A DNA stretch of 64,000 nt, taken from the NCBI GenBank assembly GCA_004322425.1, contig SCVJ01000042.1:1-64000 (forward strand), written 5' to 3'. A program made the position numbers and the translations under genes. Below are positions 1-64,000 of this stretch, one piece after another. The first letter of the stretch is position 1, and each line of letters begins with the position of its first letter. The stretch is from Chitinophagaceae bacterium. GTDB taxonomy: Bacteria > Bacteroidota > Bacteroidia > Chitinophagales > Chitinophagaceae. The notes beneath the pieces are model-generated. The model made no database searches. It had not been told where the DNA came from and worked only from the letters and a program-made list of their open reading frames with translations.

Positions 1-203
1 AAACAGATGAAACTGGAAAATATGTTTTTGTAGCCGAGCAAGTTGATGGCATATTAGTTGCCAAGAAAAAAATTATTTTGGTGGGAGAAAACTATAAAGA
101 TTTAATTGAAGTAAAATCGGGACTATCAGCTACCGATAAAATTATTACCGAAGGATATCAAACTGTGTATGATGGACAAACGATTTCCATCATTAGTAAC
201 TAA
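1..203 (+). CDS. RND efflux periplasmic adaptor (membrane-fusion protein), C-terminal fragment
   Basis: This open frame enters from the left window edge and stops at 201-203. The visible 66 residues read TDETGKYVFVAEQ at the start, then a beta-rich stretch ending GLSATDKIITEGYQTVYDGQ. That is the membrane-proximal end of HlyD/AcrA-type adaptors, where 'KIITEG' and 'DGQ' turns are typical. The adaptor joins an inner-membrane pump to a TolC-like outer-membrane channel. It ends 32 bases before the RND pump gene on the same strand, so the two very probably form one operon. The matching outer-membrane factor is not in the window and may lie upstream. Only the C-terminus is visible, so the substrate cannot be judged. 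Confidence 0.75.
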   Translation, partial: TDETGKYVFVAEQVDGILVAKKKIILVGENYKDLIEVKSGLSATDKIITEGYQTVYDGQTISIISN

Positions 204-235
204 TAATCAAATTATCAAAAAGTACAATAACCGCT

Positions 236-3200
236 ATGAACATTTTTGAAAAAGCAGTACACAAAATAAAAGAATTCAAGTACACAAGTTGGAGTGTAGA
301 TAACAGAACTGCGATTTATATAATTGCTATTTTGGTTTCACTGTATGGATTAAATAAATTTAATACACTTCCCAAAGAGCAGTTTCCGGATATTGTAGTT
401 CCTACAATTTCGGTGGCTACAGTTTACGTTGGTAATTCACCAAAAGATATTGAAAACTTAGTTACACGCCCCATTGAAAAACAAATTAAAGGGATTAGTG
501 GAGCAAAAGTTAATAAGGTTCAAAGTACATCACAGCAAGACTTTTCACTGATCATCGTAGAATTTGATACCGACGACAATACGGATGTCGCTAAGCGAAA
601 AGTTAAAGACGCGGTTGATAAAGCGAAAGCAGATTTGCCACAGGATTTAACTGTATTTCCGGATATTCAAGAATTTTCATTTAGCGAAATGCCAATCATG
701 TTTGTAAATGTGAGTGGCGATTACAGTAGTGTGAAGTTGAAACAATATGCAGAAAAATTACAAGATAAAATTGAAGAATTAAAAGAAGTAACGAGAGCCG
801 ATTTAGTTGGAGCGCCGGAAAGAGAAATTCAAATTAATGTTGATCCTTTTAAAATGCAAGCTGCTCGGGTAACTTTTAGTGATATTGAAAATGCAATTGC
901 AAGAGAAAATCACGATATCAGTGGGGGACAAGTGGAAGTAGGAAATATGAAAAGAACTATTCGGGTTCGAGGACAATTCAAAAATGTTCATGATTTAAAT
1001 AATGTAGTTGTAAAAGGCAGTCAGGCAAATGCTACTGTATTTCTTCGCGATATTGCGGAACTAAAAGATACCGTAAAGAAGCATGAAAATTTTGCACGGC
1101 TTGATGGAAAAAATGTTATCACATTAAATATTGTAAAGCGTGCCGGAGAAAATCTTATTAATTGTTCTGATAAGGTTAGAGCTATTGTATCAGAAATGCA
1201 AAGCAACGATGAACTGCCTTCCAATTTACGAGTTGAATTTACCGGCGATCAAAGTATTCAAACCAAAACTTCATTCAATGAATTGGTAAACACAATAATT
1301 ATTGGATTCATTTTAGTGTTGTTGGTTTTAATGTTTTTCATGGGCGTTGCCAATTCCTTTTTTGTAGCACTCAGCGTTCCATTAAGTGTTTTTGTGGCAT
1401 TTCTTTTTCTTCCCATGGCCGATTGGGTTGTAGGCACACCGGTTACTTTAAATTTTATTGTGCTGTTTGCACTACTGTTCGGATTAGGGATTATTGTGGA
1501 TGATGCTATTGTGGTAATAGAAAATACGCATCGAATTTATAACAACGGAAAAGTTCATATTGTAAAAGCAGCTAAAATGGCTGCCGGCGAGGTTTTCATT
1601 CCGGTACTAGCTGGTACGCTAACTACATTAGCACCCTTTATTCCTTTACTGTTTTGGAAAGGATTGATTGGAAAGTTTATGATTTACTTGCCCACCATGC
1701 TCATCCTAACATTATCGGCATCATTAATTGTAGCATTTATTTTCAACCCTGTTTTTGCGGTAAGTTTTATGAAACCCGAAGGAAAGGAACACGACTCTCC
1801 AAAGAAAAAAATATTTCGCCAAGGTTGGTTTTGGGCATTTATTATAATAGGCATACTTCTAAATTTTGTTGGATGGCACGGAGTAGGAAATTTTTTAATC
1901 TTCTTTAGTTTGCTTGCCGTTGTTCATGTATTTGTATTACGAGGAAGTATTCGTTGGTTTCAACAAAAGGCGTTGCCGAGTTTAATGAATCAATATGAGA
2001 AATTACTTCGATATGTATTACAAAAACGAAGACCGGTTTTTTTATTGATTGCCATGTTTCTGTTATTTCCAGCATCTCTAGGACTTCTCTATTTGAGAGG
2101 AGTTAATTCTACTTTTTTCCCGAGTGGCGATCCACATTTTATTTATGTATATCTCAAACTTCCGGTAAGCACACATGTTAACTATACCGATTCCATGACG
2201 AAAATAGTAGAGCAGCGAGTTTATCAAGTATTGGGAAAAGAAAAACCGGGCGAAGAAGGTTCTATTGTGGAAAGTGTAATTTCAAATGTTGCTGCTGCTG
2301 CTAATAATCCAAGAGATAATAATAAAAGTGTTCAATCTAATTTAGGTAGAATACAAATTTCATTTGTTGAGTTTGATAAAAGAAATGGGAAAAGCACGCT
2401 TCCATATTTACACGAAATGAGAAAAGTGCTACAAGGAATTCCTGGTGTAGATATTGAAGTTGCGCAAGAAGATGCGGGACCGCCCACCGAACCTCCCGTG
2501 AATATTGAAATTGCTGGAGATAATTTCGATTTCATTGCAAAGGCCGCCACTGATTTAAAAAATTATTTAGACACGAATAAAGTGAGTGGAATTGAAAACC
2601 TTAAAATGGATGTGGATTTAACTAGCCCAGAAATAACAGTTACCGTAGATAGAGAAAAAGCCATGTTGGAAGGATTATATACGGCTCAAGTGGGATTGGA
2701 ACTTCGTACCGCAATTTTTGGAAAAGAAATCGGAAAACTAAAAGATGATGAAGACGAGTATAAAATTCAACTTCGATATTCGGACCTCATTCGTAATAAT
2801 ATTAGCGATTTAATGAATTTTAGAATCACGTATCGCGACTTTAACACGTTTGCCAATAAACAAATTCCATTAAGTACAGTTGCAAAAATTGAGTACAGCA
2901 ATACATCGGGCGGTATTAAAAGAAAAAATCTCAAGCGCACCATTCAACTACAATCCAATGTTTTAAATCCTGCAATGGTGGCCTCTATTAATGGAGAACT
3001 TGCTATTAAAGTTGAAGATTTTAAATCTAAAACTAAAGTACCAGTTGGCGTTACTATTAAACAATCAGGACAGAGTGAGCAAGAACAAGAAACGATGTCG
3101 TTTTTGGGAAAAGCGTTATTAATTTCTTTGCTACTTATTTTTCTAATACTTGTATTACAGTTCAATAGTATGAGTAAACCATTTATTGTTTTAACCGAAA

Positions 3201-3796
3201 TATTCTTTTCAATAATTGGTGTTATGTTGGGTTACGCATTTACAGGAATGACAATGGCTTCCATCATGGTTGGCGTTGGTGTTGTGGGATTAGCCGGTAT
3301 CGTAATTAAAAATGGGATTTTACTTTTGGAGTTTACCGATGAATTACGAAGCCGTGGAATGCGAACTAAAGAAGCTGCTATTCAAGCCGGTAAAATTAGA
3401 ATTATTCCGGTTTTATTGACTGCCGTTGCAACCATTTTAGGATTACTGCCATTGGCAATTGGATTGAATATTGATTTTGCAGGATTGTTTCAAAGGCTGG
3501 AACCCAACATCTTTTTTGGTGGCGATAGTGTTGTGTTTTGGGGGCCACTGAGTTGGACAATCATTTTTGGATTATTATTTTCTTTCTTCCTTACGCTAGT
3601 AATGGTGCCCAGCATGTATTTGATTTCGGAGAGATTGAGAAGACCGATGAGTAGTTTTTACGGAACTAAATGGGTGGCATTGCTCGGATTTTTAGGACCT
3701 TTCTTTTTCATTTTTGTAGGAATCATGTTTTTAGGAAGAAAAATTCAAAATAAATCAGTCTGGATGGGGCAACCCCGTGCAGCGAAATCAATCTAA
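236..3796 (+). CDS. RND (HAE1/AcrB-type) efflux transporter permease
   Basis: Proton-driven inner-membrane pump that moves drugs or other amphiphiles through an adaptor and outer-membrane channel. The proton-relay residues of the family are present: the Asp pair in IIVDDAIVVIENTHR (Asp422-Asp423; AcrB Asp407-Asp408) and Lys1025 in GIVIKNGILLLEF (AcrB Lys940). Two porter-domain halves alternate with hydrophobic helix bundles. At 1186 residues it is longer than the usual about 1040. Extra sequence lies at roughly residues 515-570, with two additional hydrophobic segments (WFWAFIIIGILLNFVGW and NFLIFFSLLAVVHVFVL), and at the C-terminus, with one more hydrophobic helix. It follows the adaptor gene directly. 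Family assignment is sure; substrate unknown. Confidence 0.93.
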   Translation: MNIFEKAVHKIKEFKYTSWSVDNRTAIYIIAILVSLYGLNKFNTLPKEQFPDIVVPTISVATVYVGNSPKDIENLVTRPIEKQIKGISGAKVNKVQSTSQQDFSLIIVEFDTDDNTDVAKRKVKDAVDKAKADLPQDLTVFPDIQEFSFSEMPIMFVNVSGDYSSVKLKQYAEKLQDKIEELKEVTRADLVGAPEREIQINVDPFKMQAARVTFSDIENAIARENHDISGGQVEVGNMKRTIRVRGQFKNVHDLNNVVVKGSQANATVFLRDIAELKDTVKKHENFARLDGKNVITLNIVKRAGENLINCSDKVRAIVSEMQSNDELPSNLRVEFTGDQSIQTKTSFNELVNTIIIGFILVLLVLMFFMGVANSFFVALSVPLSVFVAFLFLPMADWVVGTPVTLNFIVLFALLFGLGIIVDDAIVVIENTHRIYNNGKVHIVKAAKMAAGEVFIPVLAGTLTTLAPFIPLLFWKGLIGKFMIYLPTMLILTLSASLIVAFIFNPVFAVSFMKPEGKEHDSPKKKIFRQGWFWAFIIIGILLNFVGWHGVGNFLIFFSLLAVVHVFVLRGSIRWFQQKALPSLMNQYEKLLRYVLQKRRPVFLLIAMFLLFPASLGLLYLRGVNSTFFPSGDPHFIYVYLKLPVSTHVNYTDSMTKIVEQRVYQVLGKEKPGEEGSIVESVISNVAAAANNPRDNNKSVQSNLGRIQISFVEFDKRNGKSTLPYLHEMRKVLQGIPGVDIEVAQEDAGPPTEPPVNIEIAGDNFDFIAKAATDLKNYLDTNKVSGIENLKMDVDLTSPEITVTVDREKAMLEGLYTAQVGLELRTAIFGKEIGKLKDDEDEYKIQLRYSDLIRNNISDLMNFRITYRDFNTFANKQIPLSTVAKIEYSNTSGGIKRKNLKRTIQLQSNVLNPAMVASINGELAIKVEDFKSKTKVPVGVTIKQSGQSEQEQETMSFLGKALLISLLLIFLILVLQFNSMSKPFIVLTEIFFSIIGVMLGYAFTGMTMASIMVGVGVVGLAGIVIKNGILLLEFTDELRSRGMRTKEAAIQAGKIRIIPVLLTAVATILGLLPLAIGLNIDFAGLFQRLEPNIFFGGDSVVFWGPLSWTIIFGLLFSFFLTLVMVPSMYLISERLRRPMSSFYGTKWVALLGFLGPFFFIFVGIMFLGRKIQNKSVWMGQPRAAKSI

Positions 3797-3845
3797 ATAA
3801 TGTCTTCATAATAATAGTTGGTTTTAGCTGTCCGCTCGGATAGTA

Positions 3846-3889
3846 AAAAAAGCAATCTCGACAGTCAGTTTCAGACGAGATTGCTTTTT
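3846..3889. terminator. Bidirectional Rho-independent terminator
   Basis: A perfect 10-bp inverted repeat (AGCAATCTCG at 3851-3860, CGAGATTGCT at 3876-3885) flanks a 15-base loop. It is preceded by an A-run and followed by a T-run, which add four A-T pairs. It sits 50 bases after the RND pump stop and about 90 bases before the next gene. It should end the pump operon and insulate the downstream oxidoreductase gene. The A-run and T-run on opposite sides would let it work on either strand. Confidence 0.85.
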
Positions 3890-3981
3890 GATTTTAGATA
3901 CTACTATTTCTACTTTTTATATAAAATCACGGTAAACTTTTCGTGAACTGCCTTACATTCGCAACATAAATTTTTGTTTTT

Positions 3982-5829
3982 ATGACGCGCAAACAAGAAG
4001 TGCTTTTAGACGTAGTAATAAAATTTGCTGGTGATAGTGGTGACGGAATGCAACTTACAGGAAGTCAGTTTACAAATAGTACTGCATTATTAGGAATTGA
4101 TTTGGCTACTTTTCCCGATTTCCCTGCAGAAATTCGTGCCCCTCAAGGAACACTTCCTGGTGTGAGTGGTTATCAACTTCGTTTTTCTAGCAATCCCGTT
4201 TTTACTCCCGGCGATTTATGTGATGTTCTTGTTGCTATGAACGCAGCAGCATTAAAAACTAATTTAAAGCAATTAAAAAAAGGCGGAAAAATTATTGCCA
4301 ATACTGATGGTTTCGATGCTAAAAATCTTCGTTTGGCAAATTATGCTGAAGGCGATCATCCATTGGAAAATAATAGCCTTGATAATTATGAGTTGATTAA
4401 AATTGATGTGACCAAAATGACGAGAGAGGCGTTGAAAGAATTTACCATGGGGATGAAAGAGAAAGATCGCGCCAAAAATATGTTTGTACTCGGCTTCTTA
4501 TATTTTATGTATAACAGAAGTTTAGAGAGTACCATCAGTTTTCTAAATGAAAAGTTTGGCAAAAAAGATGAAATATTAAATAGCAATATCAAAGCATTGC
4601 GAGCTGGATACAATTATGGCGATACCACCGAAACCTTTACAACAACCTATAAAGTAGAAAGAGCCAAAATGGAACCGGGAGAATATCGGTCCATTATGGG
4701 AAACCAATCGCTTACGTTTGGTTTGATAGCCGCTGCACAAAAAAGCGGACTACAACTTTTTTTAGGTTCATATCCTATTACACCCGCTTCCGATATTTTG
4801 CACGATTTAGCTAAGTATAAAAATTTTGGAATAAAAACGTTTCAAGCCGAAGATGAAATTGCTGCAATTACATCCGCCATTGGTGCTGCTTACGGGGGAA
4901 GTTTAGGCGTAACTACAACTTCTGGTCCCGGAATGGCTTTAAAAGCGGAAGCGATGGGATTAGCAGTGATGTTGGAAATTCCTTTAATTGTAATTAATAT
5001 TCAACGCGGTGGACCTTCGACTGGTTTACCTACAAAAACAGAACAGTCCGATTTATTACAAGCTTATTACGGAAGGAATGGTGAATGTCCGATGCCAATA
5101 ATTTCTGCTTCAACACCTGCCGATTGTTTTACCGCTATTTACGAAGCAGTAAGAATTTCTGTGCAACACATGACTCCAGTTATTTTTTTAAGCGATGGAT
5201 ATATTGCCAACGGTGCCGAACCATGGAAATTTCCTAAAGTAGCTGACTTGCCAAATATTGATGTTAAGTTTAAAACAACACTCGACGAAGGCGAAGAAAA
5301 GATAATGCCGTATAAAAGAGATGAAAAACTAGTGCGCCCTTGGGCAATTCCTGGAGCAGCAGGTTTGGAGCATCGTATTGGTGGATTGGAAAAAGAAGAT
5401 ATTACTGGAAATATTAGTTACGATCCCGATAATCATCAGCTGATGGTAAAAATACGGCAAGCCAAAGTAGATAAAATTGCGGACTATATTCCACTACAAA
5501 AAATTGATAACGGTCCTGAAAAAGGAAAACTACTTGTATTGGGATGGGGTTCAACTTACGGCACTATTAAAAGTGCGGTAGATGAATTATTGACCGAAGG
5601 TAAATCTGTAGCGCACGCCCATCTCCGTTATATGCGTCCGTTCCCCAAAAATTTGGGCGATATTTTGAAAAATTATGAAACCGTTTTAATACCTGAAATT
5701 AATAACGGGCAACTCATTCGCATTATTCGTGATGTGTATTTTGTGGATGCAAAAGGATATAATAAAATAATGGGTATTCCTATTACCAAAACAGAATTAG
5801 TAGAAGAGCTGAAAAGTTATTTTAAATAA
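3982..5829 (+). CDS. korA: 2-oxoacid:ferredoxin oxidoreductase, fused gamma-alpha subunit (KorA-like)
   Basis: Subunit of an enzyme that oxidatively decarboxylates a 2-oxoacid (probably 2-oxoglutarate) to an acyl-CoA with ferredoxin as electron acceptor. The N-terminal 190 or so residues form the gamma domain (FAGDSGDGMQLTG near residue 14). The alpha, thiamine-pyrophosphate-associated domain follows, with YPITPAS at 264-270 and RGGPSTGLPTKTEQ starting at Arg342. The 615-residue length fits gamma-alpha fusions. The beta (TPP-binding) subunit normally follows directly, but here the next gene is nth on the opposite strand, overlapping the stop by 8 bases. The beta subunit must be elsewhere or the enzyme is non-functional. 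KorA is favoured over a pyruvate-specific enzyme by overall resemblance only. Confidence 0.85.
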   Translation: MTRKQEVLLDVVIKFAGDSGDGMQLTGSQFTNSTALLGIDLATFPDFPAEIRAPQGTLPGVSGYQLRFSSNPVFTPGDLCDVLVAMNAAALKTNLKQLKKGGKIIANTDGFDAKNLRLANYAEGDHPLENNSLDNYELIKIDVTKMTREALKEFTMGMKEKDRAKNMFVLGFLYFMYNRSLESTISFLNEKFGKKDEILNSNIKALRAGYNYGDTTETFTTTYKVERAKMEPGEYRSIMGNQSLTFGLIAAAQKSGLQLFLGSYPITPASDILHDLAKYKNFGIKTFQAEDEIAAITSAIGAAYGGSLGVTTTSGPGMALKAEAMGLAVMLEIPLIVINIQRGGPSTGLPTKTEQSDLLQAYYGRNGECPMPIISASTPADCFTAIYEAVRISVQHMTPVIFLSDGYIANGAEPWKFPKVADLPNIDVKFKTTLDEGEEKIMPYKRDEKLVRPWAIPGAAGLEHRIGGLEKEDITGNISYDPDNHQLMVKIRQAKVDKIADYIPLQKIDNGPEKGKLLVLGWGSTYGTIKSAVDELLTEGKSVAHAHLRYMRPFPKNLGDILKNYETVLIPEINNGQLIRIIRDVYFVDAKGYNKIMGIPITKTELVEELKSYFK

Positions 5830-6469
5830 TTTGATTGCTTTTGTAAAATTTGCAAACCGTACGAAACACGCAATCGGTACATTTTGGTTTGCGTGCCACA
5901 CAAGTATAACGACCGTGCAAAATAAGCCAGTGGTGTGCGGTATGAATTAATTCAACAGGAATATTTTTCACCAATTCTTTTTCCACAGCAAACGGAGTAT
6001 TTGCTGAATCTTTAACAAGCCCCAATCTTTTACTTACGCGAAAAACATGTGTATCCACTGCCATATTTGGTTGTTGATCAATAACAGAAGTAATTACATT
6101 GGCCGTCTTTCTTCCCACACCGGGCAATTGCACTAATTCATCCACCGTCATTGGAATTATTCCGTTAAATTTTTGAACCACCATTTTTGCCATGGCAATT
6201 AAATGCTTGGTTTTATTGTTGGGATATGAGATGCTTTTGATTAGTGGGAATAATTTTTTAAATGTTGTTTTACTTAGCAAAACAACAGTTTCATACTTTT
6301 CAAAAATTGCGGGAGTTGTTGCATTTACTCTTTTATCGGTGCATTGTGCCGATAAAATAACCGATACCAATAATTGATACGGACTGATATAATCAAGCTC
6401 CGTTTCTGCCAGCGGATTATTTTTTTTAAAATAATCAAGTACAAATTGATACCGCTGTTTTTGTGTCAT
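5822..6469 (-). CDS. nth: Endonuclease III (DNA glycosylase/AP lyase)
   Basis: Base-excision repair enzyme that removes oxidised pyrimidines and cleaves abasic sites. The helix-hairpin-helix LPGVGRKTANV carries the catalytic Lys121. Asp139 in AVDTHVFR is the second catalytic residue. The C-terminal iron-sulfur loop is intact as Cys190-x6-Cys197-x2-Cys200-x5-Cys206. The 215-residue length is normal. The gene converges on korA with an 8-base overlap of the stop ends. Its ATG forms an ATGA overlap with a short, doubtful upstream frame (6466-6681). Identification is sure. Confidence 0.96.
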   Translation of the reverse strand: MTQKQRYQFVLDYFKKNNPLAETELDYISPYQLLVSVILSAQCTDKRVNATTPAIFEKYETVVLLSKTTFKKLFPLIKSISYPNNKTKHLIAMAKMVVQKFNGIIPMTVDELVQLPGVGRKTANVITSVIDQQPNMAVDTHVFRVSKRLGLVKDSANTPFAVEKELVKNIPVELIHTAHHWLILHGRYTCVARKPKCTDCVFRTVCKFYKSNQII

Positions 6470-6681
6470 CTTGCAAGATAGGGAATGCTTCGGTGTGTAG
6501 TTGCAATGTTGTTGATTGATAGCAAAGCCCTTCTTTTTTCTTGTGTAAAGTCTAAGGCTTCAGAATGTGAGTTAGAACGTACAAAAACAAATTCATAGGG
6601 TATGAATTTCGAAGTCTGTAAAAAATTACTGCTAATTCGTTTATACCTGCCATAAGATGGCTTTAATCTGTTTAAAATCAA
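6466..6681 (-). CDS. Doubtful small ORF upstream of nth, possible gene remnant
   Basis: A 71-codon frame with a TTG start whose stop overlaps the nth start as ATGA, the usual sign of translational coupling. I do not recognise it with confidence. The stretch IPYEFVFVRSNSHSEAL followed by an EK-rich segment vaguely resembles the C-terminal half of GIY-YIG nuclease-like proteins. No N-terminal GIY-YIG motif exists upstream in any frame. There is no good ribosome-binding site. It may be a degraded gene or chance; the 284 bases between nth and the 76-residue gene hold nothing else except the terminator. Confidence 0.2.
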   Translation of the reverse strand: MILNRLKPSYGRYKRISSNFLQTSKFIPYEFVFVRSNSHSEALDFTQEKRRALLSINNIATTHRSIPYLAR

Positions 6682-6700
6682 ATCTTACTAATCAGGGGGT

Positions 6701-6725
6701 AAAAAAAATCCCGCTATAGCGGGAT
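6701..6725 (-). terminator. Rho-independent terminator for the minus-strand operon
   Basis: Perfect 7-bp stem with TATA loop (ATCCCGC / GCGGGAT, 6708-6725). On the minus strand it is followed by a run of at least seven T residues (6707 down to 6701). It lies 28 bases after the stop of the 76-residue gene at 6754-6984 and ends the minus-strand gene run coming from enolase and DivIC. Confidence 0.85.
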
Positions 6726-6753
6726 ACAATAATTTTTTAAGAGACCTTTTTGT

Positions 6754-6984
6754 TTAAACTTTTTGCGTTAGTTTTTCGCGAGCATAGTTTAAAACATTCT
6801 CCACCACTTCGGTTCGCGGCGAAAGTTTTATTTTGTCCAAACGCTGCATAGAGATTTTCAAAACATCCATTTTTTCTCGCAGCGTCCAATCTGCTTTTAG
6901 TGCTGCTTCGATTGCTACAACTTCCTCAGGATTCATTTCCTTATAGAGATACAATAAGAGGTCTTCAGGTGTAAAATTGGGCAT
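6754..6984 (-). CDS. Small conserved-looking helical protein, anti-sigma-like N-terminus
   Basis: A 76-residue soluble, highly charged protein with no membrane segment or signal peptide. It starts with NFTPEDLLLYLYKEMNPEE, then reads ADWTLREKMDVLK. This 'E-D-L-LYLY-E-x3-EE' plus 'W-LREK' pattern resembles the cytosolic N-terminal module of Bacteroidota anti-sigma factors, but there is no following membrane helix and no sigma gene beside it. It lies 80 bases downstream of the DivIC-like gene and is followed directly by a clear terminator, which supports it being a real transcribed gene. Function unknown. Confidence 0.7.
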   Translation of the reverse strand: MPNFTPEDLLLYLYKEMNPEEVVAIEAALKADWTLREKMDVLKISMQRLDKIKLSPRTEVVENVLNYAREKLTQKV

Positions 6985-7064
6985 AGGCGCTTTATTAAAT
7001 AGAAGTAATTAATTGAAATACGGCTTATAAACGAGGTTTCAATTGCCTTATTGTACAAAAAGTA

Positions 7065-7376
7065 TTATTTCTTTTCGGGCTTTACTTCGGTTACAATAAA
7101 AAGGTCTTCATTGTCCCGTTTCATCAAATACTTTTCGCGGGCAAATTTTTCTAAAATGGCCGGATTATTCTTAAGCTCTTCAATATCTTTTTTTTCGGTA
7201 AAAATTTGTTGCTGGTAATATTCTTTGCTGGCTTCTAATTTTTTTAATTCCTGGGTTCGTTCCCATTGCGAAAAAATATCGCGGGGATCAAAAAACAACA
7301 TCCAAATAATAAATCCCATTCCCGCAAGAAAATATTTATTTTTTAACCAAGCCGGAATATGGTTGAGAAGTTTCAT
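7065..7376 (-). CDS. DivIC/FtsB-like septum formation initiator protein
   Basis: Bitopic division protein: a short cytoplasmic N-terminus, one membrane helix (YFLAGMGFIIWMLFF), then a coiled coil with heptad-like charge pattern (RTQELKKLEASKEYYQQQI) and the family's C-terminal NPAILEKFAREKYLMKR stretch. It belongs to the FtsB/DivIC family that links FtsL and FtsQ at the septum. I chose the ATG at 7376 (MKLLNHIPAW, 103 residues). It starts one base after the enolase stop, whereas a longer frame would run 44 bases into eno. The gene is therefore probably translationally coupled to eno. Confidence 0.85.
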   Translation of the reverse strand: MKLLNHIPAWLKNKYFLAGMGFIIWMLFFDPRDIFSQWERTQELKKLEASKEYYQQQIFTEKKDIEELKNNPAILEKFAREKYLMKRDNEDLFIVTEVKPEKK

Positions 7377-7377
7377 A

Positions 7378-9619
<2,242 letters not shown>

Positions 9620-9642
9620 ATGCAAATGTAAATTGAAAAGGA

Positions 9643-9894
9643 TTAATCTTCTATCTCTTTTGAACTTTCCGGTAAATGAGAATATTCATTTTTAAAAGCG
9701 TACCAACCAAAAATCATCAATCCGACTGCAATAGGTGTGAAAATGGCAATGATGATTATCCAAATGACTGGATTGTTAATGTCTTTTTTGCCCGCCAAAT
9801 TTATATTGTCAAGTGCACCTTGAATCAACAAGTAAATAATAATGGGCGCCAATAAAAGCCAAACGATGCCAAGATATTTTTTAATCGATTTCAT
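9643..9894 (-). CDS. Small two-helix membrane protein next to MFS transporter (DUF6814-like)
   Basis: An 83-residue protein with two hydrophobic helices (about residues 8-25 and 43-66) separated by a polar loop (DNINLAGKKDINN), ending in an acidic tail (SSKEIED). Bacteroidota frequently encode such a small protein directly beside an MFS transporter; I believe this is the family named DUF6814, but I recall that from memory. Its ATG lies 8 bases after the MFS stop, so the two are co-transcribed and may form a complex or chaperone pair. No biochemical role can be read from the sequence. Confidence 0.7.
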   Translation of the reverse strand: MKSIKKYLGIVWLLLAPIIIYLLIQGALDNINLAGKKDINNPVIWIIIIAIFTPIAVGLMIFGWYAFKNEYSHLPESSKEIED

Positions 9895-9902
9895 GAATTG
9901 AG

Positions 9903-11429
9903 TTAATCATTAACATTTTTATCAATTTTATTTTGAAGATAAATTAATCCAATTACAAAACATAAAGCAGCAATTCCAATCGGATACCAAAGCCCTACTA
10001 GCGGGTCTGATGGGAAAGTGGTTGTGAGCAACAATCCGATAAACGGTACCATTCCGCCAAATACGCCATTGCCTATATGATACGGTAAACTCATACTTGT
10101 GTAACGAATTTTTGTAGGGAATAATTCTACTAAAAAAGCAGCAATAGGACCGTACGCCATTGTCACATAAAAAATTAATAGAAAAACAAGACCAACAAAT
10201 TTCCAATACATTGAATTCGATAATTGTTTGTCAGTATATATTATTGCACTTCTTGATTGTGGGATATTACTATCTACAAAATCCAAACTTGAAGTTGTGT
10301 CTGATTTTAATTGCACAGCACCCATGCCGTTATTAAAAACAACTTTTGTTTTAGTTGTTGTGATGGAATCGGGGAATAAAAAAGACGTTGTTTGTAAAAC
10401 CGGATTTTCAGCTATGATAACTAAATTTTGAGTTGAACTGTTTTTTAAAAAAGTTCCAAAGATGGGTCTGAATGTTAGAATGCCGAGCAACATACCGAGA
10501 AGCATTATCCATTTCCTTCCAATTTTATCGCTGAGCCAACCAAAGAAAATAAAAAATGGAGTGGCAAACGCAATGGCCCAAAGTAAAATAGTTCGACTTT
10601 GTTCAAATTCAATATTACATTTTGTTTCCAAAAAATTTTGCGCATAAAATTGTCCCGTGTACCAAATAACGCCTTGTCCCATAACCGCACCAAACAAAGC
10701 CAACAGCACCATTTTAAAATTGTTTTTATTAGAAAAACTTTCTTTCAATGGGTTCAAAGATGTTTTCTTTTCCTCTTTTAATTTGATAAACAACGGGGAC
10801 TCTTTCATCTTTAATCGTATGTAAATAGAAATGAGTACCAATAAAATGGAAATCCAAAACGGATAACGCCATCCGCCCCATTCCGCATTAAAATCGATAT
10901 CACTCATATTTAATTTCACCAATAAAATAACAGTCAATGCAACAAATAATCCCAAAGTGGCTGTAGTTTGTATCCAGGAAGTATAAAGTCCTCTTTTGTT
11001 TTCGGGCGCATGCTCTGCTACATAAGTGGCGGCACCACCATATTCTCCACCCAATGCAAGTCCCTGAATTAATCTCAATATTAAAACCAATGCGGGAGCT
11101 GCCATTCCAATGGTTTTATAACCGGGAACAAATCCAATTAAAAAAGTGGATCCGCCCATCAAAACCAGCGTGAGTAAAAAAGTATATTTACGTCCGATCA
11201 AATCGCCCAATCTTCCAAAAAATAAAGCCCCAAAAGGGCGAACAATAAAGCCAGCGGCAAATACTGCCAACGTACTTAACAAAGCTGCTGTTGGATTTCC
11301 TTCCGGAAAAAATTGAATACTGATGGTTTTTGCCAACATGCCAAAAATGTAGAAATCATACCATTCAATCATAGTTCCCACCGAAGAAGCGGTGATGACT
11401 TTCCATATTTTTTGTGGTGCTTGCTTCAT
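9903..11429 (-). CDS. MFS transporter, metabolite:H+ symporter (MHS) type
   Basis: A 12-helix secondary transporter of 508 residues. The N-terminal half begins ASSVGTMIEWYDFYIFG, typical of the MHS family (ProP, KgtP, ShiA), and carries the loop motif GRLGDLIGRK. The second-half copy SDKIGRK is also present. A polar, probably periplasmic insert of about 70 residues (around residues 345-405) precedes the last helices. Substrates of the family are carboxylates, betaine or shikimate. The divergent neighbour is acetyl-CoA synthetase, 114 bases away, which suggests a short-chain carboxylate, but that is inference. The small DUF6814-like gene follows 8 bases downstream. Confidence 0.85.
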   Translation of the reverse strand: MKQAPQKIWKVITASSVGTMIEWYDFYIFGMLAKTISIQFFPEGNPTAALLSTLAVFAAGFIVRPFGALFFGRLGDLIGRKYTFLLTLVLMGGSTFLIGFVPGYKTIGMAAPALVLILRLIQGLALGGEYGGAATYVAEHAPENKRGLYTSWIQTTATLGLFVALTVILLVKLNMSDIDFNAEWGGWRYPFWISILLVLISIYIRLKMKESPLFIKLKEEKKTSLNPLKESFSNKNNFKMVLLALFGAVMGQGVIWYTGQFYAQNFLETKCNIEFEQSRTILLWAIAFATPFFIFFGWLSDKIGRKWIMLLGMLLGILTFRPIFGTFLKNSSTQNLVIIAENPVLQTTSFLFPDSITTTKTKVVFNNGMGAVQLKSDTTSSLDFVDSNIPQSRSAIIYTDKQLSNSMYWKFVGLVFLLIFYVTMAYGPIAAFLVELFPTKIRYTSMSLPYHIGNGVFGGMVPFIGLLLTTTFPSDPLVGLWYPIGIAALCFVIGLIYLQNKIDKNVND

Positions 11430-11543
11430 GTAATAAATCGAGGATGTTTATTAAATCGGAAAATACGATTCTTTCCATGGAGTTTTTGTTTTCACATTTC
11501 GATTTGAAAAACTAAATTTACTTTTTATCACGAATAAAAAAGT

Positions 11544-13496
11544 ATGACTACGAAAGTTGCTGCTTATCCATTTCAAATACAATCTTTTGAGCAATATAAA
11601 ATTGTTTATGAAGAAAGTATAAAGTATCCAGAAAAATTTTGGGCTACAGTTGCAACAAATTTTCAATGGAAAAAACCTTGGGATAAAGTTTTGGAGTGGA
11701 ATTTTAAAGAACCAAAAGTAGAATGGTTTCAAGGAGCAGAATTAAATATTACAGAAAACTGTCTTGATCGACATCTTGAAAAATTGGGCGATAAGCCCGC
11801 CATCATTTGGGAGCCGAACAATCCCAATGAATCCATCCGAACTTTTACTTATACTCAATTATTTCAACAAGTTTGTCTTTTTGCACAAGTGCTTCAAAAT
11901 AATGGAGTAAAAAAAGGGGACCGTGTTTGTATTTATATGGGAATGATTCCGGAGCTGACTATTGCTATTTTAGCATGTGCTAGAATCGGTGCAATTCACA
12001 GCGTCATCTTTGGCGGATTTTCTGCTCAAAGTATTGCCGATAGAGTGAATGATGCACAATCAACATTTGTTATTACATGTGATGGCGCTTTTAGAGGAGG
12101 AAAAGATATTGCGCTAAAAGCTGTTATTGATGAAGCATTGAATGAAAATCAATTCGTCAAAAAAATTATTGTTTATTCCAGAACAAAAATTTCTGTTTCC
12201 ATGAAAAATGGAAGGGATGTTTGGTGGGATAATGAAATGAAAATTGCAACCGATCAATTCAAAAAAAAGGAAACAAATTATTTTCCCGCTGCAACAATGG
12301 ACGCAGAAGATCCTTTATTTATTTTATATACTTCGGGAAGTACAGGAAAACCAAAAGGAGTCGTTCACACTTGTGCAGGATATATGGTTTGGGTAACCTA
12401 CACATTTGTAAATGTATTTCAATATCAACCCAAACAAATCCATTTCTGTACGGCTGATATTGGTTGGGTAACGGGGCATAGTTATATTATTTATGGACCA
12501 CTTTGTGCCGGCGCCACTTCATTAATGTTTGAAGGAATTCCAACTTGGCCCAATGCCGGCAGGTTTTGGGATATTATTGACAAGCACCAAGTAAATATTT
12601 TCTATACAGCGCCCACGGCCATCAGAAGTTTGATGGGTTTTGGATTAGAACCACTGAAAGAGAAAAATCTTTCTTCATTAAAAATATTAGGAACAGTCGG
12701 GGAACCAATTAATGAAGAAGCATGGCATTGGTACGATGAAAATATTGGAAAGAAAAAATGTCCAATTGTTGATACTTGGTGGCAAACAGAAACTGGCGGT
12801 ACGATGATTTCAAATATGGCAGGAATAACTCCGTCAAAGCCAAGCTGGGCCACACTACCCATGCCTGGGGTTGAATTGCTTTTGGTGGATGAAAACGGAA
12901 AAGAAGTTTCTGAAAAAGATGAACACGGAATGTTGAAAGGCAATTTGTGTATTAAGTCTCCATGGCCAGGAATGTTGAGGACAACTTACGGTGATCATGA
13001 ACGATGTCGAAAAAATTATTTTTCAACATATGAGAATTTATATTTTACAGGCGATGGTGCGCTAAAAGATGAAAATGGATTTTTCAGAATAACTGGAAGA
13101 GTGGATGATGTGTTAAATGTAAGTGGTCATCGTATTGGAACGGCCGAAGTGGAGAATGCCATTAACAGGCATCTCGGCGTAGTTGAAAGTGCTGTTGTTG
13201 GTTATCCGCATGAAATAAAAGGGCAAGGCATTTATGCTTTTGTAGTTTATAACGGAAATCAATTGAATGAAAAAGAAACAAGAAATGATATTGTATTGGT
13301 GGTAAATAAAATAATTGGATCTTTTGCAAAGCCCAATAAAATTCAATTCGTATTGGGGCTTCCCAAAACAAGAAGCGGAAAAATTATGCGAAGAATTTTA
13401 CGAAAAATTGCAATGGGTGAAGTTGAAAATTTGGGCGACATCTCTACTTTATTAGAACCTTCCGTTGTTGCAGCTATTGCAAAAGGCAGAATATAA
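11544..13496 (+). CDS. acsA: Acetyl-CoA synthetase (AMP-forming)
   Basis: Activates acetate with ATP and CoA to acetyl-CoA via acetyl-AMP. The P-loop-like YTSGSTGKPKG lies at 262-272, the hinge region is VDDVLNVSGHRIGTAEVE, and the C-terminal catalytic lysine Lys613 is in TRSGKIMRR, the residue that is reversibly acetylated in Acs enzymes. The 650-residue length is standard. It is transcribed divergently from the MFS transporter and converges on an exported protein gene with one base between stops, leaving no room for a separate terminator. Confidence 0.96.
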   Translation: MTTKVAAYPFQIQSFEQYKIVYEESIKYPEKFWATVATNFQWKKPWDKVLEWNFKEPKVEWFQGAELNITENCLDRHLEKLGDKPAIIWEPNNPNESIRTFTYTQLFQQVCLFAQVLQNNGVKKGDRVCIYMGMIPELTIAILACARIGAIHSVIFGGFSAQSIADRVNDAQSTFVITCDGAFRGGKDIALKAVIDEALNENQFVKKIIVYSRTKISVSMKNGRDVWWDNEMKIATDQFKKKETNYFPAATMDAEDPLFILYTSGSTGKPKGVVHTCAGYMVWVTYTFVNVFQYQPKQIHFCTADIGWVTGHSYIIYGPLCAGATSLMFEGIPTWPNAGRFWDIIDKHQVNIFYTAPTAIRSLMGFGLEPLKEKNLSSLKILGTVGEPINEEAWHWYDENIGKKKCPIVDTWWQTETGGTMISNMAGITPSKPSWATLPMPGVELLLVDENGKEVSEKDEHGMLKGNLCIKSPWPGMLRTTYGDHERCRKNYFSTYENLYFTGDGALKDENGFFRITGRVDDVLNVSGHRIGTAEVENAINRHLGVVESAVVGYPHEIKGQGIYAFVVYNGNQLNEKETRNDIVLVVNKIIGSFAKPNKIQFVLGLPKTRSGKIMRRILRKIAMGEVENLGDISTLLEPSVVAAIAKGRI

Positions 13497-13497
13497 A

Positions 13498-14319
13498 TTA
13501 ATGTTTCAGCCGAATGCCAATAGTAAACGGCGTCATCTTTAGTTCGTTAGCCCACATACTACGAAAAGCATAACTGCCATAAATGGAGGTACGCCCCAAA
13601 GCAACTTCTCCGATATAAGACAATTTCCATCGGTTTAAATCAAAATCGTCTTTTGTTTTTTGTACACCGCCCATTGACTTTGATTTAGACCGAGCGTTAT
13701 ATAAATAGCCGACACTTACGCCGCCGCTCAGTCCAAACTCTTTTTTACTTTTTGACTTAAAGTTGAAATTTAATAATACCGGTACTGTAAAATAATCAAC
13801 AGCAAGTTTTGCTTTTTTTACTTCAGACAATGGTTGGTATAAAATTTTTGTAGGATTTTTTTGAAAAGAAATACCTGCGTCTTTAAAACGATAATTATTT
13901 AATTCCAAGCCAGCACCATATTTTAAATTAACAATATGTTGGATCAGATTTATTCTTTTCATAAAAAACCAAATATTTACATTGGTTAGTTTGCGATCGT
14001 TTATTTCCATCCTGTTTTTGTCAACACCGATTCCTACAAGGTTTGATGCTTGCGCTGCGTTATAGTTGGTATTATCGGCATAATTTGAAAATCCTGGATC
14101 AATAATCCAGCGCTTTGTTGTAATATTTTTACTATACGTATTCGATTTACGTTTATGCCAGTTGGTAATTTTTGGCGAAATAGCAATATGAATATTTCCT
14201 TTACTGAAAATAGTGTCTTTTTTTATGATAATTTCTTGTTGCGTAATTGAATCCTCTTGGGCGCTGGCGGTAATTGAAAGAAATAATGTGCTAATGAAAA
14301 GCAACACAATGTTTCTCAT
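13498..14319 (-). CDS. Exported hypothetical protein, probable outer-membrane beta-barrel
   Basis: A 273-residue protein with a clear signal peptide (hydrophobic core LLFISTLFLSI, cleavage after TASAQ). The mature part alternates polar and aromatic residues, with strand-like segments such as AVDYFTVPVLLNFNF, GLSGGVSVGYLYNAR and GRTSIYGSYAFRSMW, and ends FTIGIRLKH. This looks like the PorT/outer-membrane beta-barrel type of small Bacteroidota proteins. I recognise no specific family. It converges on acsA (one base between stops) and is transcribed from the same region as divergent kbl. Confidence 0.75.
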   Translation of the reverse strand: MRNIVLLFISTLFLSITASAQEDSITQQEIIIKKDTIFSKGNIHIAISPKITNWHKRKSNTYSKNITTKRWIIDPGFSNYADNTNYNAAQASNLVGIGVDKNRMEINDRKLTNVNIWFFMKRINLIQHIVNLKYGAGLELNNYRFKDAGISFQKNPTKILYQPLSEVKKAKLAVDYFTVPVLLNFNFKSKSKKEFGLSGGVSVGYLYNARSKSKSMGGVQKTKDDFDLNRWKLSYIGEVALGRTSIYGSYAFRSMWANELKMTPFTIGIRLKH

Positions 14320-14438
14320 ATAATTAATGTTTGCGTGAAATTAATTTATGTTTTGTGAAGAAAGTGCTAAAACTTAATTATGCCAATTTTTAAATTTTCA
14401 GATGAGCGATCAAATAAATAAAATTTAGGACATAGAAT

Positions 14439-14446
14439 TATATTTG
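14439..14446 (+). promoter_or_regulatory. Candidate Bacteroidota -7 element of kbl
   Basis: TATATTTG matches the TAnnTTTG -7 consensus of Bacteroidota housekeeping promoters exactly and ends 17 bases before the kbl ATG. No TTG is found at the expected -33 distance, so this is weak support. Confidence 0.35.
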
Positions 14447-14463
14447 TAATTCAATTCTAATTT

Positions 14464-15651
14464 ATGAATCAAAAATTTGTGCAGCGCATTGCCACGGAAG
14501 TAGAAGAAATAAAAGCGGCGGGTTTATATAAAATAGAGAGAATTATTACCAGTGAGCAAGGTGCCGAAATAACAGTGAATGGGAAAAAGGTATTGAATTT
14601 TTGTGCCAATAATTATTTAGGGTTATCGTCTCATCCTCTTGTAATCAATGCAGCTCACGAGGCCATTGAATCGCATGGATATGGAATGAGCAGTGTTCGT
14701 TTTATTTGCGGAACACAGGATATTCATAAAGAACTAGAACAAAAATTATCATCTTTTCTGGGTACCGAAGACACCATTTTGTACGCTGCTGCTTTTGATG
14801 CAAATGGAGGTGTATTCGAACCATTGTTTAATGAAGAAGATGCTATCATTTCAGATTCGCTGAATCATGCAAGTATAATTGACGGTGTTCGTTTGTGCAA
14901 AGCACAACGATTTCGATACGAGCATAATAATATGGATGACTTGGAAATAAAGTTGAAAGAAACAACTTCGTTAAGAAACAGAATTATTGTAACCGATGGA
15001 TCTTTTAGTATGGATGGAACCATTGCACAGTTAGATAAAATTTGTGATTTGGCGAATCAATACGATGCAATTGTAATGATTGATGAATGTCATTCCTCTG
15101 GATTTTTAGGGAAAACAGGAAGAGGTACGCATGAGTATCGTGGCGTTATAGGAAGAATTGATATTATTACTGGCACGTTGGGAAAAGCATTGGGCGGTGC
15201 TTCGGGCGGTTTTACTTCTGGAAAAAAGGAAATCATTGAAATGCTTCGACAAAAATCTAGACCGTATTTATTTAGCAACACAGTAGCGCCTTCTATTGTA
15301 GGTGCTTCAATTGCCGTATTGAAAATGTTAGAAGAATCAACAGTGCTGCGCGATAAGCTTGAAAACAACACAAAATATTTTCGCAATAAAATGACTGAAG
15401 CTGGTTTCGACATCAAACCCGGCGATCATCCCATTGTCCCCATAATGCTTTATGATGCTGTGTTAGCGCAAACTTTTGCAGCTAAACTTTTGGAAGAAGG
15501 GATTTATGTAATTGGTTTCTTTTTTCCCGTAGTAGCAAAAGGGCAAGCAAGAATTAGAGTACAACTTAGTGCTGCACATGAGCAACATCATTTAGAAAAA
15601 GCTGTTTCTGCGTTTTCTAAAATTGGGAAAGAATTAGGCGTGCTTAAATAA
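14464..15651 (+). CDS. kbl: Glycine C-acetyltransferase (2-amino-3-ketobutyrate CoA ligase)
   Basis: PLP enzyme of threonine catabolism: it cleaves 2-amino-3-ketobutyrate with CoA to glycine and acetyl-CoA. The PLP lysine is Lys241 in GTLGKALGG. Other segments characteristic of Kbl, rather than of the related serine palmitoyltransferase, are FCANNYLGLSSHP, RFICGTQDIHKELEQKL and DSLNHASIIDGVRLCKA. The 395-residue length matches the E. coli enzyme. Threonine dehydrogenase (tdh), the usual partner, is not adjacent; the next gene converges with 5 bases between stops. Confidence 0.95.
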   Translation: MNQKFVQRIATEVEEIKAAGLYKIERIITSEQGAEITVNGKKVLNFCANNYLGLSSHPLVINAAHEAIESHGYGMSSVRFICGTQDIHKELEQKLSSFLGTEDTILYAAAFDANGGVFEPLFNEEDAIISDSLNHASIIDGVRLCKAQRFRYEHNNMDDLEIKLKETTSLRNRIIVTDGSFSMDGTIAQLDKICDLANQYDAIVMIDECHSSGFLGKTGRGTHEYRGVIGRIDIITGTLGKALGGASGGFTSGKKEIIEMLRQKSRPYLFSNTVAPSIVGASIAVLKMLEESTVLRDKLENNTKYFRNKMTEAGFDIKPGDHPIVPIMLYDAVLAQTFAAKLLEEGIYVIGFFFPVVAKGQARIRVQLSAAHEQHHLEKAVSAFSKIGKELGVLK

Positions 15652-15656
15652 ATCTG

Positions 15657-16820
15657 TTACAGTTTTATATAAATTTTTTTCTTATTCATCCAAAAACAAA
15701 TGGCCCACATAAAAAATATTACGCAAAGTGCGTAGAGCAACGAACCGTTTTCAGGAGCTCCCGGTGTGTGAATCAATATTTTTTTATAGAGCCAATTCCA
15801 AGGTGTAATTCCTTCCTCTAATTTTATTAATGCCAATCCTTTGGGTAAGAAAGCACTTAATGAAAAAACAAACAACGCATTTTTTCCAAACACATCGAAA
15901 AATTTTGTAACTATATTTTTGATTTTGTTTAGCTCAATCGTGTAAATCATTGTGGCAAGTGTGAAAATGGCTAATCCCGTAGTGTATACTGTGTACGAAC
16001 TTGTCCATATTTTTTTATTGATTGGAAAAACCATTCCCCAGCACAAGCCGGTAATCAATAATGCAACACCGGCAACAAATAAACCCGAAATCATTTCATG
16101 CTGATTTTGTTTCTGTTCATTGGATTTGCTTTTCTTTTGAATATAATCTCCCACTAAATAACCAAGTATCACTTGTACAATAGAAGGAATGGTGCTCAAC
16201 AAACCTTCGGGATCAAATGGAGAGCCTTCGCCTTTGTACATATGTGCAATACCCAAAATGTTTTTATCAATATCTGTTCCAAACCAACCTATCAAACTAT
16301 AGGGATCTGTGGGATTTCCAACAACACAAAGCAACCAGTAAAGCAACAACAACAATAGCGATGCAAAAAATACTTTTCGTGGTTTTAGGTAATAAATCAA
16401 AATAGATGCAAAAAAATAACTAATGGCAATTCTTTGTAAAACACCCAATATCCGTACTCCCGATTCTGGATTTTCTGAAGAAACCCATTGACGAAAAACC
16501 AATTCTCCATCTACCCATTTTACAAAAGGCCACCAATTAAGAAATAAGCCAACGAGAAAAATTAGTAAGGATCGAGTAATAATTTTTTTCCAAAAAATAG
16601 CCGATCCTGTCAATTCTAATTTTGGCATCACAAAGGAAAGAGCATTGCCTACTGCGAATAAAAAAAATGGAAAAACTAAATCTGTTGGCGTTAATCCGTG
16701 CCACGGTGCGTGTTTCAGGGGTGCATAAGCAAATGACCAAGAGCCAGGATTATTTACCATAATCATTAAGCATACGGTTGCTCCACGAAAAACATCGAGG
16801 GAATAATAGCGTTTGTTCAC
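15657..16820 (-). CDS. HGSNAT-like (DUF5009-type) membrane acyltransferase
   Basis: Polytopic membrane protein of 387 residues with about ten hydrophobic segments. The N-terminal signature SLDVFRGATVCLMIMVNNPG followed by HAPWHGLTPTDLVFPFFLF is that of the heparan-alpha-glucosaminide N-acetyltransferase family. In that family a conserved histidine accepts acetyl from cytosolic acetyl-CoA and passes it across the membrane to a sugar amine; His in LKHAPWHG is the candidate. The start codon is GTG at 16818-16820, because the family signature begins at once. It lies next to a soluble sugar acetyltransferase transcribed divergently. The acceptor is probably a glycan, but this is inference. Confidence 0.82.
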   Translation of the reverse strand: MNKRYYSLDVFRGATVCLMIMVNNPGSWSFAYAPLKHAPWHGLTPTDLVFPFFLFAVGNALSFVMPKLELTGSAIFWKKIITRSLLIFLVGLFLNWWPFVKWVDGELVFRQWVSSENPESGVRILGVLQRIAISYFFASILIYYLKPRKVFFASLLLLLLYWLLCVVGNPTDPYSLIGWFGTDIDKNILGIAHMYKGEGSPFDPEGLLSTIPSIVQVILGYLVGDYIQKKSKSNEQKQNQHEMISGLFVAGVALLITGLCWGMVFPINKKIWTSSYTVYTTGLAIFTLATMIYTIELNKIKNIVTKFFDVFGKNALFVFSLSAFLPKGLALIKLEEGITPWNWLYKKILIHTPGAPENGSLLYALCVIFFMWAICFWMNKKKIYIKL

Positions 16821-16890
16821 GGTAGAAAAATTTATTTTTAAAAGTATAAAATTTGTTTGGATTATGTAGCTAATTCATCATTTTTGTAAG

Positions 16891-17469
16891 GTGACAAATC
16901 TTGAAACTAAAATTCACCCTTCTGCTGTAATTGATTTCGGCGCAAAAATTGGTGATGGTACATCTGTTTGGCATTTTTGTCATTTGATGTCAACTTGTGT
17001 AGTTGGTAATAATTGTAGTTTGGGACAAAATGTATTTATTGGCAATAATGTAATAATTGGTAACGGAGTAAAAATTCAAAACAATGTTTCGGTTTACGAA
17101 GGAGTTATTATTGAAGACGATGTATTTGTTGGCCCTTCCGTTGTTTTTACCAATGTTTTAAATCCCAGAAGTTTTGTAGAAAGAAAACACGAGTTCAAAA
17201 AAACAATTATTCAAAAGGGCGTTTCCATTGGTGCCAATGCAACTATTCTTTGCGGATTAGAAATTGGTATTTTTTCAATGATTGGTGCAGGGGCGGTTGT
17301 TACAAAAAATATTCCTGCTTATACTTTAGTGGTTGGAAATCCTGCCAAGCAAATTGGTTGGGTTAGTAAAACTGGCCATCGCTTACAATTTGATGAGACA
17401 AATGCTGCTACTTGCCCTCATTCAAAAGAAAGTTACAAACTTGAGAATAGTAAAGTAACCAGTGTATAA
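16891..17469 (+). CDS. Hexapeptide-repeat sugar N-acetyltransferase (WbpD/WlbB-like)
   Basis: Left-handed beta-helix acetyltransferase of 192 residues, built of [LIV]-G-x4 repeats such as [35 protein letters not shown] and [27 protein letters not shown]. The order and the motif [18 protein letters not shown] match enzymes that acetylate the 3-amino group of UDP-sugars (WbpD, WlbB). The start is GTG at 16891, since no in-frame ATG precedes it. Its usual partners (UDP-sugar dehydrogenase, oxidoreductase and aminotransferase) are not in the window. It lies just upstream of the UpxY-led sugar cluster and probably belongs to surface glycan synthesis. Confidence 0.85.
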
Positions 17470-17542
17470 AAATCATATATTTTTTTAGTTTAATTCTTCA
17501 TAATCAAACAATATTCTTTTTCTCTCAGTCCCATTTGTGAAT

Positions 17543-17550
17543 TATATTTG
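17543..17550 (+). promoter_or_regulatory. Candidate -7 element ahead of the UpxY gene
   Basis: TATATTTG fits the Bacteroidota -7 consensus and lies 38 bases before the ATG, inside the 119-base gap after the acetyltransferase. It would give the cluster its own promoter and a short leader on which UpxY could act. No convincing -33 TTG was found. Confidence 0.35.
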
Positions 17551-17588
17551 TTTGGATTTAGCAGCAATATTTACAGCAAAACGAAGAG

Positions 17589-18086
17589 ATGACTACAGCA
17601 AAATGGTTGGTTATTTATACAAAGCCAAGGTGGGAAAAAAAAGTAGCCAAACTTTTGGAAGAAAAAGGGGTGGAGAAATATTGTCCTTTAAATAAAGTAA
17701 GAAGAAAATGGAGCGACAGAATGAAAACTGTGGAAGAGCCATTGTTTAAATCTTATGTTTTTGTTAAGATAGCCGACGATGATAAAACAAAAGTTCGAAT
17801 GACTGCTGGAGTCATTAATTTCATTTATTGGTTAGGCAAACCGGCCGTAGTAAGAGAAAAAGAAATTGAAAATATTAAACGATTTTTGGATGAACACGAA
17901 AATGTAAAGTTGCAACAAATGACTTTACAAGTCAATCAACGAGTAAAAATTACATCGGGTATATTTATGGATCAAGTAGGAGAAGTATTACAGGTAAATA
18001 GTAAAACGGTGAAGATGGCCATTGATAGTTTGGGTTGTATGTTGGTGGCCGTTGTTGAAAAATCGAGATTAATTTCGAGTACATAA
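17589..18086 (+). CDS. UpxY-family transcription antiterminator (NusG-like)
   Basis: A 165-residue NusG paralogue. The N-terminal NGN domain begins AKWLVIYTKPRWEKKVAKLL and contains EPLFKSYVFVKI. The C-terminal KOW domain is VNQRVKITSGIFMDQVGEVLQV. In Bacteroidota, UpxY proteins are encoded first in capsule or O-antigen operons and keep polymerase from stopping early in the leader of their own operon. Its position 21 bases before rfbB, at the head of the sugar-nucleotide genes, fits that role. It is too divergent and wrongly placed to be the general NusG, which sits beside ribosomal protein genes. Confidence 0.88.
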   Translation: MTTAKWLVIYTKPRWEKKVAKLLEEKGVEKYCPLNKVRRKWSDRMKTVEEPLFKSYVFVKIADDDKTKVRMTAGVINFIYWLGKPAVVREKEIENIKRFLDEHENVKLQQMTLQVNQRVKITSGIFMDQVGEVLQVNSKTVKMAIDSLGCMLVAVVEKSRLISST

Positions 18087-18107
18087 TTTAAAAAAGTAAA
18101 AATAGGA

Positions 18108-19163
18108 ATGAATATATTAGTTACAGGCGGTGCGGGTTTTATAGGAAATCATGTTGTGCGATTGTTGGTTAATAAATATCCGCAATATCGAATCATTAAT
18201 GTAGATGCATTAACGTATGCCGGTAATTTGGAAAATTTACATGATGTTGAAAATGCTTCAAACTATGTGTTTGAAAAAATAAATTTATTACAAGCAGATG
18301 AACTGTCAACTATTTTTACCAAGTATAATATTAACACGGTTATTCATTTAGCTGCCGAGTCGCATGTAGATCGTTCCATTGTTTCTCCCCTCGATTTTGT
18401 TTACACAAATATTATTGGCACAGTTAATTTATTGAATGCTGCAAAAAAATATTGGAAATTAAATCCGTCCGACAAAAATCTTTTTTATCATATTTCCACC
18501 GATGAAGTTTTTGGAACATTGGGGGCAACAGGACTTTTTGCCGAAACAAGTTCGTATGCGCCCAATTCACCTTATGCGGCTTCAAAAGCATCATCCGATC
18601 ATTTTGTGCGTGCTTATGCCGAAACGTATAATTTACCAATTGTGATTTCCAATTGCTCCAACAATTACGGTCCGTTTCAATTTCCTGAAAAGTTAATTCC
18701 GCTTTTCACTAATAACATCATTGAAAAAAAAGCATTGCCCGTTTATGGCGATGGAAATTATACGCGTGATTGGCTCTATGTAAAAGATCATGCACTTGCT
18801 ATTGATTTAATTCTACATAAAGGAAAAATTGGTTCTACTTATAATATTGGCGGATTCAATGAATGGAAAAATATTGATTTAGTAAAATTGCTTTGTAAAT
18901 TAATGGATGAAAAATTAAATCAACCCATTGGCACTAGTGATAAGTTGATAACCTATGTAAAAGATCGTCCGGGACACGATAAGCGCTATGCCATTGACGC
19001 CAATAAAATAAAGAACGAATTGAACTGGCAACCATCCGTTAATTTTGAACAAGGATTGAACGAAACGATAGACTGGTATTTAGAAAATACGCAATGGTTA
19101 AAAAATGTTACGAGTGGAAACTATCAACAGTATTATGAAAAAATGTATTTTGAACGTCAATAA
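18108..19163 (+). CDS. rfbB: dTDP-glucose 4,6-dehydratase
   Basis: Short-chain dehydrogenase-type enzyme making dTDP-4-keto-6-deoxyglucose from dTDP-glucose. The NAD-binding loop is GGAGFIG (residues 7-13), the catalytic Thr131-Asp132-Glu133 lies in STDEVFG, and Tyr156-x3-Lys160 lies in PYAASK. The 351-residue length is typical. It is preceded by UpxY (21 bases) and followed by rfbA (44 bases). rfbC and rfbD, which would complete dTDP-rhamnose, are not in the window, so its product may feed a different deoxysugar. Confidence 0.95.
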   Translation: MNILVTGGAGFIGNHVVRLLVNKYPQYRIINVDALTYAGNLENLHDVENASNYVFEKINLLQADELSTIFTKYNINTVIHLAAESHVDRSIVSPLDFVYTNIIGTVNLLNAAKKYWKLNPSDKNLFYHISTDEVFGTLGATGLFAETSSYAPNSPYAASKASSDHFVRAYAETYNLPIVISNCSNNYGPFQFPEKLIPLFTNNIIEKKALPVYGDGNYTRDWLYVKDHALAIDLILHKGKIGSTYNIGGFNEWKNIDLVKLLCKLMDEKLNQPIGTSDKLITYVKDRPGHDKRYAIDANKIKNELNWQPSVNFEQGLNETIDWYLENTQWLKNVTSGNYQQYYEKMYFERQ

Positions 19164-19207
19164 ATAATGAAGTAAGATTCGGAAAATTTGAACATTAATC
19201 TTAATCT

Positions 19208-20065
19208 ATGAAAGGAATAATATTGGCAGGCGGTTCGGGAACTCGATTGTATCCATTAACTAAAGCTGTTTCCAAACAGTTGATGCCCGTGTACGACAAA
19301 CCGATGATTTATTATCCGCTATCTACTTTGATGATGGCAGGCATCAATGAAATTCTAATTATCACTACGCCAGAAGACAGCGCCTCTTTCAAAAAATTAT
19401 TGGGCGATGGAACCCAATTAGGTTGCAGATTCGAATATGCAGTTCAGGAAATTCCAAACGGACTTGCAAAAGCATTTGTAATTGGCGAAAAATTTATTGG
19501 AAATGAAAAAGTAGCACTCATACTCGGCGATAATATTTTTTACGGAGTTGGAATGGGACGACAACTTGAAAACTTAACAAACATAGATGGTGGCTCTGTT
19601 TTTGCATATCGTGTTTCCGATCCGGAACGATACGGTGTAGTAGAATTTGATCATGCAATGAAGGCAATTTCTATTGAAGAAAAACCTACAAATCCAAAAT
19701 CTAACTTTGCAGTACCCGGACTTTACTTTTATGATAATGAAGTAGTGAATATTGCAAAAAATAGTCAACCATCTGCTCGTGGCGAATATGAAATAACCGA
19801 TGTAAATAAAGCCTATCTCGAAAAAGGACAATTAAAAGTTGCCATCTTAGATCGTGGTACGGCTTGGCTTGATACTGGAACTTTTGAATCGCTCAGTGAT
19901 GCCAGTGAATTTGTTCGTGTTATTGAAAAAAGACAAGGAGCAAAAATTGGTTGTATTGAAGAAGTAGCTTTTCGAAAAGACTTTATTTCTAAAAGTCAAT
20001 TATTAGAATTAGCAGAGCCATTAAAAAAAAGTGGCTATGGAGAATACCTTCTCCGGATTTCGTAA
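19208..20065 (+). CDS. rfbA: Glucose-1-phosphate thymidylyltransferase
   Basis: Nucleotidyltransferase joining dTTP and glucose-1-phosphate to dTDP-glucose, the substrate of the neighbouring RfbB. The signature [13 protein letters not shown] lies at 6-18, with Lys23 in [19 protein letters not shown] carries the metal-binding Asp, and [20 protein letters not shown] is family-typical. The length of 285 residues is close to RmlA. It forms a two-gene pathway unit with rfbB. A gap of 200 bases follows before the next cluster gene. Confidence 0.95.
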
Positions 20066-20091
20066 TTAAAATTTAACTTGCACAACTATAA

Positions 20092-20123
20092 TTGATATAT
20101 ATTTTTTGTAGGAACTAATTTTG
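20092..20123 (+). promoter_or_regulatory. Candidate Bacteroidota promoter before the dehydratase-gmd-fcl genes
   Basis: TTG at 20092-20094 (-33-like) and TAATTTTG at 20116-20123 (-7 consensus TAnnTTTG) are 21 bases apart, within the normal range. It lies in the 200-base gap after rfbA and would leave a leader of about 135 bases before the next gene, in which I see no clear structure. Confidence 0.4.
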
Positions 20124-20265
20124 CATAATTATGGTGGATGAAATTGCATATAGTTTTTTTATAATTTGTTTGTAGAACCGATAACTTACTGTAACTTCAT
20201 TTGAAAGAGTGGTGGCCGAGCATCCTCTTTAATCAAATTTACTAGCCCAAACCAAAACCTATTTG

Positions 20266-22194
20266 ATGTTCAAAAAATTCAAAATAGTTCCGCGTAGAGT
20301 AATCTTTTTGCTGGATTTATCCGTTTGTTCTTTTGCATTGTTATTGGCTTATTTTATTAGCTTCAATTTTTCTATTGACGCCAACAAGCTAAAAGAGTTG
20401 GGGACTAATTTAGTAATTGTTCTGCTAATTACTTCTATTACATTTATCAATTTTAAATCGTATTCGGGGATTGTTCGGTATACGAGTTTGCAGGATGGTT
20501 TACGAATCTCAATGGCTACGGCGTGTAGCACTACATTTTTATTCTTCATTAATTTAATTGCTGTCAGTTCAAATTCTTCGTTTTTTTCTTTTCCAACAAT
20601 TCCATTGCTGATTTACACGTTGTTAAGTTTTTTTATGTTGATCAGTTATCGTTTACTGGTAAGGTTTGGCTTTACTTATTTGCGTAACATAAATCAACAT
20701 CGTAAAACGTTAATTATTTACGGAGCCGGTGAAGCAGGTGTGATTACCAAAAAAATATTGGATCAGGATATCCATTCCAATTCTGTAGTCGTAGCTTTTT
20801 TGGATGATGATATTCATAAAGTGGGGAAGCTTGTCAACGGTGTTCAAATTTATCATTCGCTGGATTTTTATTTGCTCTGCGAAAAGCATAAAATTGATGA
20901 ACTGATTATTGCTGCGTTTAATTTATCGCCAAATAAAAAAAATGAGTTGGTAGATTATTGTTTGGATCGCGAGATAACCGTGTTGAGTGTGCCACCGATG
21001 GAAAATTGGATTAACGGGCAGTTTCAAAAAAGACAATTACAAAGTATAAAGATTGAACAATTGCTGGAACGAGATCCTATTCGCATAAATAATTCTGAAT
21101 TATCGTTACAGCTAAATTCAAAAAGAATATTAGTAACTGGTGCTGCCGGCTCCATTGGTAGTGAATTGGTGCGACAATTATTAAAGTTTCAACCCAAAAC
21201 ACTTATTCTATGTGATGTAGCAGAAACACCATTATATCAATTAGAACTTCAGTTAGAAGAAATTAAAAAGAAAACTAATTGTGTTTACTTTTTAGGAAAC
21301 GTGACGAATGAGGAAAGGATGGAAGAATTATTTCATCGTTATCAACCGCAATTCATTTATCACGCGGCGGCATACAAGCATGTTCCGATGATGGAATCCT
21401 GTCCATCCGAAGCAATCTTGACTAATGTACAGGGAACAAAAATTATTGCCGACTTAGCTGCGAAATATAAAGCGCAACGTTTAGTAATGGTTTCTACCGA
21501 CAAAGCTGTTAACCCAACTAACGTAATGGGTGCTTCCAAACGAATAGCTGAAAACTATATTCAGTTTTTACATAACAAAAGTAGTATTAACGAAGAAGGT
21601 GTAAAATTCATAACAACCCGTTTCGGAAACGTGCTGGGTTCTAATGGTTCGGTTATTCCACTTTTTAAAGAACAAATTGAAAATGGAGGTCCGGTAACTG
21701 TAACACATCCGGACATTGTTCGATATTTTATGACTATTCCCGAAGCGAGCCAATTAGTATTGGAAGCGGGTTCAATGGGAAAAGGTGGTGAAATTTTTGT
21801 TTTCGATATGGGTAAGTCAATAACTATTTTGGAACTAGCAAAGAAGATGATACGACTGTATGGGTTTGTACCGGGCGTTGATATTGATATTAAGTTTACA
21901 GGTTTACGTTCTGGCGAAAAACTTTTTGAGGAATTATTAGCAGACTCTGAAAATTCAATTCCTACCTATAATGAAAAAATATTGATTGCTAAAACGACAC
22001 AAAATCACCAATCAAATTTCAGCAAACAACTTGAAGAGCTATTTCAATTAGCAACACAAAAAGATTCGGATTTATTGCAGGTTAGTAAAATGAAAGAATT
22101 GGTGCCTGAGTTTATCAGTAAAAATTCTAAATTTGAAGTGCTAGATGAAAAAAGAAATGAATCTAAAGTTATTTCTATTACGCGTTCAGCATAG
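20266..22194 (+). CDS. Membrane-bound nucleotide-sugar 4,6-dehydratase (CapD/WbpM/FlaA1-like)
   Basis: Two-part protein of 642 residues. About four hydrophobic helices fill residues 10-130. A nucleotide-binding 'CoA-binding-like' domain follows ([17 protein letters not shown]), then an extended SDR catalytic domain with [14 protein letters not shown] (from about 292) and [18 protein letters not shown]. The TDK motif and MGxSK are those of UDP-GlcNAc 4,6-dehydratases of the WbpM/PglF group, which make the 4-keto-6-deoxy intermediate for QuiNAc, FucNAc or bacillosamine. The ATG at 20266 is used; the preceding TTG adds one residue. No aminotransferase accompanies it here, so the end sugar is unknown. 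Confidence 0.87.
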
Positions 22195-22229
22195 TTTTTA
22201 TTACCTTTCTCTTTTTAATTTTATTACGT

Positions 22230-23339
22230 ATGAAAGTTGCTTTAATTACCGGCATCACCGGACAGGATGGAGCTTATTTAGCCGAACTACTTTTAAAAAA
22301 AGGGTATGAAGTACACGGCATTAAACGGAGATCATCATTGTTAAATACAAATCGTATTGATCATTTGTATCAAGATCCTCACGAAAAAAAAATTAAACTA
22401 AAACTTCATTACGGCGATTTAACCGACAGCACTAATTTAATCAGAATAATTCAGGAAGTACAGCCCGATGAAATTTATAATCTGGCGGCTATGAGTCATG
22501 TACACGTAAGTTTTGAAACGCCGGAATACACGGCTAATGCCGACGGTATTGGTACGCTACGAATTTTGGAAGCAGTGCGATTATTGGGATTGATAAGCAA
22601 AACAAAAATATATCAAGCATCTACTTCCGAATTGTACGGCTTAGTTCAGGAAGTTCCGCAAAACGAAAAAACACCTTTTTATCCACGTTCTCCGTATGGA
22701 GTAGCAAAACTTTATGCCTATTGGATTACGGTAAATTATCGCGAAGCGTATAATATGTTTGCTTGCAATGGTATTTTATTTAATCATGAATCTCCGATAC
22801 GCGGAGAAACTTTTGTAACTCGAAAAATTACTCGTGCTGCTGCAAAAATTGCATTGGGTTTGCAAGATTGTCTTTATCTCGGCAACTTAAATGCGCAAAG
22901 AGATTGGGGGCATGCCAAAGATTATGTAGAAGGAATGTATTTGATGTTGCAACAAGAAAAACCGGAAGACTTTGTTTTAGCAACGGGAATTACTACCACT
23001 ATTCGCGAATTTGTGAGAATGAGTTTTGCAGAATTAGGAATTGAATTGGCTTTCCGAGGAAAAGATGAAACAGAAGAAGGATATGTGAAAAAAAATAATA
23101 GTAATTATAATGTTAAAGAAGGTGATATAATTATAAAGATTGATCCTCGTTATCGTCGGCCTACGGAAGTGGATTTGTTAATTGGCGATGCGTCGAAAGC
23201 AAAAGAAAAATTGGGATGGGAACCGAAATATACTTTAGCCGAATTGGTAAAAGAAATGGTGGCAGCCGATATGGTGTTATTCCAACGAGAACAATATTTG
23301 AAAGAAAATGGATTTGAAATAAAAAATGAGTTCGAATAG
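22230..23339 (+). CDS. gmd: GDP-mannose 4,6-dehydratase
   Basis: First step from GDP-mannose to GDP-L-fucose. The NADP-binding loop is GITGQDG (8-14), the Thr132/Glu134 pair lies in ASTSELYG, and Tyr156-x3-Lys160 lies in [22 protein letters not shown] and [15 protein letters not shown] are Gmd-specific. The 369-residue length is normal. It begins 36 bases after the dehydratase gene and is followed 30 bases later by fcl, the next enzyme of the pathway. Confidence 0.96.
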
Positions 23340-23368
23340 TTGTACCGAAAAATAAATGTAACAAACAA

Positions 23369-24301
23369 GTGAATACGAATTCCAAAATTTATGTTGCCGG
23401 TCACAACGGAATGGTTGGTTCGGCTTTAGTAAGAAAGTTGCAGCAAGAAGGCTATAGTAATATTATTAATCGTACTTCAAAAGAATTGGATCTTCGCAAT
23501 CAGCAGGCCGTCGATAATTTTTTCCTAACTGAAAAACCCGAATATGTTTTTCTGGCGGCAGCCAAAGTGGGCGGTATTCTTGCCAACAATACTTATCGCG
23601 CCAATTTTATTTATGATAATTTGATGATGGAGGCGAATATCATTAATGCGTCGTACAATAATGCTGTAAAAAAATTATTGTTTTTAGGATCATCTTGTAT
23701 TTATCCAAAACTAGCTTCACAGCCATTAAAGGAAGAATATTTGTTATCTGGATTTTTGGAATATTCAAATCAGCCCTATGCTATTGCCAAGATTGCTGGT
23801 ATTGAGTTGTGTGAAAGTTATCGTTCACAATACGACTGTAATTTTATTTCAGTGATGCCCACAAATTTGTATGGCACTAACGATAATTATCATCCTGAAA
23901 ATTCTCACGCATTGCCGGCATTGCTTCGCAAAATTATTTTGGCGCAAAGAAATCAAGAATCGGAAGTGGTGATTTGGGGAACCGGTACACCTAAAAGAGA
24001 ATTTTTACATGTTGATGATTTAGCGGATGCTTGTTATTTTTTGATGAAAGATTATAATGAAAAAGGAATCATAAATGTGGGATGCGGGATTGATATTTCA
24101 ATAAATGAGTTAGCTATTTTGATTGCAAAAAAAATTGGGTATGAAGGAAAATTTGTTTTTGACGAATCAAAACTCGACGGTACACCGCGCAAACTGATGG
24201 ATGTTCAAAAAATTACAGCATTGGGTTGGCAATCAAAAATAAGTTTGGAAGATGGCATTGAAAGAACAATAAAAGAAATCAACCAAGCGAAATTATTTTA
24301 G
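23369..24301 (+). CDS. fcl: GDP-L-fucose synthase
   Basis: Epimerase-reductase turning GDP-4-keto-6-deoxymannose into GDP-L-fucose. Visible are the NADPH loop GHNGMVG (11-17), GSSCIYP (107-113, containing the catalytic Ser and the epimerising Cys110) and Tyr137-x3-Lys141 in PYAIAK. The start is GTG at 23369, because no ATG is in frame upstream and the Rossmann motif begins at once. With gmd it gives the cell activated L-fucose for surface glycans. The stop lies only 6 bases from the 3' end of the convergent tRNA-Arg. Confidence 0.95.
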   Translation: MNTNSKIYVAGHNGMVGSALVRKLQQEGYSNIINRTSKELDLRNQQAVDNFFLTEKPEYVFLAAAKVGGILANNTYRANFIYDNLMMEANIINASYNNAVKKLLFLGSSCIYPKLASQPLKEEYLLSGFLEYSNQPYAIAKIAGIELCESYRSQYDCNFISVMPTNLYGTNDNYHPENSHALPALLRKIILAQRNQESEVVIWGTGTPKREFLHVDDLADACYFLMKDYNEKGIINVGCGIDISINELAILIAKKIGYEGKFVFDESKLDGTPRKLMDVQKITALGWQSKISLEDGIERTIKEINQAKLF

Positions 24302-24307
24302 AATTTG

Positions 24308-24379
24308 TGGCCTCGACAGGAATCGAACCTGTATCTGGAGCTTCGGAAACTCTTATACTATCCATTGTACTACGAGGCC
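24308..24379 (-). tRNA. tRNA-Arg (anticodon CCG)
   Basis: A 72-base cloverleaf reads cleanly on the minus strand. The acceptor stem GGCCTCG pairs perfectly with CGAGGCC. The T arm is ACAGG-TTCGATT-CCTGT and the anticodon loop is TTCCGAA, giving anticodon CCG (reads CGG, arginine). The D stem is GTAC/GTAT with one wobble. The discriminator is A and CCA is not encoded. It lies 25 bases downstream of marC on the same strand and 6 bases from the convergent fcl stop. Confidence 0.92.
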
Positions 24380-24404
24380 TCTACCTTGCTGCAATAAATA
24401 AAAA

Positions 24405-24983
24405 TTATTTAATTAATCCGCCAACATTGCTGGTAAATATTTTTACGGCAATAGCCAACAAAATTACACCAAAAAATTTTCGAACAGCAATCATACCTGA
24501 GGGTCCTAATAAATTCTGAATGATCGTTAACGATTTTAAAACGATATAAACAATTATTAGATTTATAAAAATTGAAGATAAAATGATAGCCTCCTCATAA
24601 TTTGCTTTCAACGACATTATTGTTGTTAATGTTCCAGAACCGGCAATTAACGGAAACGCAATGGGAACCACCGTGGCAGCTTTTACATCTTTATCACTTT
24701 TAAAAAATTCCAAACCCAACACCATCTCCAATCCCAAAATAAAAATTACAATCGATCCTCCAACTGCAAATGATTTTTTATCAACGCCAAGCATACTTAA
24801 AAATGGAGCACCCAAAAACAGAAACAAAACCATAAGGCCTCCAGAAATAAGAGTCGCTTTTATCTCACTAATTCCTCCCATTTTTTCTTTCAGCGAAACC
24901 AAAATAGGGACCGAGCCAATAATATCAATTACAGCAAACAATGTAAATGTTACTGTAAGCAGATCTTTTATATCGAATTGCAT
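24405..24983 (-). CDS. MarC-family integral membrane protein
   Basis: A 192-residue protein with about six hydrophobic helices. The start TVTFTLFAVIDIIGSVPILVSL and the conserved PIAFPLIAGSGTLTT in the middle define the MarC (UPF0056) family. The function of the family is not settled; despite the name it is not shown to be a drug pump. A -7-like element TACCTTTG lies on the minus strand at 25000-25007, just upstream. The tRNA-Arg gene follows 25 bases downstream and may be cut from the same transcript. Confidence 0.9.
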   Translation of the reverse strand: MQFDIKDLLTVTFTLFAVIDIIGSVPILVSLKEKMGGISEIKATLISGGLMVLFLFLGAPFLSMLGVDKKSFAVGGSIVIFILGLEMVLGLEFFKSDKDVKAATVVPIAFPLIAGSGTLTTIMSLKANYEEAIILSSIFINLIIVYIVLKSLTIIQNLLGPSGMIAVRKFFGVILLAIAVKIFTSNVGGLIK

Positions 24984-25025
24984 TGAAAATTAATTTGTGC
25001 AAAGGTAAACAGGAGTCGCACATTC

Positions 25026-26984
25026 TTAAAAATCAAACCGTACACCACCCGTTGCTTGAAACCCAACTGTGTTAAAACCACTTACCTCCGTGAATTTACA
25101 GTTTGTAATATTTTTTAAATCTGCAAAAATTTTAAGTCTTGATTTATGGAGTTTATATTCCATAAAAACATTCCATAAAGCATAATTTTTTAAGGTTGTA
25201 TTTATAGAAGAAAAAGTTTGAGGATCAAAATAAGCATCCTTTCTTTCGCCAATAATTTGAATACTGCTGCTGATATAAAACTGCTTGGTGACTCTACTTT
25301 CAACATTTATTCCAAAACTGTTTTTAGGACGGCGAAGTAAATTATAAAAAGTTGTATCGAGATTGCTTGACAGTTTTGTAGTGATGGCACCATCAACATA
25401 ATTATAAAATGTTTTTAAAGAAGTGCTTTTTGTAACCGCCCAAGAAAACTCCAATTCTACACCGTAATCATTTTGTTTGTCTTGATTGATATATTGCGAA
25501 ACCCAAGTTGTAGGATTGAAGTAAAAGAAAATCACATCTTTTACATTTCTATTGTAGGCAACTACTCTGCTATTCCATTTATTGTTTTTAGAAAAATATT
25601 GAACGCCACCTTCAATCGTCAATGCTGATTCTGGTTTCAATTTTTTATTGCCATATTCAGAGAAAAGTTGAAATAGTGATGGCGTTCGATAAGCGGTAGA
25701 AAGATTAGCAAAGAGTTTTATTTTCTGATCAATCATTAAGGAAGGGTTAATGGAAAATACAGAATGGGCGCCGTATTCGGAATGAATGTTGACGCGGCTG
25801 CCGGCTTCGAGTGAAAAATTATTGGCTGTCAATAAATTTAAGGCGCCATAAATACTTATTTGCTGTTGCTGTAAACTGTCGTTTGCATAATGCGTTTGAT
25901 TAGGACCGAAAAATCCAACGGAATTATAGGTTTGGTCTGAGTTAGAATTTCTATAATCTACTCCCAACGTAGTTTTTATATTTTTATTCAATAAAAAGTT
26001 TGTGAATAAATCCATAAAATGTTCGGCTCCTGCGTAAGTTCCTTTTGAATAAATATCATATCCATTTCTGCTTTTGGTGGAATCATCCTGAAACGTACGG
26101 TGGATTTTGTTATAATTATACAGTAAATTAAATTTGGTTTTACCAAAAGAAAATTCATTTCGTACTCCCGCTTGAAAATTTTCTTGATTAAAAGTATAAT
26201 CAAGCTCGTCGGTAAAAGCTCCTTGATCTAAATCGCCGTTATTTTTTGAAAATCTTACATAGGGTTTTGCATAAAACTTTTCTTTTATATTAAATCCTAA
26301 TGAAGCGTGTAGATTATTTTGAGTGTATCCATCTTTATCGGGATTTAAGTTATTGCTAGCAGCTTCATTTATTCCATCGGTATTAAGATGAGAATACCCC
26401 AATTCATAATCAAAAAATTTCTTTGCTCCATTGATATTGATTGCTCCGTTGGTTGTATTATTGGTTCCATAACGTAATGAAGCATTTCCTGCTAATGACT
26501 TATTGTTTCCTTTTTTAGTAATAATATTTATCACTCCCGCAAGTGCATCACTTCCGTATAAAGTAGATTGACTTCCTTTTAAAATTTCAATTCTTTCAAT
26601 ATTATCCACAGAAAAATTTCTGATATCAAAATTTCCACCAATACCCGATGGGTCATAAACAGGTACTCCATCAATTGTAATGAGTGTGTGATCTACTCTT
26701 GCTCCTCGGAGATAAACACTTTTATCTTTCCCGGGATTACTGTTGGCACCATTGATATGCAATCCAACTTGCTCAGTTAATATTTGAGCCAAATCTTTTC
26801 CGCCACTTTTCTCCAATTGTTGTTTTGTAATTACGGATATCACTTTTCCCGTAAGTGAAGTTTTGTTGGGAAATTTGTTGGCGGTTACCACTACTTCATC
26901 TAATAGTTTTGTTGTGGAATCGCTCTGCGCTGAAAGTTGACTGCTGATAATAATTGCAGCCAACACAAAAAAATTCTTTTTCAT
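25026..26984 (-). CDS. btuB: TonB-dependent receptor, BtuB-like (probable vitamin B12 uptake)
   Basis: Outer-membrane active transporter of 652 residues. A signal peptide ends near LSAQ. The TonB-box-like LDEVVVTANKF precedes a plug domain with GKVISVITKQQLEKSGG, VDHTLITIDGVPVYDP and ERIEILKGSQSTLYGSDALAGVINI. The rest is a beta-barrel ending GGVRFDF, with the C-terminal Phe of outer-membrane proteins. The size and the B12 riboswitch directly in front of it on the same strand identify cobalamin or cobinamide as the likely cargo. No B12 ABC transporter follows; the next gene on this strand is marC. Name by analogy and context. Confidence 0.88.
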   Translation of the reverse strand: MKKNFFVLAAIIISSQLSAQSDSTTKLLDEVVVTANKFPNKTSLTGKVISVITKQQLEKSGGKDLAQILTEQVGLHINGANSNPGKDKSVYLRGARVDHTLITIDGVPVYDPSGIGGNFDIRNFSVDNIERIEILKGSQSTLYGSDALAGVINIITKKGNNKSLAGNASLRYGTNNTTNGAININGAKKFFDYELGYSHLNTDGINEAASNNLNPDKDGYTQNNLHASLGFNIKEKFYAKPYVRFSKNNGDLDQGAFTDELDYTFNQENFQAGVRNEFSFGKTKFNLLYNYNKIHRTFQDDSTKSRNGYDIYSKGTYAGAEHFMDLFTNFLLNKNIKTTLGVDYRNSNSDQTYNSVGFFGPNQTHYANDSLQQQQISIYGALNLLTANNFSLEAGSRVNIHSEYGAHSVFSINPSLMIDQKIKLFANLSTAYRTPSLFQLFSEYGNKKLKPESALTIEGGVQYFSKNNKWNSRVVAYNRNVKDVIFFYFNPTTWVSQYINQDKQNDYGVELEFSWAVTKSTSLKTFYNYVDGAITTKLSSNLDTTFYNLLRRPKNSFGINVESRVTKQFYISSSIQIIGERKDAYFDPQTFSSINTTLKNYALWNVFMEYKLHKSRLKIFADLKNITNCKFTEVSGFNTVGFQATGGVRFDF

Positions 26985-27095
26985 TTTAAAGATTTTTTAA
27001 GGTGACTGCTCCCGAAATGAAAAAAAGTTGAGATCGTAAAGTCTTTTCGACGATACATTCTCCGCCTTTCACCCGAAAGCAAAATTGAATGTTAC

Positions 27096-27265
27096 ATGAT
27101 TGGGCAGGTCTTCTGGCTTACTCCTCTGTTTAATGCCTTCCCGCATTTAGAAAAAGCAGTGGCGAAGATTAAACAAATTGTAAAGGATCTTACAGCTACG
27201 GGGATAGCGTCAGCATTTGACTGACTTCCCTTTTAATGGCGCATCGGCGCCAACCAAATCGGTAG
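27096..27265 (-). promoter_or_regulatory. Cobalamin riboswitch controlling the BtuB-like receptor
   Basis: Read on the minus strand, the B12 box AGCCAGAAGACCTGCC lies at 27118-27103. Upstream of it are the conserved GCTGACGCTATCCCCG core, a GCCACTG element and a GGGAAGGC element, in the order of the AdoCbl/cobalamin aptamer. The 5' part is GC-rich with a GGCGCC/GGCGCC-type stem near 27240-27255. The 110 bases between aptamer and ATG (26985-27095) should be the expression platform; a short stem ATCGT/ACGAT is visible near 27040-27060. It should repress the receptor when B12 is plentiful. The exact ends are approximate. Confidence 0.93.
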
Positions 27266-27356
27266 CAAAGGAAAGAGATTGACATTGATTTTCCAAAACA
27301 AAAACTACATCAGATTAAAACACTATTTTAGATTTTTATATTCAACCAAATTCAAG

Positions 27357-28691
27357 ATGTCTAAAAATAAACTGAATCTTTTTTCATTAACCATGATTGT
27401 TATCGGGTTAGTAATTGGTATGGGAATTTTTCGTACTTCAAAAGACACAGCAGAAGCTGCGTTAAATCCCTCTATTTTTTTTGGCGCTTGGATTGTGGGG
27501 GGATTGGTTGCTTTTTGTGGCGCATTAACTTATGCAGAAATTGGAAGTCGTTATCCCGTTACGGGCGGTTATTATAAAATATTTTCTTACGCCTATCATC
27601 CATCCATTGCTTTTGCTATTAACTGTATCATTCTAGTTTCCAATGCCGCTTCATTGGCTGGTGTGGCATTGATTGGAAGTGAATATTTAGCACCGCTATT
27701 GTTTAAGTCGGGCGTTACCGATTCATTAAAAGTGATGATTGCTATCGGCTCCATCATTTTATTTTACTTGGTTAATTTAAAAGGTTTACAGCTAAGTTCT
27801 CAAACACAAAATGTGTTGATGATTATTAAAATAGGCATGCTAGTTGTTTTGATTGCTTCCCTGTTTTTTCCATCGTTGTACAATACAGCTCCGCAAACTA
27901 TCATCGATTTAAAAACGGTGGATACGGGCGCCATTCTTTTATCATTCGGTGTGGCTTTGAAAGCTACTTCGTTTACGTATGGTGGCTACCAGCAAACAAT
28001 CAATTTTGGGGGAGAAATTGAAAATCCGAAAAAGAATATCCCCCGAGGAATTTTCATAGGTATCTTAATAATTGTATCACTTTATTTGTTGGTAAGCTAT
28101 GCCTATTATCGAGTAATTGGATTTAATGAACTAAAAGAAACCAGCAGCATTGCTGCAATTGTTGCCGAAAAAATGTTTGGAGCAACAGGAAGGATTGTTG
28201 CTTCCGGTTTATTATTTATTGCAGTACTGGCTTATGTAAATGTTTTATTGCTCAGCAATCCAAGGGTGATGTATGCCATGAGTGAAGATGGAATTTTACC
28301 AGCTGCTTTTAAAAAGAAAGATGAAAAAAGTGGAGTGTTAACAGTAAGCCTGACAGTTTTTGCAGCAGCTTGCATTGTCGTACTTTTTTTTGCCGATACG
28401 TTTGATAAAATATTAAGCTTTACTATTTTTCTAGATTCCATCGGAATGGCAACATCAGCAGCCACCATTTTTGTGTTGAGAAAAAGAACAAAACATTTAG
28501 ACGGAACGGGAATCTATGCTATGAAATTTTATCCGTGGTTACCCATCATTTTTATACTCACTTATTTGTTTTTGGGAACCATCATTACAATCAAAAATCC
28601 GGAGTATGCTTTGGTTGGGCTATCCGTTTTCGCTGCTTTCTTTTTACTTTACTTTGTGGTGCAATTTTATAATAAAATAAAAAACAAGTAG
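27357..28691 (+). CDS. APC-superfamily amino acid permease
   Basis: Polytopic transporter of about 444 residues with twelve or so hydrophobic helices. It opens LNLFSLTMIVIGLVIGMGIFRT, the family's first helix with the GxGIF substrate-backbone motif. FCGALTYAEIGSRYPVTGGYYKI in helix 3 is also typical. I use the ATG at 27357 (MSKNKLN); the longer frame begins with TTG and would run close to the divergent riboswitch. The next gene, a Cys/Met-family PLP enzyme, starts with GTG overlapping its stop (TAGTG), so the pair is translationally coupled. The substrate is likely an amino acid used by that enzyme. Confidence 0.88.
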   Translation: MSKNKLNLFSLTMIVIGLVIGMGIFRTSKDTAEAALNPSIFFGAWIVGGLVAFCGALTYAEIGSRYPVTGGYYKIFSYAYHPSIAFAINCIILVSNAASLAGVALIGSEYLAPLLFKSGVTDSLKVMIAIGSIILFYLVNLKGLQLSSQTQNVLMIIKIGMLVVLIASLFFPSLYNTAPQTIIDLKTVDTGAILLSFGVALKATSFTYGGYQQTINFGGEIENPKKNIPRGIFIGILIIVSLYLLVSYAYYRVIGFNELKETSSIAAIVAEKMFGATGRIVASGLLFIAVLAYVNVLLLSNPRVMYAMSEDGILPAAFKKKDEKSGVLTVSLTVFAAACIVVLFFADTFDKILSFTIFLDSIGMATSAATIFVLRKRTKHLDGTGIYAMKFYPWLPIIFILTYLFLGTIITIKNPEYALVGLSVFAAFFLLYFVVQFYNKIKNK

Positions 28692-29872
28692 TGGATACTT
28701 CTCCTAAAAATGAAATTAGTTTTATCTTAAATGAATTAGCAGAAGAAAGAGAACTGTATTTCAATGCTGTTGCTCCACCTATTGTACAAGCCAGCAATTT
28801 TGCATTTAAAAAAGTTGAAGATCTTCGAAAGGCATTTGACAATGAGATGAGCGATTATCTTTATAGTCGCGGATTAAATCCAACGGTTGATATCCTTAGA
28901 AAAAAATTAGCAGCATTAGATGGCGCGGAAGATTGTTTGGTTTTCAATAGCGGTGCTGCTGCCATTTTTGCCGGTGTATTTGCAAATGTAAAATCCGGTG
29001 ATCATATTGTTTCGGTTAAATCTCCGTACACGTGGGCGCAAAGAATGTTTGATGTTATATTACCTCGTTTTGGTGTAAGCACAACTTATATTGACGGAAC
29101 CAAAATTGAAAATTGGGAAGCCGCTACACAATCGAATACAACTTTATTTTATCTCGAATCGCCCAATAGTTGGGATTTTGCCATGCAGGATTTAAGAGCT
29201 GTTGCTACACTTGCTCAATCAAAAAATATTTTAACTTTTATTGATAACAGTTATTGTACACCCATTTATCAAAATGTAATGGAGATGGGCATTGATGTGG
29301 CCATGCAAACAGCAACAAAATATATTGGCGGACACAGCGATACGTTAGGTGGTGTTCTTTGTGGAAGTAGCGCGATGATGAAAAAAATTTTCAACAGCGA
29401 ATATCTAAATATCGGAAGTGGCATTCAACCATTTAATGCTTGGCTGTTGTTACGAGGATTAAGAACATTATCAATCCGATTAGAAAGAGTTTCAAAAACC
29501 ACCATCGAAGTGGTAGCGTTTTTAAAACATCATCCCAAAGTTGAGTCGATTATTTTTCCATTCGATGAAAGCTTTCCTCAATACGAGTTGGCAAAAAGAC
29601 AAATGAAAGGAGCTTGCGGATTGATAACGATTATTCTAAAAACGAAAAAGCTGGAAGAAATTACTCGTTTCTGCAATTCATTGCAGCATATTTTAATGGC
29701 GGTTAGTTGGGGCGGCTACGAAAGTTTAATCATTCCTAAATGTGCTGGAATTAAAGTTTTGGAATTTAATCCTGAAAACTTGGATCATCGTTACATTCGG
29801 CTTTACGTGGGATTGGAAGAAGCCGATTACATTATTCAAGATTTAGAACAAGCCTTTTCTGCCATTCCTTAA
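28691..29872 (+). CDS. Cys/Met metabolism PLP-dependent enzyme
   Basis: Fold-type I PLP enzyme of 393 residues in the cystathionine gamma-synthase / beta-lyase / methionine gamma-lyase family. Visible are YSRGLNPTVDILRKKLAALDG (phosphate-binding Tyr-Arg region), FIDNSYCTPIYQNVMEMG and the PLP Lys210 in TATKYIGGHSD. The end, NLDHRYIRLYVGLEEADYIIQDL, is family-typical. The reaction cannot be decided from sequence alone. Start GTG at 28691 overlaps the permease stop, so import and conversion of a sulfur amino acid (or similar) are probably coupled. No methionine-biosynthesis genes are near, which slightly favours a degradative role. Confidence 0.88.
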   Translation: MDTSPKNEISFILNELAEERELYFNAVAPPIVQASNFAFKKVEDLRKAFDNEMSDYLYSRGLNPTVDILRKKLAALDGAEDCLVFNSGAAAIFAGVFANVKSGDHIVSVKSPYTWAQRMFDVILPRFGVSTTYIDGTKIENWEAATQSNTTLFYLESPNSWDFAMQDLRAVATLAQSKNILTFIDNSYCTPIYQNVMEMGIDVAMQTATKYIGGHSDTLGGVLCGSSAMMKKIFNSEYLNIGSGIQPFNAWLLLRGLRTLSIRLERVSKTTIEVVAFLKHHPKVESIIFPFDESFPQYELAKRQMKGACGLITIILKTKKLEEITRFCNSLQHILMAVSWGGYESLIIPKCAGIKVLEFNPENLDHRYIRLYVGLEEADYIIQDLEQAFSAIP

Positions 29873-29920
29873 GTTTAATTTCCGTTTGTCAAGTTTTAAA
29901 TAAACAGCAGTTATTTTGTT

Positions 29921-29928
29921 TATTTTTG
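29921..29928 (+). promoter_or_regulatory. Candidate -7 element of the TolC-adaptor operon
   Basis: TATTTTTG matches TAnnTTTG and ends 4 bases before the ATG, which would give a nearly leaderless transcript. No -33 TTG at standard distance. Weak. Confidence 0.25.
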
Positions 29929-29932
29929 TTTC

Positions 29933-31360
29933 ATGAAAGCAAGAATAATTTTCATCCTGTTCGCTTTTTGTTTTTCAATTTCAATAAAGGCACAGGAAAA
30001 ATGGGATTTAAGAAAATGTGTTTCTTATGCCATTGATAATAATATTTCGGTAAAACAAACCGATCTGCAAGCTCGATTCTCCAAATTAAATTATGAGCAA
30101 AGCAAGTTGTCCGTTTTCCCATCGTTAAATCTTTCGGGAAGCGCCGGCTATAGATTTGGACGATCTGAAAATCCAACCACAGGTGTTTTGGAAGACAATA
30201 ATTTTTTAAGTTCCGGATTTAGTTTACAAACGGGTACAACATTGTTTGGCTGGTTTTCCAAAAAAAATCAAATTGAATCTGATCGATTAACAGTAGAAGC
30301 CGATCAAGCACAAATAAAAAAAGTACAAGATGATATTGCGTTAAATGTTGCGGTTGCTTATTTGCAAATTTTACTTTCCAAAGAACAAATCAATCTTTCC
30401 AAAATTCAACTTCAATCAACGAATGAGCAATTTATTAATACCAGAAAAAGAGTGGATGTTGGCTTGCTGCCTGAATTGAATGCTGTTGAATTGGAGGCGC
30501 AATTGTATCGCGATAGTGCAAATTTAATTGCTGCGGAAACAGGTGTGCAACAATTGCTATTGCAAATGAAAGCCATTTTAAATCTTGATGCTAGTGTAGC
30601 TTTCGATGTGGAAACGCCACCCCTCGAAAGAATTCCAATTGATAATCTTGGTGAACTTCAACCGGAAGCAATTTTTTCTTTAGCAGTTATCAACTTACCA
30701 CAACAAAAAATTATTGATTTGCGTTTACAAGCCGCAAAGAAGGAAGTAGTTGCTGCAAAAGGAATGTTGTATCCTTCCATTCAAGCTTTTGGTGGATTGG
30801 GCAGTAATTATGTAAATATTAAAATACCGCAATACGAAATTGGAACGCCTAAAATAACAAGTGCTTTTGTAACAGTTGGCAGTACTTCGTATAATGTTAT
30901 GTCGCCTTCTTTTGTACAAGTTGGCGAAAAAACAATTCCATTGGGAGAGCAGTTGAAAAAAAACTTTGGCCAAAATATTGGCATCAGTATTGGAATTCCA
31001 CTATTTAATAGTGGATCGGCACAAACACGATTAAAACAAACTCAACTAACCGTAAAACAATGGGAGTTGAATAAAGAGCAGGACAATCATAAGTTAAAGC
31101 AAGATGTTTATAAAGCCTATCACGATGCTTTGTCCGCTGTTCAAAAATATAATGCCGACGGCAAAAGTGTGAGCACGGCAAAAAAATCGTTCGAATTTGC
31201 ACAGAAACGATATGATCAAAATCTACTTTCTACTTTTGATTTGATTAACAGCCAGAATAATTACTTACGTTCAAAAATTCAAGCACTGTATTCACAATTC
31301 GATTATGTATTCAAAATGAAATTGCTCGAATTTTATAAAGGGCAAGGCATAAAACTATAA
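29933..31360 (+). CDS. TolC-family outer-membrane efflux channel
   Basis: A 475-residue outer-membrane factor. A signal peptide (IIFILFAFCFSISIKAQ) is followed by two repeated long helical arms with strand pairs: KWDLRKCVSYAIDNNISVKQTDLQ is the family's usual opening, and NIGISIGIPLFNSG marks the second half. Coiled-coil segments include KVQDDIALNVAVAYLQILLSKEQI. TolC trimers form the exit duct of efflux and type I secretion systems. The adaptor gene follows after 17 bases, so these two are partners. The expected permease is absent from the following DNA. Confidence 0.92.
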   Translation: MKARIIFILFAFCFSISIKAQEKWDLRKCVSYAIDNNISVKQTDLQARFSKLNYEQSKLSVFPSLNLSGSAGYRFGRSENPTTGVLEDNNFLSSGFSLQTGTTLFGWFSKKNQIESDRLTVEADQAQIKKVQDDIALNVAVAYLQILLSKEQINLSKIQLQSTNEQFINTRKRVDVGLLPELNAVELEAQLYRDSANLIAAETGVQQLLLQMKAILNLDASVAFDVETPPLERIPIDNLGELQPEAIFSLAVINLPQQKIIDLRLQAAKKEVVAAKGMLYPSIQAFGGLGSNYVNIKIPQYEIGTPKITSAFVTVGSTSYNVMSPSFVQVGEKTIPLGEQLKKNFGQNIGISIGIPLFNSGSAQTRLKQTQLTVKQWELNKEQDNHKLKQDVYKAYHDALSAVQKYNADGKSVSTAKKSFEFAQKRYDQNLLSTFDLINSQNNYLRSKIQALYSQFDYVFKMKLLEFYKGQGIKL

Positions 31361-31377
31361 CCGTTAAAAAAAATATT

Positions 31378-32757
31378 ATGAATAAGAAAGTGAAATGGAT
31401 TCTTTTTTCGATGCTTGGATTGATTGTAATTCTGGTAGGTGCCAAATTGGTGTTGGGAAATAAAGACGAAGGCATTAAAGTGTCAACCGAAAAAGTAACC
31501 AAGCGGACCATTGTAGAAACAGTTACCGCCAGCGGAAAAATTTATCCCGAAGTGGAAGTAAAAATCAGTCCTGATATTTCGGGTGAAGTAGTGGAGTTAA
31601 ATGTAGCCGAAGGAGACAGTGTAAAAAAAGGGCAGGTGTTGGCTCGTATTTATGCAGATATTTATGCGTTGCAGCGCGACGAAGCCTCATCTCGAGTCAA
31701 TCAGTCGCAGGCATCATTAGCCAATAGCAAAAATGGATTAGAGGCTTTGAAGTTTAATTTAGATCAAGCCAAACAAAATTTTGAACGGAATAAAAAATTG
31801 TTTGACGAAAAAATAATTTCCAAAGCAGAGTTGGAGCAATTAGAAGTTACTTACCGCTCAACTCAGTCAAATTATAATGCTTCGCTACAAACCATCAAAG
31901 GGTTGGAAGCCGGTGTACAATCGTCACAAACGGGTTTAGGTTCTGCCAATAAAAATTTGGGAAGAGCAACATTAGTTGCACCAATGAATGGAGTTATTTC
32001 ATCTCTCATTGTAAAAAAAGGCGAACGAGTAGCCGGTAATAGTTTTAATATTGGAACAGAAATGATGCGTGTGGCGGATATGAATGTTTTGGAAGTACGC
32101 GTAGATGTTGGCGAAAATGATGTGGTGAAAATCAATATTGGCGATAGTGCAGATGTAGAAGTGGATGCCTATAATAACCGAAAGTTTAAAGGAGTAGTAA
32201 CACAAATTGCCAGCAGCACAAAAGGTGGAGGAATGCAAGCTGCGATGTCGTCAAACGATGTAACGCAATATGAAGTTCGAATTCGCTTGGATAAAGAATC
32301 GTACAAGGATTTATTTGATCCTAAAAAACCGAAAAAATTTCCTTTCCGTCCGGGGATGAATGCTAGTGCCGACATAAAAACCAAGATACACGCGGATGTA
32401 TTAACAGTACCTATTAACGCCGTAACCACTCGAGTTCAAGGAAGTGATAAAACAGTTGCCGAGAAAAAGAAAGAAGATGAAAAAAACAAAAAAAATAAAG
32501 AAACAGCCACCGAAGAAGAAATAGAAGCGATGGTAACCGATGAGCTGGAGGAAATAGTTTTTGTTGTGCAAAAAGACGGGAAGGTAAAAAAGGTAAAAGT
32601 GAAAACATTTATTCAAGACATCAACTATATTGAAATCCAAACCGGCTTAAACGAAGGTGATGAAGTTGTTACAGGTCCGTTCAATGTTATTAGCAAAACC
32701 TTAAAAGATGGCGATAAAGTACTGGTAGTTGCGAAGGATAAATTGTTTGAAAAATAA
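31378..32757 (+). CDS. HlyD/MacA-type periplasmic adaptor protein
   Basis: Membrane-fusion protein of 459 residues. An N-terminal anchor helix (WILFSMLGLIVILVGAKLVL) leads to a lipoyl half-motif SGEVVELNVAEGDSVKKGQVL. A coiled-coil hairpin follows at about 105-190 (Gln/Asn/Lys-rich), then the second lipoyl half ATLVAPMNGVISSLIVKKGE, and beta-barrel and membrane-proximal domains. A Lys/Glu-rich, low-complexity insert (about residues 357-392) interrupts the membrane-proximal domain. Adaptors of MacAB-like ABC exporters are the closest type. The gene directly follows the TolC gene, but no MacB-like permease follows; gpsA is next, 77 bases away. Confidence 0.9.
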   Translation: MNKKVKWILFSMLGLIVILVGAKLVLGNKDEGIKVSTEKVTKRTIVETVTASGKIYPEVEVKISPDISGEVVELNVAEGDSVKKGQVLARIYADIYALQRDEASSRVNQSQASLANSKNGLEALKFNLDQAKQNFERNKKLFDEKIISKAELEQLEVTYRSTQSNYNASLQTIKGLEAGVQSSQTGLGSANKNLGRATLVAPMNGVISSLIVKKGERVAGNSFNIGTEMMRVADMNVLEVRVDVGENDVVKINIGDSADVEVDAYNNRKFKGVVTQIASSTKGGGMQAAMSSNDVTQYEVRIRLDKESYKDLFDPKKPKKFPFRPGMNASADIKTKIHADVLTVPINAVTTRVQGSDKTVAEKKKEDEKNKKNKETATEEEIEAMVTDELEEIVFVVQKDGKVKKVKVKTFIQDINYIEIQTGLNEGDEVVTGPFNVISKTLKDGDKVLVVAKDKLFEK

Positions 32758-32834
32758 GTTTTTTTATAAGCTGACATTAAACGAATCTAAAACAACTGAT
32801 ATCGTTTCGTAATTTTATTGCCTAAAACAATTTT

Positions 32835-33878
32835 GTGGTTAACTCCTTTGGTATTATTGGCGGTGGTAGTTGGGCAACAGCGCTGGTAAAAATTCTTACA
32901 GATAATCATCATTCTGTCAACTGGTTGGTACGATCCAAAGAGATGATGGAATATATCGGTCAACGAAAACATAATCCCAATTATCTAAGTTCTGTTACTT
33001 TCAATACTTCGTTACTTACGCTTAGCACCGATGTATCAGCGGTAGTGGCAGCATCCGATATTGTCATCTTTGCGGTTCCTTCTGCTTATGTTGTGGATAC
33101 CATTACTCCACTTTCTAAATATGCGCTTTTCGAAAAGAAAATAATTTCTGCCGTAAAAGGTATTTTACCGCAGGATAATGTTTTACTGAATGATTATTTG
33201 GGAAAAGAATATGGAGTTAATTTGACGGACTATTTTACAATCATGGGTCCTTGCCATGCCGAGGAAGTGGCGGCAGAAAAATTATCGTATCTCACTATTT
33301 CCGGTGCGGATGAATTGAAAGCCATTGAAATAGCCGCTCATTTTAAAACGAATTATATTAATACTGTTGTGAATGATGATGTGTACGGCGTACAATTTGC
33401 TGCGGTTTTAAAAAATATTTATTCCGTGGGTTCTGGAATAACGCACGGGTTGGAGTACGGCGATAATTTTTTGAGTGTTTTTATTGCAAACTGTGCCGAT
33501 GAGATGGCTGGTTTTTTACACAAAGTGGGTATTCATAATATGCAAGTGGGAGTACACGATGGCGAAGATCCATTCACACATAAACGAAAAACCAATTATG
33601 CGGCTTCCGTTTATTTAGGCGATTTGTTGGTTACTTGTTATTCATTATATAGCCGCAACAGAACTTTTGGAACTATGATTGGCAAAGGGTATTCGGTAAA
33701 AACAGCACAGATGGAAATGAATATGGTGGCAGAAGGCTATAACGCTTCGAAATGTATTTACGCTATTAATAAAAATATCCAATCGGAAATGCCTATTGCC
33801 ACTACTATTTATAAAATACTGTGGGAACAGCTAAGTCCAGTGGAAGGGTTTAAGCAAATTGAACAAGGGATGATTTAG
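32835..33878 (+). CDS. gpsA: Glycerol-3-phosphate dehydrogenase [NAD(P)+]
   Basis: Reduces dihydroxyacetone phosphate to sn-glycerol-3-phosphate, the backbone of phospholipids. The NAD(P)-binding loop is GIIGGGSWATAL (residues 6-17), Lys108 lies in SAVKGI, and the catalytic Lys193 lies in VLKNIYSVGSGI. GPCHAEEVA is the family's equivalent of GPSFAxE. The length of 347 residues is usual. The start is GTG at 32835, with the Rossmann loop immediately after. Its stop overlaps that of hemW by 4 bases, tail to tail. Confidence 0.94.
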   Translation: MVNSFGIIGGGSWATALVKILTDNHHSVNWLVRSKEMMEYIGQRKHNPNYLSSVTFNTSLLTLSTDVSAVVAASDIVIFAVPSAYVVDTITPLSKYALFEKKIISAVKGILPQDNVLLNDYLGKEYGVNLTDYFTIMGPCHAEEVAAEKLSYLTISGADELKAIEIAAHFKTNYINTVVNDDVYGVQFAAVLKNIYSVGSGITHGLEYGDNFLSVFIANCADEMAGFLHKVGIHNMQVGVHDGEDPFTHKRKTNYAASVYLGDLLVTCYSLYSRNRTFGTMIGKGYSVKTAQMEMNMVAEGYNASKCIYAINKNIQSEMPIATTIYKILWEQLSPVEGFKQIEQGMI

Positions 33879-34996
33879 GATTTTTCTGTAAAAAATAAAT
33901 CTGCCGCAATTCCATCGGCAAACAATTTTCCATTAGCAGTAAGAACGAAGTGATTGTTTTGCATTATTAATTTTCCGGTTTCAATATATTTTTTACTTCG
34001 TTTTAGCAATTCCATTTTATTTTTTGTATCCAATTTTTCAAAATTCAATCCTTCAATTGTTCGTAACGAAGTCATAATATATTCATTCAGCTTTTGTACT
34101 TCCGTTAATACTTCTTTTTGAAAACTAAGTTGTCCGTTGTTTATTGAATCAATGTAAATAGTATTGTTAGAAATATTCCACTGTCGTTCTTTTCCATTAA
34201 AGGAATGTGCAGCGGGACCTACGCCCAAATATTTTTTTTGTTGCCAGTACGATGTATTGTGTCGGCTTCGATAGCCTGGTTTTGCAAAATTGGAAATTTC
34301 ATAATGCTCAAAACCTGCTTTTTCCAACCACTTCATTAGTAGTAAAAATTGTGTTGCTTGTTTTTCAGGATCCACATTTTCTTTTTTATTTTCTAAAATC
34401 ATTTTTTGCAAAGGTGTTTTTGGCTCCACCGTTAAGGCGTAACAGGAAAGGTGTGGAATATTCAGCTCCATCATTCGGTTCACATTTTCTTCCCACTTTT
34501 CATTCGTCAATAAAGGAGTGCCATAAATTAAATCAGCAGAAATATTGTCAAAGTAGTTAGTTGCCAAGTTCAAGCTTTCAGTTGCTTGTTGTGATGAATG
34601 TGCCCGATTCATCCATTGTAAATCATCATCAAAAAAACTTTGTATTCCAATACTCAGTCGATTGATTCCAATTGTTTTCCAAGAAATTAATGTTGTTTCG
34701 GTAATATCATCGGGGTTTACTTCGCAAGTTATTTCAGTATTGGAAGCAACATTGAAATTATTTTGAATGGCTTCCAATATACTTTGCAACTCTTCAGTGG
34801 TACATAAACTGGGTGTTCCTCCCCCAAAATAAATTGTGTCAATTATTTCACCGTCACAATAATTTTTTTGTAATTCAATTTCTTTTACAAGTGCAGCCAT
34901 TAGCTCCGTTCGATAGCGAAGAGAGGTGCTAAAATGAAAATTGCAATAATGGCAAGCTTGTTTGCAAAACGGAATATGAATATAAATACCTGCCAA
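33875..34996 (-). CDS. hemW: HemW-type radical SAM haem chaperone
   Basis: Radical SAM protein of 373 residues related to oxygen-independent coproporphyrinogen oxidase. The iron-sulfur motif is Cys11-x3-Cys15-x2-Cys18, followed by Phe20 instead of the fourth Cys of HemN. That difference marks HemW, a haem chaperone, rather than the biosynthetic oxidase. IDTIYFGGGTPSL, ISADLIYGTPLLT and HYEISNFAKPG are conserved segments. The start is TTG at 34996 (first residues AGIYIHIPF, the universal N-terminus of the family). It overlaps gpsA by 4 bases at the stops. Confidence 0.92.
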   Translation of the reverse strand: MAGIYIHIPFCKQACHYCNFHFSTSLRYRTELMAALVKEIELQKNYCDGEIIDTIYFGGGTPSLCTTEELQSILEAIQNNFNVASNTEITCEVNPDDITETTLISWKTIGINRLSIGIQSFFDDDLQWMNRAHSSQQATESLNLATNYFDNISADLIYGTPLLTNEKWEENVNRMMELNIPHLSCYALTVEPKTPLQKMILENKKENVDPEKQATQFLLLMKWLEKAGFEHYEISNFAKPGYRSRHNTSYWQQKKYLGVGPAAHSFNGKERQWNISNNTIYIDSINNGQLSFQKEVLTEVQKLNEYIMTSLRTIEGLNFEKLDTKNKMELLKRSKKYIETGKLIMQNNHFVLTANGKLFADGIAADLFFTEKS

Positions 34997-35043
34997 AGCC
35001 TAATTTTATTGAATACTTTTATACGCGTATGAAAGGATAACTT

Positions 35044-36834
35044 ATGACAAAACTACGACAGGCAATTTCTATTTTATCTTTTTTAATGACGAGCTGTTTG
35101 TTTTCGTTGGCTCAATCGAATTACGGACTTACGATTAAGTGTGTCGATAAAGATGAAAAATTTATTAAGGAGCAGCTAAAAATGGATTCTTTTTTTAGTT
35201 CAAAAAATAATTGCGCAAAATTTATCAATCAACTTCCTTTCTTATTACAATCGAAAGGTTATGTGGCAGCATCTGTTGATAGTGTTTTTTTAGATTCTTT
35301 ATCCGGTAACATTGTTTTATTTGTTGGCGAAAAATATACTTGGGCTCAATTACACTCCAACATTTCCGATGCAACCATATTAGAAGCAGCAGGATGGAAT
35401 GAAAAAATGTTTCAGCAACAGCCATTGGATTTTTTACAAGTAAACGACTTGCAAGAAAAAGTAATTCAATATTTAGAAAATAACGGCTATCCGTTTGCTA
35501 AAATATTTCTGGATAGTCTTCAAATAAATAGAGAAATTGTTTCGGCAAAGTTGAAAATTGAAAAAGGTCCTTTGTATAAAATTGATAGTATTCGCATATT
35601 TGGAAAAGCTAGTATTTCAAATCATTTCTTGCAACAACATCTGGATATTGTAAATAAGAGTTTGTACCGCAAAGACAAATTAGTTAACATTTCTAAAAAA
35701 ATTCTGGAGCTTCCTTTTGTTCAAGAGGCGCAAGCTTCCGATCTTAATTTATTGGGAACGGGTGCGGTTTTAAATTTATATCTGCAGCAAAAAAAAAGTA
35801 GTCACATGAATTTGCTGGTTGGATTTGCCCCCAATCAACAACAAAATAGCAGAGATAAAATTTGGGTAACCGGCGATGCCAATTTTTTACTTCGCAATAT
35901 TTTGGGAAAAGGTGAATCCATCGGATTTCAATGGCAACAGCTACAACAGAAATCGCCTCGCTTAAATATTTTTTATCAGCAACCTTATTTTTTAAGTTCG
36001 GCTATTGGGGTTGATTTTAATTTTGATATGCTTCGTAAAGACAGTAGTTTTTTAAATATCAATCTTAAAGTGGGCGCCTCATCCAATGCTGGAAAATTAT
36101 TTTTACAACAAACGCAAACCATTATTACTGATGGAGGAATTAATAGTCGCCAAATAATTGCAAGTAAAAAACTGCCCGATATTATTGATTTGACGGCTGT
36201 TTCATTGGGGTTTGAATTTGAAAAAAATAAAACAAACTATCGACTCAATCCTCGCTCGGGATTTGAATATACTATTACTGCCGCTGTCGGTTCCAAGAAG
36301 ATGAAAAAAAGTAATCAAATTTTGGAATTGAAAGATCCGCTAAATCCTTTATTTGATTTTGAATCTTTATACGACTCTATAAAATTGAACTCGTATCAAT
36401 TGAAATTTGTTGCTCGGGCAGCTAAGTATTTTACCTTGGGAAAACAAGCAACATTAAAAACAATGATTAATGGTGCTTATTTTATTAGCGATAATATTTT
36501 TCGCAACGAGTTGTTTCAAATTGGCGGATACAAACTCTTACGAGGTTTTAATGAAGAAAGTGAATTAGTGTCTCAATATATTATTGGTACAATAGAATAT
36601 CGATACTTGGTTGGGCAAAATTCTTTTTTTTATAGTTTTACAGATTTTGCTTGGGCCAAAAATTCAAGTGCAGCCACTCAATATCAGCGGACTTATATTG
36701 GAGCTGGACTGGGACTTGCTTTCGAAACAAAAGCGGGAATTATTAATTTGGCATGGGCTTTGGGAAAAAAAGAAAATACGCCTATAAATTTCAAACAGTC
36801 GAAACTGCATTTTGGTTTTGTGAATTACTTTTAG
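35044..36834 (+). CDS. Omp85-family (BamA/TamA-like) outer-membrane assembly protein
   Basis: A 596-residue protein with a signal peptide (ILSFLMTSCLFSLAQ), POTRA-like repeats in the first 240 or so residues (for example LQEKVIQYLENNGYPFAKIFLDSLQI and YKIDSIRIFGKA) and a C-terminal 16-strand-type barrel. The barrel contains NRLNPRSGFEY-like (YRLNPRSGFEYTIT) and ELFQIGGYKLLRGFNEES, the lid-lock and 'VRGF'-like motif of Omp85 proteins. It ends HFGFVNYF. It is shorter than true BamA, with fewer POTRA domains, so it is closer to TamA or another accessory Omp85. It is followed by the DUF4271-hemD genes on the same strand. Confidence 0.85.
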   Translation: MTKLRQAISILSFLMTSCLFSLAQSNYGLTIKCVDKDEKFIKEQLKMDSFFSSKNNCAKFINQLPFLLQSKGYVAASVDSVFLDSLSGNIVLFVGEKYTWAQLHSNISDATILEAAGWNEKMFQQQPLDFLQVNDLQEKVIQYLENNGYPFAKIFLDSLQINREIVSAKLKIEKGPLYKIDSIRIFGKASISNHFLQQHLDIVNKSLYRKDKLVNISKKILELPFVQEAQASDLNLLGTGAVLNLYLQQKKSSHMNLLVGFAPNQQQNSRDKIWVTGDANFLLRNILGKGESIGFQWQQLQQKSPRLNIFYQQPYFLSSAIGVDFNFDMLRKDSSFLNINLKVGASSNAGKLFLQQTQTIITDGGINSRQIIASKKLPDIIDLTAVSLGFEFEKNKTNYRLNPRSGFEYTITAAVGSKKMKKSNQILELKDPLNPLFDFESLYDSIKLNSYQLKFVARAAKYFTLGKQATLKTMINGAYFISDNIFRNELFQIGGYKLLRGFNEESELVSQYIIGTIEYRYLVGQNSFFYSFTDFAWAKNSSAATQYQRTYIGAGLGLAFETKAGIINLAWALGKKENTPINFKQSKLHFGFVNYF

Positions 36835-36884
36835 AAATTGGTTATTTCATTAATAAATTTGTCAAATAATTAGAATTATTTTCA

Positions 36885-37745
36885 ATGATTCGCCCCCAAC
36901 TACTTTTGTGCTTTTTACTTTTTATTACTTCTGTCAGTCTTGCACAGACCGACTCCGTTTTTGTCAAAGCTGATAGTATAAAAACAAATACAATAACTTC
37001 TGTTTTCGATTCTGTTGTTAAAAATGACATCAACAAAACTGCGGTTTCAAAAAATCAAAACATAAAAAAAATTCCCGAAGATGGGCTGAAAGAATCCACT
37101 CAGCTCAAGGAAAAACTTTTTTATTTTCTTATTTGTTTGCTCTTGCTGTTGGGTGTATTGAAAAGCAATTTTGAAAAATATTTGCATGATTTGTTTCGTT
37201 TATTTTTTCAAACCACATTAAAGCGCGGACAATTAAGAGACCAACTTCTTCAAGCATCCGCCGCTTCTATTATCTTGAATTTATTTTTTCTGGTAACGGC
37301 AGGTTTATATATAAGTTTTATAATTCAACATTTCAATCTAGCCATCCATAGTAATTTCTGGTTGCAATTTGCAATCTGCAGTGGAATGTTGGGATTGATT
37401 TATTTCGTAAAATTTTTGTGGATAAAAATTGCTGGTCAACTTTTTGGTGTAAAAAAAATTACCGAATCCTATTTATTTCTTGTTTTTGGTATCAATAAAC
37501 TTTTGGGAATATTTTTACTTCCCGTACTTATTTTTTTAACTTTTGGAAGTCCATTTCTTAAAACAGTCATACTTTATTTATCATGGCTGGGCATTGGGCT
37601 TTTATTTTTTTACCGAATTATTTTATCTTACTCGGTAATAAGAAAAGAAATTTCTGCAAGCCCATTTCATTTTCTGCTGTACGTAATGGCATTTGAAATA
37701 ACTCCAATTTTAGTAGGATATAAATTACTGTTAAATTCTTTTTAA
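36885..37745 (+). CDS. DUF4271 membrane protein
   Basis: A 286-residue protein with a signal-like N-terminal segment (LLLCFLLFITSVSLAQ), a polar stretch to about residue 75 and then seven or so hydrophobic helices. RLFFQTTLKRGQLRDQLLQAS and KFLWIKIAGQLFGVKKITESYLF are the polar loops between helices typical of the Bacteroidota-specific DUF4271 family. It commonly lies immediately upstream of hemD in this phylum, as here (36 bases). Function unknown; the constant pairing with hemD invites a link to haem or envelope metabolism, but nothing in the sequence shows one. Confidence 0.85.
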   Translation: MIRPQLLLCFLLFITSVSLAQTDSVFVKADSIKTNTITSVFDSVVKNDINKTAVSKNQNIKKIPEDGLKESTQLKEKLFYFLICLLLLLGVLKSNFEKYLHDLFRLFFQTTLKRGQLRDQLLQASAASIILNLFFLVTAGLYISFIIQHFNLAIHSNFWLQFAICSGMLGLIYFVKFLWIKIAGQLFGVKKITESYLFLVFGINKLLGIFLLPVLIFLTFGSPFLKTVILYLSWLGIGLLFFYRIILSYSVIRKEISASPFHFLLYVMAFEITPILVGYKLLLNSF

Positions 37746-37751
37746 ACCTCG

Positions 37752-37759
37752 TACCTTTG
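37752..37759 (+). promoter_or_regulatory. Candidate -7 element of hemD
   Basis: TACCTTTG matches the TAnnTTTG consensus in the short gap between DUF4271 and hemD and ends 22 bases before the ATG, so hemD may also be transcribed on its own. No -33 element seen. Confidence 0.35.
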
Positions 37760-37781
37760 TGGCCAAAATCAAATCTACCTT

Positions 37782-38576
37782 ATGCTGAAAAAAGGCAAAG
37801 CAAAGATTTCTAAGCCTAGTATTATCAAAGTACTAATTGCTCAACCCCAACCCGAAAGCGAAAAATCTCCTTATTATGATCTCTCCAAGAAATTTGGATT
37901 AGAATTGGAGTTTCATCCTTTTATTCGCTTAGAAGCAATTCCGGGAGCTGAGTTTCGAAAACAAAAAATTAATATTCAAAAATATACAGGCGTAGTTTTT
38001 ACCAGTCGCAATGCAATTGATCATTTTTTTCGCACTTGTGATGAGTTGAAAATTATTATTTCGCAAGACACAAAATATTTTTGCATAACTGAAATGATAG
38101 CACTTTATCTGCAAAAATTTATTCATTATAGAAAAAGAAAAGTGTTTTTTGGATCAGATGGTACAAACAAAAGCATGTTTGATGTAATCAATAAACACAA
38201 GGCAAACGAAAGTTTTTTATACGTTTGTTCAGAAAATCAACAGGACAATGAAATTTGTAATTGGCTAAAAGTTAACGAATGCGATTATATTTTAGGTTTT
38301 ATGTATAGAACTCGCAGCAACGATGTTAAAGCAGTTTTAAAGAACTCAACTTTTCAGGCTATTTGCTTTTTTACCCCTAGCGGAGTTAAAGCTCTTTTTG
38401 ATAATATGCCAAAATTTAAACAAAACGGAACAGCAATCGGTGCTTTTGGCAGCAATACAATTAAAGCTGCAGAACAGGCGGGACTTCATCTTGCCATCAA
38501 AGCCCCACTACCAAAAGCTCCAAGTATGGTAACAGCTTTAGACCAATATTTTTCTGAGATGCATAAAGTGGCCTAA
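37782..38576 (+). CDS. hemD: Uroporphyrinogen-III synthase
   Basis: Closes and inverts hydroxymethylbilane to uroporphyrinogen III in tetrapyrrole synthesis. The family is poorly conserved in sequence, but the pattern is right: IKVLIAQPQP at the start, GVVFTSRNAIDHFF for the first lobe, FICFFTPSGVKAL-like (AICFFTPSGVKAL) for the second, then GAFGSNTIKAAEQAGL and an end at PSMVTALDQYF. The length of 264 residues fits. It lies after DUF4271, the usual Bacteroidota neighbour. The other haem genes except hemW are not in the window. Confidence 0.87.
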   Translation: MLKKGKAKISKPSIIKVLIAQPQPESEKSPYYDLSKKFGLELEFHPFIRLEAIPGAEFRKQKINIQKYTGVVFTSRNAIDHFFRTCDELKIIISQDTKYFCITEMIALYLQKFIHYRKRKVFFGSDGTNKSMFDVINKHKANESFLYVCSENQQDNEICNWLKVNECDYILGFMYRTRSNDVKAVLKNSTFQAICFFTPSGVKALFDNMPKFKQNGTAIGAFGSNTIKAAEQAGLHLAIKAPLPKAPSMVTALDQYFSEMHKVA

Positions 38577-38651
38577 GATTTTTTGATTTCGAATACTTCT
38601 CCTTTTTTTTAAGTTATTGTTTTGAACGAACTTAGATTTGTTTTTCAAAGC

Positions 38652-40709
38652 ATGCACAAATTTACCAATCAACTTATTCACGAAAGCAGCCCGTATTTGC
38701 TGCAGCATGCGCATAATCCTGTCAATTGGTTTGCTTGGTGCGAAGAAGCACTTCATCTTTCTAAAAAAGAAGACAAGCCGATACTTGTCAGTATTGGTTA
38801 TTCCGCTTGCCATTGGTGTCATGTGATGGAACGAGAAAGTTTTGAGGATGAAGCCACGGCTAAAATCATGAACGATTTTTTCATCAATATAAAAATTGAT
38901 AGAGAAGAAAGGCCGGATCTGGATCATGTGTTTATGGATGCCGTTCAGGCATTAACAGGATCGGGTGGTTGGCCATTGAATGTATTTCTTACGCCGCAAG
39001 GAAAACCATTTTATGGAGGTACTTATTTTCCTCCACTACAAGCTTTTAATCGTTCTTCTTGGAAAGATGTTTTACTGAGTATTCACAAATTGTTTACTGA
39101 AAAGAGATCTGAAGTTGAAACACAATCCGAAACACTAATAGCGCATCTTACAAAATCAAATGCAGTAGGGTTGAAAAATTCTGGCGAGAATGATTTTTTT
39201 ACACAAGAACAACTTGATGAAGCATTTAAAAATATCACGCAAAGTGCCGATAAGGTTTTCGGGGGATTTGGTAAAGCACCTAAATTTCCACAAACTTTTG
39301 TGATTCAGTTTTTACTCCGATATTATTTTACTACTCAAAATAAAGATCCACTCCAACAGGCTTTACTCAGTATCGACAACATGATTAACGGTGGAATTTA
39401 TGATCAACTGGGTGGCGGATTTGCACGCTATTCAACCGATGCCGAATGGTTGGCGCCTCATTTTGAAAAGATGCTTTACGATAATGCTTTGTTGCTTTCT
39501 GTTATTAGTGAAGCATATCAACTAACAGGGAATAAGCGCTATGCAGATGTTTTAGAAGAAACTGTTCAATTCATTCAAAGAGAATTGACGCACATCGATG
39601 GAGGTTTTTATGCTGCATTGGATGCCGATAGTGAAGGAGAGGAAGGGAAGTATTATGTGTGGAGTTATGAAGAAGTGCAAAACATTTTACAAAATGATGC
39701 AGATCCTTTTTGCAAATTTTATGATATAACAATTGGTGGTAATTGGGAAGGGAAAAACATATTGAGAAGAAAAAAAGGGGAAAAGGATTTCTGCAAGGAA
39801 AATAATATTGGGGAAGATAAATTGCAAAGAATTTTGATAACGGGGAAAGAAAAATTACTTGCAGTTCGGCAAAAAAGAGTTAGGCCGGGATTGGATGATA
39901 AGATTTTATTGGGATGGAATGCTCTTATGAATACAGCACTTTGTAAAGTTTTTGCAGCCACTCAAAAAGAGAATTATAGAAAACTGGCAGTAAAAAATAT
40001 GGATTTTCTTCTTCAACATTTTTCTAAAAATTATAGCAACGAATTTTCACATACATGGAAAAATGGCAAAGCCAGTCAGCCTGCTTTTTTGGACGATTAT
40101 GCTTTTTTGATTCAAGCGTTAATTCACTTACAAGAAATTACAAGCAACTCGACTTATCTAATAAAAGCAAAAGCAATAGCAGAGTTTGTGCTTGAAAATT
40201 TTAAAGTAGATGAAGGATGCTTTTTTTATTATACACACAAAAACCAGAAAGATATTATTGTCCGCAAAAAAGAAATTTACGATGGGGCAATTCCTTCTGG
40301 AAATTCAATAATGGCTGACAACTTGTATCGTCTCTCACTTTACTTTGATATTCCGGAATGGAAAAATTCAAGTATCAATAACGTAAAAGCGTTAATCCAA
40401 ACAGTTACAAATTATCCTTCTTCATTTGGTATTTGGGCTTGTTTGATGCAAGAGTTAGTTAACGGAACCAACGAAATTGTAATTGTTAGTGAAAAATCTG
40501 AAGAACTGAGAGATTCTGTATTAAAAAACTACATCCCTCATAAAATTATGATATGCGGTAACGGGAATAACAATTTATTTCCAATCTTAGCTGGGAAAAT
40601 AGCCGAACAAGAAGGTTCAATTTTTTTATGCAAAGACAATACTTGTAAAAGGCCAGTAGCGACTGCCGAACAATTAATGTCATTAATCAGAAATAAAGGC
40701 GAAAATTAA
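38652..40709 (+). CDS. DUF255 thioredoxin-domain protein (YyaL/SSP411-like)
   Basis: A 685-residue cytosolic protein. The N-terminal thioredoxin-like domain (DUF255) starts [21 protein letters not shown] and contains [20 protein letters not shown], in which CHWC takes the place of the thioredoxin Cxx[24 protein letters not shown] follows. The long C-terminal part is an alpha/alpha-barrel resembling N-acylglucosamine epimerase-type domains ([32 protein letters not shown]). The role is unproven. I prefer the ATG at 38652 ([11 protein letters not shown]), where family similarity begins; the longer frame starts at TTG. Confidence 0.88.
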
Positions 40710-40793
40710 GAGCGTTTGACATACTAAAAAATCATCTGTATCGTTTAGGAATTCTGATGGTAAACTTGTTTAATTTAAAGCGAAAATAAAATA

Positions 40794-40804
40794 CACAGCC
40801 TGTG
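40794..40804. promoter_or_regulatory. Short palindrome upstream of gldK
   Basis: CACAG-C-CTGTG is a perfect 5-bp inverted repeat with one central base, placed about where the -33 region of the gldK promoter would be. It could be a repressor or activator site; a chance repeat of this size is also quite possible. Confidence 0.2.
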
Positions 40805-40825
40805 GTGTTACATATCTCAAAATCT

Positions 40826-40833
40826 TATATTTG
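40826..40833 (+). promoter_or_regulatory. Candidate -7 element of the gldKLMN operon
   Basis: TATATTTG matches TAnnTTTG and lies 25 bases before the gldK ATG, in the 149-base gap after the DUF255 gene. The -33 region lacks a TTG, which could mean activator dependence. Confidence 0.4.
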
Positions 40834-40858
40834 CTACTTAGAGCTATCCCTTAATCGT

Positions 40859-42169
40859 ATGAAAATGAAAAATATCCATTCAATAGTCTTTTCAACTGCT
40901 TTTTTACTTTTAATTACCAGTTGTAGCATCTTGGGCAAAAAAAACAAAGCAGGTACTTTACCAAATGATGGTCAGGTACATGGCATTTCCCAAGGAGGCA
41001 AATATGTATTACCAAAACCACCGGGAATGGTATATGTACCGCAAGGAGCTTTTCAAATGGGACCCAGTGATGAAGATCCCGCTTATGCGTATAGTGCAAG
41101 AAATCGTTCTGTTTCAATAAGTGGATTTTGGATGGATGCTACCGAAGTTACCAATAATCAATATCGTCAATTTGTAAATTGGGTTAGAGACTCAATCGCA
41201 GCAAGGGAACTTAAATATGTAAAAGCCGGAAAAGACGGAAATGAATATGTGGATTGGATTAAAATGAAAACCATCAAGTGGAATGATCCCAAAGTGTTGG
41301 AGCAATTAGGACAAACAAAAATGATTTTACCTCCCGACGATAGAATTTTTGGAAAAATGGAAGTAGATCCTAGCCAACTTATTTACCATTCTGAAATATT
41401 CGACCTTAAAGAAGCTGCTAAAAGAGAAAATGCTTCAAAGCCTCGTTCATCATTTGTAATTAAAAAAGACGTTCCTATTTATCCCGACACCTTGGCTTGG
41501 ATTAGAGATTTTTCTTATTCATACAACGAACCAGCAACTAAAAGATATTTTAGTCATCCTGCTTTTGGAAATTATCCCGTTGTTGGTATTAATTGGAAAC
41601 AAGCCACAGCTTTTTGTGAGTGGAGAACACATCTTTTAAATTCGTTTTTAAATTCAAAAAATAGAACACAAGAATCAGATTTCCATCTTCCTGCCGAAGC
41701 ACAATGGGAATATGCAGCAAGAGGTGGTCGTTCACAAACTATGTATCCTTGGGGCGGATATTATACCAGAAATAAAAAAGGTTGTTTGATGGCAAACTTC
41801 AAACCCGGCAGAGGAAATTATGCCGAAGATGGTGGTTTTTATACCGTGAGAGCAGATGCCTATTGGCCCAATGATTATGGCTTGTACAATATGTCTGGTA
41901 ATGTGGCAGAGTGGACATCGTCTATTTTTTATGAAGGTTCATTCGCTTTTCAACATGATATGAATCCGGATGTTCGTTGGAATGCCAAAGATTCAGATCC
42001 TCCACTTATGAAACGAAAAGTTATTCGTGGTGGAAGTTGGAAAGACGTGGGATATTATTTACAAAACGGAACCAGAACTTACGAATATCAGGATGCTGCC
42101 AAATCCTACATCGGATTTAGATGTGTGATTGATTTACCTGCAGCACCACAAAAAGGGGGCCGTAGCTAA
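40859..42169 (+). CDS. gldK: GldK, T9SS/gliding outer-membrane ring lipoprotein
   Basis: Lipoprotein of 436 residues with a formylglycine-generating-enzyme (SUMF1) fold. The lipobox LLITSC puts the lipidated Cys at residue 22. The fold is shown by PPGMVYVPQGAFQMGPSD, FWMDATEVTNNQYRQFVNWV, PVVGINWKQATAFCEWR, LPAEAQWEYAARGG, NVAEWTSS and RKVIRGGSWKDVGYYLQNGTR. GldK/PorK forms a ring with GldN under the outer membrane in type IX secretion. The ATG at 40859 is chosen because the signal peptide begins there. It is first of the four-gene order gldK-gldL-gldM-gldN. Confidence 0.95.
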   Translation: MKMKNIHSIVFSTAFLLLITSCSILGKKNKAGTLPNDGQVHGISQGGKYVLPKPPGMVYVPQGAFQMGPSDEDPAYAYSARNRSVSISGFWMDATEVTNNQYRQFVNWVRDSIAARELKYVKAGKDGNEYVDWIKMKTIKWNDPKVLEQLGQTKMILPPDDRIFGKMEVDPSQLIYHSEIFDLKEAAKRENASKPRSSFVIKKDVPIYPDTLAWIRDFSYSYNEPATKRYFSHPAFGNYPVVGINWKQATAFCEWRTHLLNSFLNSKNRTQESDFHLPAEAQWEYAARGGRSQTMYPWGGYYTRNKKGCLMANFKPGRGNYAEDGGFYTVRADAYWPNDYGLYNMSGNVAEWTSSIFYEGSFAFQHDMNPDVRWNAKDSDPPLMKRKVIRGGSWKDVGYYLQNGTRTYEYQDAAKSYIGFRCVIDLPAAPQKGGRS

Positions 42170-42233
42170 TTGCTGAAAAATATTTTACTATTCGCTTTTT
42201 AATAATTCTTTAATCACATAAATCGAACTCAAT

Positions 42234-43043
42234 ATGATGTTCTTTAAAACTCACAGAGGTCAAATTGTTCTAAATTTCATTTTTGCGTTTTTTGCCGCCG
42301 TGGTAATTCTTGGAGCACTTTTCAAAATTAGACACTGGCCTTATGCCGATGAAATGATCACTCTTGGTCTTTTATCAGAAGTTATTGTATTTCTAGTAAT
42401 GGCATTCATGGTGCCTCCTCCAGAGGAACCACATTGGCAACGATATTTTCCAGAAATTAACTTGCATCCCGATTTGGATCCAAACTTTAAAGCCACGCCA
42501 CTTGCATTGGCCAATGATAGTTCTCCTTTAAAATCAATGGATGATATGTTATTGGAAGCCGGAATCAATTCCGATTCTTTAGGAAAGTTGAGTACTAGTT
42601 TAAATAAATTAGAGAAGACCGCAGGTGGTATAAGTGATGTAAGTGATGCGGTATCGGCTACCAATGAGTACGCTACAAAAACCCGCGAAGCTGCCGGTGT
42701 TTTAGCAAACATGAAAGATGCGTATAGTGCAGCCGTTGAAAATACAAATAGCTTTAATGCAGCAGCCGTCGATACAAAGAATTTTCATGAGCAAGTACAA
42801 ATACTTACTAAAAATTTATCATCGTTGAATACGATTTATGAATTAGAACTTCAGGATACAAATAACCATTTGAAGTCTATGAATAAATTTTATGGCAATC
42901 TGGTTCAGACTTCAGATATTATGCAAGGAACAGTAGAAAATGCTAAGAATACTCAAGAGCAAATTGCAGTTCTTGCTGGCAACCTTAGTCGTTTAAACCA
43001 AGTTTATGGCAATATGCTTACCGCCATGCAAGGAAGAGCGTAG
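42234..43043 (+). CDS. gldL: GldL, inner-membrane stator of the T9SS/gliding motor
   Basis: A 269-residue protein with two N-terminal membrane helices (about 11-30 and 42-58) joined by KIRHWPYADEM. Glu49 in GLLSEVIVFLVMAF is the membrane-embedded acidic residue that the family needs for proton use. The long C-terminal part is polar and coiled-coil-like and lies in the cytoplasm. GldL forms a pentamer around a GldM dimer and powers type IX secretion and gliding. The start could be either of two adjacent ATGs. Spacing: 64 bases after gldK and 65 before gldM. Confidence 0.95.
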   Translation: MMFFKTHRGQIVLNFIFAFFAAVVILGALFKIRHWPYADEMITLGLLSEVIVFLVMAFMVPPPEEPHWQRYFPEINLHPDLDPNFKATPLALANDSSPLKSMDDMLLEAGINSDSLGKLSTSLNKLEKTAGGISDVSDAVSATNEYATKTREAAGVLANMKDAYSAAVENTNSFNAAAVDTKNFHEQVQILTKNLSSLNTIYELELQDTNNHLKSMNKFYGNLVQTSDIMQGTVENAKNTQEQIAVLAGNLSRLNQVYGNMLTAMQGRA

Positions 43044-43108
43044 AAGCCTAAACTTTAATTTGATAACCATTTCGTTTTGATGACGAAAAATATAAAATAT
43101 TAAAATTA

Positions 43109-44632
43109 ATGTCATTACCTCGCGAACCCAGGCAGAAGATGATTAATATGATGTATTTAGTACTTACAGCAATGTTGGCACTAAATGTTTCATCCGAAAT
43201 TCTGAATGCCTTTAAAACGGTAAATAATAGTTTGGAAATTTCGGGAGCTACGGTTAATATTTCCACTGAAACTATTATGACGTCGTTATTAGAAAAAACT
43301 AAAAAACCGGAAACCGCCGAAAGAGCTAATATTTGGCAGCCAAAAGCAGATCAAGTGCATAAAATTTCTGCCGAAGTTTATGGTTATGTGGAGGGGATTA
43401 AAAAAGAGATTATGCTGCAAACCCAGTATGATCCAAAAGATGAAAAAGAAAAAGGAATTGACAACCTTGACGTTACCACACGACTAATGGTTGAAAAAGG
43501 CGAGGGCATGGTTTTGTACAATAAATTAAAAGATTTTCATAAAAGAGTGTTAGCGGTAGATACATTAATAGCGCGGACATTTGAAAATGCATTGCCTATT
43601 GATTTAGAGATGCCCAAAACAAAAAGTAAGAGTAACAACACTTGGGATAAGGCTTATTTTCACATGGTACCAACTATTGCGGCTTTAACTATTTTAAGTA
43701 AATTTCAAAGTGATATTAGAACTTCGGAAAATAAAATTGTAACCTTTTGCCACGAGCAAGTAGGTAAAGTAGATGTTCGTTATGATACGTATGCTGCGGT
43801 TGTTGGTCAAAATGCTACTTATCTTTTACCGGGGCAAGAGCTTGAAATTAGCGCTGGCGTAGGTGCGTTTAGCAAAGCGGCAAAACCTGTAATATCTATT
43901 GGCGGCACAACTGTTGCTTTAGGTGAAGATGGGGCAGCTCATTGGAAAAGCCGTGTGAATGAAGTTGGACATAAATCAGTTACCGTAAAAGTTAATTTTG
44001 TTGACCAGAATGGAAAACAACAATCCATTGATAAGGTTATTGAATATACTGTAGGTCAATCCAATGCTGCAGCACAATTAGATAAATTGAATGTTTTGTT
44101 TATTGGTGTCGATAACCCGGTTACTGTATCGGGAAGTGGAAGTGTAGACCAGTTGGAAGTTTCCATCACTGGTGGTGGTGGTGTTCTTACAGGATCTAAG
44201 GGAAAATATTTAGCACGTGTAACACAAGAAACTGACAACTGTCTCATTAATATTAAAACTCCAGATGGAAAAATAACACCAATCAAATTCCGTGTTCGTT
44301 CCATTCCTGATCCAACTCCGATGATAGGAACCAATAAAAGTGGAGAAATATCAGCTGCTCTATTTAAAAGCCAAGCAGGTATAAGAGCTATTGTAGAAAA
44401 TTTCTTTTACGAAACACAATTTAATGTGATAACTTTTAGAATGACGGCAGATGGTTCCGGTTTTGATGACGGTATTGAAGAAGCTAATAATACTGGTGCT
44501 GCTTGGAACGAAGCTCGAAAAATTATTTCCAAGTGCAGACCGGGATCTTTTATTACTGTTGAAGATATTTATGCTATGGGGCCCGATGGACGAAGAAGAA
44601 AGTTGACTCCATTAATTTATAATTTGAAATAA
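43109..44632 (+). CDS. gldM: GldM, periplasm-spanning T9SS/gliding motor shaft
   Basis: A 507-residue protein with one N-terminal membrane helix (INMMYLVLTAMLALNVSSEIL) right after the conserved start SLPREPRQKM. The remainder forms periplasmic beta-rich domains (D1-D4 of GldM/PorM). Segments such as LPGQELEISAGVGAFSKAAKP and ITGGGGVLTGSKGKY are of that type. The dimer crosses the GldL pentamer and reaches the GldK-GldN ring, carrying motor movement to the outer membrane. It lies between gldL and gldN, 7 bases before the latter. Confidence 0.96.
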   Translation: MSLPREPRQKMINMMYLVLTAMLALNVSSEILNAFKTVNNSLEISGATVNISTETIMTSLLEKTKKPETAERANIWQPKADQVHKISAEVYGYVEGIKKEIMLQTQYDPKDEKEKGIDNLDVTTRLMVEKGEGMVLYNKLKDFHKRVLAVDTLIARTFENALPIDLEMPKTKSKSNNTWDKAYFHMVPTIAALTILSKFQSDIRTSENKIVTFCHEQVGKVDVRYDTYAAVVGQNATYLLPGQELEISAGVGAFSKAAKPVISIGGTTVALGEDGAAHWKSRVNEVGHKSVTVKVNFVDQNGKQQSIDKVIEYTVGQSNAAAQLDKLNVLFIGVDNPVTVSGSGSVDQLEVSITGGGGVLTGSKGKYLARVTQETDNCLINIKTPDGKITPIKFRVRSIPDPTPMIGTNKSGEISAALFKSQAGIRAIVENFFYETQFNVITFRMTADGSGFDDGIEEANNTGAAWNEARKIISKCRPGSFITVEDIYAMGPDGRRRKLTPLIYNLK

Positions 44633-44639
44633 TTTTGAT

Positions 44640-45698
44640 ATGAAAAATCAGTTTATTAAATACGCCTTACTTTTTGCAATTCTGTTGGGGTTTGCGAATG
44701 TTGCTGATGCACAAAGAAAAGGAAGAACTGGAACAGCAAATAAAACGCAGCAGCAAACCAATCCTGCAACTGTTAAAGATACAGTACCGGTTGTAGTTCC
44801 AGAGGCTGTGCCTGTTTCTTCTCAACCAATTAGTGTTTATGGAAATACTCCAATTGAGGTTGCTCCGCAAGTAGGTGGATTTAATGATACAGTACGCACT
44901 TCATTAAGAAATGATGGAGCTACTGAAAAAAATGTTTTTAACGAGCGCACTCCTTTGCCCTACGAAAATTTAAGAGCAGAAGATGCATTGTATTCTCAAC
45001 GTGTGTGGAGAGAGATTGATATTCGTGAAAAAATAAATATGCCATTTCGCAATCAATCCAATGATGATAATGGCGATCAGCGTTTGGTAAGCATTTTAGT
45101 AGATGCGGTAAGAAAAGGAGCAGCAACTGCTTTTAGTGCAGACGATGACCGATTTACAACACCTTTAGACTCATTATCATTTGTAAAATCTCTAGGCGGT
45201 GGTGGAGCTTGCGATACTTTACCTGTTTATAATTTACAAGATCCTACAAAAATTGACAAATATGTTGTGACTTGCGATAAGTTAAGCCCAGATGATATTG
45301 TAAAATTCCGCATCAAAGAAGATTGGGTTTTTGATAGAGAAGCGAGCAAACTATTTGTTCGCATTATTGGAATTGCACCTTGCAAAACTCAGTTTGGTTT
45401 AGATAAGAAAACAGAAAGAGGCGTTACTCCTTTATTTTGGATTTACTATCCGGATTTACGCCCCACTTTAGCAAAGTATGAAGTGTATAATTCCAAGAAT
45501 ATGGGCATGAGTAAAATGACTTGGGAAGAATTATTTGAGTCTAGAATGTTTAGCAGTTATATTATTAAGTCAACGCTTGATAATCCGTTAAACAAATACA
45601 TTCGTACTGTAATAAAAGATCCGATCTTGGCACTTTTAGAAGGAGAAAATATCAAAAACAAAATTTTTGATTACGAGCAAAGTCTTTGGTCGTACTAA
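44640..45698 (+). CDS. gldN: GldN, periplasmic T9SS/gliding ring protein
   Basis: Exported protein of 352 residues: signal peptide ALLFAILLGFANVADAQ, then a low-complexity Gln/Thr/Pro/Val-rich linker (to about residue 75). The conserved GldN core follows, with DALYSQRVWREIDIREKINMPF, FRIKEDWVFDREASKLFVRIIGIAP and PLFWIYYPDLRPTLAKYEVYN. GldN/PorN binds GldK and the tip of GldM. It is the last gene of the operon, and a terminator follows 27 bases later, inside the end of uvrC. Confidence 0.95.
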   Translation: MKNQFIKYALLFAILLGFANVADAQRKGRTGTANKTQQQTNPATVKDTVPVVVPEAVPVSSQPISVYGNTPIEVAPQVGGFNDTVRTSLRNDGATEKNVFNERTPLPYENLRAEDALYSQRVWREIDIREKINMPFRNQSNDDNGDQRLVSILVDAVRKGAATAFSADDDRFTTPLDSLSFVKSLGGGGACDTLPVYNLQDPTKIDKYVVTCDKLSPDDIVKFRIKEDWVFDREASKLFVRIIGIAPCKTQFGLDKKTERGVTPLFWIYYPDLRPTLAKYEVYNSKNMGMSKMTWEELFESRMFSSYIIKSTLDNPLNKYIRTVIKDPILALLEGENIKNKIFDYEQSLWSY

Positions 45699-45723
45699 CT
45701 TTCAAATAAAGATCCACATTATT

Positions 45724-47544
45724 TCAGCCTCCATGGGAGGCTTTTTTATTTATAAAATAAGTATAAATAATTTTTGCTTTACTTTTTCCAATATGACTTG
45801 CTAGTTCACTTTCAGAAATTTTCTTAATATTTTCAATAGAATGATACTTACTTAATAATAAAATTGCAGTTTCCTCTCCGATGCCTTTTATTTGTTCTAG
45901 TTCATTAATAAAAGTTCCTTTGCTTCTTTTGTTGCGATGAAAGTTTAATCCAAAGCGATGAACTTCATCACGAATGCGACGAATCAATCGAAGGCTTTCA
46001 CTCTCGAGTGGCAATTTTAAGGATTGCTTGTCCGAGGCAAAAAATAATTCTTCTTCATTCTTTGCAAGTCCAACCAGTGTTGACTTGCCGACTATATTTA
46101 ATTCTTTGAATGCTTGAATAGCAGCGTTCAACTGCCCTTTTCCGCCATCAATAATAATCAGTTGAGGAAAACTTTGTTTTTCATTTAGTAATCGTTTAAA
46201 TCGTCTTAAAATAGTTTCTTTCATACTGGCAATATCATTAATCCCCTCCACCGTTTTAATATTAAAATGTCTGTAATCCTTTTTGGATGGAAAACCGTTT
46301 TTAAAACAAACCATCGCCGACACAGGGAATGCTCCTTGGAAATTTGAATTATCAAAACATTCAATATGTGTGGGAATGTCACCAAGTTGAAGTTCCTGTT
46401 TTATTTCTTGCAACACAACTTGCAGATTGGTCGCACTTGATTCTAAAAAGAGTCTTCGTTTTTTTTCTTTTTCTTCAATAAAGAAGGTTGCATTTTTTTC
46501 TGAAAGCAATAACAATTTTTTCTTATCCCCAGTTTTAGGAATGGTAAGTTTTACCTCTTTTTCAGAATAATTAATGGCAAGCGGAATCACTATTTCTTTT
46601 GCATCGCTTTTAAACAAGCTGCGCAATTGAGCTATTGCAAAAACAAAAGCTTCTTCTTTGGTTTCATCTAGATGTCTTTCCGTAACAATTGTTTTGGTTT
46701 GAACAATGGTTCCATTTTGTATCATCAAATAATTGATGCAAAATTCATTATTGTGTTGTAGAATTGAAAATACATCGAGATTTGAAAGTCGTGGATTAAC
46801 GATCACAGATTTGGATTGATAGCGAAGCAGAAAATCTAAGCGCTTTTTTATTTGTGCTGCTTTTTCAAATTCCATCTTTTGCGACTGTTGCTTCATTTCC
46901 ATCTGAAAGTGTTGTATAACTGGTTTCAGCCTGCCTTTCAGAATATTTTTAAGTTGTTCAATTCCTGTTTGATAATCTTCCAATGATTGACGCCCTTCGC
47001 AAGGACCTTTGCAATTTCCAAGATGATATTCCAAACAAACTTTAAATTTATTTTTTTCTATGTTTTTTTCCGAAAGCTGCAACGTGCAATTTCGAATTGG
47101 AATCGTTTGTTTAATAAATTCTAATAGATTCTGAACTTGAAGCACTGAAGTAAAAGGTCCTAAATACTCCGAACCATCATTAAATAATTTTCTCGTAAGA
47201 AAAACACGAGGGAATCTTTCATTTTTTATAACGATGTACGGATAAGTTTTATCATCCTTCAAATTGATATTATAGCGAGGTTGAAATTTTTTGATTAATG
47301 AGTTTTCAAGAAAAAACGCATCTTGCTCCGAATCAACCACTGTACATTCAATTCGATGAATGTGTTTTACTAATTCAAAAGTTTTATAGTTGGAATTATT
47401 TTTTGAAAAATACGACTGGATTCTTTTTCTTAAATATTTTGCCTTGCCAATATAAAGGATCTCATTTTTCTTATCAAAGTATTTATAAATGCCAGGCTGT
47501 TGAGGTAGGGTAGGTGCAATATGTTTGAACGTAGCTGTTGTCAT
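45724..47544 (-). CDS. uvrC: UvrABC excinuclease subunit C
   Basis: Makes the two incisions of nucleotide excision repair. The N-terminal GIY-YIG nuclease domain has GIY at 18-20 and YIG at 31-33 (EILYIGKAKYLRKR). The UvrB-binding UVR motif is MKQQSQKMEFEKAAQIKKR, the RNase H-like second nuclease domain contains HIECFDNSNFQGAFPVSAMV and LIIIDGGKGQLNAA, and the C-terminal (HhH)2 includes LEQIKGIGEETAILLLSKY. The 606-residue length is full. It converges on gldN. The lipoprotein gene upstream ends 9 bases before its start. Confidence 0.96.
   Translation of the reverse strand: MTTATFKHIAPTLPQQPGIYKYFDKKNEILYIGKAKYLRKRIQSYFSKNNSNYKTFELVKHIHRIECTVVDSEQDAFFLENSLIKKFQPRYNINLKDDKTYPYIVIKNERFPRVFLTRKLFNDGSEYLGPFTSVLQVQNLLEFIKQTIPIRNCTLQLSEKNIEKNKFKVCLEYHLGNCKGPCEGRQSLEDYQTGIEQLKNILKGRLKPVIQHFQMEMKQQSQKMEFEKAAQIKKRLDFLLRYQSKSVIVNPRLSNLDVFSILQHNNEFCINYLMIQNGTIVQTKTIVTERHLDETKEEAFVFAIAQLRSLFKSDAKEIVIPLAINYSEKEVKLTIPKTGDKKKLLLLSEKNATFFIEEKEKKRRLFLESSATNLQVVLQEIKQELQLGDIPTHIECFDNSNFQGAFPVSAMVCFKNGFPSKKDYRHFNIKTVEGINDIASMKETILRRFKRLLNEKQSFPQLIIIDGGKGQLNAAIQAFKELNIVGKSTLVGLAKNEEELFFASDKQSLKLPLESESLRLIRRIRDEVHRFGLNFHRNKRSKGTFINELEQIKGIGEETAILLLSKYHSIENIKKISESELASHIGKSKAKIIYTYFINKKASHGG
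45726..45747 (+). terminator. Terminator of gldKLMN, embedded in the 3' end of uvrC
   Basis: A 7-bp stem with a 3-base loop (AGCCTCC-ATG-GGAGGCT, 45726-45742) is followed by a T-run (45742-45747). The bases of the hairpin are also, on the opposite strand, the last five codons and the stop of UvrC (Ala-Ser-His-Gly-Gly-stop). It is a terminator only for the plus strand, since no T-run follows on the minus side. Confidence 0.85.
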
Positions 47545-47553
47545 AGAGCCAAA

Positions 47554-48108
47554 TCACTGCCAAGTAAGTTTTATAATTTTTATTTGTTCTGTTTTATTTT
47601 CTTCTTGCGTAATGGTGGCTATCTGAAAATAAGAATCGAGTTGCCAAAAAAGTTTCTCCTGAATAAAACCACCTTTGGTTTTTTGCTTTCTATTAATAAA
47701 TATACTTTTCACATTGCTAGTTGTCAGATCGTTTAAATCAATAATGAGAATTTGCTGTTGAATTTCAAGCGATTCGTCTTTGGCTGTGGTGATAATACTC
47801 AATGTATTTTGTTCGGCATCAATAATTTTTTCTTCGTTATAGCTTTTTGAAAATTCACGGGAAGTAACATCCGGTAATACAATAAAGGAGTTGGCATAAA
47901 AGCGAAAATCTTCCCGTGGAACATACGAGGTGTCGTTAATTGAATTCGCTGACTCGTATTTTGTAATCTGATATAAAGAAGTGTCGATATGATTTATTTG
48001 TCCGAGAACAATGGACTTGCCGGAAATTAATGGTTCAGATTTATTTTTTGTTTTGCAAGAAAATGGAAGAATAAAATAAAAGAGAGCTACAAAAAATAAA
48101 TACTTCAT
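47554..48108 (-). CDS. Hypothetical lipoprotein
   Basis: A 184-residue protein from the ATG at 48108 (the longer frame starts at TTG). The signal peptide MKYLFFVALFYFILPFSC has a lipobox-like end with Cys18, so it is probably lipid-anchored. The mature part is polar, with strand-like stretches (EDFRFYANSFIVLPD, QQILIIDLNDL) and no recognisable catalytic motif. It is encoded 55 bases downstream of the barrel/anti-sigma-like protein on the same strand and 9 bases upstream of uvrC. It may belong with the sigma-factor unit. Confidence 0.7.
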   Translation of the reverse strand: MKYLFFVALFYFILPFSCKTKNKSEPLISGKSIVLGQINHIDTSLYQITKYESANSINDTSYVPREDFRFYANSFIVLPDVTSREFSKSYNEEKIIDAEQNTLSIITTAKDESLEIQQQILIIDLNDLTTSNVKSIFINRKQKTKGGFIQEKLFWQLDSYFQIATITQEENKTEQIKIIKLTWQ

Positions 48109-48163
48109 AGCCAAAACTAACTTAAAAAAAAGTAAAATTTATACGTAAAATCGACAACTAGTA

Positions 48164-49525
48164 CTACTTCTTGTTGAGTGTAGCACCCACTTTAAATCCA
48201 ACATCGAAAAGATTTTCACGAACTGGATATTTACTATTAAAGCTGGATAACTGCTGATAGCGTACCATTGGGCCTAATTGCCAGTTTATTTTCCCGGTGG
48301 AGTAAGTTACAAATGTTCCAATACTTGTACTTAAATTCCAACGACGCATAAGATTAGGAAATTTTGCATAGTTTTTGTAATCACTTGAAATCAGATAAGC
48401 ACGATCGCCTATAACATACGTTGGTTGTAAGGAACCACTAACACCCCAGTTAAATTTTTTATTTTTTGCTAAAATAATTTCTGCACCAATTGGAAGGGCT
48501 ACTTGGAAGTAAAAGTTTTCTAACCATTTTTCAGCAACACCATTAAAGTTTCTGTAATTACTAAGAGAGGCCATTGAATCAGTACGGTAACCTGAGTTGA
48601 GTGCGACTGTAGCAATTTCTGTAGGATGGTAGTATGCCCGAATATTATATCGGGTAATATTAAATTGTAATCCACTGGTAATATAAAAATTGTCATTCAA
48701 TCGGTAACGTCCACCAATGCCAAACTCAAATCCCAAATCGGGTTTGTGGTTCACAACATTTTTTACATTCGTCGATTGTTGGTAGCCAAATCCTTGATAA
48801 GCGGCTGATGAATTTTTGTTTTCCGACAGTTTTCTGTAACTAACAGTTGGAATAATATAGATATGAGTATTAAGTCTATCTTGTTTTTTAGGAATTGTGT
48901 AGGATGAAGCATCAACCGGAATAGGCATAGCAATAGGACTTGTTTCTGTAATTACAAAAAGTTCTTCTTGATTGCTCTCCAACTCAGAAAGGTCGTTTAA
49001 TATATTAAAACGCATAGTGGCAATTGCATCGGCAAGTAGATTGTCAACTAAAATTTCGTCATCAGCATAAATTAAAGTAGCATTTTCAATTGTGATTTCT
49101 ATTTCAGCAGGCGTTATTTCAGTTTTTATTTCTTCAATAATTGGCGTTAGCTGAAGGGTTTCCAAATTATAATTATCTGAATTTACAGCTAACAATTGTG
49201 ATTGTTTTTCTGTATGAATTGGATTTACAGAAGAATTCTTTTTAATATCAGCAGGAAAATATTTTGTCTCGAGTTTATTGGGAATTAAGGATACAGTTGA
49301 GGCAGCTATCTGATTTGGTTTTGAAGTTGTATTAAAATAAAGTAACGAGGTAAAGCTTCCAAGAAGCAGTAGCATTCCCAATGCGGTAAAGGCATACCAT
49401 TTGCGATGTGTGTGTAGAGAACCGTGTACCCCATACCAAACTTTTTCAGAAGGATACATGCGATGATATTCTACGCTTTCCTTTAAAAAATCTTCAAATG
49501 CTTCATTATTGTATTGTCTATCCAT
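48164..49525 (-). CDS. Putative dual membrane-spanning anti-sigma factor (Dma-like)
   Basis: A 453-residue protein with an unusual layout. A short cytosolic N-terminus of about 40 residues (EDFLKESVEYHRMYPSEKVWYGVHG) is followed by one membrane helix (about 44-64, YAFTALGMLLLLGSFTSLLYF). Next comes a polar, low-complexity periplasmic stretch (about 65-220), then a C-terminal region of strand-like segments typical of an outer-membrane barrel (IYIIPTVSYRKLSEN, GFEFGIGGRYRLNDNFYITSGLQFNI, WGVSGSLQPTYVIG) ending DVGFKVGATLNKK. It lacks a cleavable signal peptide. An ECF sigma gene lies just upstream on the same strand. This design matches the Dma anti-sigma family described in Bacteroidota. Plausible alternative: a plain barrel protein with an odd N-terminus. 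Confidence 0.65.
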   Translation of the reverse strand: MDRQYNNEAFEDFLKESVEYHRMYPSEKVWYGVHGSLHTHRKWYAFTALGMLLLLGSFTSLLYFNTTSKPNQIAASTVSLIPNKLETKYFPADIKKNSSVNPIHTEKQSQLLAVNSDNYNLETLQLTPIIEEIKTEITPAEIEITIENATLIYADDEILVDNLLADAIATMRFNILNDLSELESNQEELFVITETSPIAMPIPVDASSYTIPKKQDRLNTHIYIIPTVSYRKLSENKNSSAAYQGFGYQQSTNVKNVVNHKPDLGFEFGIGGRYRLNDNFYITSGLQFNITRYNIRAYYHPTEIATVALNSGYRTDSMASLSNYRNFNGVAEKWLENFYFQVALPIGAEIILAKNKKFNWGVSGSLQPTYVIGDRAYLISSDYKNYAKFPNLMRRWNLSTSIGTFVTYSTGKINWQLGPMVRYQQLSSFNSKYPVRENLFDVGFKVGATLNKK

Positions 49526-49552
49526 AAATAAGTGGTCGTACCAAAAAATTAG

Positions 49553-49762
49553 CTACTTGCTACAAGCAGTGTTTTTTGTTTTTTTGAAATTTCTGTATAT
49601 TGTTTTAAGGTGTATTACAAAATCTATAAAAAAAATTAATAATAATACAAAGTAGGAGACCGTTTCAAAAATATTTTCTTTCGATGTAGGATGAAAACGA
49701 AAGATAATAAAAAATAAAAGAGATACTTTATAAAATAAGTTTATGTTCATTTTAATCTTCAA
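49553..49762 (-). CDS. Small two-helix membrane protein between sigma and anti-sigma-like genes
   Basis: A 69-residue frame with two hydrophobic segments (LFYKVSLLFFIIFRF and FETVSYFVLLLIFFIDFVI) and a basic C-terminus. It fits the gap between the ECF sigma stop and the anti-sigma-like start without overlap (14 and 27 bases). That arrangement favours a real gene, but the DNA is very AT-rich and such frames can arise by chance. An ATG four codons later is an alternative start. No family recognised. Confidence 0.45.
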   Translation of the reverse strand: MKIKMNINLFYKVSLLFFIIFRFHPTSKENIFETVSYFVLLLIFFIDFVIHLKTIYRNFKKTKNTACSK

Positions 49763-49776
49763 TTCTTTTAAAAAAG

Positions 49777-50352
49777 TTAGCCACCAATGGCAATTAGTTC
49801 GGTTTGTACTTTTGGTTTGTAAATAATATTCTTTTTAATAAGTAATTCTTCTAATACAGCTTTGGCTCTCGTATATTGGCTTCGGCTGGTGCTCTCTTTG
49901 ATTTCAAGCATTTTTCCAATTTCAAAATGACTATAACCTTCAATTGCGAATAAATTCAAAACGGTTCTATAGCCCATTGGAAGTAATCGAATACATTCAA
50001 CAACTTGTTTAGCTTGTAATATTGAATGCACTGATTCTTCTTTTATCATTATCACGGCTGAATTAATATTGGTCAATGGATCGTTAAAGCGTTTATTCTT
50101 TTTAAGAAAATTTATACAAGTATGAACAATAATCCTTCTCACCCATCCTTCAAAAACACCTCTGTTTGCAAATGTGTGAATTTGTAAAAAAATCTTTATA
50201 AATCCTTCTTGTAACATATCTTCTGCATCTTCTCTATTATGAGCATACCGATAACAAACCGACAACATTTTTGGGCTATAGCGATCATACAATTCCCGCT
50301 GAGCATTTGCATTTTGTGCCAAACATCCTTGCAATATGGCTTCTTCTGTCAT
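49777..50352 (-). CDS. ECF-type RNA polymerase sigma factor
   Basis: A 191-residue sigma-70 family protein with only regions 2 and 4. Region 2 contains LYDRYSPKMLSVCYRYAHNREDAEDMLQEGFIKIF (core binding and -10 recognition). Region 4 contains LPMGYRTVLNLFAIEGYSHFEIGKMLEIKESTSRSQYTRAK, a helix-turn-helix for the -35 region. The ATG at 50352 is used; the longer frame starts at TTG. The downstream Dma-like protein is the candidate anti-sigma. A 10-bp palindrome CCCATTTGGG lies about 90 bases upstream (50445-50454) and may be part of its control region. Confidence 0.93.
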   Translation of the reverse strand: MTEEAILQGCLAQNANAQRELYDRYSPKMLSVCYRYAHNREDAEDMLQEGFIKIFLQIHTFANRGVFEGWVRRIIVHTCINFLKKNKRFNDPLTNINSAVIMIKEESVHSILQAKQVVECIRLLPMGYRTVLNLFAIEGYSHFEIGKMLEIKESTSRSQYTRAKAVLEELLIKKNIIYKPKVQTELIAIGG

Positions 50353-50482
50353 AAAGCACCATTGTGTTGCCTGTAAGATAGACAATATTTAGTTTTAAAT
50401 GCTGCTCAGTAAGAATAGTTTTTCACATTAATTACTAAAAAGACCCCATTTGGGCTAGTATTTGCTAAATATAGAGAGTAGG

Positions 50483-52690
50483 TTAAAAGTTGGTTCTAAG
50501 AGTCAACACGAAATTCCTGCCAGGGGCAGAAATGCCTGAAGCAAATGGACGATAATTTCTATCTAAAATATTTTCAATAGCAAATTGCAAATTAGTTTTT
50601 TGAGTAACTTTGTAATTATTTTTCCAATTTAGGGTTAACCAAGAAGGCGTACCATCGACGGTTGCATATTGAGGATTATCTTCTCCATCCAAGTTGTAAT
50701 TTTTAATTCTTTTCCAAGCGTTGTATAAAATAAAAAATTCGGAATCAAATTTTGAACTTTCGTATCGAATGCTTGATTTGCCATAAACAGGTGGAATATG
50801 ATCCTGTGGTATTTGTTTTCCCAGTGCGGTTTTCAATCTGCCGTAGGTATAAGTCACCGTACTAAAAATTGAAATTTGCTTTGCTATTTCAACCGTAATG
50901 TTGCTGTTAAAGCCATAGATATACGCACTAGCGTTATTTTGGCCTGAAAAGACGGCTGTTACAATTCCATTATAAATCATAGAGTCTTGACCATTCAATC
51001 TAAATGGAGATAAGCTAATTGCATTTTTGAAAATCGTATAAAAACTAGTAAAGTCAAATTTTATTTTTTTGTTTATCAGTTGTGTAAATCCAAGATCGAA
51101 ACTATAACTAAACTCAGGGTCAATGTTGGGATTAGGAATTACGATGCGTAATAAAGATGTGGTGGGTTCAAAAGTTTTAGAAAGATCGTCAATATTGGGA
51201 TTTCTAAATCCTGATGATACACCAGCTACTACACGAAAATCATCATCGGGCAGATAGACAATACCTAGATTGCCAGTAACTGCAAAATTGTTTTGTTTGA
51301 TAGAAGTAAAAGGAAAATTATAAAATGAGTTATCAATAATGTTTGATTTTAAAAAAATAGTTTGGAGACGAAGTCCATCGTTTATTATCAATTTTCCATT
51401 AGCTAATTTTAATAAATGTTGTGCAAAAACTCCAAAATAATTCATTTTGTTTTTCCCATCGGGATATCGACTATCAAGTTTTGAAATAGTATTGGTAATT
51501 GTATTTGTTCGGGTAGCCGTAGAGTGTAAATCATTTAGCTGTGCATCGGCACCAAGTGTAAGCTCGTACCTATCTGCTTTTTTACGAGCATCAAAAATGA
51601 ATCCCCAAATATCAAGTTTTTCCAATCGACTATCCAGTCGATCATATCTTCGATACTCTCTCTGCTGACGACTTTCCTCAATATGTTGAAAGTTTATGTT
51701 CGTTCTAATTTGATTAAAAAAACCAGATGAAGCAACATTCATTTCGTGCGAACCAAAAAATCTTTTTTGAGGTCCATAATACCATTCAGCAAATCGTAAT
51801 CTTCCGTTTCTAACATCTTGAAGTCGATCGTAACGAGGTATGTTGGAAGATCCGGATGCTTGAAAATTTAATAAGTGTGAAATTTTTTCTGATTGTTTCC
51901 ACAGAAATTTTTGGGTAATATCCCATTGCTTGTATCCGGAAAAAAGTTGTAAGCGATCATTCGGATTTTTGACAATAGAATCTACTCCATTGAAGTTGTC
52001 GATATAATATATTCTTTTTCCAAAATTTGGATACTTCGTTGAAAAATTACCGCCCATTTTCAAATCGTCTAAGTTGCTATAGGTAAAGGATTGAAGCCAT
52101 GCGAATTTTTTTCCACCAGTACTTGAATTAAAATGAATTGATTTTTCATTATTCACAGAACTAAATCTGCTGAAAAAGTTTCCCGTGTTTCGTATTTTTT
52201 TTGATTGTGATAACAAGGGTGATTTAGTGCGAAAAAAGATAACGCCTCCCATTGCATCACTTCCAAACAAAGTTGATCCTGGTCCATACAATATTTCTAC
52301 TCTTTCCAACATATTTTGATCAACAGTAATAATATTTTGTAAATGACCAGATCGGTAAATGGCATTATTCATTCTTACTCCATCAATTACAAGCAAAACT
52401 TGGTTAGCCTCAAACCCTCTCAGAATAGGGCTTCCACCTCCTTGTTGACTCTTTTGAATAAAAATATTGCCAGTGTTAGAAAGTAAATCACTAGTTGTTT
52501 GTGAATTACTGTTTGCAATTGCTTTTGCAGTTATTACGTCTGTTTTTTGCGTAATGTTTCGTTTCCTTTCTGAAAATTTATTAGCAGAAATAAGAACTTC
52601 TGCAAGTGTTTTTTCATCCAATGTATCAATCTGTGCCTGAACAGTTGAAAGTGTGATGGCAAAAATAAAAGTGGCAAAAAATATTTTCAT
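50483..52690 (-). CDS. TonB-dependent receptor, haem/haemoprotein type
   Basis: A 735-residue outer-membrane transporter. A signal peptide ends at TVQAQ; the TonB-box-like TLAEVLISANKF follows, then a plug with SPILRGFEANQVLLVIDGVRMN and ERVEILYGPGSTLFGSDAMGGVI, then a barrel ending FVLTLRTNF. In the barrel, FRNPNIDDL and, some 25 residues later, NPNIDPEFSYSFDLG resemble the FRAP and NPNL motifs of haem receptors. The gene immediately upstream on this strand encodes a Haem_bd-domain CxxCH protein, 51 bases away, which supports haem as the cargo. No other transport genes follow. Confidence 0.87.
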   Translation of the reverse strand: MKIFFATFIFAITLSTVQAQIDTLDEKTLAEVLISANKFSERKRNITQKTDVITAKAIANSNSQTTSDLLSNTGNIFIQKSQQGGGSPILRGFEANQVLLVIDGVRMNNAIYRSGHLQNIITVDQNMLERVEILYGPGSTLFGSDAMGGVIFFRTKSPLLSQSKKIRNTGNFFSRFSSVNNEKSIHFNSSTGGKKFAWLQSFTYSNLDDLKMGGNFSTKYPNFGKRIYYIDNFNGVDSIVKNPNDRLQLFSGYKQWDITQKFLWKQSEKISHLLNFQASGSSNIPRYDRLQDVRNGRLRFAEWYYGPQKRFFGSHEMNVASSGFFNQIRTNINFQHIEESRQQREYRRYDRLDSRLEKLDIWGFIFDARKKADRYELTLGADAQLNDLHSTATRTNTITNTISKLDSRYPDGKNKMNYFGVFAQHLLKLANGKLIINDGLRLQTIFLKSNIIDNSFYNFPFTSIKQNNFAVTGNLGIVYLPDDDFRVVAGVSSGFRNPNIDDLSKTFEPTTSLLRIVIPNPNIDPEFSYSFDLGFTQLINKKIKFDFTSFYTIFKNAISLSPFRLNGQDSMIYNGIVTAVFSGQNNASAYIYGFNSNITVEIAKQISIFSTVTYTYGRLKTALGKQIPQDHIPPVYGKSSIRYESSKFDSEFFILYNAWKRIKNYNLDGEDNPQYATVDGTPSWLTLNWKNNYKVTQKTNLQFAIENILDRNYRPFASGISAPGRNFVLTLRTNF

Positions 52691-52741
52691 AGTAAAAAAA
52701 AGTAAGAAAAATGTTGTTAATCCTTAAACGAAGAAGAGAAA

Positions 52742-53221
52742 TTATTCATGAGTGGCTACAAATCCAGTTTTGAGATTTATCTCTTTTCGAATAGCAGTAG
52801 CCCAATCAGTCAAAGCATATCGTTCTTCATTTGTTAAACGAGCATCGCTATGCGCCCAAGTATAGGAGTTCAAGGGCATTTCCAAATTCTTAACCATCTC
52901 TATTAATTCTTCCATTTTATGATCTTGCTTTTTAGGATTGTAGCTAAGAAATTCATCTAGGTTAAAATGTTTTTTCCCGTTATTAATATGATACGATAAC
53001 CACCACGCTATAGGCTGAACCTGGCTGTACCAAGGGTAATTGGTATTATTACTGTGGCAATCAACGCATGCTTTTTTTAATATTATTTTAACATCAGATG
53101 GAACTGTATAGGAATTTATAAGTGTGTTTTTTTGAGGAATAGTAGAGATGTTTTTTTCAGGTTTGAAAAATTGAATAATAGTTATTCCTGCTACTAAAGC
53201 GATAAGAATTTTTTTAAGCAT
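52742..53221 (-). CDS. Haem-binding domain (CxxCH) protein
   Basis: A 159-residue protein with an N-terminal hydrophobic anchor or signal (KKILIALVAGITIIQFF). One c-type haem motif CVDCH follows, in KKACVDCHSNNTNYPWYSQVQPIAWWL, the start of the Haem_bd family domain common in Bacteroidota. The rest (HKMEELIEMVKNLEMPLNSYTWAHSDARLTNEERYALTDWA) includes the conserved Met-Pro and Trp-His residues that may give the second axial ligand. Periplasmic side expected. It lies between gpmI upstream and the haem-type TonB receptor downstream, and may pass electrons or haem. Confidence 0.87.
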   Translation of the reverse strand: MLKKILIALVAGITIIQFFKPEKNISTIPQKNTLINSYTVPSDVKIILKKACVDCHSNNTNYPWYSQVQPIAWWLSYHINNGKKHFNLDEFLSYNPKKQDHKMEELIEMVKNLEMPLNSYTWAHSDARLTNEERYALTDWATAIRKEINLKTGFVATHE

Positions 53222-53244
53222 GGCAGATAAATTGGTGATTAAAA

Positions 53245-54789
53245 TTAATTTATATCGATCAAAATATTCCCTGTCATTTCATAAGGAATTGTTAATCCCA
53301 TCATAGAAAGAATGGTGGGAGCAACATCAGCTAGTTTACCGGCATTAATTTTTCCTTTCCATGTTTTGTCAATTAGAAAGAGAGGAACCTTATTCATTGT
53401 GTGTGCCGTATTTGGCGAACCATCTTCATTGATCAGAAAATCTGAATTTCCGTGATCGGCAGTTAGAAAAATAGTGTAACCATTTTCCAATCCTTCGATT
53501 ACAACTTTTTCTACACAAAGATCAACGGTTTCCACGGCTTTTATGGCGGCATTCCATATTCCAGTATGGCCAACCATATCTGCATTTGCATAATTCATAC
53601 AAATAAAATCTGCCGTTTTATTTTTTATTTCTGGCAGAATAGCAGTCGTTAATTCAAGGGCACTCATTTCGGGTTGAAGATCGTACGTAGCAACTTTGGG
53701 TGATGCCACTAAAATTCTTTTTTCATGATTGAAAGGAATTTCACGTCCACCGCTAAAAAAGAAACTGACGTGCGGATACTTTTCGGTTTCAGCAATTCTA
53801 ATCTGAGCAAGTCCGTTTTGTTCCAAAACTTCACCCAAAGTATTATTGAGGTTATCATTTTTGAAAATTGTATTTACTGTTGAAAATGATTTATCATATT
53901 CCGTCATTGTGGTAAAGTGAAGGGTTAATTTCTTCATATTAAAATCGGGCATATCGGCTTGCGTCAACACTTGTGATATTTGACGACAACGATCCGTTCT
54001 AAAATTAAAACAGAGAACAGTATCTCCCTCTTTGATTGTGGCAATTGGAATTTGATTTTCGGTAACTATAACTGTGGGCTTTATAAATTCATCTGTGCTA
54101 TTTATTTTGTATGAATTTTTTATTGCAGTTATAGCATTGAGTGCGTTTTCTCCAACACCAGTAACAATTGCATCGTAGGCAAGTTTAATTCGAGCCCATC
54201 TTTTGTCTCGGTCCATTGCAAAATAACGACCACATATAGTTGCAATTTTTCCTACTGTTTTATTTGTATGTTCCTGCAATTCGCTAATAAAATTTATTCC
54301 ACTTTTTGGATCACAATCTCTTCCATCAGTAAAGGCATGAATGAACACATTGGATAAATTTTCTTGTTTGCAAACATCAAGAATTGCTTTTAAATGATTG
54401 ATATGTGAATGAACACCACCATCACTTACAAGTCCTAAAAGATGTAATGGCTTTTTTGTGGCTTTTGCATTTCGTATTGCAGCTAATAAATACTCATTAG
54501 TAGCAAAAGTGCCATTTAGAATAGATTCCGTGATGCGCTGCAAATCCTGATACACTATTCTACCTGCACCAAGATTTAAATGCCCAACTTCCGAATTTCC
54601 CATTTGCCCTTTGGGAAGCCCCACTTCCTCTCCGCAAGCTGTTAAAGTTGTATTGGGATAGCGTGAATATAGTGACGATACAAAAGGAGTCTTTGCATTT
54701 TGGATAGCATCAGAAGAATAGATTTTTCCTAATCCCCAGCCATCCATAATGAGCAGTATAACTTTTCGATTCGGTATATCACTAATCAT
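53245..54789 (-). CDS. gpmI: 2,3-bisphosphoglycerate-independent phosphoglycerate mutase
   Basis: Glycolytic enzyme interconverting 3- and 2-phosphoglycerate with two Mn ions. The phosphoserine region is intact: ILLIMDGWGLG gives the first metal-binding Asp, and PKGQMGNSEVGHLNLGAG contains the nucleophilic Ser in NSEVGH. RDCDPKSG, GRYFAMDRDKRW, NYANADMVGHTG and LTADHGNSD supply the remaining ligands. The 514-residue length is full. It is transcribed divergently from nadC, with 57 bases between starts. Confidence 0.96.
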   Translation of the reverse strand: MISDIPNRKVILLIMDGWGLGKIYSSDAIQNAKTPFVSSLYSRYPNTTLTACGEEVGLPKGQMGNSEVGHLNLGAGRIVYQDLQRITESILNGTFATNEYLLAAIRNAKATKKPLHLLGLVSDGGVHSHINHLKAILDVCKQENLSNVFIHAFTDGRDCDPKSGINFISELQEHTNKTVGKIATICGRYFAMDRDKRWARIKLAYDAIVTGVGENALNAITAIKNSYKINSTDEFIKPTVIVTENQIPIATIKEGDTVLCFNFRTDRCRQISQVLTQADMPDFNMKKLTLHFTTMTEYDKSFSTVNTIFKNDNLNNTLGEVLEQNGLAQIRIAETEKYPHVSFFFSGGREIPFNHEKRILVASPKVATYDLQPEMSALELTTAILPEIKNKTADFICMNYANADMVGHTGIWNAAIKAVETVDLCVEKVVIEGLENGYTIFLTADHGNSDFLINEDGSPNTAHTMNKVPLFLIDKTWKGKINAGKLADVAPTILSMMGLTIPYEMTGNILIDIN

Positions 54790-54806
54790 CTTGTAAAATT
54801 AAGTTA

Positions 54807-54842
54807 TTTGCTTTTAGGCATCGAAGAAACAGTTTAGCTTTG
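54807..54842 (+). promoter_or_regulatory. Candidate promoter of nadC
   Basis: TTTG at 54807-54810 and TAGCTTTG at 54835-54842 are 24 bases apart, slightly longer than usual. The -7 element ends 4 bases before the nadC ATG, implying a leaderless or nearly leaderless transcript. Confidence 0.35.
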
Positions 54843-54846
54843 TCGG

Positions 54847-55704
54847 ATGGAATTTGATAAAAAATTTTTCGATTTTGTTGATCAGGCTGTTCAAGAAGAT
54901 ATTGGAAGTGGTGATCATTCCACATTAACCTGTATTCCAAAATCAGCCATGGGAGCTGCCGCATTGAAAATAAAGCAAGCCGGTGTTTTGGCAGGCGTGG
55001 CAGTAGCTGAAAAAATATTTTCATATAAAAGTGCCCATTCGAAATTTACGGTATTAATAAATGATGGGAAAGAAGTAAACTCAGGTGAAATAGCATTTAC
55101 GGTTGAATCAGACATTCATAGCATTCTTCATTTAGAAAGGATTGTGCTTAATTGTATGCAACGTATGAGCGGGATTGCAACATTAACTAAACAATACAGC
55201 GATAAACTAAAAGGATTCAACACTAAATTATTAGATACAAGAAAAACTACACCTAATTTTCGATTGTTGGAGAAAGAAGCTGTACGAATTGGAGGTGGAG
55301 AAAATCACAGATTTGGTTTGTACGATATGATTATGTTGAAAGATAATCATATCGACTTTTGTGGAAGCATTGAAAAGGCTATTCTTAAAGCTGCCGATTA
55401 TGTTCAATCTAAAAATCTAAGTATAAAAATTGAAGTAGAAACAAGAAACTTAGAGGAGGTGAAAAAAGTAATCAACGTTGGAAAGGGGAAAGTGTTTCGA
55501 GTGATGTTGGATAATTTTACACCGACACAATTAATTGAAGCCATACGCATGATTGGCGATGATTTTGAAACAGAAGCAAGTGGTGGTATTAATTTAGAAA
55601 ATATTGAAGAGTATGCAAAAACAGGTGTAAACTTTATCAGTGTTGGAGCGCTAATACACCAAGCAAAAAGTTTAGACTTTAGTTTAAAAGCAGTAATTAA
55701 ATAA
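54847..55704 (+). CDS. nadC: Quinolinate phosphoribosyltransferase (decarboxylating)
   Basis: Makes nicotinate mononucleotide from quinolinate and PRPP in NAD synthesis. Seen are QEDIGSGDHSTL at the start, LERIVLNCMQRMSGIATLT, the PRPP/quinolinate-binding LLDTRKTTPNFRLLEKEAVRIGG-type segment (Arg and Lys in DTRKTTP), MLKDNHID, and EASGGINLENIEEYAKTGVNFIS. The 285-residue length is typical. nadA and nadB are not adjacent; nadE of the same pathway lies 2 kb downstream. The SUI1-like gene begins 3 bases after the stop, so the two share a transcript. Confidence 0.96.
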   Translation: MEFDKKFFDFVDQAVQEDIGSGDHSTLTCIPKSAMGAAALKIKQAGVLAGVAVAEKIFSYKSAHSKFTVLINDGKEVNSGEIAFTVESDIHSILHLERIVLNCMQRMSGIATLTKQYSDKLKGFNTKLLDTRKTTPNFRLLEKEAVRIGGGENHRFGLYDMIMLKDNHIDFCGSIEKAILKAADYVQSKNLSIKIEVETRNLEEVKKVINVGKGKVFRVMLDNFTPTQLIEAIRMIGDDFETEASGGINLENIEEYAKTGVNFISVGALIHQAKSLDFSLKAVIK

Positions 55705-55707
55705 TCA

Positions 55708-56046
55708 ATGGTAAAAAAAAATCAAACTGACAGCCGTGGATTTGTGTACAGTACAAATCCTGATTTTATTTTCGAAACACAAAACGATTTGATAGAAACA
55801 GTTTTACCAGAACAACAAAAATTAAAAGTCAAAATAGAAACAAAACTTCGTGCAGGAAAACTAGTTACACTTATTGAAGGCTTTATTGGTAAAAAGGTAG
55901 ATTTAGAATCGTTGGGAAAGAAATTAAAAGCAGCCTGTGGTACAGGTGGTGCTATTAAAGATGGCACCATAATAATTCAAGGAGACCATCGAGACAAAGT
56001 GGTACAATGGTTATTGAAAAACGGGTTTAAGCCAAAAAGAATATAA
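55708..56046 (+). CDS. SUI1/YciH-family translation initiation factor
   Basis: A 112-residue homologue of eukaryotic eIF1 and E. coli YciH. The SUI1 core is seen in KLRAGKLVTLIEGFIGKKVDLESLGKKLKAACGTGGAIKDGTIIIQGDHRDKV, taken here as separate pieces: VTLIEGF, LGKKLKAACGTGG and IIIQGDHRDKV. In bacteria it is thought to influence start-site accuracy, though its role is not settled. It begins 3 bases after nadC and converges on rsgA with 9 bases between stops. Confidence 0.92.
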   Translation: MVKKNQTDSRGFVYSTNPDFIFETQNDLIETVLPEQQKLKVKIETKLRAGKLVTLIEGFIGKKVDLESLGKKLKAACGTGGAIKDGTIIIQGDHRDKVVQWLLKNGFKPKRI

Positions 56047-56055
56047 AAGAAGAAG

Positions 56056-56982
56056 TTAATATTTTTTTTCTTCAATGGAATCAAGAATAGTGCAATAGCT
56101 CAAATAGCGTTCAATATTAATATTTTCTTTTTCAACTGCTTTTTTAATGGCGCAATCAAGTTCATTGATGTGTTGGCAATTATTGAACTGACAATCCATT
56201 AGCCTGATTCGCATTTCCGGAAAATAATGGGAGAGTTCTTGTTTTGAAATATTGGTTAATCCAAATTCCCGTAAACCCGGAGTGTCAATAATTTTTCCAT
56301 CAAATTTTAAATCATACATTTCAGAAAAAGTGGTTGTGTGCAAACCTTTGCCACTCCAACCACTAACTTCTTGTGTTTTGAGTGATAGTTTGGGACAAAG
56401 CAGATTGATAAGTGTTGATTTGCCTACACCACTATGCCCACTAAGTAAAGATGTTTTATTTTTTAAAAGAACTTCTAATTCGGAAAGATCTGTGTTTTCA
56501 ACTAAACTTGTTAATAGTACTTTATAACCGACAGCTTCGTACATTTTTTTGAGTGCTTCAAAATTTTGTTTCGTCTTTGAGTTGTGCAAATCGGCTTTAT
56601 TGAAAAGAATAATAGCCGGCACATGATACATTTCGCAAGCCACAACAAAACGATCAATAAATCCTTGCGATGTTTTGGGGTCCTTTAATGTTGCCATTAA
56701 AATTGATTGATCAAGATTGGAAGCAATAATATGTTGCTGATATTTTTTACTCGGCGATTGCCGATGAATATGATTTTTTCTTGGATAAATAGTAAAAATA
56801 GTAGCTGAATTTTCAAGCTCATTTTCAATTTCTATTTCTACTTCATCACCAACGGCTATTGGGTTTGTAGAACTAATTTCATCCAGTTTTAAAACACCTT
56901 TTATTCTAGCATTCCAAAACTTACCATTTTCATCTTTAACGTAATACCAGTTACCGGTAGATTTGTAAACAAGTGCCCTCAT
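56056..56982 (-). CDS. rsgA: Ribosome small-subunit-dependent GTPase A
   Basis: Circularly permuted GTPase that acts late in 30S subunit maturation. The G-motif order is permuted: NKADL (G4) comes before GHSGVGKSTLIN (G1), then the switch region with HTTTF and DTPGLREFG (G3). An OB fold precedes (GNWYYVKDENGKFWNARIKG). A C-terminal zinc knuckle is formed by CQFNNCQHINELDCAIKKAVE, with the Cys/His/Cys ligands. The 308-residue length is normal. It converges on the SUI1-like gene. Confidence 0.96.
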   Translation of the reverse strand: MRALVYKSTGNWYYVKDENGKFWNARIKGVLKLDEISSTNPIAVGDEVEIEIENELENSATIFTIYPRKNHIHRQSPSKKYQQHIIASNLDQSILMATLKDPKTSQGFIDRFVVACEMYHVPAIILFNKADLHNSKTKQNFEALKKMYEAVGYKVLLTSLVENTDLSELEVLLKNKTSLLSGHSGVGKSTLINLLCPKLSLKTQEVSGWSGKGLHTTTFSEMYDLKFDGKIIDTPGLREFGLTNISKQELSHYFPEMRIRLMDCQFNNCQHINELDCAIKKAVEKENINIERYLSYCTILDSIEEKKY

Positions 56983-57102
56983 TGTGATTTATTAATAATA
57001 AAGGATGAATTTGAGGAAAGATAAGAACAAATAATGTTCAGAAGTTTCTTTTAAAATTAACAATAAAAATATTTTGAATAACTTTCGTGTCAATTAATAG
57101 GT

Positions 57103-57546
57103 ATGAAAAAAGCATTTTTTTATATTTCTTTGTTTTTGATAATTATTTTAGGCGTTGATTCTTGTAAAAAGAAATATGTTCCTCCCACCAAAAAAGAGAT
57201 GCTAACAAGTACAACTTGGAAATTGGATAAAGTTGTAGCAGGCATCCTTGATATTACAACTAGTGTTCCCGCATGTGTAAAAGATAATATTTTCACTTTT
57301 GTTTCCAACGGAACTGGAACAGTAAATGAAGGAGCAATTCCTTGTACACCTCCCGCAGCACCAACTTTTAATTGGAGTTTTCAAAATAACGAAACAGAGC
57401 TGAATTTTTCTACAACATTAATTCCCGGCGGCTCTAGCACATTTACAATTGTAACACTAAGCCAGTCTAGTTTGGTTTTAGCACAACAAGTAACAATACC
57501 ACCGTCGCCATTGCCTGTTGCTGCAACGTTTACTTTTATTCATTAA
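57103..57546 (+). CDS. Lipocalin-like hypothetical lipoprotein
   Basis: A 147-residue protein with a lipoprotein signal (FYISLFLIIILGVDSC, Cys at about residue 21) followed by KKKYVPPTKKEML. The mature part, LTSTTWKLDKVVAGI, FTFVSNGTGTVNEG and FNWSFQNNETELNF, is the strand pattern of the lipocalin-like domains common in small Bacteroidota lipoproteins. The ligand is unknown. It lies between divergent rsgA and convergent nadE (6 bases between stops). It is probably at the inner leaflet of the outer membrane. Confidence 0.75.
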   Translation: MKKAFFYISLFLIIILGVDSCKKKYVPPTKKEMLTSTTWKLDKVVAGILDITTSVPACVKDNIFTFVSNGTGTVNEGAIPCTPPAAPTFNWSFQNNETELNFSTTLIPGGSSTFTIVTLSQSSLVLAQQVTIPPSPLPVAATFTFIH

Positions 57547-57552
57547 TAGGAA

Positions 57553-59256
57553 TTACATCAGATATTTTCCAACAATTGGAATTCTTCTTCCTGTTCCAAA
57601 TGATTTATTACTCACACGAAGAATAGGACAAAACTGATTGCGTTTGTATTCGTTGTGGTTTACAAGGTTTAAAATTTTAGATACAAGTTTGTTTTCAAAT
57701 CCTTGTGCAATAATTTCATTCGGACTTTTTCTCAACTCAATGTATTCATATAAAATTGTATCAAGTATTGAATACTCGGGCAAGCTATCGCTATCTTTTT
57801 GATTGTGCCTTAATTCTGCCGAAGGAGCTTTTGTAATAATGGAATGAGGAATAATTTCTTTTTCGCTGTTGATTAATTTTGCCAAGGCATAAATTTGTGT
57901 TTTATATAAATCACCTAAAACACTTATCCCGCCGGCCATATCGCCATACAAAGTTCCATAACCAGTTGCAAGTTCACTTTTGTTTGAAGTGTTCAAAAGA
58001 ATACTTCCAAATTTATTTGCCATCGCCATTAAAATAGTTCCTCTAATTCTGGCTTGAGCATTTTCTTCAGTAACATCAAAAGGTAAATCTTTAAAAATGG
58101 GCTTTAGTTCTTTTAAAATAGCATCAAAAATATTGGTGATAGAAATTATTTCATGGCGACATTCAAGATTTATACTTAATTGAGTAGCATCGGCAACCGA
58201 ATGATTAGTCGAAAATTCTGATGGCATGAGAATGGCAGAAACATTTTCTTTTCCTAGCGCTTCAGCGGCCAAAACTTGTGTAACGGCACTATCAATTCCG
58301 CCACTTGCTCCAAGGAGAGCTGTCGAAAATTTCATTTTTGAAAAATAGTCCCGAATGCCCAACACCAACGCTTTTCTAATTTCTAAAATATTTTTTTCGT
58401 TTGTTAAATAATCAAGTCGATTACCTTTTATGGCAATCTCTTTGGTAGAATAAAAATAAGTAGTGTCGCTATTTATAGTGGTGGTTTCAGGTTTAGAAAA
58501 TTGTGATATATCGAAAAGTTGATAATCTTCTTCAAAGTATTTCATTTCGAAAACTTTGTTTCCATTGCCATCGTATACCAAACTTCCACCATCGAAAATA
58601 ATTTCTGTTTGCGCACCAACAGCATTACAATACAACATGGGAATTTTGTATTTGACAGTATGTGCTTTTACAATACTATTACGAACAATATGTTGCCCAA
58701 CATTGAACGGAGAGGCGGAAACGTTAATCATAACATCGGGTTGTTGTAGCATCAACTTTTCCATCGGTGTAATTCGGTAGAGTGGATTGTCGCCCATGTT
58801 CCAGATGTCTTCACAAATAGTAATGGCTAATTTTTTTCCTTTGAAAGAAATTACATTCCATTCATTCGCCGGTTCAAAATATCGATTTTCATCAAAAATG
58901 TCATAATTGGGTAAAAGGGTTTTATGAATTTCTGCTTTTATTTCTTTATCGTATAGAAGATAAGCAGCATTAAAAAGTTCTTTACCTTCTTTTTGTTTAT
59001 TTCTAGAAGGAGCACCAATGATCACGCCAATTGTATCTGCAAATTGTTTGATTTCATCAATGGAGGAACAACACGAGTTGATGAAGTCATTAAATTCTAA
59101 AAAATCTCGTGGAGGATATCCACAAATACAGAGTTCGGGGAATACAACTAAATCGGCACCTTTTTGTTTTGCCCATAAAATTCCTTCGATAATTTTATTT
59201 CGATTGTATTCAAAATTTCCAATGTGATAATTCTGCTGGGCTAAAGCAATCTTCAT
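57553..59256 (-). CDS. nadE: Glutamine-dependent NAD+ synthetase
   Basis: Final step of NAD synthesis, amidating nicotinate adenine dinucleotide with glutamine-derived ammonia. The N-terminal nitrilase domain carries the Glu-Lys-Cys triad in VVFPELCICGYPPRDF (Glu41), HKTLLPNYDIFDE and ITICEDIW. The C-terminal synthetase has the PPi-loop GASGGIDSAVT, and LLNTSNKSELATGYGTLYGD follows. The 567 residues are a two-domain enzyme of usual size. A -7-like TAAATTTG lies on the minus strand at 59261-59268. Transcribed divergently from gldB. Confidence 0.95.
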   Translation of the reverse strand: MKIALAQQNYHIGNFEYNRNKIIEGILWAKQKGADLVVFPELCICGYPPRDFLEFNDFINSCCSSIDEIKQFADTIGVIIGAPSRNKQKEGKELFNAAYLLYDKEIKAEIHKTLLPNYDIFDENRYFEPANEWNVISFKGKKLAITICEDIWNMGDNPLYRITPMEKLMLQQPDVMINVSASPFNVGQHIVRNSIVKAHTVKYKIPMLYCNAVGAQTEIIFDGGSLVYDGNGNKVFEMKYFEEDYQLFDISQFSKPETTTINSDTTYFYSTKEIAIKGNRLDYLTNEKNILEIRKALVLGIRDYFSKMKFSTALLGASGGIDSAVTQVLAAEALGKENVSAILMPSEFSTNHSVADATQLSINLECRHEIISITNIFDAILKELKPIFKDLPFDVTEENAQARIRGTILMAMANKFGSILLNTSNKSELATGYGTLYGDMAGGISVLGDLYKTQIYALAKLINSEKEIIPHSIITKAPSAELRHNQKDSDSLPEYSILDTILYEYIELRKSPNEIIAQGFENKLVSKILNLVNHNEYKRNQFCPILRVSNKSFGTGRRIPIVGKYLM

Positions 59257-59323
59257 TCTACAAATTTAGCTTGTCTGTACTAAAAGACTTCAGAATCTTG
59301 TTTACTTTATCTTCGTAATTACG

Positions 59324-60358
59324 ATGAAACCTATTTTATTTTGTCTGTTCCTCCTAAGCTGTTTTTGCTCTTGCAACGAAGAAAGTGAAATACCCGATGT
59401 TTCTTCCATCAAGTCCGAAGTTGTTGTACACCGATTTGAAATAGATTTTTTTGTAATGGACACAGTTTTGCTGGAAAAGTCACTTCAAGAATTACATCAA
59501 AAATATCCCGAATTAACACCCATTTTCTTGCAACAGATTCTTGGCTTGGATCCATCAAATATTGATTCGGGCATAAAAAATTTCATCCAGTTAAGTGGTT
59601 CACTTCAAAAAGCTACACAAACAGAGTTTGATAATTTTTCACTGATTCAACAGGAGTTTGAAAACACATTCCGGTTTGTAAAATATTATTTTCCGGAGTA
59701 CAAAATTCCTCCAGTAATTACTTTGTTGGGACCAGTTGATGTTATGGCACAAACAGCTTCGGGTGAATCTAGTCCAAATTTTATTGGGCCCAATTTTATT
59801 GGCATTAACCTTCAATTTTATTTAGGAAAAAGTTTTCCACTGTACAGCGATAATTATTTTGTAACGCAAGTGGCACCGCTTTATCGAAGCCGTCGATTTG
59901 AAAAAAATTATATGGTAGCTGATGTGATGAAATTAGTGGTGGACGATTTTTTCCCAGATAATAGTTTGGGTAAAAATTTGATGGAACAAATAATTGAAAA
60001 AGGAAAGCAGGCTTGGTTGTTGGACAAATTGATGCCTACTACGGCCGATTCTATCAAAACAGGATACACACAAAATCAGCTGAATTGGTGTTTGGAAAAC
60101 GAAGGAATGATTTGGAATTATTTACTCAACAACGAAAAAAATATTTATACAACTGACCCAACTATCATTCAAACCTATATTGGTGAAGCACCTTTTACGG
60201 CAGTATTCCCGCAAGCTTCTCCCGGAAATATTGGTGTATGGGTTGGTCGTCAGATTTTGAAAAAATTTGTAGAGAAGAATTCAACACTTTCAATTCAGGA
60301 AGTGATGCAAGCCGATGCTTTAAAAATTTTGCAGGGAGCCAAGTACAAACCCAAGTAA
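59324..60358 (+). CDS. gldB: GldB-like gliding motility lipoprotein
   Basis: A 344-residue lipoprotein (signal ILFCLFLLSCFCSC; Cys at about residue 17). The body matches GldB: HRFEIDFFVMDT, LHQKYPELTPIFLQQILG, NFIGINLQFYLGKSFPLY, RRFEKNYMVADVMKLVVDDF and GQIL-type end (VGRQILKKFVEKN). In Flavobacterium gldB is needed for gliding and lies near nadE, as here (divergent, 67 bases). gldC, its usual neighbour there, is absent; apaG converges instead. A promoter-like TATCTTCG lies 8 bases upstream of the ATG. Its molecular role is unknown; it has distant resemblance to zinc peptidase folds. Confidence 0.85.
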   Translation: MKPILFCLFLLSCFCSCNEESEIPDVSSIKSEVVVHRFEIDFFVMDTVLLEKSLQELHQKYPELTPIFLQQILGLDPSNIDSGIKNFIQLSGSLQKATQTEFDNFSLIQQEFENTFRFVKYYFPEYKIPPVITLLGPVDVMAQTASGESSPNFIGPNFIGINLQFYLGKSFPLYSDNYFVTQVAPLYRSRRFEKNYMVADVMKLVVDDFFPDNSLGKNLMEQIIEKGKQAWLLDKLMPTTADSIKTGYTQNQLNWCLENEGMIWNYLLNNEKNIYTTDPTIIQTYIGEAPFTAVFPQASPGNIGVWVGRQILKKFVEKNSTLSIQEVMQADALKILQGAKYKPK

Positions 60359-60372
60359 TGTAAAAGCTGTGT

Positions 60373-60759
60373 TTAATTATTTTTATGAGGTACAATCATT
60401 ACAAAAGCCGGAATATTAACATCGAACATTTGTTTTGAATTTAGATTTTCCATTTGATAGGAGCCCGACATTTTTCCAATTTCTGTTTGCAAATTACAAC
60501 CACTAACATATTGATATTTTTCTCCGGGAGCTATAATGGGCTGTACGCCAACTACACCTTCACCTTCAACTTCCCGATGGGTGCTATTGCTGTCGAAAAT
60601 ATACCAATGACGGCGGTGTAACTTAATAGGGAATGAATTATGATTTTCAATAAATATCCGATACGCAAACATAAATTCTGACTGAAGCGGATTGCTATAA
60701 TCCTGCTGATAAAAAGTCTCAACACTTATTTCAACACCTTCAGAAATTAAATTAACCAT
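60373..60759 (-). CDS. apaG: ApaG-family protein
   Basis: A 128-residue single-domain beta-sandwich protein. The family segments are seen: VEISVETFYQQDYSNP at the start, FAYRIFIENHNSFPIKLHRRHWYIFDS, then EGEGVVGVQPIIAPGEKYQYVSGC and GSYQMEN. ApaG proteins have a fibronectin-like fold. The E. coli member is linked to Ap4A and cobalt/magnesium resistance phenotypes, but its biochemical role is unsettled. It converges on gldB with 14 bases between stops. Confidence 0.92.
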   Translation of the reverse strand: MVNLISEGVEISVETFYQQDYSNPLQSEFMFAYRIFIENHNSFPIKLHRRHWYIFDSNSTHREVEGEGVVGVQPIIAPGEKYQYVSGCNLQTEIGKMSGSYQMENLNSKQMFDVNIPAFVMIVPHKNN

Positions 60760-60860
60760 GGTGGCATTTTTGTAAAAGTAAAAAAATATCTACTAAGAAC
60801 TCGTTAATTTTTACACACAATTTAGCGTACGGGCAAGGAAAAATTCTTTTTAGGAATAGA

Positions 60861-61055
60861 TTAAATTTTAAATTTTTTTGCTTTTGAAGCAGACTTCATG
60901 GCAGCAGGATTGCCACTTAAAATTTTTTCTGCACCTACATTTTTACCGTCGGTTGGGCATCCATATTTTGGAGCAAACAGTTTGTTCCAAACCGAACACG
61001 AAGACAATAAAAAAACCATCGCGCTAATAACGAGGAGAAATTTTATTTTTTTCAT
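60861..61055 (-). CDS. Small lipoprotein
   Basis: A 64-residue protein: signal peptide KIKFLLVISAMVFLLSSC with a canonical lipobox (LLSSC, Cys at about residue 20). The mature part has only some 44 residues (KYGCPTDGKNVGAEKILSG), ending in a Lys-rich tail. The core CPTDGKNVGAEKIL looks like a conserved motif seen in short Bacteroidota lipoproteins. It stands alone between apaG and the carbonic-anhydrase-like gene (101 and 75 bases). No function recognised. Confidence 0.75.
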   Translation of the reverse strand: MKKIKFLLVISAMVFLLSSCSVWNKLFAPKYGCPTDGKNVGAEKILSGNPAAMKSASKAKKFKI

Positions 61056-61130
61056 ATCCTAAATTATTCAGTTATAATTGTTTCTATAACGAAAATATTC
61101 ATTAGATATTTCGTTTGAAATTAAGTTTGA

Positions 61131-61664
61131 TTATTCTGGCTTCTGTGTTGGCGATCGAAACCAATCGGCATATTTTACATATTTATTGGCAATTCGATTA
61201 ATTTCTCCACTTATCATTTCGGGCGAAATATTTTTTGTTCTTTTTGCTGGTACGCCGGCATAAATACTACCCGCTTCACATATAGTTCCTTCCAGCACTA
61301 CAGCGCCTGCCGCAATAATTGTATTGCTGTGCACCACAGCTCCATCCATTATTATGGCTCCCATGCCTATCAAAACATTATCGAGTATCGTGCATCCGTG
61401 TACAATCGCATTGTGGCCGATGGAAACATTATTTCCAATACTAGTTCCAAATCGCTGATAAGTGCAATGAATACACGCTCCGTCTTGTACGTTAACTTTA
61501 TTTCCAAGTTTAATAAAATTTACATCACCCCGAACAACAGCATTAAACCAAAAGCTGCAATCATCTCCAGCTGTTACATTTCCCACAAGAGTAGCATTGG
61601 GTGCAATAAAACAGTTATTGCCCATTTGCGGATATTTATCTTCTACGGAAAGGATTACTGGCAT
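61131..61664 (-). CDS. Gamma-class carbonic anhydrase family protein
   Basis: A 177-residue left-handed beta-helix protein. The repeats include FIAPNATLVGNVTAGDDCSFW, VVRGDVNFIKLGNKVNVQDGA and IIAAGAVVLEGTICEAGSIY. The three zinc histidines of the family are in place: His in CIHCTY and the two in SIGHNAIVHGC. The conserved Arg in VVRGD is also present. Members are either true carbonic anhydrases or related metal-binding acyltransferase-like proteins, which sequence alone cannot separate. It is divergent from the aminotransferase gene, with 95 bases between starts. Confidence 0.9.
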   Translation of the reverse strand: MPVILSVEDKYPQMGNNCFIAPNATLVGNVTAGDDCSFWFNAVVRGDVNFIKLGNKVNVQDGACIHCTYQRFGTSIGNNVSIGHNAIVHGCTILDNVLIGMGAIIMDGAVVHSNTIIAAGAVVLEGTICEAGSIYAGVPAKRTKNISPEMISGEINRIANKYVKYADWFRSPTQKPE

Positions 61665-61759
61665 GAAAAGAGATTTAAGTTTGTTTGCAAATTAGATAAT
61701 TTTTCTGCAACTCATTTAATCGGATCAATTAAAAATTCTTTTACATCTTTGTGCATAGT

Positions 61760-62944
61760 ATGAATCAACGGGAATTATTTTATCAGCACATTGCTCAAAC
61801 CTCCACTGCGCCAATGGCATTGGAAATTGAAAAAGCTTCAGGCTGTGTTTTGACGGATAAGAATAAAAAAAAATATCTTGATTTAATTGGCGGAATCAGT
61901 GTAGCCAATATCGGACATCGGCATCCCAAAGTGATTGCCGCTATAAAAAAACAGTTGAATGCCTACTTGCACATTATGGTGTATGGCGAATTTATAGAAA
62001 CACCACAAGTTCAATTCGCCCAACTTCTAACTCAACACTTACCACAAACACTGAACTCAGTTTACTTTACAAACTCAGGTGCCGAAGCAACTGAAGGGGC
62101 TATGAAATTGGCAAAGAGAGTTACAGGGAGAACAGAAATTATTGCTTTCAATAAGTCGTATCACGGATCTACACAAGGAGCTTTGAGTGTTATGGGAGAT
62201 GAATATTGGCGAAATGCTTTTCGTCCACTTTTACCCGATGTATTGCATTTGGAATACAATTCTTTTACAGTATTGGAAAATATTACAGAGCGTACAGCCT
62301 GTGTTATTGCAGAAACTGTGCAGGCTGAAGCTGGAATAATTGTTCCTTCAAAAGAATGGATGATGGCGTTACGAAAAAAATGCACTCAAGTAGGAGCACT
62401 TTTAATTCTTGATGAAATACAAACAGGATTTGGAAGAACAGGAAAGCTTTGGGGATTTGAACATTTTGAAATTGTTCCAGATATAGTTTTACTCGGCAAA
62501 GCCTTGGGTGGCGGTTTGCCGATGGGGGCATTCATTGCTGATAAAAAATTGATGGATCAGTTAGCCGAAAATCCACTGTTGGGACATATTACCACATTCG
62601 GCGGACATCCAGTTTGTTGTGCAGCTGGTATGGCAGCATTCAATGTTTTGCAGGAAGAAAAGTTGATGGAGGAGATTACAAAAAAAGAAAAATTATTTCT
62701 TTCATTATTGAATCACCCTAAAATAAAAGTAGTTCGCTCTTTTGGGTTGTGGTTGGCAATAGAGTTTGAATCGTTTGAAATAAATAAGAAAGTAATTGAT
62801 GCTTGTATCGAAAACGGATTAGTTACCGATTGGTTTTTGTTTTCTTCCAATTGTTTAAGAATTTCACCACCGCTTATTATTAGTGAAAAAGAAATTATTT
62901 CGGCTTGTAAGAAAATTATGAAAATATTAAAGAGAAGAAGCTAA
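61760..62944 (+). CDS. Class III (ornithine/acetylornithine-type) aminotransferase
   Basis: PLP-dependent omega-aminotransferase of 394 residues. Visible are FTNSGAEATEGAMKLAKRVTG (PLP phosphate), SYHGSTQGALSVMG, ILDEIQTGFGRTGKLWGFEHF (the PLP-ring Asp) and the PLP Lys in LLGKALGGGLPMGAF, then TTFGGHPVCCAAG. The ATG at 61760 is chosen over a GTG three codons earlier. The substrate (acetylornithine, ornithine, 4-aminobutyrate or other) cannot be fixed from sequence, and no arginine genes are beside it. It converges on the RidA-like gene with 12 bases between stops. Confidence 0.9.
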   Translation: MNQRELFYQHIAQTSTAPMALEIEKASGCVLTDKNKKKYLDLIGGISVANIGHRHPKVIAAIKKQLNAYLHIMVYGEFIETPQVQFAQLLTQHLPQTLNSVYFTNSGAEATEGAMKLAKRVTGRTEIIAFNKSYHGSTQGALSVMGDEYWRNAFRPLLPDVLHLEYNSFTVLENITERTACVIAETVQAEAGIIVPSKEWMMALRKKCTQVGALLILDEIQTGFGRTGKLWGFEHFEIVPDIVLLGKALGGGLPMGAFIADKKLMDQLAENPLLGHITTFGGHPVCCAAGMAAFNVLQEEKLMEEITKKEKLFLSLLNHPKIKVVRSFGLWLAIEFESFEINKKVIDACIENGLVTDWFLFSSNCLRISPPLIISEKEIISACKKIMKILKRRS

Positions 62945-62956
62945 CTTTTTGTAAAC

Positions 62957-63481
62957 TCAATTTTCAACTTCCACAATTACTTCCACTTCTACTGCAATTC
63001 CGGATGGTAATGAATTCATTCCAACTGCCGATCTTGCATGTTTACCTTTTTCGCCAAAAATTTCTACCATAAAATCTGAATATCCATTTATAACCTTTGG
63101 ATGATTCGTAAAATCATCGGTAGCATTTACCATTCCCAACACTTTTACAATTCGCTTTACTTTATTTAAGTTTCCTAGCTCTGCTTTTAAAACAGAAATG
63201 TGATTTATGGCAACTAACCGAGCTGCTTCATAACCTTGTTCTAAAGTTAAGTCTCGACCAACCTTTCCAATTATTATACTACCATCGGGTTTGTTCGGTC
63301 CTTTCCCTGAAAGAAATAAAAGGTTTCCCACACGAATTACATTCACATAATTTCCAATGGGCTGAGAAGTTGCAGTTAAAATAATACCCTTGTCTTTTAG
63401 TTTTTGTTCCGGATCTTGAGCAATTAAATAAGATGGCATAAAGAGAAGTGTTATTAAAATAGAAAGTAAATATTTTTTCAT
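62957..63481 (-). CDS. Exported RidA/YjgF-family protein
   Basis: A 174-residue protein from the ATG at 63481. The signal peptide KKYLLSILITLLFMPSYLIAQ is followed by a complete RidA-like domain: TATSQPIGNYVNVIRVGNLLFLSGKGP, TLEQGYEAARLVAINHISVLKAELGNLN, VKVLGMVNATDDF and the end ARSAVGMNSLPSGIAVEVEVIVEVE. The typical RidA arginine (xRxAVGxxxLP) is present. Most RidA proteins are cytosolic enamine/imine deaminases, so export is unusual. Its ATG overlaps the stop of the upstream glycerol-facilitator gene (ATGA), so the two are translationally coupled. Substrate unknown. Confidence 0.85.
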   Translation of the reverse strand: MKKYLLSILITLLFMPSYLIAQDPEQKLKDKGIILTATSQPIGNYVNVIRVGNLLFLSGKGPNKPDGSIIIGKVGRDLTLEQGYEAARLVAINHISVLKAELGNLNKVKRIVKVLGMVNATDDFTNHPKVINGYSDFMVEIFGEKGKHARSAVGMNSLPSGIAVEVEVIVEVEN

Positions 63482-64000
63482 GCAATACTTGTGTAAAGAA
63501 AAACAGCTAATAAAGCACCAAGAATTGGGCCCACTACAGGAATCCAAGAATAACTCCAATCACTATTTCCTTTATTTTTTATGGGTAAAATGAAATGAGC
63601 AATTCGAGGGCCTAAATCTCTTGCAGGATTAATTGCATAACCAGTAGGTCCACCCAGCGATAGCCCAATTCCTAACAACAACAAAGCAACGGGTAACGCA
63701 TCTAGTGTACCTAAAGTTGCAGCAGAAGGAGTCATGGCCATTACTCCAAATACTAGAATAAATGTCCCAAGTGTTTCAGTGAAAAAATTTGTAAAGGAAT
63801 TTCTAATAGCTGGGCCGGTACAAAAAACAGCAAGTTTAGCAGCCGTATCATTTGTTTCGTCAAAATGTTGTTTGTAAGCAATCCATACAATTGTAGTGCC
63901 TACTATTGCGCCAGTAAATTGAGCTATCAAATAAGGAATAAGTAAATGCGAGTCAAATCCATTTAATGCAGTCATAGCAATAGTTACAGCTGGGTTCAAA
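63478..64000 (-). CDS. MIP-family channel, glycerol-facilitator type (5' end beyond window)
   Basis: Partial: the reading frame continues past the right window edge, and the visible part starts inside the first NPA motif (LNPAVTIAM). Five hydrophobic segments and the second motif NPARDLGPR (Asp after NPAR, as in GlpF-type channels rather than strict water channels) are seen. GGPTGYAINPARDLG and the end IPVVGPILGALLAVFLYT are characteristic. The N-terminal helix or helices are missing. It probably carries glycerol or similar small polyols through the inner membrane. The exported RidA-like gene follows with an ATGA overlap; no glycerol kinase is visible. Confidence 0.88.
   Translation of the reverse strand, partial: LNPAVTIAMTALNGFDSHLLIPYLIAQFTGAIVGTTIVWIAYKQHFDETNDTAAKLAVFCTGPAIRNSFTNFFTETLGTFILVFGVMAMTPSAATLGTLDALPVALLLLGIGLSLGGPTGYAINPARDLGPRIAHFILPIKNKGNSDWSYSWIPVVGPILGALLAVFLYTSIA

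Follow-up and report, generated by a model that had tools for sequence, protein, structure and literature searches.

A class-I-type cobalamin riboswitch probably acting on translation initiation of a BtuB-like receptor gene in a Chitinophagaceae bacterium

The leader of a BtuB-like receptor gene in the window, the whole 64,000-nucleotide stretch of Chitinophagaceae DNA that was analysed, holds a class-I-type cobalamin riboswitch, which probably represses btuB by way of translation initiation and would be a translational OFF switch. At low B12, the P13 hairpin would pair through its 5' strand and its loop with an element, a', about 25 nt upstream of the start codon, and a' would also occupy the first bases of a second element, b. 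When B12 is bound, loop L5 would kiss L13, P13 would be locked and a' freed, and b would pair with b', masking the initiation region. In leaders of the window's type, b:b' would close a hairpin around the start codon and would compete with a second partner, b''. What we infer is that the ligand binds, in which direction the switch works, that it acts on translation, and how exactly the window's leader folds when OFF.

The aptamer was established by an Rfam search. RF00174 was matched on the minus strand at 27273-27086 with 104.5 bits against a cut-off of 31.5 (E 4.2e-25 for the window), and the alignment spans model positions 1-189, a full-length cobalamin aptamer. It was the sole such match in the genome by profile search, and besides it and one tRNA no RNA family scored above threshold in the Rfam search of the whole window. 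The sequence-only reading had placed a cobalamin riboswitch at 27096-27265 of the minus strand and had named a covariance-model search as a check; its interval lies inside the match, and the score bears it out. Its limits omit the first 8 bases of the Rfam match, which resemble a promoter -7 box. The Bacteroidota promoter -7 consensus is TAnnTTTG, and the probable box TTCCTTTG (27266-27273, minus strand) has one mismatch to it. The box recurs at the Rfam edge: of the 62 loci for which upstream sequence was available, 35 had the exact TAnnTTTG, 28 of the 35 starting within -1 to +2 of that edge, whereas mononucleotide shuffles gave a mean of 4.3 loci and a maximum of 13. A possible -33 element, TTTTG (27294-27298, minus strand), is separated from the -7 box by a 20-base spacer, and the spacing is equal in the congener L014. 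The two elements together suggest that the RNA probably starts near 27261. Transcription of the window's leader would then probably start almost at the aptamer, the first bases of the Rfam-aligned aptamer probably being promoter sequence.

The hairpin right after the aptamer, GCUUUCGGGUGAAAGGC (27064-27080, minus strand), has the loop CGGG. The L5 hairpin of the aptamer, GCUAUCCCCGUAGC (27195-27208, minus strand), has the loop UCCCCG, and the two loops are complementary by their letters (CCCG:CGGG). AdoCbl switches in general are described as forming the pseudoknot from a C-rich loop (PMC2258182). Among 190 parsed loci, L5 and L13 shared Watson-Crick runs of at least 4 in 131, a number reached in 0 of 2000 partner swaps, and L13 was CGCG in 8/8 loci having CGCG in L5 versus 15 of the remaining 182. 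Because this complementarity co-varies, the hairpin was identified as P13/L13, the platform half of the kissing loop, and the L5:L13 pairing is regarded as established. The apical loop of P5 was considered as the kissing partner of a further hairpin, H2, and was dropped; it is the C-rich L5 and the CGGG loop of P13 that match and co-vary.

The gene that follows (25026-26984, minus strand) encodes a receptor with TonB-dependent receptor and Plug domains. Its best NCBIfam match was TIGR01779, the vitamin B12 receptor, with 248.5 bits, below the cut-off of 599.7; the RF00174 aptamer precedes a gene of the B12-uptake type, the receptor being assigned by this best match under cut-off. The start codon (26982-26984, minus strand) was placed from the ORF list and the comparison of leaders, and position 26984 comes after a leader of about 100 nt beyond the aptamer, 111 bases past the aptamer end of the sequence-only reading. 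The claim of a long expression platform before a BtuB-like receptor is supported. From P13 to btuB codon 25 the leader folds at -47.5 kcal/mol, and 0 of 200 dinucleotide shuffles folded as well (z -4.0). No Shine-Dalgarno-like stretch was seen by eye before the ATG at 26984. The genome holds the MetH domain PF02965 and methylmalonyl-CoA mutase domains by domain search, and the genome search found neither the MetE domain PF01717 nor CbiC, which suggests that the organism relies on imported B12.

Related leaders were collected from matches in 276 of 294 genomes; the best matches listed were taken, giving 30 loci, and 117 came from further searches. A receptor pattern caught 46 loci. Three of these were metE, and seven (L006, L010, L025, L028, L132, L133 and L136; L025 is nearly identical to L019) fitted neither of two classes; together with L020 and L039 they make up nine unclassed receptor leaders. 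L118 was dropped as having no B12 box by pattern, and L002 was left unclassed, its leader being GC-rich and unlike the others. In 14 of the 41 classed leaders b' is the start codon itself, and in 27, the window included, it lies in signal-peptide codons. The start-codon class was selected by patterns covering a' and the opening letters of b, and the window's class by b.

Element a' (27008-27015, minus strand) was located by folding, a duplex test and leader comparison. It is complementary to the P13 5' strand and L13, with 8/8 pairs including G-U. Between P13 and a' lie H2 (27030-27063, minus strand), a variable hairpin capping the predicted anti-P13 arm, and a U-rich tract (27014-27029, minus strand), part of which, in the predicted ligand-free fold, is paired to the 3' part of P13. 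In the duplex test the first ten P13 bases were matched against the leader, with 60 dinucleotide shuffles each, and z <= -2 was taken as a pass. All 27 btuB leaders of the window's class and 12 of the 14 in the start-codon class passed, with a' at a median distance of 21 and 26.5 bases, respectively, before the start codon. Over all receptor leaders of the window's family 44 of 50 passed, a result favoured by the sorting, which for 41 of these leaders had relied on motifs within or next to a'. The fairer figure is 5/9 for the receptor leaders outside both classes (L010, L039, L132 and L136 failed), since 14 leaders were chosen by patterns including a' and 27 by the adjacent b. Among the other switches of the family one of 56 passed (metE 0/20, nrdAB 0/6, DUF4465 1/23, propeller 0/7), with 53 'other' leaders and one of the seven nrdAB leaders left unscored. 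The difference between 44/50 and 1/56 argues that a' is no by-product of the aptamer; judged by these letters, a' is a common, though not universal, feature of btuB switches in the window's family. Several DUF4465 loci (L012, L016, L031 and others) have GCUGCAU or similar, by eye a possible partner of AUGCGC at the start codon; this stem differs from the btuB kind and comes without an anti-P13 element.

In the alignment of the window's class (26 of 27 rows, L138 omitted), the pairing of a', with its P13 partner a, was kept in 99.5% of cells and that of H2 in 76.6%. No covariation beyond column shuffles of this MAFFT alignment was seen for H2 together with a:a', nor for a:a', b:b' or b':b'' taken singly, a and b being nearly invariant. 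One-sided, partner-swap and codon tests were therefore used in place of column covariation. At 30°C the free leader is predicted to favour the anti-P13 fold over P13 by a mean of 11.6 kcal/mol in the window's class (27 loci) and 8.3 kcal/mol in the start-codon class (14 loci). In this model a preference of 8-12 kcal/mol would fall to the ligand and the kissing loop to pay, or folding would be kinetic.

Element b, GCAGUCAC (27002-27009, minus strand), shares GC with a', and a:a' and b overlap by a few bases only. Its partner b', UUGGCUGC (26956-26963, minus strand), lies in signal-peptide codons 8-10 and makes 7/8 pairs with b. The alternative partner of b', b'' or GCAGUCAA (26937-26944, minus strand), lies in codons 14-16 and makes 8/8 pairs. 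These elements rest on folding, with leader comparison for b and a codon test for b'. The b of the start-codon class is mostly GCUCAU.., which pairs directly with ..AUGAGC. In this class (14 loci, 13 distinct) b:b' had on average 9.69 of 11 pairs, compared to 8.66 with partners swapped, and 0 of 5000 swaps were as high; for the five pairs untouched by the selection letters the values were 3.69 and 2.73, with 1 of 5000 as high. In the window's class b is the same octamer as in the window in nearly all of the 27 loci, and the partners are GUGGCUGC-like signal-peptide stretches. The codon third positions inside b' are G in 27/27 and T in 27/27 loci, the reading frame having been anchored on letters that include both third positions, by which none of the 27 loci was lost. 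The four nearest codons outside b' have third-position entropies of 1.17, 1.91, 1.51 and 1.71 bits; somewhat farther from b', third positions show fair conservation as well (0.38 at -3, 0.69 at +5 and +6). At five of the 27 loci the b' codons carry a change from Ala to Thr, and the b:b' pair is kept. These comparisons establish the b:b' pairing for the family, as a property of its sequences.

Folding at 30°C was consistent with a coupling of b:b' to P13. Forcing P13 raised the mean probability of b:b' from 0.16 to 0.60 in the window's class (higher in 18/27) and from 0.76 to 0.99 in the start-codon class (higher in 10/14), where b:b' is mostly formed already in the free ensemble. The window's own probability of b:b' was 0.00 in both the P13-forced and the free state, because b':b'' wins. 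Its start codon was predicted to be unpaired with a probability of 0.01 in the P13 state versus 0.57 in the free state. The exact OFF fold of the window may thus differ from the b:b' helix of its family, and the general direction of switching is not contradicted. The gain in start-codon opening energy was 2.99 kcal/mol in the start-codon class versus 0.63 kcal/mol for shuffled sequences (13/14 above the shuffle mean, 7/14 above all 12 shuffles). In the window's class it was 1.38 versus 0.98 kcal/mol (16/27 above the shuffle mean, 2/27 above all 12), and as proof for this class the measure was rejected, being indistinguishable from the shuffle control.

The E. coli btuB switch, as described in PMC11162775, has the same aptamer family, the same kind of gene and P13 in the pseudoknot. 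There P14 is a separate stem blocking initiation, as b:b' would be in the window's family, and in the ON state another pairing frees the start region, as it would in the window's family. The E. coli stem masks the Shine-Dalgarno sequence, whereas the window's family would mask the start codon or the hairpin surrounding it. Unlike in E. coli, the freeing strand would be P13/L13 itself, and the stem lies partly in signal-peptide codons.

It is rather unlikely, though by no means negligible, that the riboswitch works chiefly through transcription or RNA decay, with the start-region stems being secondary. The kissing-loop state would then free the U-rich tract that follows H2 to act as a terminator, or admit Rho or a nuclease. 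The tract does lie directly 3' of H2, and according to the TaRTLEt account transcriptionally active cobalamin switches occur in 10/15 Gram-negative taxa (PMC12121620). In a relative, Bacteroides thetaiotaomicron, B12 is reported to lower expression of a locus with a B12 riboswitch about 70-fold, as measured by qRT-PCR (PMC6143338). The repression speaks for an OFF switch; mRNA levels change too, which counts against a purely translational reading. A simple scan of 26900-27400 on the minus strand, however, gave no terminator-like site, and H2 is paired in too variable a manner; H2 as a terminator was rejected on these grounds. Action on transcription or decay also leaves a' and the invariant third positions of the b' codons unexplained. 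A terminator is controlled by the metE corrinoid riboswitch of P. megaterium, which as described in PMC10653944 resembles the window in that CCG of L5 kisses CGG of L13 and part of P13 pairs downstream when free. It uses the 3' side of P13; the window would use the 5' side and L13, and no terminator was found.

An upstream ORF of 25 codons (27058-26981, minus strand) has a Shine-Dalgarno-like GGCGGAG before its ATG, and its stop overlaps the btuB start as AUGA. A leader-peptide relay, in which the switch controls this ORF and btuB is translated by re-initiation, is described for M. tuberculosis ppe2, where an equivalent anatomy with a short ORF overlapping the gene start as AUGA is functional (PMC11260477). 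The ppe2 aptamer is described there as being without the P8-P12 extension (PMC11260477), whereas the window's aptamer matches the full Rfam model and its upstream ORF is not conserved in the genus. The AUGA overlap is kept in 0/5 congeners: by reading, the frame in L014 has the start and runs beyond the btuB start, in L032, L033 and L035 a stop immediately follows the start codon, and in L034 the motif is absent. The ATG moreover sits within the variable H2. Since the ORF is not conserved in the genus, the relay was dropped as highly improbable.

The divergent neighbours, an amino-acid permease (27357-28691, plus strand; ORF, domain and NCBIfam search) and a PLP-dependent enzyme (28691-29872, plus strand), have no established link to the switch. 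The permease ATG at 27357 is 84 bases from the Rfam edge of the aptamer, or 92 from the edge drawn in the sequence-only reading, in agreement with the roughly 90 bases stated there. The enzyme had been called a Cys-Met PLP enzyme, and the fold stands. As to its function, the alanine/glutamate racemase model NF041088 scored best (455.7 bits, cut-off 629), ahead of methionine gamma-lyase TIGR01328 (305.2 bits, cut-off 549.7), both under their cut-offs; a sulfur role is thus doubtful. A control region responding to B12 and shared by this pair and btuB had also been suggested. An RF00174 match lies at most 3 kb upstream in 24 of the 40 named permease loci scanned (out of 80 fetched), all 24 on the opposite strand, and in L019 and L025 permeases of about 65% identity are found some 100 bases away from a switch. 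Against this, the genome's single RF00174 match faces btuB and none faces the permease, L189 has a second TonB receptor gene between permease and switch, and the assignment of the PLP enzyme to sulfur metabolism is unsure. The second receptor gene of L189 (881-2980) ends about 50 bases before the aptamer, and a gap of similar size is seen in other relatives. By eye, the gene after the PLP enzyme in L189 resembles that at 29933-31360 in the window, so that the divergent order, conserved in part of the window's family, may be ordinary synteny. Shared control finds no support, is a guess, and can scarcely be credited.

Outside the window's family 76 of 89 sampled loci were classed, among them 22 leaders that were too short and 7 without a P13 match. 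The a' test was passed by 9/28 receptor leaders (six of family f14, two of f21, one of f28) and by 4/19 other leaders, among which L301 (f21) and L303 (f14) look like misfiled receptors. Like layouts with other letters occur in f14 and f21 and are absent from most other families sampled. In the f14 loci L162, L163, L303, L305, L313, L324, L329, L333 and L334 a CGAAGUUAC-like stretch pairs with GUAACUUC, which immediately precedes the start codon and has a Shine-Dalgarno-like AAGGAG next to it, in the same layout as in the window but with other letters. In the f5 loci L319, L325, L336 and L344 the start codon follows within about 10 bases after P13, and P13 itself may block initiation. No account of this platform in Bacteroidota was found in searches of the open-licence PMC literature; subscription papers may have one.

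Riboswitch expression platforms are best known as maskers of Shine-Dalgarno sequences or as terminators. We tentatively suggest, with some hesitation, that btuB riboswitches of Bacteroidota have evolved a platform that hides the start codon, in which P13 also serves as the freeing strand and the hiding strand extends into signal-peptide codons, so that the riboswitch dictates synonymous codons and even residues of the receptor, and that the layout recurs with other letters in some distant families of the phylum. Bacteroidota are described as naturally without Shine-Dalgarno sequences (PMC6847099). A phylum making so little use of them needs another handle, and this would be provided by a stem in the start region that is coupled to the B12 kissing loop. 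If this is true, the trace of the stem in the signal-peptide codons is directly testable, and btuB leaders in a large bacterial family, many members of which possibly depend on scavenged B12, would gain an annotation that can be checked.
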